A stretch of 36,450 nt of DNA from Bacteroidaceae bacterium (lineage in GTDB: Bacteria > Bacteroidota > Bacteroidia > Bacteroidales > Bacteroidaceae): contig JAFYNL010000064.1 in assembly GCA_017548075.1 (NCBI GenBank), forward strand, positions 1 through 36,450, written 5' to 3'. This document shows, piece after piece, positions 1 through 36,450 of this stretch. The notes beneath the pieces were generated by a model. It saw only the letters and a list, made by a program, of their open reading frames with translations. It was not told the DNA's origin and searched no databases. The number at the start of each line of letters is the position of its first letter. Within the stretch, counting starts at the first letter, position 1. The translations under genes were made by a program, and so were the position numbers.

Positions 1-1
1 C

Positions 2-376
2 AACACTGAAACCGTTAATTACATTACTTTCGACAAGGTTGTACACATGGTGTATCTTCAAGCACCTATTATGGCAGCCTATAAGTTCAACCTAAAAGAT
101 GACAAGAAAATCGTCGTGAAGGCTGGTCCTTATTTTGCTTGCGGCCTTTTCGGAAGCAAAGTCAGGGTAAGTAATTTCTTTTATAGCGAAGACGTCGGCG
201 TCTTCGATAGCGACTATGGTTGCAGGCGTTTCGACATAGGCATCTGTACTGGCGCAGCATTTGAACGGGACCATTTCACAATAGGCTTGGAGTATAGTCG
301 TGGCCTTCATAGTATCGACCCCGATTTCCGTCAGTACAATCAGGCCTTTGGCATCGTCCTTGGTTACCGCTTCTAG
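2..376 (+). CDS. Outer membrane beta-barrel protein, C-terminal part (partial)
   Basis: The reading frame is open from the first base of the window, so this is the 3' end of a longer gene; the ATG at 47 is internal. The visible 124 residues show alternating hydrophobic strands, a run of glycine/aromatic turns and a C-terminal GYRF ending in phenylalanine, the usual end of an outer membrane beta-barrel strand recognised by the BAM machinery. The pattern resembles the PorT / OMP_b-brl_2 porin-like families of Bacteroidota. The next gene starts 6 bases after the stop, so the two probably share a transcript. Substrate or partner cannot be told; the N-terminus is outside the window. Confidence 0.7.
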   Translation, partial: NTETVNYITFDKVVHMVYLQAPIMAAYKFNLKDDKKIVVKAGPYFACGLFGSKVRVSNFFYSEDVGVFDSDYGCRRFDIGICTGAAFERDHFTIGLEYSRGLHSIDPDFRQYNQAFGIVLGYRF

Positions 377-382
377 GAAAGA

Positions 383-1168
383 ATGAAGCAAACCATCATC
401 ACCCTGCTCCTCGTTCTCGTTGCTATGGTAGTATCATGCAATGGTCGTAATGCTTGCGAACAACAAGAAAATAACGCAGACACGTGTGAGATAATTCACT
501 CAACAGAACAGGCACAAACATTCCCTCCAGCCATGGAGGATACCATCGATTTTGTCATTACAGGCACTACACCCGGTACCGATGACAACGTATTGGTAAT
601 GCCTTATGCTCTGCCCTATGAAGGTGAGAATTTCCCTATCAAGGACGGACAATTCAAAGTTACAGGCCGACTGCCACGAAACACTTTTATTCAGATAGGC
701 GACTATGCTGACAACGACCTTCGCTTCATAGTAGAAGAAACGCCAACCCATATCAATCTTGCCACAGGCGAAGTAACAGGTAGCGAACTACAGAAACGTT
801 TCATCCGTTGCCAGTTACGAGAGCGGGAGATAGAAAAGAAGATGAAGCCGTGGTGGGATAGTTTCAGCGAAGAAGAACAATATAGGATTATCTTCATGAG
901 CACGGGCAAGCAACAGACACAATCGGCACAAGACAGCACAAACCTGAAGATATTTGAGGACTATAAACACGATATGGATGCTGTAGTCCGTCAGATTATC
1001 CGTGAGAACCAGGAAAACATCATCCCTGCATGGTATATCTATGTGCATTGGGGAGAACTTACTTCCGAAGAGGCAGAAGAGTTCATGCGTGAAGATGCGC
1101 CCTATGCCCATCATCCTCTTATGGAGCGACCATGGAAGGTGTATCGGGACAAGATTAAGTCTGAATAA
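383..1168 (+). CDS. DUF4369-like exported lipoprotein
   Basis: 261 residues. The N-terminus is a lipoprotein signal (MKQTIITLLLVLVAMVVSC; lipobox VVSC, lipidated Cys19). Residues about 53-140 (DTIDFVITGTT...NVLVMPY...FPIKDGQFKVTGRLP...RFIVEETPTHINLATGEVTGSELQKRF) match the pattern of DUF4369, the small beta domain usually found in front of a thioredoxin-like domain in Bacteroidota. Here the C-terminal 120 residues are charged and mostly helical with no CxxC, so no thiol-disulfide role can be claimed. It lies 6 bases after the barrel gene and 4 bases before the next ATG, so a surface-protein operon is likely. Function unknown. Confidence 0.75.
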   Translation: MKQTIITLLLVLVAMVVSCNGRNACEQQENNADTCEIIHSTEQAQTFPPAMEDTIDFVITGTTPGTDDNVLVMPYALPYEGENFPIKDGQFKVTGRLPRNTFIQIGDYADNDLRFIVEETPTHINLATGEVTGSELQKRFIRCQLREREIEKKMKPWWDSFSEEEQYRIIFMSTGKQQTQSAQDSTNLKIFEDYKHDMDAVVRQIIRENQENIIPAWYIYVHWGELTSEEAEEFMREDAPYAHHPLMERPWKVYRDKIKSE

Positions 1169-1181
1169 TTAAATGTTCTCT

Positions 1182-2000
1182 ATGAAACGCTTGCTTCCTA
1201 TATTATTAATCCAGTGGACACTAATTATCTTTGATATGGTAGCTCGTCTTATTTTTTTTTATGCCATTCTACTGCTCGTAGGCTGCAGCTATGAGCCAAA
1301 AGGTGTAACTTTCTTTGTTAGGGAGGAAGATGATTGGTCAAACAGTAGGATATTGTTAGTCAACCAGTTCGACACCGTAATGATTAAAGAAGTGGTCAAC
1401 CCTGCAAAAAGATATGGCTTTACCTGCCATAATCTATTCTGTAAAAACAGAGAGGATATGATTCTAAAATCAGACTCCGATTGGGAGCAATCCATACGCA
1501 TTTGGCCATGTTTTCCTATCCGTATACATCGCATATCTGGCAGAGTAGATACCCTGTATTGTTTTGGCAAGCATTATGCTTATACTGGTATCGGATATAT
1601 CAGTGCATACGGGACACAAGGAAATTGGATGGTGCTGGAGAGTAAGGTACCTGGCAGAATTCTGGGACATGAGTATCTTGTTGATAATAAGGATAAAACA
1701 CGTGACACACTCTCACTTCTAATGGCAGAATATACCTATGCAGGGCAGGAGAGAGTGTTTGCTAGTCGTAAAGTAGATTACTGGATAGCAAGCCGAAACT
1801 CATACGATCTTTTCGGCCCAATGACAAGAAAAGAGTTGAAAGAGCAGATGAGACAACTGAAGATTTCGATTCCTATGGTGCTGGATGGTCTTTACGACCG
1901 CTACGTCCGCACCCACGACTCGACGCATCGTGTTGACAATACTCCTAAAGAATTCTATTGGCCTCATCATCGCAAACGGAAGGATGTCATCATAGAGTAG
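1182..2000 (+). CDS. Putative lipoprotein of unknown function
   Basis: Three starts are possible: ATG 1173, ATG 1182 and ATG 1236. The 1236 start gives a compact lipoprotein signal (MVARLIFFYAILLLVGC, lipobox LVGC). The 1182 start adds MKRLLPILLIQW, which copies the signal-peptide start of the next gene (MKHLLPIFLLVW). I chose 1182 because of this match, but the mature protein starts at the LVGC cysteine either way. The mature part (about 235 residues) is rich in aromatic and beta-type segments and ends in a basic tail (HHRKRKDVIIE). No known domain was recognised. It follows the DUF4369-like gene by a few bases and probably shares its transcript. Confidence 0.6.
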   Translation: MKRLLPILLIQWTLIIFDMVARLIFFYAILLLVGCSYEPKGVTFFVREEDDWSNSRILLVNQFDTVMIKEVVNPAKRYGFTCHNLFCKNREDMILKSDSDWEQSIRIWPCFPIRIHRISGRVDTLYCFGKHYAYTGIGYISAYGTQGNWMVLESKVPGRILGHEYLVDNKDKTRDTLSLLMAEYTYAGQERVFASRKVDYWIASRNSYDLFGPMTRKELKEQMRQLKISIPMVLDGLYDRYVRTHDSTHRVDNTPKEFYWPHHRKRKDVIIE

Positions 2001-2025
2001 CCTTCATGATTTTCCTTCAAAATCC

Positions 2026-2056
2026 TTTGCAGTTTCATTAAAACCTTGTAAATTTG
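2026..2056 (+). promoter_or_regulatory. Bacteroidota-type promoter for the 2171 gene
   Basis: TTTG at 2026-2029 is followed after 19 bases by TAAATTTG at 2049-2056, matching the -33 TTTG / -7 TAnnTTTG consensus of the Bacteroidota housekeeping sigma factor. The start of transcription would fall near 2063. This leaves a leader of about 108 bases containing a short perfect hairpin (TAACAC-TTTT-GTGTTA, near 2104-2119). Confidence 0.6.
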
Positions 2057-2170
2057 CTCGCAGATTCTTCATTTCTGTACGAAAGTGATGTACTTAGAAA
2101 AAAATAACACTTTTGTGTTACAAATTGCAAGTTCGAGCGTTATATGTATAAGTGGTAATATGTGTCTATT

Positions 2171-3043
2171 ATGAAACACTTGCTTCCTATATTCCTTTTG
2201 GTCTGGGCGGCTCAAGCCTTCGGACAAGAGCCTCTCGATTCCGCATTCTGGGATGCGGAGATGGAGGATTCTGTGAGCGCAATGGCTATTAAACCTCTTG
2301 ATCCGTCGCAAACCAAGAAGTTGCTGAAACAAATTATTAAACGGTTTAACCAGGACTTGAAGCAAAAGCATGAGGTTGGCAAATATCGGACAGATGCAAC
2401 TTTCATTAGGGAAACGTTAGCTCCGTTTTCCGTCAGCCGCATAGAGTCTTTAAAACCAGGCATTGCTCCTCATAATCCAGATAACGATTTTCAGTTATTT
2501 CTGCTTCCTAAGTTTAATTATGAGGGACCATACGAACTGACTTATCGAGATAGCCTTTACATAAGTCATTATCTAAATACCTTCCCCAGAATATGTCCCA
2601 ATTATCTACCTACGGTGCCACACCTTTATAATACTATTCGTGGTCACATAGACAAAGGACCTCTACTTCCATTTGAGGAATTCAGCGAGACGATGTATTA
2701 TTATAAAGTTACTGCCTACAGCATATTCGATGCGGCTGGCAGAAGTGTGTACCGCTTTACCTTTGCCCGAAACGGAGTGAAAAGGTATGGTAAAGATGTG
2801 GTTTACGGGAAGAAATATGATGTGGGCGAACTGGTGGGTACGGCATATTTCGACAGTCAATCCTTGCGCATATTGCAATTCAATGGAAAAGGCCGTGTGC
2901 CGACAGAAGATCATGTCATCAATATTCGTTTTCAAAACGACTACGACGAAGACAATGGTTCTCCTGCCCTTCGACAAACGAAATTAGTATGGGAAGCGAA
3001 GGGCACAAAGATAAAGGCTACAGTCCAAAGAATACCCGAATAA
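2171..3043 (+). CDS. Exported protein of unknown function
   Basis: 290 residues from ATG 2171; a GTG at 2162 in the same frame would add only three residues. A Sec signal peptide is clear (MKHLLPIFLLVWAAQAFGQ, cleavage after AFG or AQA). The mature protein has a helical charged start (residues about 25-75) and then a beta-rich part. Its end (YDVGELVGTAYFDSQSLRI...FNGKGRVP) resembles the beta-sandwich stretch often seen after CarboxypepD_reg-like domains in Bacteroidota secreted proteins, but I cannot name the family. It has its own promoter at 2026-2056. The stop is followed at once by a third copy of the ATGAAACACTTGCTT motif. Confidence 0.65.
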   Translation: MKHLLPIFLLVWAAQAFGQEPLDSAFWDAEMEDSVSAMAIKPLDPSQTKKLLKQIIKRFNQDLKQKHEVGKYRTDATFIRETLAPFSVSRIESLKPGIAPHNPDNDFQLFLLPKFNYEGPYELTYRDSLYISHYLNTFPRICPNYLPTVPHLYNTIRGHIDKGPLLPFEEFSETMYYYKVTAYSIFDAAGRSVYRFTFARNGVKRYGKDVVYGKKYDVGELVGTAYFDSQSLRILQFNGKGRVPTEDHVINIRFQNDYDEDNGSPALRQTKLVWEAKGTKIKATVQRIPE

Positions 3044-3044
3044 G

Positions 3045-3104
3045 ATGAAACACTTGCTTACCTCAAGCCAAAGTCCTGGTGAAGTAAACTTTTCCTATAA
3101 ATAA
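3045..3104 (+). pseudogene. Relic of a duplicated signal-peptide start
   Basis: Two bases after the preceding stop lies ATGAAACACTTGCTT, identical for 15 bases to the start of the 2171 gene and nearly identical to that at 1182. The frame codes for only 19 residues (MKHLLTSSQSPGEVNFSYK) before TAA. It looks like the 5' scrap of a third paralogous gene left by tandem duplication and deletion, not a working gene. Confidence 0.4.
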
Positions 3105-3106
3105 GG

Positions 3107-3225
3107 GAGCCTCGAACACTTTCGGGGCGACTGGGGTCTTTAGAGAAATGACTGGATGTCATTTCGGCCCCACAAAGGGGAGAGAGTCCCCACTCTCGAC
3201 GGAGGAAGCGAAGCTTTCTTTTTGT
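3107..3225 (+). ncRNA. Candidate structured RNA or compound terminator
   Basis: About 120 bases hold a dense set of hairpins: 3109-3128 (GCCTCGAA/TTCGGGGC), a perfect 8-bp stem near 3144-3164 (GAAATGAC/GTCATTTC) inside a GGGG/CCCC stem, two mutually exclusive stems near 3177-3198 (GGGGA/TCCCC or GAGAGT/ACTCTC), and a final stem near 3202-3217 (GGAAGC/GCTTTC) followed by TTTTTG. The last looks like an intrinsic terminator. No known RNA family was recognised. It could be a small RNA, or only the terminator region of the 2171 gene. Confidence 0.35.
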
Positions 3226-3251
3226 GGTTTCAAATATTTTTCGTAAATTTG
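3221..3251 (+). promoter_or_regulatory. Promoter for the zinc-ribbon gene
   Basis: TTTG 3221-3224, 19 bases, then TAAATTTG 3244-3251: a full match to the Bacteroidota -33/-7 consensus. Transcription would start near 3258, only about 15 bases before ATG 3273. This decides the start of the next gene and excludes the longer frame beginning at 3156. Confidence 0.7.
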
Positions 3252-3272
3252 TGCCAGAAAAGTGATATTACT

Positions 3273-3437
3273 ATGGAAACGACGGGAAACGAAAACAAGG
3301 AGAACAGGGAGGTTACGACTGAGCAAAAGGAGGAGCGGACGTATCGCTGCAACGACTGCGGGAACGTGATCTACAAACACGAGGTCTTCTGCTCGAAATG
3401 CGGTAAACTGCTCGACAGATACGACTTCGAGGACTAA
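3273..3437 (+). CDS. Small zinc-ribbon protein
   Basis: 54 residues. The first 22 are polar and charged (likely disordered). Residues 24-48 form a single zinc ribbon with Cys26, Cys29, Cys40 and Cys43 (CNDC...CSKC), the rubredoxin-knuckle pattern of zinc-ribbon domain-containing proteins. The start at 3273 is set by the strong promoter at 3221-3251; the upstream in-frame sequence has no sign of being coding and runs through hairpins. There is no signal peptide, so it is cytoplasmic. The ligand is probably zinc; a role in nucleic-acid or protein binding is only an inference. The tRNA-Ser gene follows from its own promoter. Confidence 0.7.
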   Translation: METTGNENKENREVTTEQKEERTYRCNDCGNVIYKHEVFCSKCGKLLDRYDFED

Positions 3438-3460
3438 GGAAGTACTTTTCTTCCTTTAGA

Positions 3461-3492
3461 TTTGGCAGGTTCGAAATAAAGTTGTAATTTTG
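3461..3492 (+). promoter_or_regulatory. tRNA-Ser promoter
   Basis: TTTG 3461-3464, 20 bases, then TAATTTTG 3485-3492, followed 11 bases later by the mature tRNA 5' end at 3504. It matches the Bacteroidota promoter consensus. Confidence 0.65.
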
Positions 3493-3503
3493 CAGCCGCA
3501 AAC

Positions 3504-3590
3504 GGAGGGATGCCAGAGTGGTCGAATGGACCGCACTCGAAATGCGGCGTACCCTTACGGGTACCCTGGGTTCGAATCCCAGTTCCTCCG
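3504..3590 (+). tRNA. tRNA-Ser (anticodon CGA)
   Basis: The acceptor stem GGAGGGA (3504-3510) pairs with TTCCTCC (3583-3589) with one G-T wobble. The anticodon stem CCGCA/TGCGG encloses the loop CTCGAAA with anticodon CGA at 3538-3540 (reads UCG). A long variable arm (GTACCCTTACGGGTAC) marks a class II serine tRNA, and the T arm holds GGTTCGAATCC. The discriminator is G3590; CCA is not fully encoded. Confidence 0.95.
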
Positions 3591-3597
3591 CACAAAG

Positions 3598-3627
3598 AAG
3601 GCAACCGAACGGGTTGCCTTTTTTTAT
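3598..3627 (+). terminator. Intrinsic terminator after tRNA-Ser
   Basis: The stem AAGGCAACC / GGTTGCCTT with a 4-5 base loop is followed by a run of T. It lies 8 bases after the tRNA and overlaps the convergent luxS stop codon. Confidence 0.85.
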
Positions 3628-4103
3628 TCCGGATAATTCATATTCTCGGGCTTGCAGTTGAGAAGAACTTCCTCAAGGTAGCGACGGGCTTCGAGGCGAG
3701 CCATCGGTAGGTCGTGCAACAGCCAGTTTCCGCAATCCTGAGGTGCGGCTCCGGGTACTTCGCCCTCAAATTCTGCTACGAAACGGAAGGTCTCTTGCAT
3801 GAGTTCGAGGATGTCGGCTGGCTCGAGATGCCCTCGCATGAGCAGATAATTGCCCGTGAGGCACCCCATCGGCCCCCAATAGACGATGCGGTCCTTCCAA
3901 TCGGGATGGTTGCGAAGATAGGTGGCTGCAAGGTGTTCGATGGTATGCAGGGCGCCGGGATGGAGGGCTGGCTCGCGATTCGGCTCTTTCATGCGGATGT
4001 CGAAAGTAGTAACCTCCTCTGTTCCAACCACATCGCGACGGCTGACATAGATGCCGCGAAGCAGCCTGTTGTGGTCGATTGTGAAGCTGGGAATCTTATC
4101 CAT
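3624..4103 (-). CDS. luxS: S-ribosylhomocysteine lyase LuxS
   Basis: 159 residues, normal length. LuxS cleaves S-ribosylhomocysteine to homocysteine and DPD, the precursor of autoinducer AI-2, in the cytosol. The metal site is complete: H53 and H57 in HTIEH, and C124 in PQDCGNW. The catalytic cysteine C81 lies in GPMGCLTG. It starts two bases after the mtnN stop, so the two enzymes, which act in sequence on S-adenosylhomocysteine, are co-transcribed. The stop overlaps the tRNA terminator hairpin, giving tight convergent packing. Confidence 0.97.
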   Translation of the reverse strand: MDKIPSFTIDHNRLLRGIYVSRRDVVGTEEVTTFDIRMKEPNREPALHPGALHTIEHLAATYLRNHPDWKDRIVYWGPMGCLTGNYLLMRGHLEPADILELMQETFRFVAEFEGEVPGAAPQDCGNWLLHDLPMARLEARRYLEEVLLNCKPENMNYPE

Positions 4104-4105
4104 GA

Positions 4106-4795
4106 CTAAATGTTGCTAAGGAATTCTTTGGTGACTGCGAAGCTCTTGTCGGCCATCGTTTCCCAGAAGTTGAGGTACTGATTGAAGTGGGCTTTGATGC
4201 CTGGAGTGTCGCTGATGATGCGGAAACTGAGGGTTGGGACTTTCCAAAGATGGCAGACCTGAGCGATGGCTGCACTCTCCATATCGACGGCGAGGCCTTG
4301 CGGATATTTCTCCTTGATGGCATCCATCTCTTCGCGACTTGTGATGAACTGATCGCCCGTACAGATAAGGCCCGGAACGATGTGAACATCGGTCTCCAGA
4401 CTCGTGGCAACGGCAAGCAGACCTTCGTCGCCCTTGAAGAACTTGGGCAAGCCCTGAACCTGTCCCGGATCGCAATCCTCGCCGCAATAAACGTCGTGAT
4501 AGCAAATCTCTTTACCAACGACGACATCCATCACGTCGAGCCTCGTGTCGATGCCTCCCGCAACGCCAGTAGAGATGATGCAGTCGGGACGGAACGTCAT
4601 GATGAGATTCGTGACGCCAGCCGCCGCATTCGTCTTTCCGATGCCGCTTTGCAAGAGCACTACCCTATTCTCTCCAACAGTGCCGATGAGGAACTCTTGC
4701 GGGCCGCTCTGCACCGTCTCTGTGTTCTGAAGCATGGCCGCAACTTGGCGGTATTCCACACTCATCGCAGTCATGATACCGATTGTCATTTGCAT
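4106..4795 (-). CDS. mtnN: 5'-methylthioadenosine/S-adenosylhomocysteine nucleosidase
   Basis: 229 residues from ATG 4795 (an ATG at 4789 would give 227). The enzyme hydrolyses SAH and MTA to adenine plus ribosyl thioethers; the SAH product feeds LuxS encoded next in the operon. Recognisable parts are the N-terminal strand TIGIMTAM with a following Glu, the GVAGG loop, VDMESAA (ribose-binding Met-Glu) and FRIISD with the catalytic Asp. The frame is open further upstream for over 170 codons, but that part is not family sequence and crosses the promoter (TAACTTTG, 4827-4820), so the long start is rejected. Confidence 0.95.
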   Translation of the reverse strand: MQMTIGIMTAMSVEYRQVAAMLQNTETVQSGPQEFLIGTVGENRVVLLQSGIGKTNAAAGVTNLIMTFRPDCIISTGVAGGIDTRLDVMDVVVGKEICYHDVYCGEDCDPGQVQGLPKFFKGDEGLLAVATSLETDVHIVPGLICTGDQFITSREEMDAIKEKYPQGLAVDMESAAIAQVCHLWKVPTLSFRIISDTPGIKAHFNQYLNFWETMADKSFAVTKEFLSNI

Positions 4796-4819
4796 ACTCA
4801 ATAATGATGATTTTCTATG

Positions 4820-4827
4820 CAAAGTTA
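4820..4827 (-). promoter_or_regulatory. mtnN: -7 element of the mtnN-luxS promoter
   Basis: On the minus strand TAACTTTG (4827 to 4820) fits TAnnTTTG, with mtnN ATG 25 bases downstream. No clear -33 TTTG was found at the right distance; that zone is occupied by the 7-base repeat array 4834-4868. Confidence 0.55.
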
Positions 4828-4833
4828 TAAAAA

Positions 4834-4868
4834 GATTAGGGATTAAAGAGTAGAGATTAGAGATTTTT
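4834..4868. repeat. Degenerate 7-base tandem array (GATTAGG type)
   Basis: Five consecutive 7-base units (GATTAGG, GATTAAA, GAGTAGA, GATTAGA, GATTTTT) fill the space between the divergent promoters of mtnN and the permease. The same unit recurs after the aldolase gene at 29453-29480. Confidence 0.65.
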
Positions 4869-4871
4869 TTG

Positions 4872-4879
4872 TAATTTTG
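4872..4879 (+). promoter_or_regulatory. -7 element of the permease promoter
   Basis: TAATTTTG at 4872-4879 matches TAnnTTTG. Transcription would start near 4886 and the ATG at 4901 follows after AAGAAAAGAG. The in-frame TTG at 4877 lies within the promoter and is rejected as a start. Confidence 0.6.
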
Positions 4880-4900
4880 CAGATTGAAAGAAGAAAAGAG

Positions 4901-6202
4901 ATGAATATTCTGCTTGAAATATGGACTTTGCTTTGCGAGATGTCGCCTTACTTGCTGCTGGGTTTCCTGCTGGCAGGCTTGATGCATGAGTTCATTCCGA
5001 ACAGAATCTATACAAAGTATCTGGGCGAACGTTCGCTGAAGAGCGTGGTACTGGCTGCGCTTTTCGGTGTTCCTCTGCCGCTTTGTTCTTGTGGCGTAAT
5101 CCCAACAGCCATGGGCATTCGCAGAGAAGGAGCAAGCAAAGGAGCGACCATTTCTTTCCTCATCGCAACACCCCAAACAGGCGTGGACAGCATCATCGCA
5201 ACCTATAGTCTGATGGGGTTGCCCTTTGCCATCATTCGTCCGATTGTGGCTTTGGTTACAGCAGTCTTCGGAGGGGTGCTGTGCAATATGGCGGAGTCGG
5301 ACGACGAGATTATCGTCGTAAAACAACAGTCAAGCAACTCTGATTCTTCTTCGCAAAGCTCAGGCGCAGGCGGAGCACTCTTCACTCTTCACTCTTCACT
5401 CAAAGGCGCCCTCTCTTACGCTTTTGGCGAGATGATGGAGGACATCGGAAAGTGGCTGGCAATGGGACTTATCGTGGCTGGCATCATCACAGCAGCGGTG
5501 CCCGACTCTTGGTTCACAATCTTCCAAGGGAACACGCTCTACAGCATCCTCTTCGTGCTCGTTTTCAGCATTCCCATGTACCTTTGCGCAACTGGAAGTA
5601 TTCCCATCGCTCTCGCTTTAATGTTGAAAGGACTGACGCCAGGAGCGGCTCTTGTGCTCTTGATGGCAGGTCCCGCAAGTAATGCCGCGAGCATTCTGGT
5701 TGTGGGGAAAGTGTTGGGCAAGCGTTCGATGCTGGTCTATCTGATAGCCATCATTACTGGAGCCGTCCTCTTTAGCTTCGGCATCGACTACTTGCTGCCG
5801 CGAGAATGGTTTACCGCTCCTGTTGCTCAATACGAGGCTTGTCACGATGCAGGCATCAGCATCTTCTCTTACATTTGCACGGCTCTTCTGCTTGTTCTCT
5901 TGATTCGTGCTCTTTGGCCTTGGAAGCACCACCATCACCATCACGAAGAAGCGGAACTTGCTTCTTGCGTTATTTATAATGTGGAGGGAATGAACTGCAG
6001 CCATTGTGCCGAGAATGTGAAGCAAGCCCTTGCCGCAGTTGAGGGTGTGGAGCAGGTTGAGGTTTCGCTTCACGAAGGAACGGCCAGCATCGTAGGTTCG
6101 CATCGAGAGGAAGATGTTCTGCTTGCAGTAGAAAGCATCGGGTTCAAGGCAAGCAAAACGGCCCCCTCTAACTCCCCCAATAAGGGAGAACATAGCTTAT
6201 AA
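4901..6202 (+). CDS. SO_0444-type Cu/Zn efflux permease with C-terminal HMA domain
   Basis: 433 residues. Residues 1-130 and 180-340 hold two groups of membrane helices of the ArsP/DUF318 permease fold. The first group has PLPLCSCGVIP with a CxC motif and ATPQTGVDS; the second has PMYLCATGSIPIALALMLKG and LLMAGPASNAAS, the paired motifs of the family. Next come a His-rich stretch (six His, about 345) and a heavy-metal-associated domain with GMNCSHC (CxxC). The family exports soft metals (Cu, Zn) across the inner membrane; the exact ion is inferred. Two oddities: the linker between halves (about 145-175) is encoded partly by a 7-base repeat, and the last 14 residues come from a CTCCC/GGGAG palindromic repeat. 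Confidence 0.85.
   Translation: MNILLEIWTLLCEMSPYLLLGFLLAGLMHEFIPNRIYTKYLGERSLKSVVLAALFGVPLPLCSCGVIPTAMGIRREGASKGATISFLIATPQTGVDSIIATYSLMGLPFAIIRPIVALVTAVFGGVLCNMAESDDEIIVVKQQSSNSDSSSQSSGAGGALFTLHSSLKGALSYAFGEMMEDIGKWLAMGLIVAGIITAAVPDSWFTIFQGNTLYSILFVLVFSIPMYLCATGSIPIALALMLKGLTPGAALVLLMAGPASNAASILVVGKVLGKRSMLVYLIAIITGAVLFSFGIDYLLPREWFTAPVAQYEACHDAGISIFSYICTALLLVLLIRALWPWKHHHHHHEEAELASCVIYNVEGMNCSHCAENVKQALAAVEGVEQVEVSLHEGTASIVGSHREEDVLLAVESIGFKASKTAPSNSPNKGEHSL
5376..5401 (+). repeat. Heptanucleotide tandem repeat CACTCTT inside the permease gene
   Basis: There are 3.7 perfect copies of CACTCTT. The unit is not a multiple of three, so a gain or loss of one copy would shift the frame in the middle of the gene. 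It encodes ALFTLHSSL in the linker between the two membrane halves. Confidence 0.8.
6160..6196. repeat. Palindromic CCCCCTCTAACTCCCCC-type repeat overlapping a gene end
   Basis: GGCCCCCTCTAACTCCCCC followed by AATAAGGGAG gives a CTCCC/GGGAG hairpin. I recall very similar C-rich elements scattered between genes in Prevotella and Bacteroides genomes, but this was not searched. It supplies the last codons and part of the end region of the permease gene. Confidence 0.5.
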
Positions 6203-6275
6203 CGGCAGATTCGGCGTACTTTCTCAGCACACCGAAACCGTCGGAATTCCATCTATTAACTTCTAAAACCTTAAT

Positions 6276-7961
6276 TTATTGTCGTACAAACTTGTAGTTT
6301 GTTACGCCGCATTCCTGCATAATGCCCTTGATGCGGTCGATATGTTTCTGCGGAACGCCCTTGCAAACGTTGATGCGAACATTGTGGTCCTTGCGGATTG
6401 CCACTTCCTTGAGGTGCTGTCCAATGTCATCAACATCCCATTTCCATGAGCAGATGGTGTAGTTCTTCCAGCTGAAGCCGTCGAAAATGCCTCTCCTTTC
6501 CCAGATGGAAGTCTTTGTTCCGCAGTCTTTTGGAGGCGTTCCTGTAAGCAGAATGGTCAGTTCGGGATTGATGTTGCCCTTGATGCCGGCAGGAATCTGA
6601 ACAGGTTTAGTGATGAGATTGACCGTTAGTTTTCCAGTATTGGACTTTGTCTGCATCTCCACCTTCTTCAAAGCCGAAGCAGGAAGGTCGGGCAGATTAT
6701 TGACGTCGAGTTCCTTGCCGTCGAGCATAACCTTGTAGTACTTTGTATGAAATGCCGTTGGATAGCCACAAACGGGATGTTCCTCTATGAAAGAGTCTTC
6801 GCCCCTCACCACCCATGTGCCTTTTAACCAAGTCACAACAATGGCAGGGCCATGCTTCTTGATAAAATCTTTTGCATCAGCATTTGGAATAAAGGCATTC
6901 AGCATTTTCTTTCCTGAGAAGGGCTTCACCTCATCTGTCGAGACGAGTCCCATTCCAGGCACAGCCACCGTGACGGGTTTGTCGTCTTGTACTTTATTTT
7001 CTTCAACTGCAGGTAAAGCAGTTTCGTTCGAGACAATCATCTCCTCTACTTTCGGTTTGGCAAAGGCAACTAAGGCCAGAACCATGAGTGCAGGCAGGAT
7101 GAGTCCTTTGCTCATCAACCAGCGATTGGAATTGTGTTTGTGCATCATCTTGATTCGCTTTTTGAGTGAATGGTGACTGAGGTTGTTGCAGACCGTCTGC
7201 AGTCGGCCTCCCACAGCTTTCGTCACGAGTAATAGTTGATATGTCTTTGCATCGATGCCAAAGTTAAGTACTGCGTCGTCGGCTTCGTATTCGTGGATTG
7301 CTTTCAGGTCGCGACCCAAGAGATAGACGAAGGGATTGAACCATTGAACGGCCTTCACGACTTCGAGGAGAAGCAGGTCGAAAGTGTGGCGCAAGCGGAT
7401 GTGAGCCTGTTCGTGAGCCAAGATGGGACGACGAAGGTGCTCGTAATCCGAAACGCTTATAATTATATAATGTAGGAAACTGTACGGAGCAAAGTCGCCT
7501 CCGCGAATGACAACCGTATTGCCGAACTCGTCTTTTGTTCGCAAACCGCCTCTTATCTCGTCCCAAAGTCGGAAGAGTTGCAGGAAGAAGATGAAGAGAG
7601 AAGCAAGTAAGCCAAAGAAATAGAGGCACTTAACGACCTGCATCATATCGATTCGGAAGGTCGGGACTTGTGCCGCTTCCTCTGTTTCGGGCAAGATTAC
7701 TTGAGGAGTCTGGATGTTCTGCTCCACACTTTGAGTGGGCTCAGCAATCATTTCGATATGCGGAACTGCTATTTCCTCGTAGCTGAGATAGCTGGGTTTC
7801 TTCAGGTTTAGGTGTATTGCAGGCAAAATCATCGAGACCAAGAGGACTCCAAGCAGAGCCATACGATTGAATCTGTGGAATGTCTCGCGACTCAGCAGAA
7901 GGGCAAAACTTCCGTAAAGAAGTGCCAGCAATAAAGCGGATTTTATAATGTAAGCGAACAT
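6276..7961 (-). CDS. M56-family (BlaR1/MecR1-like) membrane metallopeptidase sensor
   Basis: 561 residues. Two N-terminal membrane helices (about 3-24, 33-52), another at 110-130, then a cytoplasmic zinc-protease part with HEQAH at 183-187 and the downstream HEYEAD glutamate at about 226, and a fourth helix near 282-300. In the BlaR1/MecR1 scheme such a protein senses an envelope signal and cleaves the BlaI-type repressor encoded just upstream. The C-terminal 220 residues are not a penicillin-binding sensor: no SxxK/SxN set was seen. The segment about 515-561 (VRINVCKGVPQKHIDRIKGIMQ) resembles the ExbD/TolR periplasmic motif. It starts one base after the repressor stop. Confidence 0.88.
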   Translation of the reverse strand: MFAYIIKSALLLALLYGSFALLLSRETFHRFNRMALLGVLLVSMILPAIHLNLKKPSYLSYEEIAVPHIEMIAEPTQSVEQNIQTPQVILPETEEAAQVPTFRIDMMQVVKCLYFFGLLASLFIFFLQLFRLWDEIRGGLRTKDEFGNTVVIRGGDFAPYSFLHYIIISVSDYEHLRRPILAHEQAHIRLRHTFDLLLLEVVKAVQWFNPFVYLLGRDLKAIHEYEADDAVLNFGIDAKTYQLLLVTKAVGGRLQTVCNNLSHHSLKKRIKMMHKHNSNRWLMSKGLILPALMVLALVAFAKPKVEEMIVSNETALPAVEENKVQDDKPVTVAVPGMGLVSTDEVKPFSGKKMLNAFIPNADAKDFIKKHGPAIVVTWLKGTWVVRGEDSFIEEHPVCGYPTAFHTKYYKVMLDGKELDVNNLPDLPASALKKVEMQTKSNTGKLTVNLITKPVQIPAGIKGNINPELTILLTGTPPKDCGTKTSIWERRGIFDGFSWKNYTICSWKWDVDDIGQHLKEVAIRKDHNVRINVCKGVPQKHIDRIKGIMQECGVTNYKFVRQ

Positions 7962-7962
7962 A

Positions 7963-8346
7963 TTAACTCTGTATTAAATCAAGTATCTCTTGCAAATCCT
8001 CGTCGGAAAGCTCTTCGTTCTGTATGAGGAAGGAACAGAAACGCTTTGTGGAGTTGCCGAAGAGCGTGTCCTTCACATCGTTTACCACATGAGCGATGTA
8101 CTTCTCGCGCGAGAGCATGGGCGAATAATAAAAGGTTCGGCCCGTCTCTTCCTTCTTTTTGTGCTCCACATAACCCTTCGCCTCCAGTATTTTCAGGAAG
8201 GTTGCCACAGTTGTGTAGGCAGGTTTGGGTTCCTCGTAACCCTCTACAATCTCGCCGACAGTAAGGGCGTGAGTCTCGTCCCAAAGCACATTCATCACTT
8301 CCATTTCTGCTCGAGTGAGGGGCTTCATTCCGTTCTTTTCCTTCAT
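7963..8346 (-). CDS. BlaI/MecI/CopY-family transcriptional repressor
   Basis: 127 residues from ATG 8346; the longer frame to 8397 adds 17 residues with no family resemblance. A winged helix-turn-helix occupies residues about 5-75 (LTRAEMEVMNVLWDE...YTTVATFLKILEAKGYVEHKKK..GRTFYYSP), followed by a helical dimerisation part. The family binds TACA/TGTA-type palindromes as a dimer and is inactivated by proteolysis by the partner M56 protein encoded one base downstream. The target is most likely its own operon plus unlinked genes; no beta-lactamase is present here. Confidence 0.93.
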   Translation of the reverse strand: MKEKNGMKPLTRAEMEVMNVLWDETHALTVGEIVEGYEEPKPAYTTVATFLKILEAKGYVEHKKKEETGRTFYYSPMLSREKYIAHVVNDVKDTLFGNSTKRFCSFLIQNEELSDEDLQEILDLIQS

Positions 8347-8607
8347 AATATTCGCTTTTTCTATTGCAAAGGAACGGACTTTACGGCAAGCAGGCAAGAG
8401 AAAAACGAAAAAAGGCAGCCTCGAGTGCCACCTTTTAACATATTTATTTAGTTTTGGCCGTCCGTTTATTAGTAGTTAACAAAAAGCCCCTATAATTGAT
8501 GCCTGCAGTTACGTTGGCAAACAACCCTAGTGTCGTTGGCAAAGTTAACGTGTTACGTTGGCCAACTTAACGTGTTACGTTGGCAATCGTAACTGGGATT
8601 GTTTCCC
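8347..8607. other. Intergenic region with BlaI promoter zone and 22-base repeats
   Basis: 261 bases without a gene. The upstream region of the repressor (8347-8400) has CCTTTGC near 8365, an imperfect -7 element. Further on, 8508-8589 is a tandem repeat (listed separately). No clear terminator was found for the CotH gene that ends at 8608. Confidence 0.5.
8508..8589. repeat. 22-base tandem repeat, block 1
   Basis: Units read TGTTACGTTGGCMAACTTAA plus CG with exact 22-base spacing (8551-8572, 8573-8589), preceded by more diverged copies at 8531-8550 and 8508-8522. Each unit junction holds AACGT-GTT-ACGTT, a perfect short inverted repeat. The same unit, in the other orientation, forms the array at 19955-20018. 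Confidence 0.75.
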
Positions 8608-11600
8608 CTACTCTACTTTTACGAGCCTCTTTTTGCCGTTGATGATGTAGATTCCAGACTTGGTAATACGGTCGAGACGAGTGCCGCTAAGGGTATAGAT
8701 GACTGCATCTTTCAGATCAGCAAGAGGAGCGAATATGCCGTCATCATCGCGAAGGACTGTTACAAGAGCAGTTGCCTTCTTGTTGGAACCGTCGGTTGCC
8801 TTAGCCGTAATCGTAGCCGTTCCTGCTGCAATGGCTGTGATAATACCGTCTGCAACTGTCGCAACAGCCTCATCGGAAGTGGTCCAAGCAAGCGTCTTAA
8901 CCGTCGCATTCTCAGGAACTATCGTGACTGTCAACGTCGTATCTCTTCCCGCAATCATCTCAAATTCGCTTGGATCGAGTAAGATAGAGGTGACGTAAGT
9001 CTTTGCCAAAGTAACATCATAGCTCTCGTTCTCAGGTTGACAAACTACTCCATTTGCAGCGATGAACATCTGATTCTGTATCTGATAGGTTCCGCCAGCG
9101 AATTCATCTCCTCCAACAAGCGTGAAGGTCAATGCTGTACCCGTTGTCGAAGCAAAGTTCTCGTTGTTTGGAGCATAGACAATCAGGTGGACTCCATCCT
9201 CCCTCGGGAAAGCATTTGCGATGTGCGCAGCTGAATTAACCTTATTTCCAAACACGACGCTTCCTTCCTGAACAGACAGATTCTCCGAAAGCACGATGTC
9301 GGCTTCGTAAGCAGTTGCGGCTCTATTCATGTTCACCCAAACAGTCACCTTTCTGGTTCCGCCAGCCTTGACGGAAGCGTTGCTCGAGTAAAGATTTGCC
9401 GTGAGATTGTTCTCTCCAAGCGGAACGTCGTTAAGAATACGACGAACAGTAACGAAATCGGCCACATTGATATGGCTGTCCATATTTGCATCGGCATTGA
9501 CTATCTCGAAGCCTTCAGGCGTTTCTCCTGTCAGATAAGACGCAATCCATTCGGCATCGGTTTCGTCCAAGACACCATTACCATTGACGTCGCCAGCAAG
9601 ATGACTGATGTTATAGTAAACATTATCATCCGTTTTGAGAACGACACAATGAGTGGCATCGAAGATGGGATATGCATCCTGTCCGATTGTCTGATACCAA
9701 ACCGGGTCCATCGTCTTACCGCTATTGAGCTGATAGCAGACCTTGCCGCCCTCCACCTCTTCGGTTGTGACACGATTGACTTGGGTTGTTACCGTGCTAT
9801 AACAGTTCACAGCAGTTGCACCACCCCGATAGAAGTCGTTACGATAGTTGTAACCCGTTACAGTTCCTATGTTGTAGCAGTTCTGCAGAGTACCGCCTGT
9901 GCCGAACCAACCGCAGATGGCCGCACTCTCGCTATTTCCTGTTATATCGCCTGTGTTGTAACAATTTGTGATGGAGAATGTGCAGGATGAGCCCTTGTTG
10001 CAGCCTATAATACCAGCCGCATTAGCCCCCGTTGCCGTCACATTCGCTTCGTTGCCCACCATGGATATCGTCACATTACCCGAACCGGTAGAACCGCCGA
10101 CAAGACCGACATAGTTCTTTCCGCTGATAGAGCATGTACTGTCGAGAACAAGATTTGAGATATTTGCTCCACCACTCACTTGACCAAAGAGTCCGGTATA
10201 TTCTCCGCCAGAGATATGAAGGTTCTTGATGCGATGTCCGTGCCCATCGAAGACACCTCGGAACGCCTTCGTATTGACTCCTATAGGATGGAACTGGCTG
10301 TCATAGCCCTCCATATCCAAATCTGCTTCAAGGTGAGCAGTACTGTACAACGCACCTTCCGAAACTGCATTGGCGAACTCGATGAGTTGCTCTGGAGTAG
10401 AAATGAAGAAGGTAGTGTCTTCGTACATGGTACCCGGATCGTAACCTAAATAGTTGTCAATCCACGACAAACGAGACGGAATATAGTTTCGCAAAACGTC
10501 AACCTCTGCATCGAAAGAGCCGAGAGCAGAAACATTCTGATGAACATTACTATTCAGAATCGGCCAACGAATGAAGTTGAGATTGGCAGAAGCCTCAATA
10601 TCCGTGGCCATACTATCCAGCCAAGCAAGAAGTGTCTTCTCGTCGAGCAGGCCTTCCTTACGGCTTTCTCTCCACATCTGATTAAGTCTGTCGTAGGCCC
10701 CATTATCGCTAAGAACACGAGAGACAAACGATTTCATCTGACCTGCAGCACTGCCGCCCTGATAAGCCCATGTGCTACGACCATTGACGGGATAAATGCG
10801 TCGGTCGTTATCAAAAGCGAGGTCGAAGTCCCAAGGAGGAGAAACGAAGAACTGATTCTCTTCACGCTCCTTATACATATAAACGCTCCAATAAGTATCC
10901 ATGTTGCCCGAGAACTCGCCTACAAGGAAATGCTTGAGGAACGACTCTACATCGAGATACTTGCGGAAGCCATTTACAGGATCGGTATAGTTGCTGGCAA
11001 AGAGAGACGACTCCATCAGGTTGAAGGCACTCTGGATGTAGTTGTGCTGTTGTGTCGTGATATCATCGTCGCCAGGATGCTTGATGGTAACGGGATTACC
11101 ACGATTGCTGCTGAACCAACTCGACTCCTGACTGGCATAAGCATCAATCTCGACAAGATAACCACCAGTCAGTTCCGGTTCTTGATTGTCATCAGGCGTC
11201 ATCTCAGTAACAGGAACACGATTTCTGTCGACAGACACTTGGTCGCAAAGCTGATAGCAGCCTTTGTACTCGCCATTCATGATAACATCAACTGGCTGAG
11301 CCCAAGGTGTGTAAGGCATATCGAGACGCTTGCTCACCTCGAAAGCCAAGCAGTTGCGCAAAAGAGTCTTATCGCCATAATTGTTGATGAGCGTCCACTT
11401 CTTAGCCTTTGCAGGACTTTCCATCGAAGAGCCTCTGAGCATATGATGGCTCTTGCCGTCAGCAAACTTAATGCGCCAAGGTTTCTTGGGGAAACTCCAC
11501 GAAGCATTGCCTCGACCTCGAGTAGTAATCGGATACTCCTGAATGCGAGTACCTCCATCGTAAGTAATCGTGATGTTCGAAGGCAACTCCGTTACCTTAT

Positions 11601-12180
11601 CCTTCGGGTCATAGCCTGCATAAATGTGAATGCTGACGGTTGGAAGGTTTGTTACCTGATACCAAACAGAATCAACACCCTCACCTTCGTAACCATAGAA
11701 CTCCAGTTCCGCAATGTTGCATCGAGCATCGGCAGGACCAACATAACGTACATAGCGGAAACCACGCGTTACAGGGACATTAGCATAGTATGTCTTTCTG
11801 GCTGAACCCTTGTTAGGAATCAAATACAGAGGAACTGCATCGAGGAAATCAGGACTATTACTGCCTTCGAAGACCGCGAGTTGGACACGACCTTCCTGAC
11901 TTGTGCGAGGGCTCCAACCAACTTTAGTGATGACATGAGGTGTGCCTAAATCAAGACCAACCCATGTGTTGGAACGACCCATCGAAGCGTAGAAGGTGTC
12001 GTAATTGCCGTCGAACGCATCAGCCGGAGTATTAACTGTCGAACTCGACTGGTTAGTGCTATAATCTATGTTGGGCGAACCAATAGGTGTACCGCTGAGT
12101 TTCTCTGAGACAGGAGCATCCTGAGCATAACAGAACACTACTGCCATCATTAGAAACAATATCGTTGAAATCCTTTTCAT
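8608..12180 (-). CDS. Giant secreted CotH-kinase-like protein with discoidin, GLUG, dockerin-, cohesin- and Ig-like modules
   Basis: 1190 residues. Order: Sec signal (1-20); F5/8C discoidin-like domain (about 25-165); CotH domain (about 175-470) with RGRGNASWSFPKKPWRIKF, YKGCYQL and WDFDLAFDND; GLUG-type repeats (about 610-770); a dockerin-like pair (GDVNGNGVLDETDAEW and ADANMDSHINVADF, about 855-920); a cohesin-like beta domain (about 920-1050); a bacterial Ig-like BIG2 domain (about 1060-1145); and a tail LSGTRLDRITKSGIYIINGK typical of type IX secretion or Por sorting. CotH proteins are atypical kinases that phosphorylate secreted proteins. A -7 element (TACTTTTG, 12226-12219) precedes it. 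Catalytic activity and binding partners are inferred. Confidence 0.85.
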   Translation of the reverse strand: MKRISTILFLMMAVVFCYAQDAPVSEKLSGTPIGSPNIDYSTNQSSSTVNTPADAFDGNYDTFYASMGRSNTWVGLDLGTPHVITKVGWSPRTSQEGRVQLAVFEGSNSPDFLDAVPLYLIPNKGSARKTYYANVPVTRGFRYVRYVGPADARCNIAELEFYGYEGEGVDSVWYQVTNLPTVSIHIYAGYDPKDKVTELPSNITITYDGGTRIQEYPITTRGRGNASWSFPKKPWRIKFADGKSHHMLRGSSMESPAKAKKWTLINNYGDKTLLRNCLAFEVSKRLDMPYTPWAQPVDVIMNGEYKGCYQLCDQVSVDRNRVPVTEMTPDDNQEPELTGGYLVEIDAYASQESSWFSSNRGNPVTIKHPGDDDITTQQHNYIQSAFNLMESSLFASNYTDPVNGFRKYLDVESFLKHFLVGEFSGNMDTYWSVYMYKEREENQFFVSPPWDFDLAFDNDRRIYPVNGRSTWAYQGGSAAGQMKSFVSRVLSDNGAYDRLNQMWRESRKEGLLDEKTLLAWLDSMATDIEASANLNFIRWPILNSNVHQNVSALGSFDAEVDVLRNYIPSRLSWIDNYLGYDPGTMYEDTTFFISTPEQLIEFANAVSEGALYSTAHLEADLDMEGYDSQFHPIGVNTKAFRGVFDGHGHRIKNLHISGGEYTGLFGQVSGGANISNLVLDSTCSISGKNYVGLVGGSTGSGNVTISMVGNEANVTATGANAAGIIGCNKGSSCTFSITNCYNTGDITGNSESAAICGWFGTGGTLQNCYNIGTVTGYNYRNDFYRGGATAVNCYSTVTTQVNRVTTEEVEGGKVCYQLNSGKTMDPVWYQTIGQDAYPIFDATHCVVLKTDDNVYYNISHLAGDVNGNGVLDETDAEWIASYLTGETPEGFEIVNADANMDSHINVADFVTVRRILNDVPLGENNLTANLYSSNASVKAGGTRKVTVWVNMNRAATAYEADIVLSENLSVQEGSVVFGNKVNSAAHIANAFPREDGVHLIVYAPNNENFASTTGTALTFTLVGGDEFAGGTYQIQNQMFIAANGVVCQPENESYDVTLAKTYVTSILLDPSEFEMIAGRDTTLTVTIVPENATVKTLAWTTSDEAVATVADGIITAIAAGTATITAKATDGSNKKATALVTVLRDDDGIFAPLADLKDAVIYTLSGTRLDRITKSGIYIINGKKRLVKVE

Positions 12181-12218
12181 TCTATATCTGTGGATATGCT
12201 CTTATTCATTCCAAACCG

Positions 12219-12226
12219 CAAAAGTA
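12219..12226 (-). promoter_or_regulatory. -7 element for the CotH gene
   Basis: On the minus strand TACTTTTG (12226 to 12219) fits TAnnTTTG. A TTTG lies 24 bases upstream (12254-12251), slightly wider than usual. The leader is about 33 bases. Confidence 0.45.
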
Positions 12227-12332
12227 CTTTTATTTGCTTAAATATGCAAGCAAACAGACACCTTTTTAATATAATAATGTAAGAAAGTGCAAATTATTTG
12301 CAATAAAACAACAATCGGAACAGAGAAATGGT

Positions 12333-12340
12333 TAACTTTG
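12333..12340 (+). promoter_or_regulatory. -7 element for the beta-propeller operon
   Basis: TAACTTTG at 12333-12340, 24 bases before ATG 12364. It is divergent from the CotH promoter in the same 183-base gap. Confidence 0.5.
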
Positions 12341-12363
12341 TACACGCAAAAGACTAAAGAAAA

Positions 12364-13713
12364 ATGAGATTCCTGTTTCTTTCAACCATTTTGTGTTTTC
12401 TTTCCCTTAACACAATAACGGCACAAGGCGACCTGACTCACGAAGTGGCAGCAGATACGCTTCGTTGGCCTGTTCCACAAGTCGACCCAAGTTGGCAGTT
12501 AGAGTATATGCCACATAATAACGCCAACCATAATGTCTATGTCTATAAGGACAAACTCTACGACGGACTCTTTACCCGCACTCTTGGTTGGAATGGAGGC
12601 GATGGAGTGCAGACAACGGCTCTTCCCGACGGCAATGTCTTCTGGAGTTTCAACGATAGTTTCTATGGTCGAGCTACAGGAACATCGACTCGTATCCGTC
12701 AGTCTTGCAACTTCCCTCGCAACACGATTATGGTGCAAACACCTGGCGAAGATGGTCTTCCAGGTACGAAGAGCACCAACTTCAAATGGCTTGCAGATTG
12801 GGTGCAACGCACAAATGCAAGCGGAGACGGCTACTATCATGCTCGCACTCACATTCGTCACCCTAAAGGCGAAAAGACTGCGGCTCAGATCAGGAACGGC
12901 GAAATCGACCAGACTTACCTCTATTGGGCAGGCGACGGAACAGTTGTTGATGGGCAACTTCAAGTGCTTTGGGCGGGAGTCTATAATGGAACGGAGAATC
13001 TGATGCAAAGCGACAATCGTGCTCTCGCCATCTATTCGCTCGAAGGAACACCCGGAGGCAATACTTACCTCAAGCTCTTAAGTGTCGACCATAACTTCTT
13101 TGAGAAAGATCCCATCGGCTATGGAAACACGCTTTGGGAGGACGAAGACGGACATACTTACCTCTATTCCTGCAATCAGTTCAAGAAGAACCCAGACGAT
13201 ATGCTCAACACTTCGTCGCCAGTTGTAGCTCGCAGCCAGACTCACGACCTCCGTTCGCCTTGGGAATACTATGTTGCAGATGCTAGTGGAAACTTTCATT
13301 GGCAAAGTTCCTACCCTACTTCTGAAGAGGTGAATCGTTCCGCCATCAGTTCCAGAAGCGTTTCTACTGCGTGGGTTTTCAAGGATGGAGATTGGTACTA
13401 TATGACGGCTCAAGGTTATGTCTTCTCGAAGCAAGTTTATATTATGCGAAGCCGCAATCCTTGGGGACCTTTCGAAGAGTGTCATCAGCTTTGGACGATG
13501 CCTTGGGTGCTCGACAAGATTGGTGTTCGAACTTACGGAAAGTTTTATATGCCGCACCTTCATCAATCCCTTTCTCGAGAAGGAGAACTCGTCTTCTCGA
13601 CCAATACAGATTGCGATAATTGGAACGACAACTTCAATAGTAAGGGCTCAGCCGATTTCTATCGCCCCTACTTCTTCCGCATTTATAATTGGAAAGCCAT
13701 CTTCGACGAATGA
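12364..13713 (+). CDS. Secreted beta-propeller protein, DUF5005/DUF4185-like
   Basis: 449 residues with a Sec signal peptide (to about TAQG, 20). The body has repeating short W/Y-rich strands with acidic turns (LPDGNVFWSFNDSFYG, LWEDEDGHTYLYSCNQF, VFKDGDWYYMTAQ, LVFSTNTDCDNWND), the look of a five-bladed propeller of the DUF5005 or DUF4185 type, which is related in shape to GH43/GH32-like glycan-acting proteins. I am not certain which family, and no catalytic residues are assigned. It is the first gene of a three-gene operon; its stop overlaps the next start (ATGA at 13710-13713). Substrate unknown; a complex glycan is an inference from the neighbours. Confidence 0.7.
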   Translation: MRFLFLSTILCFLSLNTITAQGDLTHEVAADTLRWPVPQVDPSWQLEYMPHNNANHNVYVYKDKLYDGLFTRTLGWNGGDGVQTTALPDGNVFWSFNDSFYGRATGTSTRIRQSCNFPRNTIMVQTPGEDGLPGTKSTNFKWLADWVQRTNASGDGYYHARTHIRHPKGEKTAAQIRNGEIDQTYLYWAGDGTVVDGQLQVLWAGVYNGTENLMQSDNRALAIYSLEGTPGGNTYLKLLSVDHNFFEKDPIGYGNTLWEDEDGHTYLYSCNQFKKNPDDMLNTSSPVVARSQTHDLRSPWEYYVADASGNFHWQSSYPTSEEVNRSAISSRSVSTAWVFKDGDWYYMTAQGYVFSKQVYIMRSRNPWGPFEECHQLWTMPWVLDKIGVRTYGKFYMPHLHQSLSREGELVFSTNTDCDNWNDNFNSKGSADFYRPYFFRIYNWKAIFDE

Positions 13714-14480
13714 AACACACACGATTCTTTCTCCTACTTTGCCTCATCCTAACCTCATGTTACAAGTTGGTTTCGACCTTTGCACCCAGCGAAGTTGAGC
13801 CCGGACAAACCTTCGAGGTAAGCTTTACCGTTATCGACGATGGCTCTGAAACTCAGAACTTTGTGACCGATTGGAGTTTTGCAGGCGTTCGAGTTCCTAA
13901 AGGTTGGACAGTAACTGTGCCGGAAGGTGCACACCAACAGTTTGCCGAAGATTGGGTTTACTATAGCGACGGCTCTAAAGTTAACAGCTCGCACGATATG
14001 GAGCCTTGCGAGAAACTGACTCAGTTCTACAATTCTGCTTGCCCAAAGACTGGCTATACTTGGTCGGGATTCAAGAGCGTGAACAAGATTCCGAAGAACA
14101 TCTCGGCTTGTTGGCGAAATGGTTGCGACAGTATTCGCGTCACTTTCCTTGTTACCGTTCCTGAAGATGCAACGCCAGGTCGCTACCAGATTGACTTTAT
14201 GGGAGGTGATGAGGAAGAAGATGCAGGCATCGACAAATACAATAAGTACTCAGATGCCAAAGACTCGCGACTCTTTCACGTAGGCACAGCAGCTGGCTCC
14301 TATGTAAAGAACAGAAATGCTTCTCTGGCTCGAACCGTCATTGTTACTGAGGCGACGAGCATAACAGAACTTAAAGAAACTCAGGACCTTAAAGTCCACG
14401 CCTTTGACCTTAGTGGACGTCCAGCCACGAAACAATCAGGTATCATCATTAAGAACGGTAAAAAGATTATTAAACGATGA
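13710..14480 (+). CDS. Lipoprotein with beta-sandwich domain and sorting-type tail
   Basis: 256 residues from ATG 13710, which overlaps the previous stop as ATGA (translational coupling); the longer in-frame ATG 13689 lies inside the upstream gene. Signal with lipobox LTSC (MKHTRFFLLLCLILTSC). The mature part starts with an Ig/NPCBM-like sandwich pattern (EVEPGQTFEVSFTVIDDG; VTVPEDATPGRYQIDF) and contains several cysteines. It ends with HAFDLSGRPATKQSGIIIKN plus GKKIIKR, which resembles a type IX secretion C-terminal signal. Having both a lipobox and such a tail is unusual. Probably a cell-surface accessory of the flanking propeller and SGNH proteins. Confidence 0.65.
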   Translation: MKHTRFFLLLCLILTSCYKLVSTFAPSEVEPGQTFEVSFTVIDDGSETQNFVTDWSFAGVRVPKGWTVTVPEGAHQQFAEDWVYYSDGSKVNSSHDMEPCEKLTQFYNSACPKTGYTWSGFKSVNKIPKNISACWRNGCDSIRVTFLVTVPEDATPGRYQIDFMGGDEEEDAGIDKYNKYSDAKDSRLFHVGTAAGSYVKNRNASLARTVIVTEATSITELKETQDLKVHAFDLSGRPATKQSGIIIKNGKKIIKR

Positions 14481-15361
14481 AAAAGCTTCTAGCCCTACTC
14501 CTTTGTCTTCCTGCGTATTCGCAGAGCATGCTCGTAAACACCACTTCGGGCAACACTACAGCCTATCCCACAAACGAGATTGAGTCTGTGACATTTACAG
14601 AAGAAACTACAGAGCCTGTAGCGACTTCCAGCAAAATACAGATGAAGCGAAACATCGTCTTTCTAGGGCATAGCATTTGGCGAAACGACAACTATTTCGT
14701 GAAGTATCAGAACTCAGGAACATTCGTAACGCCTTTCACAGGAACTTTCAAAGGTCGCGGATATCAGACACTTTTGCAAGAGGTCTTCGACTTCCCTTCT
14801 GTCTATTCTCCTGGACCAGATGGAGGTTATAGCGGTTATTCTTTGGGAGGTACGAGTGCAACAGACAGTAAGAGTATTGCGGTAGTTGCTCAACAAAGCG
14901 ATAACGGCTGGCCAAACGTTCAGAACGCTATTTGGACGATTGATTTCATAACCAACGATTTCAAGCGAAACGTTCCTCTCGGCTCCTTCTCGGACTACAA
15001 GAATGCTACTGGCCCAGCCACTTTCTACGGGGCAGTTCGGCAACTTTACGACAAGATAAAGGCGCTTTCCGGAAACGATGTGATTATTGTCTTTGCAAAT
15101 GCCACGAAGCGAAACAACTCGAACTACACAAGCACGAGCCAGAATACAGTTGGTTGCACTTTAGCCGATTACGAGTTGGCATTGCTGACTTGCGCAGCTT
15201 TTAATACGAATTGGTATTTTGTCGACCAGAACAGACTTTCGGGTATTACGGACGAGAATCTGCCTGCAGTCACAGCTGACGGACTTCACCTTAACAATCT
15301 CGGCTACACAATGGCAGTCCGACCTTGGATTGACGTTCTCCGAACTCTAGCCGACAAATAA
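14477..15361 (+). CDS. Secreted SGNH/GDSL-type hydrolase
   Basis: 294 residues; the ATG overlaps the previous stop (ATGA 14477-14480). Signal peptide to about residue 16. Residues 18-45 carry the segment AYPTNEIESVTFTEE, an IDSV-type N-terminal strand module common in Bacteroidota secreted proteins. The hydrolase part starts IVFLGHSIW (Ser of block I), has a block III-like IVFANATKRN, and ends with DGLHLNNLGY (Asp-x-x-His of block V). Such enzymes usually deacylate carbohydrates. The block I Gly-His-Ser and the altered block III make it a divergent member, so activity is likely but unproven. Confidence 0.8.
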   Translation: MKKLLALLLCLPAYSQSMLVNTTSGNTTAYPTNEIESVTFTEETTEPVATSSKIQMKRNIVFLGHSIWRNDNYFVKYQNSGTFVTPFTGTFKGRGYQTLLQEVFDFPSVYSPGPDGGYSGYSLGGTSATDSKSIAVVAQQSDNGWPNVQNAIWTIDFITNDFKRNVPLGSFSDYKNATGPATFYGAVRQLYDKIKALSGNDVIIVFANATKRNNSNYTSTSQNTVGCTLADYELALLTCAAFNTNWYFVDQNRLSGITDENLPAVTADGLHLNNLGYTMAVRPWIDVLRTLADK

Positions 15362-15387
15362 AAGAATAAAAGTAAAACGAAGAGCCC

Positions 15388-15417
15388 CACTCATTACGAG
15401 CGAGGCTCTTCTCCCTA
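15388..15417. terminator. Hairpin with CTCATTACGAG apex, copy 1
   Basis: AAGAGCC pairs with GGCTCTT around an inner CTC-ATTAC-GAG hairpin. It sits between the convergent SGNH and dockerin genes and has T-rich sequence on its minus side (TTTTACTTTTATT), so it probably terminates both transcripts. Confidence 0.7.
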
Positions 15418-15440
15418 AAATTGTTTGCCTCAACTTAGCT

Positions 15441-16262
15441 TCATTGCTCTGCCATGAGGTTGAGAACGGCTACGAAGTCAGCTATGGTTATATCTCCATC
15501 ACCATTCACGTCAGCACTTTCTGGTTTCTCCTCGCTAGCCATTGCATTTAGGACTGCCACGCCATCGGCAATGGTTACTTCGCTGTCACCATTCACATCG
15601 CCAAGCTTGTTGCCGTCACGCGAGATGACGACATGATAGGCATGATCCCCATCGGGAGTTGCAATGAAATAACCAGTATCGCTGTGTTCGATATAGGCAC
15701 CCTCCGGCTCGGTGATAGAGCAGTCCTTGAGGGTTATGCCTTCACCGATTCTCTCAACTCCTCCCGTGATGTCGGCACTCACATTGTCAAATGTAAGGGC
15801 AACCAATACACCATCACCATTATTTGCAATGTGTTTGGCAGCATTTAATGTGATATCCTTGATGGTCAGTTGTGTGCATTTGAGATAAATGCCACGCATA
15901 CTGCTGGAAAGATAGAGGCTGCCATCGCCTTGGATAGTAATTCTCTTACTATTGGAACCATCTAATGCTAGGGCAACAAAGTTGGAAGTAATCAGTTGGC
16001 AGTCGCCATGAATGACGATGGTTGCATCTTCGGTGATACTGATTGGATAAATGTAAGAGTGGCCATCGCTGCTGTCTTCCACAACGGCATTGTCCAAGGT
16101 TAACGTGCGACTGTCTTCGTCCCAGATAATGCTACCGCTCTTGATGAAGGAGCAGTTGAAATGACCGTTTTCGTCTGGCTCCACTCCACACACAGTAATT
16201 GTTGCATTGGCACCTAATGCCATCGTGGCCAATGTCAATAGTAGGGTAAAGAACTTTTTCAT
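15441..16262 (-). CDS. Secreted protein with beta domain and C-terminal dockerin-like pair
   Basis: 273 residues with signal peptide (to about NAT, 21). Residues 22-210 begin ITVCGVEPDENGHFNCSF...SIIWDEDSRTLTLDNAVVE and continue as short repeating strands (ITIQGDGSLYLSS, LTIKDITLNAAK), suggesting a right-handed beta-helix of the carbohydrate-binding Cthe_2159 / DUF4353 kind; this assignment is tentative. The end carries two Ca-binding loops, GDVNGDSEVTIADGVAVLNA and ADVNGDGDITIADFVAVLNL, a type I dockerin arrangement. The C-terminal 200 residues are paralogous to the same part of the next gene (16381-18708). Confidence 0.75.
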   Translation of the reverse strand: MKKFFTLLLTLATMALGANATITVCGVEPDENGHFNCSFIKSGSIIWDEDSRTLTLDNAVVEDSSDGHSYIYPISITEDATIVIHGDCQLITSNFVALALDGSNSKRITIQGDGSLYLSSSMRGIYLKCTQLTIKDITLNAAKHIANNGDGVLVALTFDNVSADITGGVERIGEGITLKDCSITEPEGAYIEHSDTGYFIATPDGDHAYHVVISRDGNKLGDVNGDSEVTIADGVAVLNAMASEEKPESADVNGDGDITIADFVAVLNLMAEQ

Positions 16263-16317
16263 AATGTTATTATTTTGGTTGTGAGCTGATTATTCGATGA
16301 CTAAATCCTAAAAAGAA

Positions 16318-16352
16318 GAAGCCCCACTTATTACGAGCGAGGCTCTTCTCCC
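16318..16352. terminator. Hairpin with CTTATTACGAG apex, copy 2
   Basis: AAGAAGCCCCA / CGAGGCTCTT around CTT-ATTAC-GAG, with a T run on the minus side (CTTCTTCTTTTT). It follows the LRR-dockerin gene on the minus strand and is homologous to copy 1 together with the adjoining dockerin codons. Confidence 0.65.
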
Positions 16353-16380
16353 CCCTAAAATCGTATTCCTCAACTTGGCT

Positions 16381-18708
16381 TTATTGCTGTGCCATAATGT
16401 TGAGGACTGCTACGAAGTCGGCTATGGTTACATCTCCATCGCCGTTTACATCTGGATTGTCTGGAACCGTCTCGCCAGCCATTGCATTCAAGACTGCTAC
16501 GCCGTCGGCAATGGTCACATCTCCGTCACCATTCACGTCGCCTTTAATTCCTTGGGGAGGAGTTGCACCTGGAGGACCTATCACAACCCAGTCTTTCTGC
16601 ACTTTGGTGGTTGTGCCGGCATAGCAGACACTATATTTGTCGTCGTAGTAGGCACCAACAGGATAGCGGATGGCAATGTTGGAGTCGAAGTGGCGGTCGC
16701 TTTCTTTCGGCAGTTCTATGCTCGGATACTTGGTGCCATAAGCCATTAGAGCACTATTCTCTTCTATGTATAGCCGTCCGCAGTCATCGAAGTAACCATA
16801 GCCAATGCCCTTGCAGATAACCGTTGTGCCTTCTTTTAACTCTGTTGTGGTAACATCGCCGGCATACATGCCGTTCCAATTGCCGCCTGTCGCCGTATCG
16901 CTGCCTGTCGCTATGAAACGTATTGTTCCGCCACCAGAGAAAACTGTGTACACCGCAGCTCCCGAGTTGTCGAACGCATTATAGCCAGTGGCTTTTATCT
17001 CGTTGTCGCCGCGAGCGATGATTTTAAAGTAGTAGCAATCTTCGTTTACAAGACCTTTCTTACTCTCTATCTTGGCGTTGTTGAGCACCAAGGTGGGCCG
17101 GTATCCGCTCCATCCTATGCCCTCATACTCATCCGTGAAGTAGGCGGTGCCCGACTTCAAGCCCGGGATGTCGTAGAAGTTGAGTGACGTCAGTTCAGTG
17201 CCGTCGATATAGACTCCGTAGTTCTTCACGTCGTAGTTCACGGTAACAACCATCCATCCGTGGCTGGTGTCATACTGATACGTCACTTTCTTCGGAATCT
17301 TCTTCAAATCATCTGACACTACCATCCATCCTGCATCATTATTGAGAAGTGTCACATCTTTGCTCACTCCGTCAATCGTTAGATTTCTAATACGCGAGGC
17401 ATCTCTGGTGCCGACGTACAGCGCCCAACAGTTGTTTGTGTTACTGTTGCTACTCATTATCTGGAATCTGCGAATGGAGGTCTGAAAGCCAGCATCCGAA
17501 TATGTTAGAAAAGTATTTTTGGAAAGGTCAAGATATGTCAGATAATTATTCCCACAGGAAAGTTCCGTAAGTTTGGTATTCTTTGACAGATTAAGCGATG
17601 CCAACTCATTAGAATGACAATATAAAATCTCTAATAATTCACAATCTGACAAAACGAGAGAAGATAGTTTATTACTTGAACAACGAAGTTCTTTCAGATA
17701 TATTTGGTTCGACAAATCAAGCGACCATAAGGAATTATCATAACAGACAAGTGTTTGTAACTTTTTATAACTTGCAGACAATTTCAAAGTTGTTAGTTTA
17801 TTATCATTGCAGGACAAAGTCACTATAGGACAATTACTCAGGTCAAGTGACTTTAGATTATTATTGCCACAGAAAAGTTTATTAAGTTTAGTACATTTTG
17901 ACAAATCAAGAGATTCCAAAGCATTATGATCACATTTAATGGTTCCCAATAATGTATTCTTCGACGCATCAAGAGAAGTTAACTTATTTCCGTCGCAATA
18001 AAGAGACTCCAGTTTAGTACATTTTGACAAATCAAGAGATTCTAGTGCATTTGAATGAGAGTATAAAACTCTTAATAATATATTCTTCGTCAAATCAAGA
18101 GATTTCAATATATTATCATAACACTCTAACCAAGTTAGTGCTGTGCAATTGGCAACATTGAGTGATGTCATCCCATTCGATGCACATTTAATTTCTGTAA
18201 GAGCTGTATTATTGGTGAAATTTAACGTTGACAATTGATTATTAGAGCAATCAATTGTTTCTAAGTTTTTATTCTTGCTTATATCGAGCGATACCAACTG
18301 ATTTTTATGACAATCTAAATTGTTCAAAGCAGTATTTTTTGTCAAATTGAGTGAAGTCAGCAGATTATCATAACAAATTAATGACGTCAAAGCAATATTC
18401 TTTGTCAAATCGAGTGAAGTCAGATAATTCTCAAAGCAAGATAACGTTTCGAGTTTTGTGAAATACTCTATGCCTTTCAAGTCGGATATTTTTTTATTAC
18501 TTACATATATGCCTTTCACTTCCACAAGCTTGCTATCGGGTATGGTGCTTCCTACGGACACACCTGTCAAACCAGACACATACACGCGGAAGGCAGCATC
18601 GGGGAAGTTAGTGGAATTAAGAACTACAGAAGCGTTCACGCTTAAAGAAAAGCAACATAATACAAGGGTAATCAGTAGATTACAAATGGCTGAGGTAAAT
18701 GTCTTCAT
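16381..18708 (-). CDS. Secreted leucine-rich-repeat protein with beta domain and dockerin-like tail
   Basis: 775 residues with signal peptide (to about NAS, 27). Residues about 70-430 hold roughly 16 repeats of 21 residues, of type LTSLDLTKNTALTxLxCYxN, an internalin/SDS22-like LRR with extra Cys or Asn at the strand end. Residues 470-715 form the beta domain shared with the neighbour (VYIDGTELTSLNFYDIPGLK, TLVLNNAKI). The end has GDVNGDGDVTIADGVAVLNA and PDVNGDGDVTIADFVAVLNI, a two-loop dockerin-type module. The LRR face suggests protein or glycan binding outside the cell. No TAnnTTTG was found upstream; the leader has strong hairpins (18761-18882). Confidence 0.82.
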   Translation of the reverse strand: MKTFTSAICNLLITLVLCCFSLSVNASVVLNSTNFPDAAFRVYVSGLTGVSVGSTIPDSKLVEVKGIYVSNKKISDLKGIEYFTKLETLSCFENYLTSLDLTKNIALTSLICYDNLLTSLNLTKNTALNNLDCHKNQLVSLDISKNKNLETIDCSNNQLSTLNFTNNTALTEIKCASNGMTSLNVANCTALTWLECYDNILKSLDLTKNILLRVLYSHSNALESLDLSKCTKLESLYCDGNKLTSLDASKNTLLGTIKCDHNALESLDLSKCTKLNKLFCGNNNLKSLDLSNCPIVTLSCNDNKLTTLKLSASYKKLQTLVCYDNSLWSLDLSNQIYLKELRCSSNKLSSLVLSDCELLEILYCHSNELASLNLSKNTKLTELSCGNNYLTYLDLSKNTFLTYSDAGFQTSIRRFQIMSSNSNTNNCWALYVGTRDASRIRNLTIDGVSKDVTLLNNDAGWMVVSDDLKKIPKKVTYQYDTSHGWMVVTVNYDVKNYGVYIDGTELTSLNFYDIPGLKSGTAYFTDEYEGIGWSGYRPTLVLNNAKIESKKGLVNEDCYYFKIIARGDNEIKATGYNAFDNSGAAVYTVFSGGGTIRFIATGSDTATGGNWNGMYAGDVTTTELKEGTTVICKGIGYGYFDDCGRLYIEENSALMAYGTKYPSIELPKESDRHFDSNIAIRYPVGAYYDDKYSVCYAGTTTKVQKDWVVIGPPGATPPQGIKGDVNGDGDVTIADGVAVLNAMAGETVPDNPDVNGDGDVTIADFVAVLNIMAQQ

Positions 18709-18760
18709 ATTGGTATGGTTTTAGTTGTTATTTTGTTATTCGATACCTTGGATAGAGAAC

Positions 18761-18882
18761 AAAAAAACGTGGACTTCATTCGTCTACGTTTCTGAGGTAT
18801 CTCCCAAACACCTTGCAACCATCTACGAGTAAAAGCCCACGCCGAACCGACGTGAGCATCCTTAACTTTTACTCTTGGTTGC
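18761..18882 (-). ncRNA. Candidate structured leader or terminator, minus strand
   Basis: Read on the minus strand: GCAACC/GGTTGC outer stem, GAGTAAAAG/CTTTTACTC middle stem and CACG/CGTG inner stem make one long hairpin at 18882-18815; a small AGGT/ACCT stem follows near 18813-18795; then AAACGTAGAC/GTCCACGTTT with a 7-base loop and a run of seven T (18791-18761). This hairpin-hairpin-terminator order before a gene is like an attenuator. It may equally be only the terminator of mntA-hepT. No known RNA family was recognised. Confidence 0.4.
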
Positions 18883-18962
18883 TTCTTTTTATTTGGGGAG
18901 AATTTCAGAAACAAGATTCAAGCGGACGCTTCTTTATGTTATGTCTAATTCCGTTTTATGTC

Positions 18963-18990
18963 ATTGAACATTGATAATTGAAAATTGAAC
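18963..18990. repeat. Degenerate 7-base tandem array (ATTGAAC type)
   Basis: Four consecutive units (ATTGAAC, ATTGATA, ATTGAAA, ATTGAAC) abut the hepT stop codon region. Same 7-base period as the other arrays in the window, but an unrelated unit. Confidence 0.65.
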
Positions 18991-18991
18991 A

Positions 18992-19360
18992 TTATTGTTG
19001 TTCCCATTCTTCCCAGTTGGTTTCGGAGAGGTAACGGGTTACTTGCTCAAGAAGTTCTGGGAGATTATTCTTGATAACATCCCAAACAACGATGTCGTCT
19101 ATCTGGAAGTACTCATGAACGATGTAGTTTCTCATTCCCTTAACCATCTTCCAAGGTGTTTCAGGATGAAGTTGTTGGAACTGCTGAGTCAGCATATTCG
19201 CAGCTTCTCCAATAATCTCAATGTTTTTCACGACTGCATAATACATCATATCATCAGCCACCAAGTCCTCGTATGACTTGTCTGATGTATAACGAATAAT
19301 GCGATTGATGGCTGCATTGATGTGCTCTAATCGCTCACGGTCTCTAATTGTCTCTCTCAT
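18992..19360 (-). CDS. hepT: HepT-type HEPN ribonuclease toxin
   Basis: 122 residues from ATG 19360, chosen over an in-frame TTG at 19366. The protein is all-helical and belongs to the HEPN/DUF86 family. The catalytic motif RX4HXY is intact: R77 (NYIV) H82 E Y84 in RNYIVHEYF. HEPN toxins cleave RNA; in characterised MntA-HepT pairs the toxin is silenced when the antitoxin attaches AMP units to the tyrosine of this motif. The gene overlaps the end of mntA by 17 bases, as is typical of this pair. Cytoplasmic. Confidence 0.9.
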   Translation of the reverse strand: MRETIRDRERLEHINAAINRIIRYTSDKSYEDLVADDMMYYAVVKNIEIIGEAANMLTQQFQQLHPETPWKMVKGMRNYIVHEYFQIDDIVVWDVIKNNLPELLEQVTRYLSETNWEEWEQQ

Positions 19361-19640
19361 AGACAAGTTTCTTATCTCGATCTACGCTATTACGAGCATA
19401 TGGAGCAAGCGTTCGCTCGGACACCAAATCCACATTTCGTCCTAACAAAGCCTTAAGGTCTTCGTACATTCCAAAGAAACGCAGGCCAATTGGTTGGCTG
19501 TAATCCAAAACAACAAGAATGTCAACATCGCTGTCAGGCCTCTCTTCGCCACGCGAAAAGGAACCAAAGAGCCATGCCTTCAAAACAGGTTGTGTCTTGA
19601 AATACTCTGCTATCTTTTTAGTCATTACCTCTGTGCTCAT
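19344..19640 (-). CDS. mntA: MntA-type minimal nucleotidyltransferase antitoxin
   Basis: 98 residues. The nucleotidyltransferase signature GSX10DXD is exact: G26 S27 then D38-V-D40 in GSFSRGEERPDSDVDILV. Such proteins AMPylate the partner HepT toxin and so neutralise it. The next gene overlaps by 17 bases, giving a two-gene cassette with its own strong promoter (19699-19667). Pairs like this are often carried in variable regions, and here it sits between long repeat arrays and a structured intergenic region. Confidence 0.9.
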   Translation of the reverse strand: MSTEVMTKKIAEYFKTQPVLKAWLFGSFSRGEERPDSDVDILVVLDYSQPIGLRFFGMYEDLKALLGRNVDLVSERTLAPYARNSVDRDKKLVYERDN

Positions 19641-19666
19641 AAGCTGGAAATGTCTGTTTCTGAGGG

Positions 19667-19699
19667 CAAAGTTACAAAATATTTCATATAACTTGCAAA
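19667..19699 (-). promoter_or_regulatory. mntA: mntA-hepT promoter
   Basis: On the minus strand TTTG (19699-19696), 21 bases, TAACTTTG (19674-19667): a good match to the Bacteroidota consensus, 27 bases before the mntA ATG. Confidence 0.65.
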
Positions 19700-19849
19700 T
19701 TTTCAGGAGAAAATATTTACTGTCGCGATAATGACAGACGGCTTATTTCAGGCTTCAATCTCAAATTTTGTGAGAAATTTTCATAATCAGCCTACATGCC
19801 TACATAAATTTAGACTAAGTTCAAGAGATTCAATGGTTTAAGAAAATTC

Positions 19850-19904
19850 AAGCCTACATAAAGCCTACACTAAGCCTACATAATACCTACATACAGCCTA
19901 CATC
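19850..19904. repeat. 11-base tandem array (AAGCCTACATA)
   Basis: Five consecutive 11-base units (AAGCCTACATA, AAGCCTACACT, AAGCCTACATA, ATACCTACATA, CAGCCTACATC). A detached half-copy lies at 19785-19805. Confidence 0.8.
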
Positions 19905-19910
19905 CCAAAA

Positions 19911-20018
19911 GACCTTAAGGTAAAGTGTCGGAGACCTTAAGGTAAATCGCCAAAGACCCACGTTAAGTTCGGCAACGTAACACGTTAAGTTTGCCAACGT
20001 AACACGTTAAGTTTTAAT
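19911..20018. repeat. 22-base tandem array, block 2
   Basis: Five units start at 19911, 19933, 19955, 19977 and 19999, exactly 22 bases apart. The first two contain the palindrome ACCTTAAGGT; the last three are of the CACGTTAAGTTYGSCAACGT class seen in block 1 (8508-8589), in inverted orientation. No unique spacers are present, so this is not a CRISPR array. Confidence 0.75.
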
Positions 20019-20057
20019 TTTAACTGAGGGTTGTTTGGGCTCGACGCCAGACGGATT

Positions 20058-20978
20058 TTATTGGGCAACCTGATTCCTCAGCTTGACGAAGTCGATGCTA
20101 TTCACTTTTCCGTCGGCATTTACGTCGGCTGCCCAATGCACAGAAGAATCATCCGGCAGGCTTACAATAATGCGTTGCAACAATGCGAGGTCGGCTGCAT
20201 CAACCCTTCCGTCGTCGTTGATATCGCCTTTCTGGTAGTTCTGGCTGATGTATTCCTCATCCTTCAAAGCCACGATTTGGTGGAAATCCTTCCAGCCAAG
20301 CGCCTCGAGATACAATGGAATAGAGGCTTTAGGAACATGCAAAGTGCATTTCTGCTGGTCGCGAAGAGTGAACGAGCCTTGTTCTGCGACAGGAGGAACG
20401 GAAGCATAGCAATAGAGATTCGTCATTGAGGGAATGTGCTCCAAAGCTCCTTCGCAAATGGTCTGAATTCGATGCGGAAGTATCAACGACGTTAAGGAAG
20501 CGCAACAATAAAAAGTCAGCGTATCTACACACTCTGCCTTTCGCGGAAGAATCATGCTCTTGAGCGATGTGCAACCTGTGAAAGCACAACTCCCTACTGC
20601 CAGCAACGACTGCGGCACAGAGACTTCCTTGAGCTTGGGACAGCCGAGAAATGCACAGGAACTGACTGCAGTAAGTGTGGAAGGCAACTTAACCGAAACG
20701 AGTTCCTCGCAATCTGCAAAAGCATTCTGCGAAACGGAACGAACCACGTAAGTCCGTCCATTATAAGTAATGTGTTCAGGAACAACGACTTCGCCAGCAT
20801 AGCTGTTCGGCTCTGGAACAACTCCTGAACCACGATGCGTAACGACAGCCATACGCGCCAACTTAACGACATCGTAGCAAATGCCGTCCACCTCTACGTC
20901 ATAAGCCCGAAGGCCTATGAACGTAGATAACAGGACGAAGATTAAAAGTCCACGCTTAGAAGTCGTAGAACATTTCAT
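20058..20978 (-). CDS. BspA-type LRR_5 surface protein with dockerin-like tail
   Basis: 306 residues from ATG 20978, which overlaps the end of the SGNH gene by 23 bases; the frame is open further upstream but the signal peptide (KRGLLIFVLLSTFIGLRA) fits this start. Residues about 75-185 are LRR_5 repeats (LVSVKLPSTLTAVSSCAFLG, LKEVSVPQSLLAVGSCAFTG). The end has GDINDDGRVDAADLALLQRI and ADVNADGKVNSIDFVKLRNQ, two Ca-loop repeats of dockerin type. BspA proteins are surface binding proteins. It is the last gene of the receptor operon, followed by the 22-base repeat array. Confidence 0.8.
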   Translation of the reverse strand: MKCSTTSKRGLLIFVLLSTFIGLRAYDVEVDGICYDVVKLARMAVVTHRGSGVVPEPNSYAGEVVVPEHITYNGRTYVVRSVSQNAFADCEELVSVKLPSTLTAVSSCAFLGCPKLKEVSVPQSLLAVGSCAFTGCTSLKSMILPRKAECVDTLTFYCCASLTSLILPHRIQTICEGALEHIPSMTNLYCYASVPPVAEQGSFTLRDQQKCTLHVPKASIPLYLEALGWKDFHQIVALKDEEYISQNYQKGDINDDGRVDAADLALLQRIIVSLPDDSSVHWAADVNADGKVNSIDFVKLRNQVAQ

Positions 20979-21855
20979 AAACTGCTTCGAGCTGAGGATA
21001 CATCCAACGCGCCAGTTTCTCGCCACCAGCCGCATTCAGATGCAATCCATCGCGGAAGAACTTACGATTCTCAGCTCCTATCTCGGTCATAGGAGTCAGA
21101 CCTGAATAGCTGTAGGCATCGAGCACGATAAGAGAGTAATACGCTGCAACCTCGCGGATAGCATCGACATACTCGCGAAAAGTCTTACCCGTTGTGGCAT
21201 TCGTGCCTTCTGTAATCGTATTGTCCGAGTTGATGACATACTCTTTCTGGTCAATCTCTGTGCCGTGATGAATGGGGAGCATGATGACGACGGGCTTGTT
21301 AGGATAGCGGTCGCGGAGTCCCTTGAAGAGACGATGCAGACCAGCATAGAAGGTGTATGTCGTTCCCTTTGTGCCGTCCTTGAACTCACCGAATGCTGCA
21401 GTACTGGTATGTCCGAAGTCGTTTGTGCCACCAAAAACAATCACCATATCGAGGTTCTTGGGCATACTGGTGTATCGACGTTCGAAAGCATTCGTGTCGC
21501 TGGAATTTCTGCGAGCCATGTGGGTAGCAGAAACGCCATAGTTCATCGCCGTGCATCCCGTCAGACTGGCATAGGAATTGACGTACTCGGCATTCTGAGT
21601 AATGCTATCACCAAGGAAGCCGACTTTCTTTCCCTTCCAATGTGACTCACGAACCTGAGCCACATAGACTGTGTCCTTCGGAGTCTCGAAATAGGTTGCA
21701 TCCACTTCCGCAACATCACGAACCACTACAGAATCAATCTCTGTAACTGGCACAGCACGAGGCAGTTCGCTCTGGCGATAGAGTATTGTGGCGTACTGCT
21801 GTGCCCAAAGAGATGGGCACAAGCAGAGAACCAGAAACGATATGAGAGTTCGCAT
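20956..21855 (-). CDS. Secreted SGNH/GDSL hydrolase
   Basis: 299 residues with signal peptide (to about LWAQ, 19). An N-terminal strand module (VPVTEIDSVVVRD) parallels the one in the other SGNH protein of the window. The SGNH core is complete: GFLGDSIT (catalytic Ser), Gly of the AMNYGVSATH region, GGTNDF (block III Asn), and DGLHLN (Asp and His). Typical activity is ester removal from sugars; the substrate here is unknown. It starts 4 bases after the DUF6359-like lipoprotein gene, so it belongs to the receptor operon. Confidence 0.9.
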   Translation of the reverse strand: MRTLISFLVLCLCPSLWAQQYATILYRQSELPRAVPVTEIDSVVVRDVAEVDATYFETPKDTVYVAQVRESHWKGKKVGFLGDSITQNAEYVNSYASLTGCTAMNYGVSATHMARRNSSDTNAFERRYTSMPKNLDMVIVFGGTNDFGHTSTAAFGEFKDGTKGTTYTFYAGLHRLFKGLRDRYPNKPVVIMLPIHHGTEIDQKEYVINSDNTITEGTNATTGKTFREYVDAIREVAAYYSLIVLDAYSYSGLTPMTEIGAENRKFFRDGLHLNAAGGEKLARWMYPQLEAVYEMFYDF

Positions 21856-21859
21856 GAAT

Positions 21860-23620
21860 TTACTGTTTAACTAATGTGGCATCATCAACAAGGATGTCCT
21901 GAGAAGTCGAGTAGCTGCTATTCTTCGGATTCATGACAAGAAGACAAAGCTTCGTCGTAGCAGTCAAGGTGAATTCATAAGAGACGAGCGTCCATTCGTT
22001 GTTGTTGATATTGGTGTAGTCGCCATATTTATAAGAGCCTACTGTACCATCTTCCTTCATAGGAACATATCCCGCTCTTGACTGACAAACATTGGCAGTT
22101 GTAGATTTAGCATAGAAAGAGAAGGTGTATGTGCCTGCTTCGAGCGTCATCTCTTGAGTTGCAAGGCGCTTGTTGGCATCTCCAGGAGCAGCAACCAAAC
22201 AAGCATAACTACCGCCATGAGCTTCTGTGCTCTTGCTTAAAGTAGCGTTACTTGCTGTGCTTGCAGACTTCCAGCCAAGAGGTTCTGAATCGCTAACCCA
22301 CTCCTCGAAATTGCCATTCACGAGGTCGGTCACTTCGTCGCCACCAGGACCAGGTGTATCGCCGCCATCGCCATCACCTTGCTCGAGGATGACAACGTCT
22401 GGATTCTGAATTTCACAAGTAACTTGGCCACTCTTTACATACTTCTTCAGTTTTCCTGTGATTGTAACCTTCATGCCGACAGTAAACTTCTCTACACCAT
22501 CAGGAACATTAGCCCAATATGCCTCGAAGACCTTACCGCCGTCCTTTGTATCGGCCATCCAGAAGACTTGCTGACGTGGACCAGTCTTTGTGCTAACATT
22601 TCCGTCTGTTTCGGTAATGTAACCTGTTACAGCATAAATGTCAGTAGATGTTCCGCCATCAGCCAATTCCTGTGTCAACTGAACTGCTTCTGCACAACTA
22701 ACCTGAACAGCATCTCCTGCAGGAGGTGTGTCACCGCCACCATCTTCAAGTACAACAACATTACCATTCTTAATTTCAGGAGTAACCTGACCAGATGTCT
22801 TGTTCACATACTTCATCAACTGGCCAGTCAGTTTCACTTTCATGCCAACCGTGAACGCAGACACACCACTAGGAACGTTAGCATAATAAGCCTCAAACAC
22901 TTTACCGCCATCCTTTGTATCTGCCATCCAGAAAGTCTGCTGAGGTATTCCGTCCTTGCTATTGCTAACATTACCTACAACCTCTGTGATGTAACCCGTT
23001 ACGGTATAAGTCTCTGTAGAAGTTGCACCATTTTCAAGAGCATTCGTCAATTCGACAGCTTCTGCACAAGTAACTTCTGTACCTTCAACAGGAGGATTAT
23101 CACCGCCACCTTCTGAATTAATGGAAACAACATAAGATGCGCCCTTACCAACAGTTTCTGGTGTGTTTCCTCTATAATTAACAACCTTACCGCAAACGAT
23201 TACTTCATCACCAACTTTGATATCATCTACAGAAGTGAATTTCTTCTTGCCTGGACCATAAACTTGGAATGCAGTAAACACTGGAGATGTACTACCCTCA
23301 TCAACCATAGTAAAGGTATGGTTACCGTATTGATTGATAGTTGCTTGGTCGGTCTTAACAGCAAGAACCTTACCTTTAACGTAATATTCTTCTGTAGATT
23401 CTACACCAGCCTCCATCTCATTAACTATGGCGACGATAGCTGCTACATTGTAAGGTGAATCTAATGTACCTTCACCCGCTGGATCAATAGTTGTTCCTGA
23501 ATCACCACCTGAGTTGCCACCCTTATCGGGCAAGTTGAATGGAACGGGAACGTCAGCACAGCTACTGAAAGCCAGAGCCGTCAGCAACATGAGTGCAAAT
23601 GTTTTGAAAGTCTTTTTCAT
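21860..23620 (-). CDS. Lipoprotein with three DUF6359/OB-fold-like repeats and a C-terminal carbohydrate-binding-like domain
   Basis: 586 residues with lipoprotein signal (lipobox FSSC, Cys21). Repeat 1 is about 50-165; repeats 2 and 3 (about 180-290 and 305-415) are nearly identical in stretches (TDTKDGGKVFEAY-like core WMADTKDGGKVFEAYxANVP; FTVGMKVxxTGxLxKYV). Each starts with an AAEAV-type helix and continues as an OB-like barrel; I recall the same domain (DUF6359) at the N-terminus of YhcR-type extracellular nucleases. Residues 430-586 look like a CBM4_9-type sandwich (NGNFEEW...PLGWKS..., YTFSFYAKS). It is a surface lipoprotein next to a TonB-dependent receptor, so a binding partner for that receptor is likely. 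Confidence 0.78.
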   Translation of the reverse strand: MKKTFKTFALMLLTALAFSSCADVPVPFNLPDKGGNSGGDSGTTIDPAGEGTLDSPYNVAAIVAIVNEMEAGVESTEEYYVKGKVLAVKTDQATINQYGNHTFTMVDEGSTSPVFTAFQVYGPGKKKFTSVDDIKVGDEVIVCGKVVNYRGNTPETVGKGASYVVSINSEGGGDNPPVEGTEVTCAEAVELTNALENGATSTETYTVTGYITEVVGNVSNSKDGIPQQTFWMADTKDGGKVFEAYYANVPSGVSAFTVGMKVKLTGQLMKYVNKTSGQVTPEIKNGNVVVLEDGGGDTPPAGDAVQVSCAEAVQLTQELADGGTSTDIYAVTGYITETDGNVSTKTGPRQQVFWMADTKDGGKVFEAYWANVPDGVEKFTVGMKVTITGKLKKYVKSGQVTCEIQNPDVVILEQGDGDGGDTPGPGGDEVTDLVNGNFEEWVSDSEPLGWKSASTASNATLSKSTEAHGGSYACLVAAPGDANKRLATQEMTLEAGTYTFSFYAKSTTANVCQSRAGYVPMKEDGTVGSYKYGDYTNINNNEWTLVSYEFTLTATTKLCLLVMNPKNSSYSTSQDILVDDATLVKQ

Positions 23621-23656
23621 AATGCTATATGTGTTATTGTTTGTTTTCTATGTTTG

Positions 23657-24499
23657 TTATTTCACCCAAGTCAAATCGCTTTGAGTACGAGCAAGTATCT
23701 GCCAAGTACCGCGATAAATGGTAGCTATGCCGTAAAGTTCTACAGGAGTGGTGGGAATCGTAACACCCTTGAAACTTGCATAAGTGCTGGTACGAAGCAC
23801 ACACTTGTTGCCAGCATTACCTCCTGAAAGTGTACGGTTGACGCAATTGCTTACGAGACTTACCGAACCGTCGTCAGGAGCAATTACAGGAGTGCCGTCA
23901 CGAGCAATAGTAACCCCTGAGAGACGCACCACTCTTCCACATTGCTGAGCCATCGTCTTGTTAGGATCGAAGTCAATTGTATCGACCTTCATAGTGCCGA
24001 AAGCCTGAGCCTCTGGCATATTGTCCATGATGAGACGAACATGCTGCTTCCATTCTGTGAGTTCCATTCGTCCAAGACCTCCATTGTAAAGACCGCCAAT
24101 CTGTGCCATATTGCCATAACCGCCGATATAGAGGTCCTTGAGGTTGATGAGAAGTTTCTGACCTACTGGCATGAAAGCACCCTGATCGGAACCATTGATA
24201 CCGATGATGATGCCACCAGTTCCGTCCTGAACCGAAAGTTGCTTGTAGAGGTTATCGCCGTAGTCGTTTCCGTTGACTACACAACGCAGCCAGAGGTCTT
24301 CTGTAATCTGCTTGTAGTTGTCGCTACTGATTACGCTTGCATAAGTGCTTTGCAACTCAGCAATAGTAACGGTAGTTCCAGCTTCCAAGCTATTATTACC
24401 ATAAGGAATGCCCTCGGGAATGTCCCAATTCCCATCCTGACAGGATGCCAGAGCGAAGATGCCTGCCAAAAGGGCTATGATATATGATTGCTTTTTCAT
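23657..24499 (-). CDS. DUF5689-like surface lipoprotein
   Basis: 280 residues with lipobox LASC (Cys20). The body (GTTVTIAELQSTY...ITEDLWLRCVVNGNDYGDNLYKQLSVQDGTGGIIIGIN...GQKLLINLKDLYIGGYGNMAQIGG) matches the pattern of DUF5689, an OB-like domain common beside TonB-dependent receptors and secreted nucleases in Bacteroidota. It lies 36 bases after the receptor gene and 36 before the DUF6359-like gene. Its likely role is as the surface-exposed partner of the receptor, in the position a SusD-like protein would take; this is inference. Confidence 0.82.
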   Translation of the reverse strand: MKKQSYIIALLAGIFALASCQDGNWDIPEGIPYGNNSLEAGTTVTIAELQSTYASVISSDNYKQITEDLWLRCVVNGNDYGDNLYKQLSVQDGTGGIIIGINGSDQGAFMPVGQKLLINLKDLYIGGYGNMAQIGGLYNGGLGRMELTEWKQHVRLIMDNMPEAQAFGTMKVDTIDFDPNKTMAQQCGRVVRLSGVTIARDGTPVIAPDDGSVSLVSNCVNRTLSGGNAGNKCVLRTSTYASFKGVTIPTTPVELYGIATIYRGTWQILARTQSDLTWVK

Positions 24500-24535
24500 T
24501 GCTTCCTATATTATAAATAATGTGTTCGAAATGGA

Positions 24536-27103
24536 TTAGAATCTGTAGTTCAGATTGAGCATGAAGTTAAAGCCCTGAGCATAGAACTTCTTGGCATTCT
24601 TCTCGAAGTTGTAGGTACGAGGTTTCGTTGTAACATCCGTGCCAGAACCTTCTGTCTCAGTCACACTATAGTTGCTTCGGCTCTGCTCGTAACCGCCGGT
24701 AGTAATGTTGCGACGATTGGTCAGGTTGCAGAGTTGCAGATTGACGCTGAGGGGATGATGCCAAACATAGAACTGACGACCTATACTTGCATCGAGCATG
24801 AAGCCGCCATTTCCCTTTGCCTGATCGGGGACATCGTAAACGCCTGCATGGAAGCGACCTGCATTCTTCAGGTTGTTCTCGTAGCGCATATTGGTGCTGT
24901 AAGAGAGGTAGATGCGGTCGTAGTAGTTGCCGGTCAAATTGAGGTACCAGCGGTTGATGCGATAGTTCACGCCGAGACTGGCTGCTGCCAAAGGCGTTCC
25001 GCTTTGACGCATTCCCTTGTTGTGGCAAATTTCTTCGTTTATCTTGCCGGTAGTACTGCTCATCCAATTGACGTTGGTATTATCGGTATATTTGGCCTCG
25101 CTATAAGTGCCGAGAGCAAGAATGTCGAGATTGCTGGTAACCTTGACTCTCAAACCCAGCTCGACGCCCATATATGTCTTCTTCACGCCAGTAAGACTGT
25201 TGTAGGAGAAGCTGTTGCTATCGTCGTTATAGAACTGCTGCCATTCTGTTCCGTCGTTAATGTTATAGTAGTAACCGCTCAAGTTCAGGCGGAACCATTT
25301 GTTGTTGATGGCGTAACCGAGTTCCGAGCTAAATACCTTCTCGTTGGTGAGGTCCTGAACATAGTCGTTGTTCATTTCGGGACACATAAAAGCAACGGCT
25401 GCTCCTGGAGCCCTCAACTCGTAGCCCAAGGCTGCCGTGATAGCATGACCTTTGCCCAAGTTGATTGTGGTTCCTGCCTTCAAGCCGCCATCGAGGAAGC
25501 GAGCCTTGCCACTCTTTCCGTAGCTGTTATCCTGGAAGAGACCGTTACGCATGAAGCCTTCACGCCACATTCTGCGACCACCCATCTTTGCAGCCACAAA
25601 GTTGTGAGTAATGCCCTTATCCGCATTGAAGCTTGTCCAGAGCTTGAGGTCCTGATTCCAGAGGTCGTAGTCGTAACCATAGCGGTCGCCTTCGATAATC
25701 TTCTGGTAGCCGTGATTCACGTCGTACATTGCCTCGGTAGAAGTCTCCTGATAATCGCCAACGAGATAGGTGTTGGTGTTGTGGAAGTACTCGCCGCCAA
25801 GGAGGTCTTCGACAGTTCTGTAATGCGAACCGCGATTGCTGAGCAACTGGATGCCTGCACTCAGTTTCATGCCCGACTTGATGATCCAGTCGTAAGTGCT
25901 CGAGAGGTTGGTCATCAAGTGGTTATTGTGGCGAGCTTCAATCCAATAGATAGCGTCGGCTCCAATCTTGTTGAGCTGAGTATTGGCGAAGTAGAGTTCG
26001 TCGAAATTGATCTGACGATAGTGCACGTCCTGCCAATTGTCGTAAGCCGTCCAGAAAGCTGCGTTGTCGTAGGTGTAATCGCCTTCTCTGCCCCAAACAT
26101 CGTAGTTATACGAGGGGAAGCGCTTCCAGTAGTCGGGATGCGGATTGGTGCCGCTATAGTTGAGTTTTGTGCTCTTGTACTTGGCATCTTTGATGAAGAA
26201 GCTTGTCGTGAGTTTCATGTTCTCCTTCATGTTGAAGTCCCAAGTTGCGAGTACGCTCGGCTCGAAAGTGTTGACCACGCGACTGGCTCTCTTCTTGCCG
26301 TTCTGATAGCCCCAATAGGGGTTGTACTGATAGTCGTTAGCCAGCCAGTAGGCCTCGTCTGTACTTGCACCTGCAGTAGCTCGTTCCGTAGGACTTGCCC
26401 AAGTGGCGAGGCTCAGCGAATGCTTCTCGTTGAAGACTTTCTGAGCGGAGAGGAAATAAGCCAGGCTGTTGTAGAACGTACCTTCTATGGCTGCGGCATT
26501 CATGTTTGCCCAACGATAGCCAACTGTTCCGAAGAAAGCCCAACCGTCTTTGCTCAAGCCCGTTCCATAAGAATACATGGCACGGAGGTGATAGTTGCGA
26601 TTGGCTACGGAGAAGGTCGCCTTGTGTCCTGCAGGCATTTGGCTGGCACGAAGGTTGTAGTTGGTGCTGCCACCCATTCCGCTGAACGAGAAGTTGTTGT
26701 CCTCGAAGGGACTCACGTCGTCCTTGTTTCTCACGGCATCGTTCATACCTCCGATGGTGGAATAAGAGAAGCGTCCGTTCTCGGGATTGTTCACTTGCAC
26801 GCCATTCATGTAGACGTCGTTGTAGGCATTGTCCAATGCACGATACTTGAACCAGATTCCACTCCAAGTCCAACCAATCTGGCTGGTATAGACGTTGCTG
26901 GCCGAGTTGACGCGAATGACATCGGACGTAATGTCATCGTTTTCGCCGAGCTGCGATTCGGTGAAGGTGAAGTTGCTGTCGTCGGTCAGCATTTCCTCTT
27001 CCACCGTGCTTAGCGTGTCCACGCTTGCCGACTCGAAAGTCTGAGCGTGGCTCAAAGGCGCTGCCGCAAACGAAAGCGCCAAAAGCAAATGTTTAATTTT
27101 CAT
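24536..27103 (-). CDS. TonB-dependent outer membrane receptor
   Basis: 855 residues from ATG 27103 (a GTG at 27112 adds three). Signal peptide MKIKHLLLALSFAAAPLSHA. A short plug-like region (about 60-180: YMNGVQVNNPENGRFSYSTI, FSGMGGSTNYNLRASQ) is followed by a long barrel of aromatic-ended strands finishing in FNMLNLNYRF. There is no N-terminal carboxypeptidase-like extension and no SusD partner, so it is not a classic SusC. The divergent secreted nuclease and the OB-fold lipoproteins downstream suggest nucleic-acid or nucleotide import, an inference. The promoter -7 (TAAGTTTG) is at 27147-27140. Confidence 0.88.
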   Translation of the reverse strand: MKIKHLLLALSFAAAPLSHAQTFESASVDTLSTVEEEMLTDDSNFTFTESQLGENDDITSDVIRVNSASNVYTSQIGWTWSGIWFKYRALDNAYNDVYMNGVQVNNPENGRFSYSTIGGMNDAVRNKDDVSPFEDNNFSFSGMGGSTNYNLRASQMPAGHKATFSVANRNYHLRAMYSYGTGLSKDGWAFFGTVGYRWANMNAAAIEGTFYNSLAYFLSAQKVFNEKHSLSLATWASPTERATAGASTDEAYWLANDYQYNPYWGYQNGKKRASRVVNTFEPSVLATWDFNMKENMKLTTSFFIKDAKYKSTKLNYSGTNPHPDYWKRFPSYNYDVWGREGDYTYDNAAFWTAYDNWQDVHYRQINFDELYFANTQLNKIGADAIYWIEARHNNHLMTNLSSTYDWIIKSGMKLSAGIQLLSNRGSHYRTVEDLLGGEYFHNTNTYLVGDYQETSTEAMYDVNHGYQKIIEGDRYGYDYDLWNQDLKLWTSFNADKGITHNFVAAKMGGRRMWREGFMRNGLFQDNSYGKSGKARFLDGGLKAGTTINLGKGHAITAALGYELRAPGAAVAFMCPEMNNDYVQDLTNEKVFSSELGYAINNKWFRLNLSGYYYNINDGTEWQQFYNDDSNSFSYNSLTGVKKTYMGVELGLRVKVTSNLDILALGTYSEAKYTDNTNVNWMSSTTGKINEEICHNKGMRQSGTPLAAASLGVNYRINRWYLNLTGNYYDRIYLSYSTNMRYENNLKNAGRFHAGVYDVPDQAKGNGGFMLDASIGRQFYVWHHPLSVNLQLCNLTNRRNITTGGYEQSRSNYSVTETEGSGTDVTTKPRTYNFEKNAKKFYAQGFNFMLNLNYRF

Positions 27104-27139
27104 TATGCGCACTTTTATTTTAAATTATGTATTATGCTG

Positions 27140-27147
27140 CAAACTTA
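27140..27147 (-). promoter_or_regulatory. -7 element for the receptor operon
   Basis: On the minus strand TAAGTTTG (27147 to 27140) fits TAnnTTTG, 37 bases before the receptor ATG. It shares the gap with the divergent nuclease promoter at 27222. Confidence 0.55.
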
Positions 27148-27221
27148 TAAAAAATTATGCTATCTTCTTCAAGTAATCTCATATTTTTTTCGCTAAATGC
27201 ATTTTCTTCCTAAAAATATTG

Positions 27222-27229
27222 TAACTTTG
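27222..27229 (+). promoter_or_regulatory. -7 element for the nuclease gene
   Basis: TAACTTTG at 27222-27229 fits TAnnTTTG; the leader to ATG 27275 is about 40 bases. Confidence 0.55.
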
Positions 27230-27274
27230 CAAGGTGATGTTGTAAATAACGACTTGAAATAAACAAAAACTGAC

Positions 27275-28318
27275 ATGAAACATACATTCTTAACCTTTCT
27301 GGCAGCACTTCTTTTCTGTGCGGCTTACACAAATGCGCAGGACCGCAAGCTCATGGTTCATGCCGTAGCCTTCTACAATCTGGAGAATCTCTTCGACACT
27401 TGCCACGACGAGCATAAGAACGACTACGACTTCCTGCCCGACGGCTCCTATCATTGGGACGAAAACAAGTACTCGAACAAGCTTGCCAATATGGCCCGTG
27501 TCCTCTGCGACCTTGGCACAGACATTCTGCCCTACGGAGCCAGCGTTATTGGTGTGAGCGAAGTGGAGAACAACAAGGCGCTCGACGACCTCATGGCCGT
27601 TCCCAGCATGCAACAGAGGGGCTACAAGTACGTCCACTTCGAAGGTCCCGATGCGCGAGGCGTCGATTGTGCCCTCATCTACAATCCGAAGGCGTTCCAA
27701 GTGACGAAGGCGTTCCACAAACTCTATGTCTACGAGAACAACGACACCGCTCGAGCCACCCGTCCTTTCCTTTGCGTTCAGGGCAAACTGGCTGGCGACA
27801 ATCTGACCGTCATCGTTTGTCACTGGCCCAGTAGAGCTGCCGAAGGAGTATTCCGCGATGCAGGAGGCCGTCAGGTTCGTGCCCTTGCCGATAGCATCCG
27901 TCTGGCCGATCCGTCGCAACACATCATGGTTATGGGCGACATGAACGACGACCCCGACAACACCTCGATGGCAAAGTATCTGGGAGCAAAGCGCAAGATG
28001 AAGGATGTGGAGGAAGGCGACTTCTACAACCCCTGGTGGGATGTTCTGCGAGGCAAAGGTCAAGGAACACTCTCCTATCAAGGCGGATGGAACCTCTTCG
28101 ACCAGATTGTGCTCTCCCGCAACATGCTCGATGTGAAGGGAAGCAAGGACTACAAGGAACTCACGCTTTACAACTACCACATCTTCAAGCGCGACTACCT
28201 CATCCAGCAAGACGGCAAGTACAAAGGCACTCCCAAGCGCACCACATCCGGCGGAGTTTGGCAAAACGGCTTCAGCGACCACTTGCCAACAGTCACATAT
28301 CTCGTAAAGGCAATGTAA
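27275..28318 (+). CDS. Secreted endonuclease/exonuclease/phosphatase-family protein
   Basis: 347 residues with signal peptide (to about TNAQ, 22). The EEP fold motifs are present: FYNLENLFD (Asn of the first strand), VSEVENN (metal-binding Glu), GDMNDDPDN (Asp/Asn), and the terminal SDHLPT (Asp-His). The family hydrolyses phosphodiester bonds in DNA, RNA or phospholipids. Export and divergence from a TonB receptor operon point to degradation of extracellular nucleic acid or nucleotides. No C-terminal sorting domain is present, so it is probably periplasmic or released. Confidence 0.9.
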   Translation: MKHTFLTFLAALLFCAAYTNAQDRKLMVHAVAFYNLENLFDTCHDEHKNDYDFLPDGSYHWDENKYSNKLANMARVLCDLGTDILPYGASVIGVSEVENNKALDDLMAVPSMQQRGYKYVHFEGPDARGVDCALIYNPKAFQVTKAFHKLYVYENNDTARATRPFLCVQGKLAGDNLTVIVCHWPSRAAEGVFRDAGGRQVRALADSIRLADPSQHIMVMGDMNDDPDNTSMAKYLGAKRKMKDVEEGDFYNPWWDVLRGKGQGTLSYQGGWNLFDQIVLSRNMLDVKGSKDYKELTLYNYHIFKRDYLIQQDGKYKGTPKRTTSGGVWQNGFSDHLPTVTYLVKAM

Positions 28319-28349
28319 AGCAGAGTTTGCAAAGTGGCATCAAAGAGAA

Positions 28350-28384
28350 AAACTTTAAACTCTAAACTTTAAACTTTGAACTTT
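28350..28384. repeat. Degenerate 7-base tandem array (AAACTTT type)
   Basis: Five units (AAACTTT, AAACTCT, AAACTTT, AAACTTT, GAACTTT) lie directly upstream of the aldolase -7 element, in the place of the -33 region. Copy number changes would move or remake the promoter spacing. Confidence 0.7.
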
Positions 28385-28390
28385 TTGCAG

Positions 28391-28398
28391 TATCTTTG
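28391..28398 (+). promoter_or_regulatory. -7 element of the aldolase promoter
   Basis: TATCTTTG at 28391-28398 fits TAnnTTTG. The leader is about 45 bases. The -33 zone is inside the 7-base array. Confidence 0.55.
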
Positions 28399-28450
28399 CA
28401 CCCCGAAAAAAGACAATAACCTATAACCAATAAACAATAACCATTAAACT

Positions 28451-29449
28451 ATGACAAGTTACAAAGAACTCGGCCTGGTGAACACTCGTGAAATGTTCGC
28501 AAAGGCAGTTGCTGGCGGCTATGCTATTCCAGCATTCAACTTCAACACACTCGAACAGATGCAGGCCATCATTCAGGCTGCAGTCGAGACAAAGTCTCCC
28601 GTCATCATGCAGGTCAGCAAGGGCGCACGCAACTACGCTAACGGAACCATCCTCCGCTACATGGCACAGGGCGCAGTAGAGTACGCTAAGGAACTCGGTT
28701 GCGAGCATCCTCAGATTGTGCTCCACCTCGACCACGGCGACAGCTTCGAACTCTGCAAGGACTGCATCGACAACGGTTTCTCAAGCGTAATGTTCGACGG
28801 TAGCTCACTTCCTTATGAGGAGAACATCCGCATCACCAAGCAGGTGGTAGAGTATGCTCACGCTCACGACGTAACCGTAGAGGCTGAGCTGGGTGTATTG
28901 GCAGGCGTTGAAGACGAAGTTGCCAGCGAAGTTTCCCACTATACAAAGCCCGAGGAAGTAGTCGACTTCAGCACTCGCAGCGGTTGCGACAGCCTCGCCA
29001 TCTCTATCGGCACAAGCCACGGCGCATACAAGTTCACTCCCGCACAGTGCACACGCGACCCGAAGACCGGCAAGCTCGTTCCTCCTCCATTGGCATTCGA
29101 CATCCTGCACGAGATTGAGAAGCGTCTCCCCGGCTTCCCCATCGTACTCCACGGCTCCAGCTCAGTTCCTCAGGACGAAGTTGACACCATCAACGCTCAC
29201 GGCGGCAAACTGCCCGATGCAGTAGGTATTCCCGAAGAGCAGCTCCGCGAGGCCAGCAAGAGCGCAGTCTGCAAGATCAACATCGACTCTGACAGCCGTC
29301 TTGCCATGACCGCAGCCATCCGCAAGCACTTCGACGAGAAGCCCGGCGATTTCGATCCTCGCCAGTACTTGAAGCCCGCTCGCGAGAACATGAAGAAGAT
29401 GTACATCCACAAGATTGTAGAGGTTCTCGGCAGCAACGACAAGCTTTGA
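28451..29449 (+). CDS. fbaA: Class II fructose-bisphosphate aldolase
   Basis: 332 residues. It splits fructose 1,6-bisphosphate to glyceraldehyde 3-phosphate and dihydroxyacetone phosphate in glycolysis and gluconeogenesis. Class II zinc motifs are clear: HLDHGD at about 92-97, EAELGVLAGVED, ISIGTSHGAYKF, and PIVLHGSSSVP. Codon use is strongly biased (CTC, GGC, AAG), as expected for a highly expressed gene and unlike the A+T-richer genes to its right. Monocistronic, with its own promoter and a good terminator at 29497-29529. Confidence 0.97.
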   Translation: MTSYKELGLVNTREMFAKAVAGGYAIPAFNFNTLEQMQAIIQAAVETKSPVIMQVSKGARNYANGTILRYMAQGAVEYAKELGCEHPQIVLHLDHGDSFELCKDCIDNGFSSVMFDGSSLPYEENIRITKQVVEYAHAHDVTVEAELGVLAGVEDEVASEVSHYTKPEEVVDFSTRSGCDSLAISIGTSHGAYKFTPAQCTRDPKTGKLVPPPLAFDILHEIEKRLPGFPIVLHGSSSVPQDEVDTINAHGGKLPDAVGIPEEQLREASKSAVCKINIDSDSRLAMTAAIRKHFDEKPGDFDPRQYLKPARENMKKMYIHKIVEVLGSNDKL

Positions 29450-29452
29450 TTG

Positions 29453-29480
29453 GATTAGAGATTAGGGAATAGGGATTAAT
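29453..29480. repeat. Degenerate 7-base tandem array (GATTAGA type)
   Basis: Units GATTAGA, GATTAGG, GAATAGG, GATTAAT begin 3 bases after the aldolase stop. This is the same unit as at 4834-4868, about 24.6 kb away. Confidence 0.65.
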
Positions 29481-29496
29481 TCCTGTCCCCACAATA

Positions 29497-29529
29497 AAGG
29501 TCTGAGACGCTATGCTTCAGGCCTTTTTT
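29497..29529 (+). terminator. fbaA: Intrinsic terminator of the aldolase gene
   Basis: AAGGTCTGA pairs with TCAGGCCTT (one T-G wobble), followed by TTTTTTG. Confidence 0.85.
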
Positions 29530-29544
29530 GTTGTCCTTGGAATA

Positions 29545-29580
29545 GAGAGTCCCACTCATTACGAGCAGGGACTTTTCTTT
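29545..29580 (+). terminator. Hairpin with CTCATTACGAG apex, copy 3
   Basis: AGTCCC/GGGACT outer stem around the same CTC-ATTAC-GAG inner hairpin as the copies at 15388 and 16318, followed by TTTTCTTTCTC on the plus side. The outer stem sequence differs from the other copies but still pairs. Confidence 0.65.
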
Positions 29581-29662
29581 CTCTTAAAACGGCTTGTTCC
29601 GGTTGTTCGTTTTGTTCCTTTTGTTCGGATTGTTGCGGTAAGATTAGGTTGGGAAGCTGTGA

Positions 29663-30880
29663 TTATTCTTCGTCTTCATAATCTTCTGCTTCATCTTCTG
29701 GCATCTCATCAATTTTAATTCGTTCGGGCATCATTTGTATTGCATCTATTACTGCATCATTCCCATAAGTGAAATCTCCAATCCTGATGACATTTGGGTT
29801 ACCTGCAAGAGAAGCTGCACAATTCATAGCAAATACGTCATCAGGATGCCCTTCAATTCTTTTAAGACAACTTTTATAACACATCTTTCTATATCTGTTA
29901 TAGAATGGATTTGGTATTGAAGAATCTCTGGAAGCCCCCCAATAATAAAGCTGACAAATGCTTCGCCATGATATCCAAATCCTATTAAGATTGGGATTAT
30001 ATTTACCGCTCTCCATTAGCAACTTCCCCACAACTACTTGCCAAGCGTCTTCTCCTATAGATTTCTTGTTGTTTGTCCAATTCCTCCATAGAGAACACTG
30101 CTCGTCAAAAGTTGCGCATGTATTCAATTCTGAAAGCATTACACTCAGTTGCTCGTTCTCGTTGGAATTAAGATATCGGCTATATTTATCTTTTCCCATC
30201 CCCTCTGCAAATTCTACCATAATATTATAACGGTTTTGAAACTCATCCAAGTTTTCATAATATCGGCATGCTTTCTTTTCTATTGCATTGCTATAACTGT
30301 ATCTTACATTCCATGGATTATGAGCATCATCCCACATATCAAGTCCCTTTGATATAAGCAAAAGGATAGAGTCTTTATATATTTGGGCAGCTTTATGGAG
30401 TTCTGTGTCCTTTATGACATTATCATTTATGGCTTTAATGCTTCGAATAATTTGTTTTTCACTTCGTATCTCTCCTGCTGTTTCACCTCGATACCATACT
30501 TCGAAATTGCTCCATAAGTTCCACAGAAATGAACAATTGTTGTAAAATTCTTCTGCAACTGCCAAAAAGGGAATCTTTGAGTCCTTATACACTGGCAATC
30601 GAATTGCAAAGGAAGTATCTTCAAACAAAGGAATTTCATCTTCGAATGTTTCATAATTTACAAAGGAGAACAGAATAGAATCCACTTTGTCGCCACTGTA
30701 TCCTTTGTATAGTTTATATGTTTGAATGACCTCTGACAAATCCACTGGCAAGTCATTTTCAAATTCACTTCTTCTTTCCTCACTCTGCCCAATGTTTCTG
30801 TTTTCAACGTTTCTGTTGTTGGCATTTTTGCCGCAGCAACATAGTGTTAAAACTAGAATAAATATGAAAATCTTCTTCAT
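29663..30880 (-). CDS. Lipoprotein of unknown function
   Basis: 405 residues with a lipoprotein signal (MKKIFIFILVLTLCCC; several Cys at the lipobox). After a polar Asn/Glu/Arg linker (20-45) the body is helical and rich in aromatic and charged residues (AQIYKDSILLLISKG, ACRYYENLDEFQNRYNIMVEF). The C-terminus is acidic (DEMPEDEAEDYEDEE). No family was recognised. It is A+T-richer than the genes to its left and starts the minus-strand accessory block; the next gene upstream ends 28 bases away. Confidence 0.65.
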   Translation of the reverse strand: MKKIFIFILVLTLCCCGKNANNRNVENRNIGQSEERRSEFENDLPVDLSEVIQTYKLYKGYSGDKVDSILFSFVNYETFEDEIPLFEDTSFAIRLPVYKDSKIPFLAVAEEFYNNCSFLWNLWSNFEVWYRGETAGEIRSEKQIIRSIKAINDNVIKDTELHKAAQIYKDSILLLISKGLDMWDDAHNPWNVRYSYSNAIEKKACRYYENLDEFQNRYNIMVEFAEGMGKDKYSRYLNSNENEQLSVMLSELNTCATFDEQCSLWRNWTNNKKSIGEDAWQVVVGKLLMESGKYNPNLNRIWISWRSICQLYYWGASRDSSIPNPFYNRYRKMCYKSCLKRIEGHPDDVFAMNCAASLAGNPNVIRIGDFTYGNDAVIDAIQMMPERIKIDEMPEDEAEDYEDEE

Positions 30881-30908
30881 CGGAATGTATGTTTTTAATT
30901 GTTCTTGA

Positions 30909-31478
30909 TTACCAGAATTTTATTTCAGGCTTCAACTTCATAATATTGGGAATGTCCAGATGGGTTGATCTGCTCTTTTCTTCATCATAACTTACACTTC
31001 GCACCTCGTAATCTAATACTACTTCCTTCTCTTCGTCTACACTACTATATACCCATGCAGCAAAAACATCTTCAGGGTAATCAATAAAGACAATCTGTAT
31101 AAATAGTCCCCCAACAATACATGGAGATACCCAGCCAACGATAAACTTACCTTTCAGCTTTTCTTTGTAGGAATCAAGACTTTCATTTTGAATCTTTCCG
31201 CTTTTATAATCATCAAGATATCTTCGCAAACAACGAATATATTCATTGTCCAGCCAGTCATCATCATTGAAATTAGCAAAGCGAATATCATTAAGGCTTT
31301 TACCACCGCCAATATATTCAGCTGTATCAGCAAGCAGGGAGTCAGTAAATGTAAGAGAATCTTTGTCGGAATCTTCTGTTGCAGTCTGAGCCTTATTTCT
31401 GCATCCAGACAACGCTATCATACACACCAAGCAGAGAGTCAAAGCTTTTGAGCACAACTTAAAAGAAAGGAGTTTCAT
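30909..31478 (-). CDS. Small lipoprotein of unknown function
   Basis: 189 residues from ATG 31478 (the frame opens at 31502). Lipobox ALSGC; mature part polar and acidic, with a possible compact domain in 70-189 (LRRYLDDYKSGK, KFIVGWVSPCIVGGLFIQIV, AAWVYSSVDEEKEVVLDYEV). That part looks like an immunity-type or SMI-like small beta protein, but no family can be named. It lies 28 bases upstream of the 405-residue lipoprotein gene, so the two may share a transcript. Confidence 0.6.
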   Translation of the reverse strand: MKLLSFKLCSKALTLCLVCMIALSGCRNKAQTATEDSDKDSLTFTDSLLADTAEYIGGGKSLNDIRFANFNDDDWLDNEYIRCLRRYLDDYKSGKIQNESLDSYKEKLKGKFIVGWVSPCIVGGLFIQIVFIDYPEDVFAAWVYSSVDEEKEVVLDYEVRSVSYDEEKSRSTHLDIPNIMKLKPEIKFW

Positions 31479-31520
31479 AATGCTCGTCTCTTTTATAAAC
31501 AAGTTTTTATTCCTCTTATG

Positions 31521-31766
31521 TTAACTTTCTGCAGAACGCAACTCGTATTTTATGGAAGGAACAATGTCACTGAAATCTATACTTATTTTATTTGAACAAT
31601 ACATAATCTTTGAAATATCTTCAAGTTTTTTACCTTCAAATTCATATCTTGCAATAGGATTGTTCTTGTCATCCACAAGAACTACCTTCATCCCATCAAG
31701 TTTTTCTTCCTCTGTTACAAATAACTCGCCCTTGGCGCAACATTCAATAATTCGACCTTTTCTCAT
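31521..31766 (-). CDS. Small cytoplasmic protein of unknown function
   Basis: 81 residues, no signal peptide. Mostly beta with alternating hydrophobics (RIIECCAKGELFVTEEEK, MKVVLVDDKNNPIARYEFEG). It lies 27 bases after the large LRR gene and reads in the same direction. Possibly a partner of that protein; not recognised. Confidence 0.5.
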   Translation of the reverse strand: MRKGRIIECCAKGELFVTEEEKLDGMKVVLVDDKNNPIARYEFEGKKLEDISKIMYCSNKISIDFSDIVPSIKYELRSAES

Positions 31767-31793
31767 ATTTGTAAATTCTTTAAGTCCATCTTT

Positions 31794-34151
31794 CTATTTC
31801 AACGAATCACATCCTTCAAAACAATCTTCTCCAATATGTCTGACATTATCTACATTAATTTTTTCTAGTTTTCCACAGTACCCAAATGCCGATTTACCAA
31901 TTCGCTTTACAGATAGTGGAATATTAATACTTGCTAAAGGAAGACAATAAAAAGCAAAGTCATCAATAGTTTCAACTTCGTTCGGAATATTTATTATATC
32001 ATCATTGTTAAAACAATATATTAACCTTTTCATATCACTTGTATAAAGTGTTCTGTCTATTATTTTGAATTGGGGACTTTTGCATTCAACTTCCATAAGA
32101 TTCTTATAGTGACAATAGTTTGGTTTTGCAAATGGGTTTATACCAATATGAGTAACATTGAGGGGTATTATTATTTTCTTCAAATTGGTATCTTTAAATG
32201 CAAAATCGCCTATATATTCTAGACTATCTGGCAAATCGACATTCTTTACGCTTGTATATTCAAATGCGTGGTCACCTATAGCTATTAGTTTATCTGGTAA
32301 TATCACTGGCTTTATAATCGCATATTGTATCATGCCGCTTTCTTCCTTGACAAAAGCTCTATTGCATATATATTTTACTCTTTTGTCAAGTACAATTTTA
32401 TTAATGGAATCAGGTGAGTAATTGTCAAACAAAGAAATAAAACATTCCATATCACCAGAATAAGTACCAGGTTTTTTGTCATCTATTACGGGATGTCCGT
32501 ATTCATCATAATGCATATGACGATATTCCCCCATTTCCTTTCCAGATAGTCTTTCTGCAAGTGTCCAGTCTTTGAATGATGTTGCAATATGCCAGTATTC
32601 TTTTATTGCATGATAGCATTTCATGTCCCAAACATATCGTGTTGGGATTTGAATAATTAACTCCTGTTTCCGACTTCCTACCCCGTGATCTCCCATTAAC
32701 ATTGAGGGGTTGGAGATTGTAACTTTCTTTTGTATATTAAATGTATGAGCTCCAATTTTTTTTATACTTTTGGGCAGGTATAACTCTTCTATTTTATCGC
32801 AGAATGAAAAAGCAAAAGATCCAATAACTTCTATATTATCGTTAAATTGTAAGGATTTTAATTTTTTACAATCTTGAAATGCGTAGTCCTCAATAATTTT
32901 GAGTTCCTTAGGCATTTTTAACTCTTGAAAGGAACATTCGTCGAATGCATATTCACCAATTCTAACGATTGTATTCGGTAATACGATATTATTTACTGAT
33001 GGGCAATTAAAAAAAGTTCTTTCGGGTATTTCTTTAATGTTATTTGGAAGGGTAATATATTTTAGACTAATACAGTTAGAGAAAACGGACTTCCCTAATT
33101 TTATATCATTTGTTTCAAAATGAACACTTTTTAAGTTATAACAATACCTAAATGCTTCATCTCCTATGTATTTTATATTTGGAGGAATAATCAATCTTTC
33201 AATACTTTGGATTCCTTCAAATGCAGATCCCATAATACATTCAACACTATCTGGGATAACAATAGTTTTTGATGAACACAAGCAATTATATATAACCTTT
33301 CCATCTGAGGAGAGCAGCAAGTTGTCGTTTATGATAAAATATGGGGAGTTACTTTTTATCTTTGTTACATGTGAAAACGCCTCTTTACCGATATGCTTTG
33401 TGTTTGTTGGAATACTTATTTCCAAAGGAATGCTTCTAAGTTTCCATTTCCCATGTATATGATAATACTCAAAATCTTCATCTGATAAATCTGTTAGTTC
33501 TTGTTTAAATGCTTTTTCACCTATTGTTATTAATTTGTCAGTTAAACCTACATATTCTAAATTTGGACAGTTATAAAACGCTGCGTTACCAATTTCTTCT
33601 ACATTTGTAAGAATGACCGTTTTTAAATTAATCTGGTTTGCAAATGCAGCATCTCTAATACTAGTTGTGCGTCGGTCAGAGACGAACGATTCTATTGGGG
33701 TAAAACAATGTATCAAACAATTCATTGTTTCGTTGTATAATAATCCTCTAAGTATCTTGAATTTTTTAGAGTTATTATTTATTTGGTATATTTCAGAGAA
33801 AGCAAAAGGATTTCCATATATTGTATCTAACGATTTGGGAAATGATATACTTGAAAAACGAGATTCTGTAAATGCATTAGCACCAATGACTTTTAATCCC
33901 TCTGGCAGAATAAGTTCTGGCAGAATACAGTTTGAATACAATTCATAACCTTTAAAGGCGTTTTCACATATTATTTCTGTGTTTGGATGAATTATAATCT
34001 TTGTCCAATGATTCTTAACATCATCCTTGTGGAGTGGATTTTTATATGATAAAAGTCGCTTATAATCTTTACTATAATAAAAACCATATTCATCACGAAT
34101 AGCTTCAGAAAAATCTATAGAATAAACTTCCGTCAATAACTTCGCTTTCAT
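31794..34151 (-). CDS. Large BspA-like LRR_5 protein without signal peptide
   Basis: 785 residues from ATG 34151 (a GTG at 34160 adds three). At least 20 LRR_5 repeats of the form LKxVxLPxxIxxIGxxAFxxC (for example LPNTIVRIGEYAFDECSF). Between blocks sit four similar turns of the type RLIYCFNN or KVIYNC following LLYNET/LLLSSDG/LYTSDMK. Most BspA family members have a signal peptide; this one begins MKAKLLTEVYSIDFSEAIRD with no hydrophobic core, so it should be cytoplasmic or carried by another route. It is A+T-rich, and its promoter lies inside nested inverted repeats (34199-34284). Confidence 0.85.
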   Translation of the reverse strand: MKAKLLTEVYSIDFSEAIRDEYGFYYSKDYKRLLSYKNPLHKDDVKNHWTKIIIHPNTEIICENAFKGYELYSNCILPELILPEGLKVIGANAFTESRFSSISFPKSLDTIYGNPFAFSEIYQINNNSKKFKILRGLLYNETMNCLIHCFTPIESFVSDRRTTSIRDAAFANQINLKTVILTNVEEIGNAAFYNCPNLEYVGLTDKLITIGEKAFKQELTDLSDEDFEYYHIHGKWKLRSIPLEISIPTNTKHIGKEAFSHVTKIKSNSPYFIINDNLLLSSDGKVIYNCLCSSKTIVIPDSVECIMGSAFEGIQSIERLIIPPNIKYIGDEAFRYCYNLKSVHFETNDIKLGKSVFSNCISLKYITLPNNIKEIPERTFFNCPSVNNIVLPNTIVRIGEYAFDECSFQELKMPKELKIIEDYAFQDCKKLKSLQFNDNIEVIGSFAFSFCDKIEELYLPKSIKKIGAHTFNIQKKVTISNPSMLMGDHGVGSRKQELIIQIPTRYVWDMKCYHAIKEYWHIATSFKDWTLAERLSGKEMGEYRHMHYDEYGHPVIDDKKPGTYSGDMECFISLFDNYSPDSINKIVLDKRVKYICNRAFVKEESGMIQYAIIKPVILPDKLIAIGDHAFEYTSVKNVDLPDSLEYIGDFAFKDTNLKKIIIPLNVTHIGINPFAKPNYCHYKNLMEVECKSPQFKIIDRTLYTSDMKRLIYCFNNDDIINIPNEVETIDDFAFYCLPLASINIPLSVKRIGKSAFGYCGKLEKINVDNVRHIGEDCFEGCDSLK

Positions 34152-34198
34152 AACATCCACTTTTTATTCGTAGAATTGAGACTCAAATAGATATAATA

Positions 34199-34284
34199 GT
34201 CATGCTTGTTATTGCAAAATTATGAAAAGTTGAGAGCATGACAAAATTAAATACCTGTTTTTTTTCATCTGCCCTCAACTTTTC
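34199..34284. promoter_or_regulatory. LRR promoter embedded in nested inverted repeats
   Basis: On the minus strand TTTG (34245-34242), 19 bases, TAATTTTG (34222-34215) forms a full Bacteroidota promoter, with transcription starting near 34208. GTCATGCT (34199-34206) and AGCATGAC (34235-34242) are perfect 8-bp arms flanking the -7 element. A second perfect 11-bp pair, GAAAAGTTGAG (34224-34234) and CTCAACTTTTC (34274-34284), overlaps it. The layout suggests an operator. No cognate regulator can be named. Confidence 0.55.
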
Positions 34285-34299
34285 TACCATCAGACCAAC

Positions 34300-34938
34300 T
34301 TAATCTTCATCAAAAAACTTCCCTGCGAGTGTTTCTATGTTTTTACTTAACCGAAACATAAAATTCTCGCGGCATCTACGCTCTTTTTTGAACATATTGA
34401 TTGTTCCCGCAGCATCTTCTTTAAATTTCATATGATTATCAATGTTGAAAGAATTCGCCATGGTTTTCACATCTAGGTTGTCTGTGCCGATGAGAGTGAA
34501 GGTCCAATTCTGCTTCTTCAACTTCTCAATAAGGTTTTGAACCATTTTTAATGTCCATTCATTAGAGCTATTTTCTTCTCCGTCGGTAATTATTGTAACC
34601 AGAACATGGTCGCCTTCGTTTATTTGGGAATTAACCTTTGACACCCCTTTTCCTATAGCATCATAAAGAGGAGTGCAGCCTCCTGGATTGTAATCCCCCC
34701 ATTTGAGATCATTTGTTTGGGATGCCAGAGCATTGTCGTAGTGCCATGAAGTATGATCTGAATCAAAAGTGAGAAGTGTCACTCGCTGCTCTTGGTCTGG
34801 GTACATTTCTTGCATTTTTCGTATTGTCTGCAGCGTCTCATTCATGCCTGTGAATGCTTGTTCGCGGATGATGGACATCGAACCGCTTTCGTCGACTATA
34901 ATAAGATTATAAACGACCTTGGATTTGTTTTCATTCAT
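34300..34938 (-). CDS. Cytoplasmic von Willebrand factor A domain protein
   Basis: 212 residues, no signal peptide or membrane segment. The metal-ion-dependent adhesion site is complete: DESGS at 16-20 (DxSxS), the Thr in GGCTPLYDAIG, and the Asp in ITDGEEN. The protein resembles the small vWA proteins (TerY-like) that occur in phage and tellurite-resistance-type clusters. The C-terminal 50 residues are basic (FKKERRCRENFMF). vWA proteins bind partners in a metal-dependent way. It is divergent from the sigma/A1S_2505 fusion and reads toward the LRR gene. Confidence 0.88.
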   Translation of the reverse strand: MNENKSKVVYNLIIVDESGSMSIIREQAFTGMNETLQTIRKMQEMYPDQEQRVTLLTFDSDHTSWHYDNALASQTNDLKWGDYNPGGCTPLYDAIGKGVSKVNSQINEGDHVLVTIITDGEENSSNEWTLKMVQNLIEKLKKQNWTFTLIGTDNLDVKTMANSFNIDNHMKFKEDAAGTINMFKKERRCRENFMFRLSKNIETLAGKFFDED

Positions 34939-35063
34939 AACTGTTTGTTTTTTAAGTGTTAGTACATTTTTTCGACATGTCTTTATTACTTTGAAGAAGA
35001 ATTTCAGGAAAAATTAAATCAGAAACCATTTTTTTTTATAATTTAGCACCCAAATAATACAAT

Positions 35064-36119
35064 ATGGCTCTTCAAAAATTAACAGACGATGAGATAATCG
35101 CAGGGTTTCGCAAAGGCGATTCTAGCATTATTAAAGAATATTTTTACGGTTATTGTAGAGTTGGTTACATGGTCTTTAACCAAAGATACCAGCTAAGCGA
35201 AAAGGAAAATCTGGACTTTATGTCATTGGCACACCAGTATGCACTCTATTTAATGGAGCATGACTGGAAACCATTGGAGGATCATTCTCCTAATGTAAGT
35301 CTAAGAACTTGGCTTATTAACGGATTTCGATTTATAGTCTTGGATGCACTTAAATGGTACAAAAAAGAATATGGCAGCATTACATTTGAAGACTATCTTT
35401 GTTCATTTGATTTGAAAAGTAACCTTCGCTTGCAATTCAATCGAATGATAGAGGATTTGTGCGAGAACATGCCTATGACTAGAGATGATAGATTCATCAT
35501 TGAAATGATAATCTTAAAAGGATATCAAGGCAAGGAGGTAGCAGATTTAATGGGGCAAACACCGGCATCTTTATCATTAAAATATAAACGAATAAAAAAA
35601 GATATAATATATCCATATTTTCGTGAAAACTTCGATATGGAATTAGATATGGAAATACATAAGGAAGAAGTATCAGGTGCGATAATCAGGAAGTCGACTA
35701 TCACTGAAGGAAGTGTTGATAATTACAGTGCAACGAGGTACAGGGAAGTACCAAGACGTTCCACACCAGAAAATATCACAGAACTTAGTCAAAACGAGAT
35801 ATTTGTTTTTGGAAGCAACCTCAAAGGACTTCATAGCGGAGGAGCTGCATACACAGCCTACCGCAAGTTCGGAGCCATTATGGGACAAGGAATTGGGTTG
35901 CAAGGTCAAAGTTATGCAATTCCAACAATGCAGGGCGGCGTAGAAACTATACGTCCATATGTTGATGAGTTTATACAGTTTGCTAAGGAGCACCCAAACT
36001 TGACTTTCCTTGTTACTCGTATTGGCTGCGGCATAGCAGGTTTCAGGGATGGAGATATCTCTCCTTTGTTTAAAAAGGCACATGATATTGAGAATGTTGT
36101 GTTGCCCCAAGGTTGGTAA
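35064..36119 (+). CDS. Sigma-70-like domain fused to an A1S_2505 (macrodomain-like) module
   Basis: 351 residues. Residues 5-105 resemble sigma-70 region 2 (LTDDEIIAGFRKGDSSIIKE; LRTWLINGFRFIVLDALKWY) and 140-182 region 4 (DRFIIEMIILKGYQGKEVAD; PASLSLKYKRIKKD). An acidic linker (190-237) leads to residues 238-351, which match the A1S_2505 phage non-structural family (IFVFGSNLKGLHSGGAA, GQGIGLQGQSYAIPT, VTRIGCGIAGF, DISPLF); its GSN and G-rich loop recall the ADP-ribose site of macrodomains. A single continuous frame shows no frameshift at the junction. No signal or membrane segment. A sigma factor whose activity is set by a nucleotide or ADP-ribose ligand is a hypothesis only. Confidence 0.82.
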   Translation: MALQKLTDDEIIAGFRKGDSSIIKEYFYGYCRVGYMVFNQRYQLSEKENLDFMSLAHQYALYLMEHDWKPLEDHSPNVSLRTWLINGFRFIVLDALKWYKKEYGSITFEDYLCSFDLKSNLRLQFNRMIEDLCENMPMTRDDRFIIEMIILKGYQGKEVADLMGQTPASLSLKYKRIKKDIIYPYFRENFDMELDMEIHKEEVSGAIIRKSTITEGSVDNYSATRYREVPRRSTPENITELSQNEIFVFGSNLKGLHSGGAAYTAYRKFGAIMGQGIGLQGQSYAIPTMQGGVETIRPYVDEFIQFAKEHPNLTFLVTRIGCGIAGFRDGDISPLFKKAHDIENVVLPQGW

Positions 36120-36314
36120 GAAGGCAATTATCCTAGAGTTATAAAAACACTCATCACTCGTCACCTGTGCTACCTAAATCGCTGAATCACAGCGAAATAC
36201 ATAGGTGATGAGTTGGTGATGAGTTAAAAACTTCTCGTCACCTCTATTATGGGCTAATAATCAATTGGTTAGAGGCAAGAAGTGATGAGTGACGAGTGTT
36301 TACCCAAATATTCT
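36120..36314. other. Gene-free region with a long imperfect inverted repeat
   Basis: Two arms of about 21 bases (36145-36165 and 36282-36302) pair with one mismatch and one G-T wobble, about 115 bases apart. Each arm is itself a 7-base tandem repeat (CACTCAT, CACTCGT on the left; GTGATGA, GTGACGA on the right). Between them are two 11-base copies of GTGATGAGTTR at 36205-36226. Convergent gene ends flank it, so termination is one possible role. Confidence 0.6.
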
Positions 36315-36450
36315 TTATTCTGCCTCTTCTGGATTCTCTGGCAGCAGATGGTCTTTGGCTTTTGACTTGGATATGATTGTGCGTCCGAGTTTGTTTTCCA
36401 GCTGGTTGCGAGCTGCTTTTGCCACGCTTCCACCTTCTTTAGCTACTCTG
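36315..36450 (-). CDS. DinD-like protein, C-terminal end (partial)
   Basis: The minus strand is open from the window edge to TAA at 36317-36315, coding for 44 residues (RVAKEGGSVAKAARNQLENK followed by LGRTIISKSKAKDHLLPENP and EEAE). The pattern AK.GG..A..AR..LE...G..V.SK.NAK is what I know from the C-terminus of DNA-damage-inducible protein D. The rest lies outside the window, so the BRO-type or other N-terminal domain cannot be checked. Confidence 0.6.
   Translation of the reverse strand, partial: RVAKEGGSVAKAARNQLENKLGRTIISKSKAKDHLLPENPEEAE

Follow-up and report, generated by a model that had tools for sequence, protein, structure and literature searches.

A protein in which an ECF-like sigma factor is followed by an A1S_2505-family domain of predicted macrodomain fold is encoded by a single gene in the DNA that we analysed, a stretch of 36,450 nucleotides from a Bacteroidaceae bacterium (hereafter the window), and the same fusion occurs in at least 84 distinct loci. 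The protein may be an ECF-type sigma factor that responds to NAD or ADP-ribose, has its own signal-binding domain and a vWA partner, and drives its own cassette. We hold the chances for this reading to be about even; the ligand, the gating, the role of the vWA protein and the promoter are what we infer. A gene switch worked by an NAD-derived signal is suggested because the sigma–macro fusion stands near-constantly beside the same partner and sometimes beside enzymes of NAD or ADP-ribose chemistry. The features of the locus are collected in Table 1.

Table 1. Features of the fusion locus (positions in the window)
Feature	Position	Strand	Remarks
Divergent vWA gene	34300..34938	-	212 aa; metal-site motifs present; Pfam VWA E 7e-9
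Conserved intergenic element, candidate promoter or operator	34982..35018	+	score 47.8 of 59.3 in the window
Sigma–A1S_2505 fusion gene	35064..36119	+	351 aa; single intact open frame of 351 codons
Sigma region 2-like part	35073..35375	+	residues about 4-104
Sigma region 4-like part	35412..35639	+	residues about 117-192
Linker	35643..35750	+	residues 194-229; predicted disordered, pLDDT <50
Macrodomain-fold A1S_2505 domain (predicted)	35751..36116	+	residues 230-351; Met289 aligned with the DarG/TARG1 catalytic lysine

The original prediction read this frame as sigma-70 regions 2 and 4 joined to an A1S_2505 domain, and proposed to check it by profile searches and by looking for the same fusion elsewhere. 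Both parts of the prediction are borne out. Residues 246-351 match the NCBIfam model A1S_2505_Nterm (NF049995) with 148.2 bits against a curated cut-off of 45. The sigma part of the window protein has diverged, its matches to TIGR02937 (E 1.6e-4) and Pfam Sigma70_r4_2 (E 0.064) both lying below the curated cut-offs, but sigma-70 similarity is clear in the relatives. With matches counted up to E 0.1, all 40 aligned sigma parts of relatives match TIGR02937 (best E 1.6e-10) and Sigma70_r4_2 (best E 2.4e-7), and 28 of the 40 match the Pfam ECF model. The predicted structure of the window sigma part has the folds of regions 2 and 4, without region 3 or 1.1. PDB sequences that match the sigma-part profile are mainly HTH proteins (MarR types at E 0.016; RpoE at 0.13; FliA at 0.18). 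Judged by the predicted structure, the N-terminal part is an ECF-like sigma factor with putative sigma activity; it is so assigned because of the predicted folds and the NCBIfam and Pfam matches in relatives, the sequence links to the PDB being to HTH proteins only.

An assembly join of two genes, or a chance reading frame, is ruled out by the number of distinct loci with the fusion and by purifying selection on both domains. A contig scan confirmed 162 relatives. The best 80 of these, which were retained, all have both parts, some of them cut by contig ends; the count given above is made up of these 80, the window and three further loci, found in other genomes. Nearly all hosts are rumen or gut Prevotella-type genomes, among them the named isolates P. 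ruminicola KHT3 (L030) and X. brevis ATCC 19188 (L071), and one locus (L081) is labelled Paludibacteraceae. Among 61 near genomes, some match is present in 24 and the full fusion in 7, the window's own included. The median dN/dS is 0.121 for the sigma part, 0.268 for the linker, the highest of the three, and 0.069 for the macro domain; the sigma and macro domains are both under purifying selection. Of 164 A1S domains placed in a tree, the 76 that are fused to sigma all fall in one set of 82 rows, together with six stand-alone ones. The fusion may have had one origin, on a tree that needs six changes and has few columns.

The fusion is also carried by the complete plasmid pE2-28 of Prevotella sp. 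E2-28, as an intact gene of 371 aa (L212:8001-9116). The public record of this plasmid annotates only a 124-aa protein that starts at an internal Met and leaves the sigma part unannotated, which may be the reason why the fusion escaped notice. Two IMG/VR contigs (L281 and L282) carry the whole fusion. Their phage nature rests mainly on the collection label; in a PHROGs scan of nine of their flanking proteins two had a match, in one case to an endolysin and in the other to an entry of unknown function. An internal Met just before the A1S domain is present in 74 of the 80 distinct fusions and absent from the window gene; an internal translation start there might also give a free A1S domain.

The C-terminal domain had been proposed to have an ADP-ribose- or nucleotide-binding type of fold, and structure prediction agrees: the solved folds closest to residues 230-351 are those of TARG1 and DarG. 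Profile-profile comparison of the A1S domain with DarG gives an E of 0.001 and a probability of only 21%. When five Bacteroidales DarG domains are aligned at this low probability, the N252-x-x-G-x-x-x-x-G-x-A and GxG (321-327) loops coincide and M289 falls on the DarG lysine. The Pfam Macro model (PF01661) leaves the window domain unmatched and matches two of 48 members (best E 0.056), and among PDB sequences no macrodomain matches the A1S profile. The domain is assigned as a macrodomain because of its predicted fold, searches by sequence only being weak or empty; we call it macro-like by fold and do not file it as a member of Pfam Macro. A search of the window's genome, which is 88% complete, found no canonical Macro domain (PF01661); order-wide it is present in 80 of 149 genomes.

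The catalytic lysines of the two closest folds are K80 in DarG and K84 in TARG1, and in the available portions of the sources their loss is inactivating (PMC5179494, PMC8501950). The fusions lack the lysine that follows the PT motif in hydrolases of the DarG/TARG1 type: the position is Met in all 80 distinct fusions that reach this point. Met is found there also in most Bacteroidales members of the A1S set compared, and one phage protein, the gp14-like protein of LIT1, has PTK, i.e. Lys. Because the catalytic lysine aligns with Met throughout the fusions, a reader or sensor appears more likely than an eraser of the TARG1 type, and other catalysis would be possible.

The divergent vWA gene was predicted to form a system with the fusion, as was a neighbouring LRR gene; tabulating the neighbours in relatives upholds the former and not the latter. 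The vWA gene is the divergent neighbour of the fusion in 72 of the 79 distinct loci that have 400 or more bases of upstream sequence. Of the seven exceptions, the vWA gene overlaps an over-long frame in L077, lies on the same strand 41 bases upstream in L088, is on the other side in L035 and stands about 8 kb away beside the intergenic element (L280) in L039; none was found in L029, L042 and L047. All three vWA metal-site motifs are present in 71 of 75 vWA genes. Since vWA is fused directly to A1S_2505 without a sigma part elsewhere in the order, the vWA–A1S link appears older or wider than the sigma fusion. Besides the fusion and the vWA gene, no cluster of neighbours occurs in more than ten loci. 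The LRR gene is not among the recurrent ones and was rejected as a part of the system, with clustering that required 60% length overlap and that a very variable LRR could escape. PADLOC models gave no family for either the fusion or the vWA protein at E <= 0.01.

Genes of ADP-ribose and NAD chemistry form a second, less constant context, which strengthens the proposed link: a minority of the fusions have them nearby, and elsewhere the A1S domain is fused to them or has them as neighbours. NF049995 is present in 67 of 393 genomes of the order. In a set of 82 A1S genes from 81 stretches, 55 stand alone, and the fusion types comprise vWA (7), ADP-ribosylglycohydrolase (4), NUDIX (1), microbial PARG (1) and DUF1810 beside DarT (1; Pfam names). 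A vWA, NUDIX, ADP-ribosylglycohydrolase, PARG, DarT or DUF1810 domain is fused or at most four genes away in 25 of the 82, vWA being counted; the other 57 have no such neighbour or fusion. The PARG fusion (L153:2584-3972) has a domain of the microbial type (E 9.4e-32). The A1S_2505–DUF1810 fusion (L103:2486-6575), from a Prevotella relative, is near DarT-type and DUF6939 genes, and this set is possibly a toxin-antitoxin variant.

As for the sigma fusion, an ADP-ribosylglycohydrolase, SIR2 and/or NUDIX gene is in the flanks of 13 of 80 loci, and none of the three was found in the flanks of the remaining 67. Such genes are also near the fusion on the Prevotella plasmid and on the two virus-collection contigs. 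ADP_ribosyl_GH is near the fusion in eight of 82 loci searched; the window gene has none beside it. In L098, the fusion is followed by ADP_ribosyl_GH, SIR2 and NUDIX in this order with gaps of a few bases, and in L282 ADP_ribosyl_GH, SIR2, NUDIX, vWA and the fusion are side by side (names confirmed by Pfam), a gene set that L281 has without SIR2. Another locus (L249:7894-10397) has a WYL-domain gene and a defence-type AAA ATPase gene between the vWA and ADP-ribosylglycohydrolase genes, upstream of the fusion.

Proximity was also counted in 12 fusion-bearing genomes, whose loci are related, so that the numbers are not independent: of 20 NUDIX matches (E <= 1e-10), six are of the close type (at least 81% identity to the query) and four of these six lie no more than 10 kb from the fusion; among 15 SIR2 matches, both close ones (89 and 91%) are near it; and of 13 ADP_ribosyl_GH matches, three are within about 15 kb. 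The window's genome has the fusion in its two-gene form. It has no close NUDIX gene; its only sirtuin, a distant one, and its one ADP_ribosyl_GH, which is in a gene of 1086 aa, are both on contigs other than that of the fusion.

Between the vWA gene and the fusion, 73 loci have in common an element, TTTATCTCTTTRAAGA-N11-AAAAATTAAG, which contains a short palindrome and in most loci is 57-60 bases from the fusion start. Over its first 24 bases the best match agrees at 15-24 positions, compared with 12-16 for shuffled sequences, and a pattern search matched the window element with one mismatch. Within the loci (3.87 million positions, both strands) no second copy was found except in L026 and L082, the latter being a match in an overlapping register. 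The L026 site, upstream of a stand-alone A1S gene and ADP_ribosyl_GH, was considered as a second target and rejected, as that gene is a shortened duplicate in which part of the linker and promoter of the fusion survives. This sigma-deleted duplicate (L026:962-1382), with its promoter kept, overlaps the start of the ADP-ribosylglycohydrolase gene. The element has no match in the A1S loci without sigma (L102-L211). In the 12 genomes, allowing up to two mismatches, there are 28 sites, namely 12 at fusion loci, one at the shortened copy in L026 and 15 others; the reversed pattern gives 14, and there is no excess that would indicate a wider regulon. In the window's genome a two-mismatch match (L265; G000:C20:13265-13293) lies upstream of a 383-aa gene, at the control frequency, and is possibly due to chance.

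The spacing of the two blocks of the element would suit an ECF promoter. The element may instead be an operator, and an ordinary promoter may lie downstream of it at TAnnTTTG, which we take to be the canonical Bacteroidetes promoter box and which is present in the last 60 bases before the fusion start in 39 of the 73 loci. A promoter consensus scan of positions 34200-36450 was uninformative (8 sites, against 7.1 in shuffles). Directly 3' of the fusion gene, an apparent inverted repeat, cactcatcactcgtcacct ... agtgatgagtgacgagtg, was seen by eye at 36140-36310; it is possibly a small mobile element.

If the protein is an NAD/ADP-ribose-responsive sigma factor, it could work as follows. The macro domain, with its loops kept and the catalytic lysine absent, would bind an NAD-derived ligand. 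This could be ADP-ribose, either free or attached to a protein, or the O-acetyl-ADP-ribose that a sirtuin makes. As a peptide-binding partner, the vWA protein would hold or present the sigma factor in the manner of an anti-sigma-like clamp or of a chaperone. A rise of the ligand would free the sigma part to bind core RNA polymerase and to transcribe from the conserved intergenic element. Expression of its own gene would go up, probably together with that of the vWA gene; in some strains the ADP-ribosylglycohydrolase, sirtuin and NUDIX genes that lie downstream would be raised as well. Those enzymes would remove the mark and the ligand, and the switch would be reset. Its likely use is in the response to ADP-ribosylation or NAD stress, and the system is possibly of phage origin. 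A bolder version, which we regard as tentative, has the sigma factor gated directly by ADP-ribose or O-acetyl-ADP-ribose. This would be the first link in one protein between NAD or ADP-ribosylation and promoter choice, and a mobile, self-regulating alarm of rumen Bacteroidales that switches on de-ADP-ribosylating enzymes when a phage or toxin ADP-ribosylates host proteins.

Gating by a free ligand is dispensable if the macro domain docks the sigma factor onto proteins that bear ADP-ribose, such as an RNA polymerase that a phage enzyme has modified or a vWA protein with this mark, and transcription is redirected only in cells that have the mark. The binding loops retained in a fold without the catalytic lysine, the long flexible linker, and the presence of neighbours that act on protein marks (ADP_ribosyl_GH and SIR2) would all fit such a tether, as would the prediction, in the available portion of PMC9503650, of ADP_ribosyl_GH systems with vWA chaperones directed against viral ADP-ribosylation. 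However, the Pfam-scanned neighbours of the fusion include no ADP-ribosyltransferase except the sirtuin, with a putative activity, and no marked target is known, and we consider docking unlikely. The conservation of the macro domain, stronger than that of the sigma part, could also reflect an enzyme, a hydrolase or deacylase acting by another mechanism, whose production the fusion couples to transcription of the operon without gating. That the A1S domain so often stands alone, and that an internal Met might release it from most fusions, agree with this, but the uniform loss of the lysine and the lasting fusion to a sigma factor, which suggests regulation, make it rather improbable. It is very unlikely that the sigma-like part no longer starts transcription and is a DNA-binding or adaptor module, its region 4 acting as a plain HTH in repression or activation of the divergent promoter, as both sigma folds are predicted and the ECF sigma profile is matched by 40 of 40 relatives, although the PDB matches to HTH proteins, the palindromic element between two divergent genes and the lack of a regulon found beyond the cassette in the 12 genomes would be in its favor.

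Should the preferred reading of a ligand-responsive sigma factor hold, a sigma factor carrying a macro fold would lead in a single step from NAD-derived signals to gene expression, and a dominant rumen genus would offer a sensor of ADP-ribosylation stress that can be tested. It would also give A1S_2505 a readable function; the name of this family says no more than that it is a phage non-structural protein. The size of the family, named isolates included, allows its immediate study.

Control of a sigma factor usually lies with a separate anti-sigma protein, and ECF sigma factors with C-terminal extensions exist, those of the ECF41/ECF42 type and others. The fusion resembles the latter in joining, in one polypeptide, a compact sigma factor of regions 2 and 4 to an extra C-terminal domain that is likely regulatory. 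It differs in that the extension is an A1S_2505-family macro fold, and no such extension was found in the literature searched. Nor was any fusion of a sigma factor to a macrodomain or to ADP-ribosylation functions found described, in agreement with the original prediction, in a search that reached few subscription papers, so that a description elsewhere is possible. The domain is like TARG1 and DarG in its fold and, in an alignment of 21% probability, in its N-x-x-G-x-x-x-x-G-x-A and GxG loops, and unlike them in having Met for the catalytic lysine and, in the window, no Pfam Macro match. It is a clear member of the A1S_2505/phage N4 gp14-like family (NF049995), which tblastn finds in 452 phage records. 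Unlike the fusions, LIT1 has the PTK lysine, and none of the phage matches is known here as sigma-fused; the whole fusion is on the two IMG/VR contigs.

The closest network is that of the ADP-ribosylglycohydrolase-centred host systems predicted by Iyer, Burroughs, Anantharaman and Aravind 2022 (PMC9503650). As in the part of that account available, ADP_ribosyl_GH, Nudix, vWA chaperone and macro components recur together here, and the vWA partner is present in 72 of 79 fusion loci. Unlike in those systems, most fusion loci are without the three enzymes, the window's among them. In the accessible text the signal is sensed by a Nudix or WYL repressor and sigma factors are not mentioned; at the fusion loci it is the sigma factor that carries the macro domain. 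In a way not found described, the fusion joins a known type of switch, a sigma factor with a C-terminal domain, to a known signalling network.
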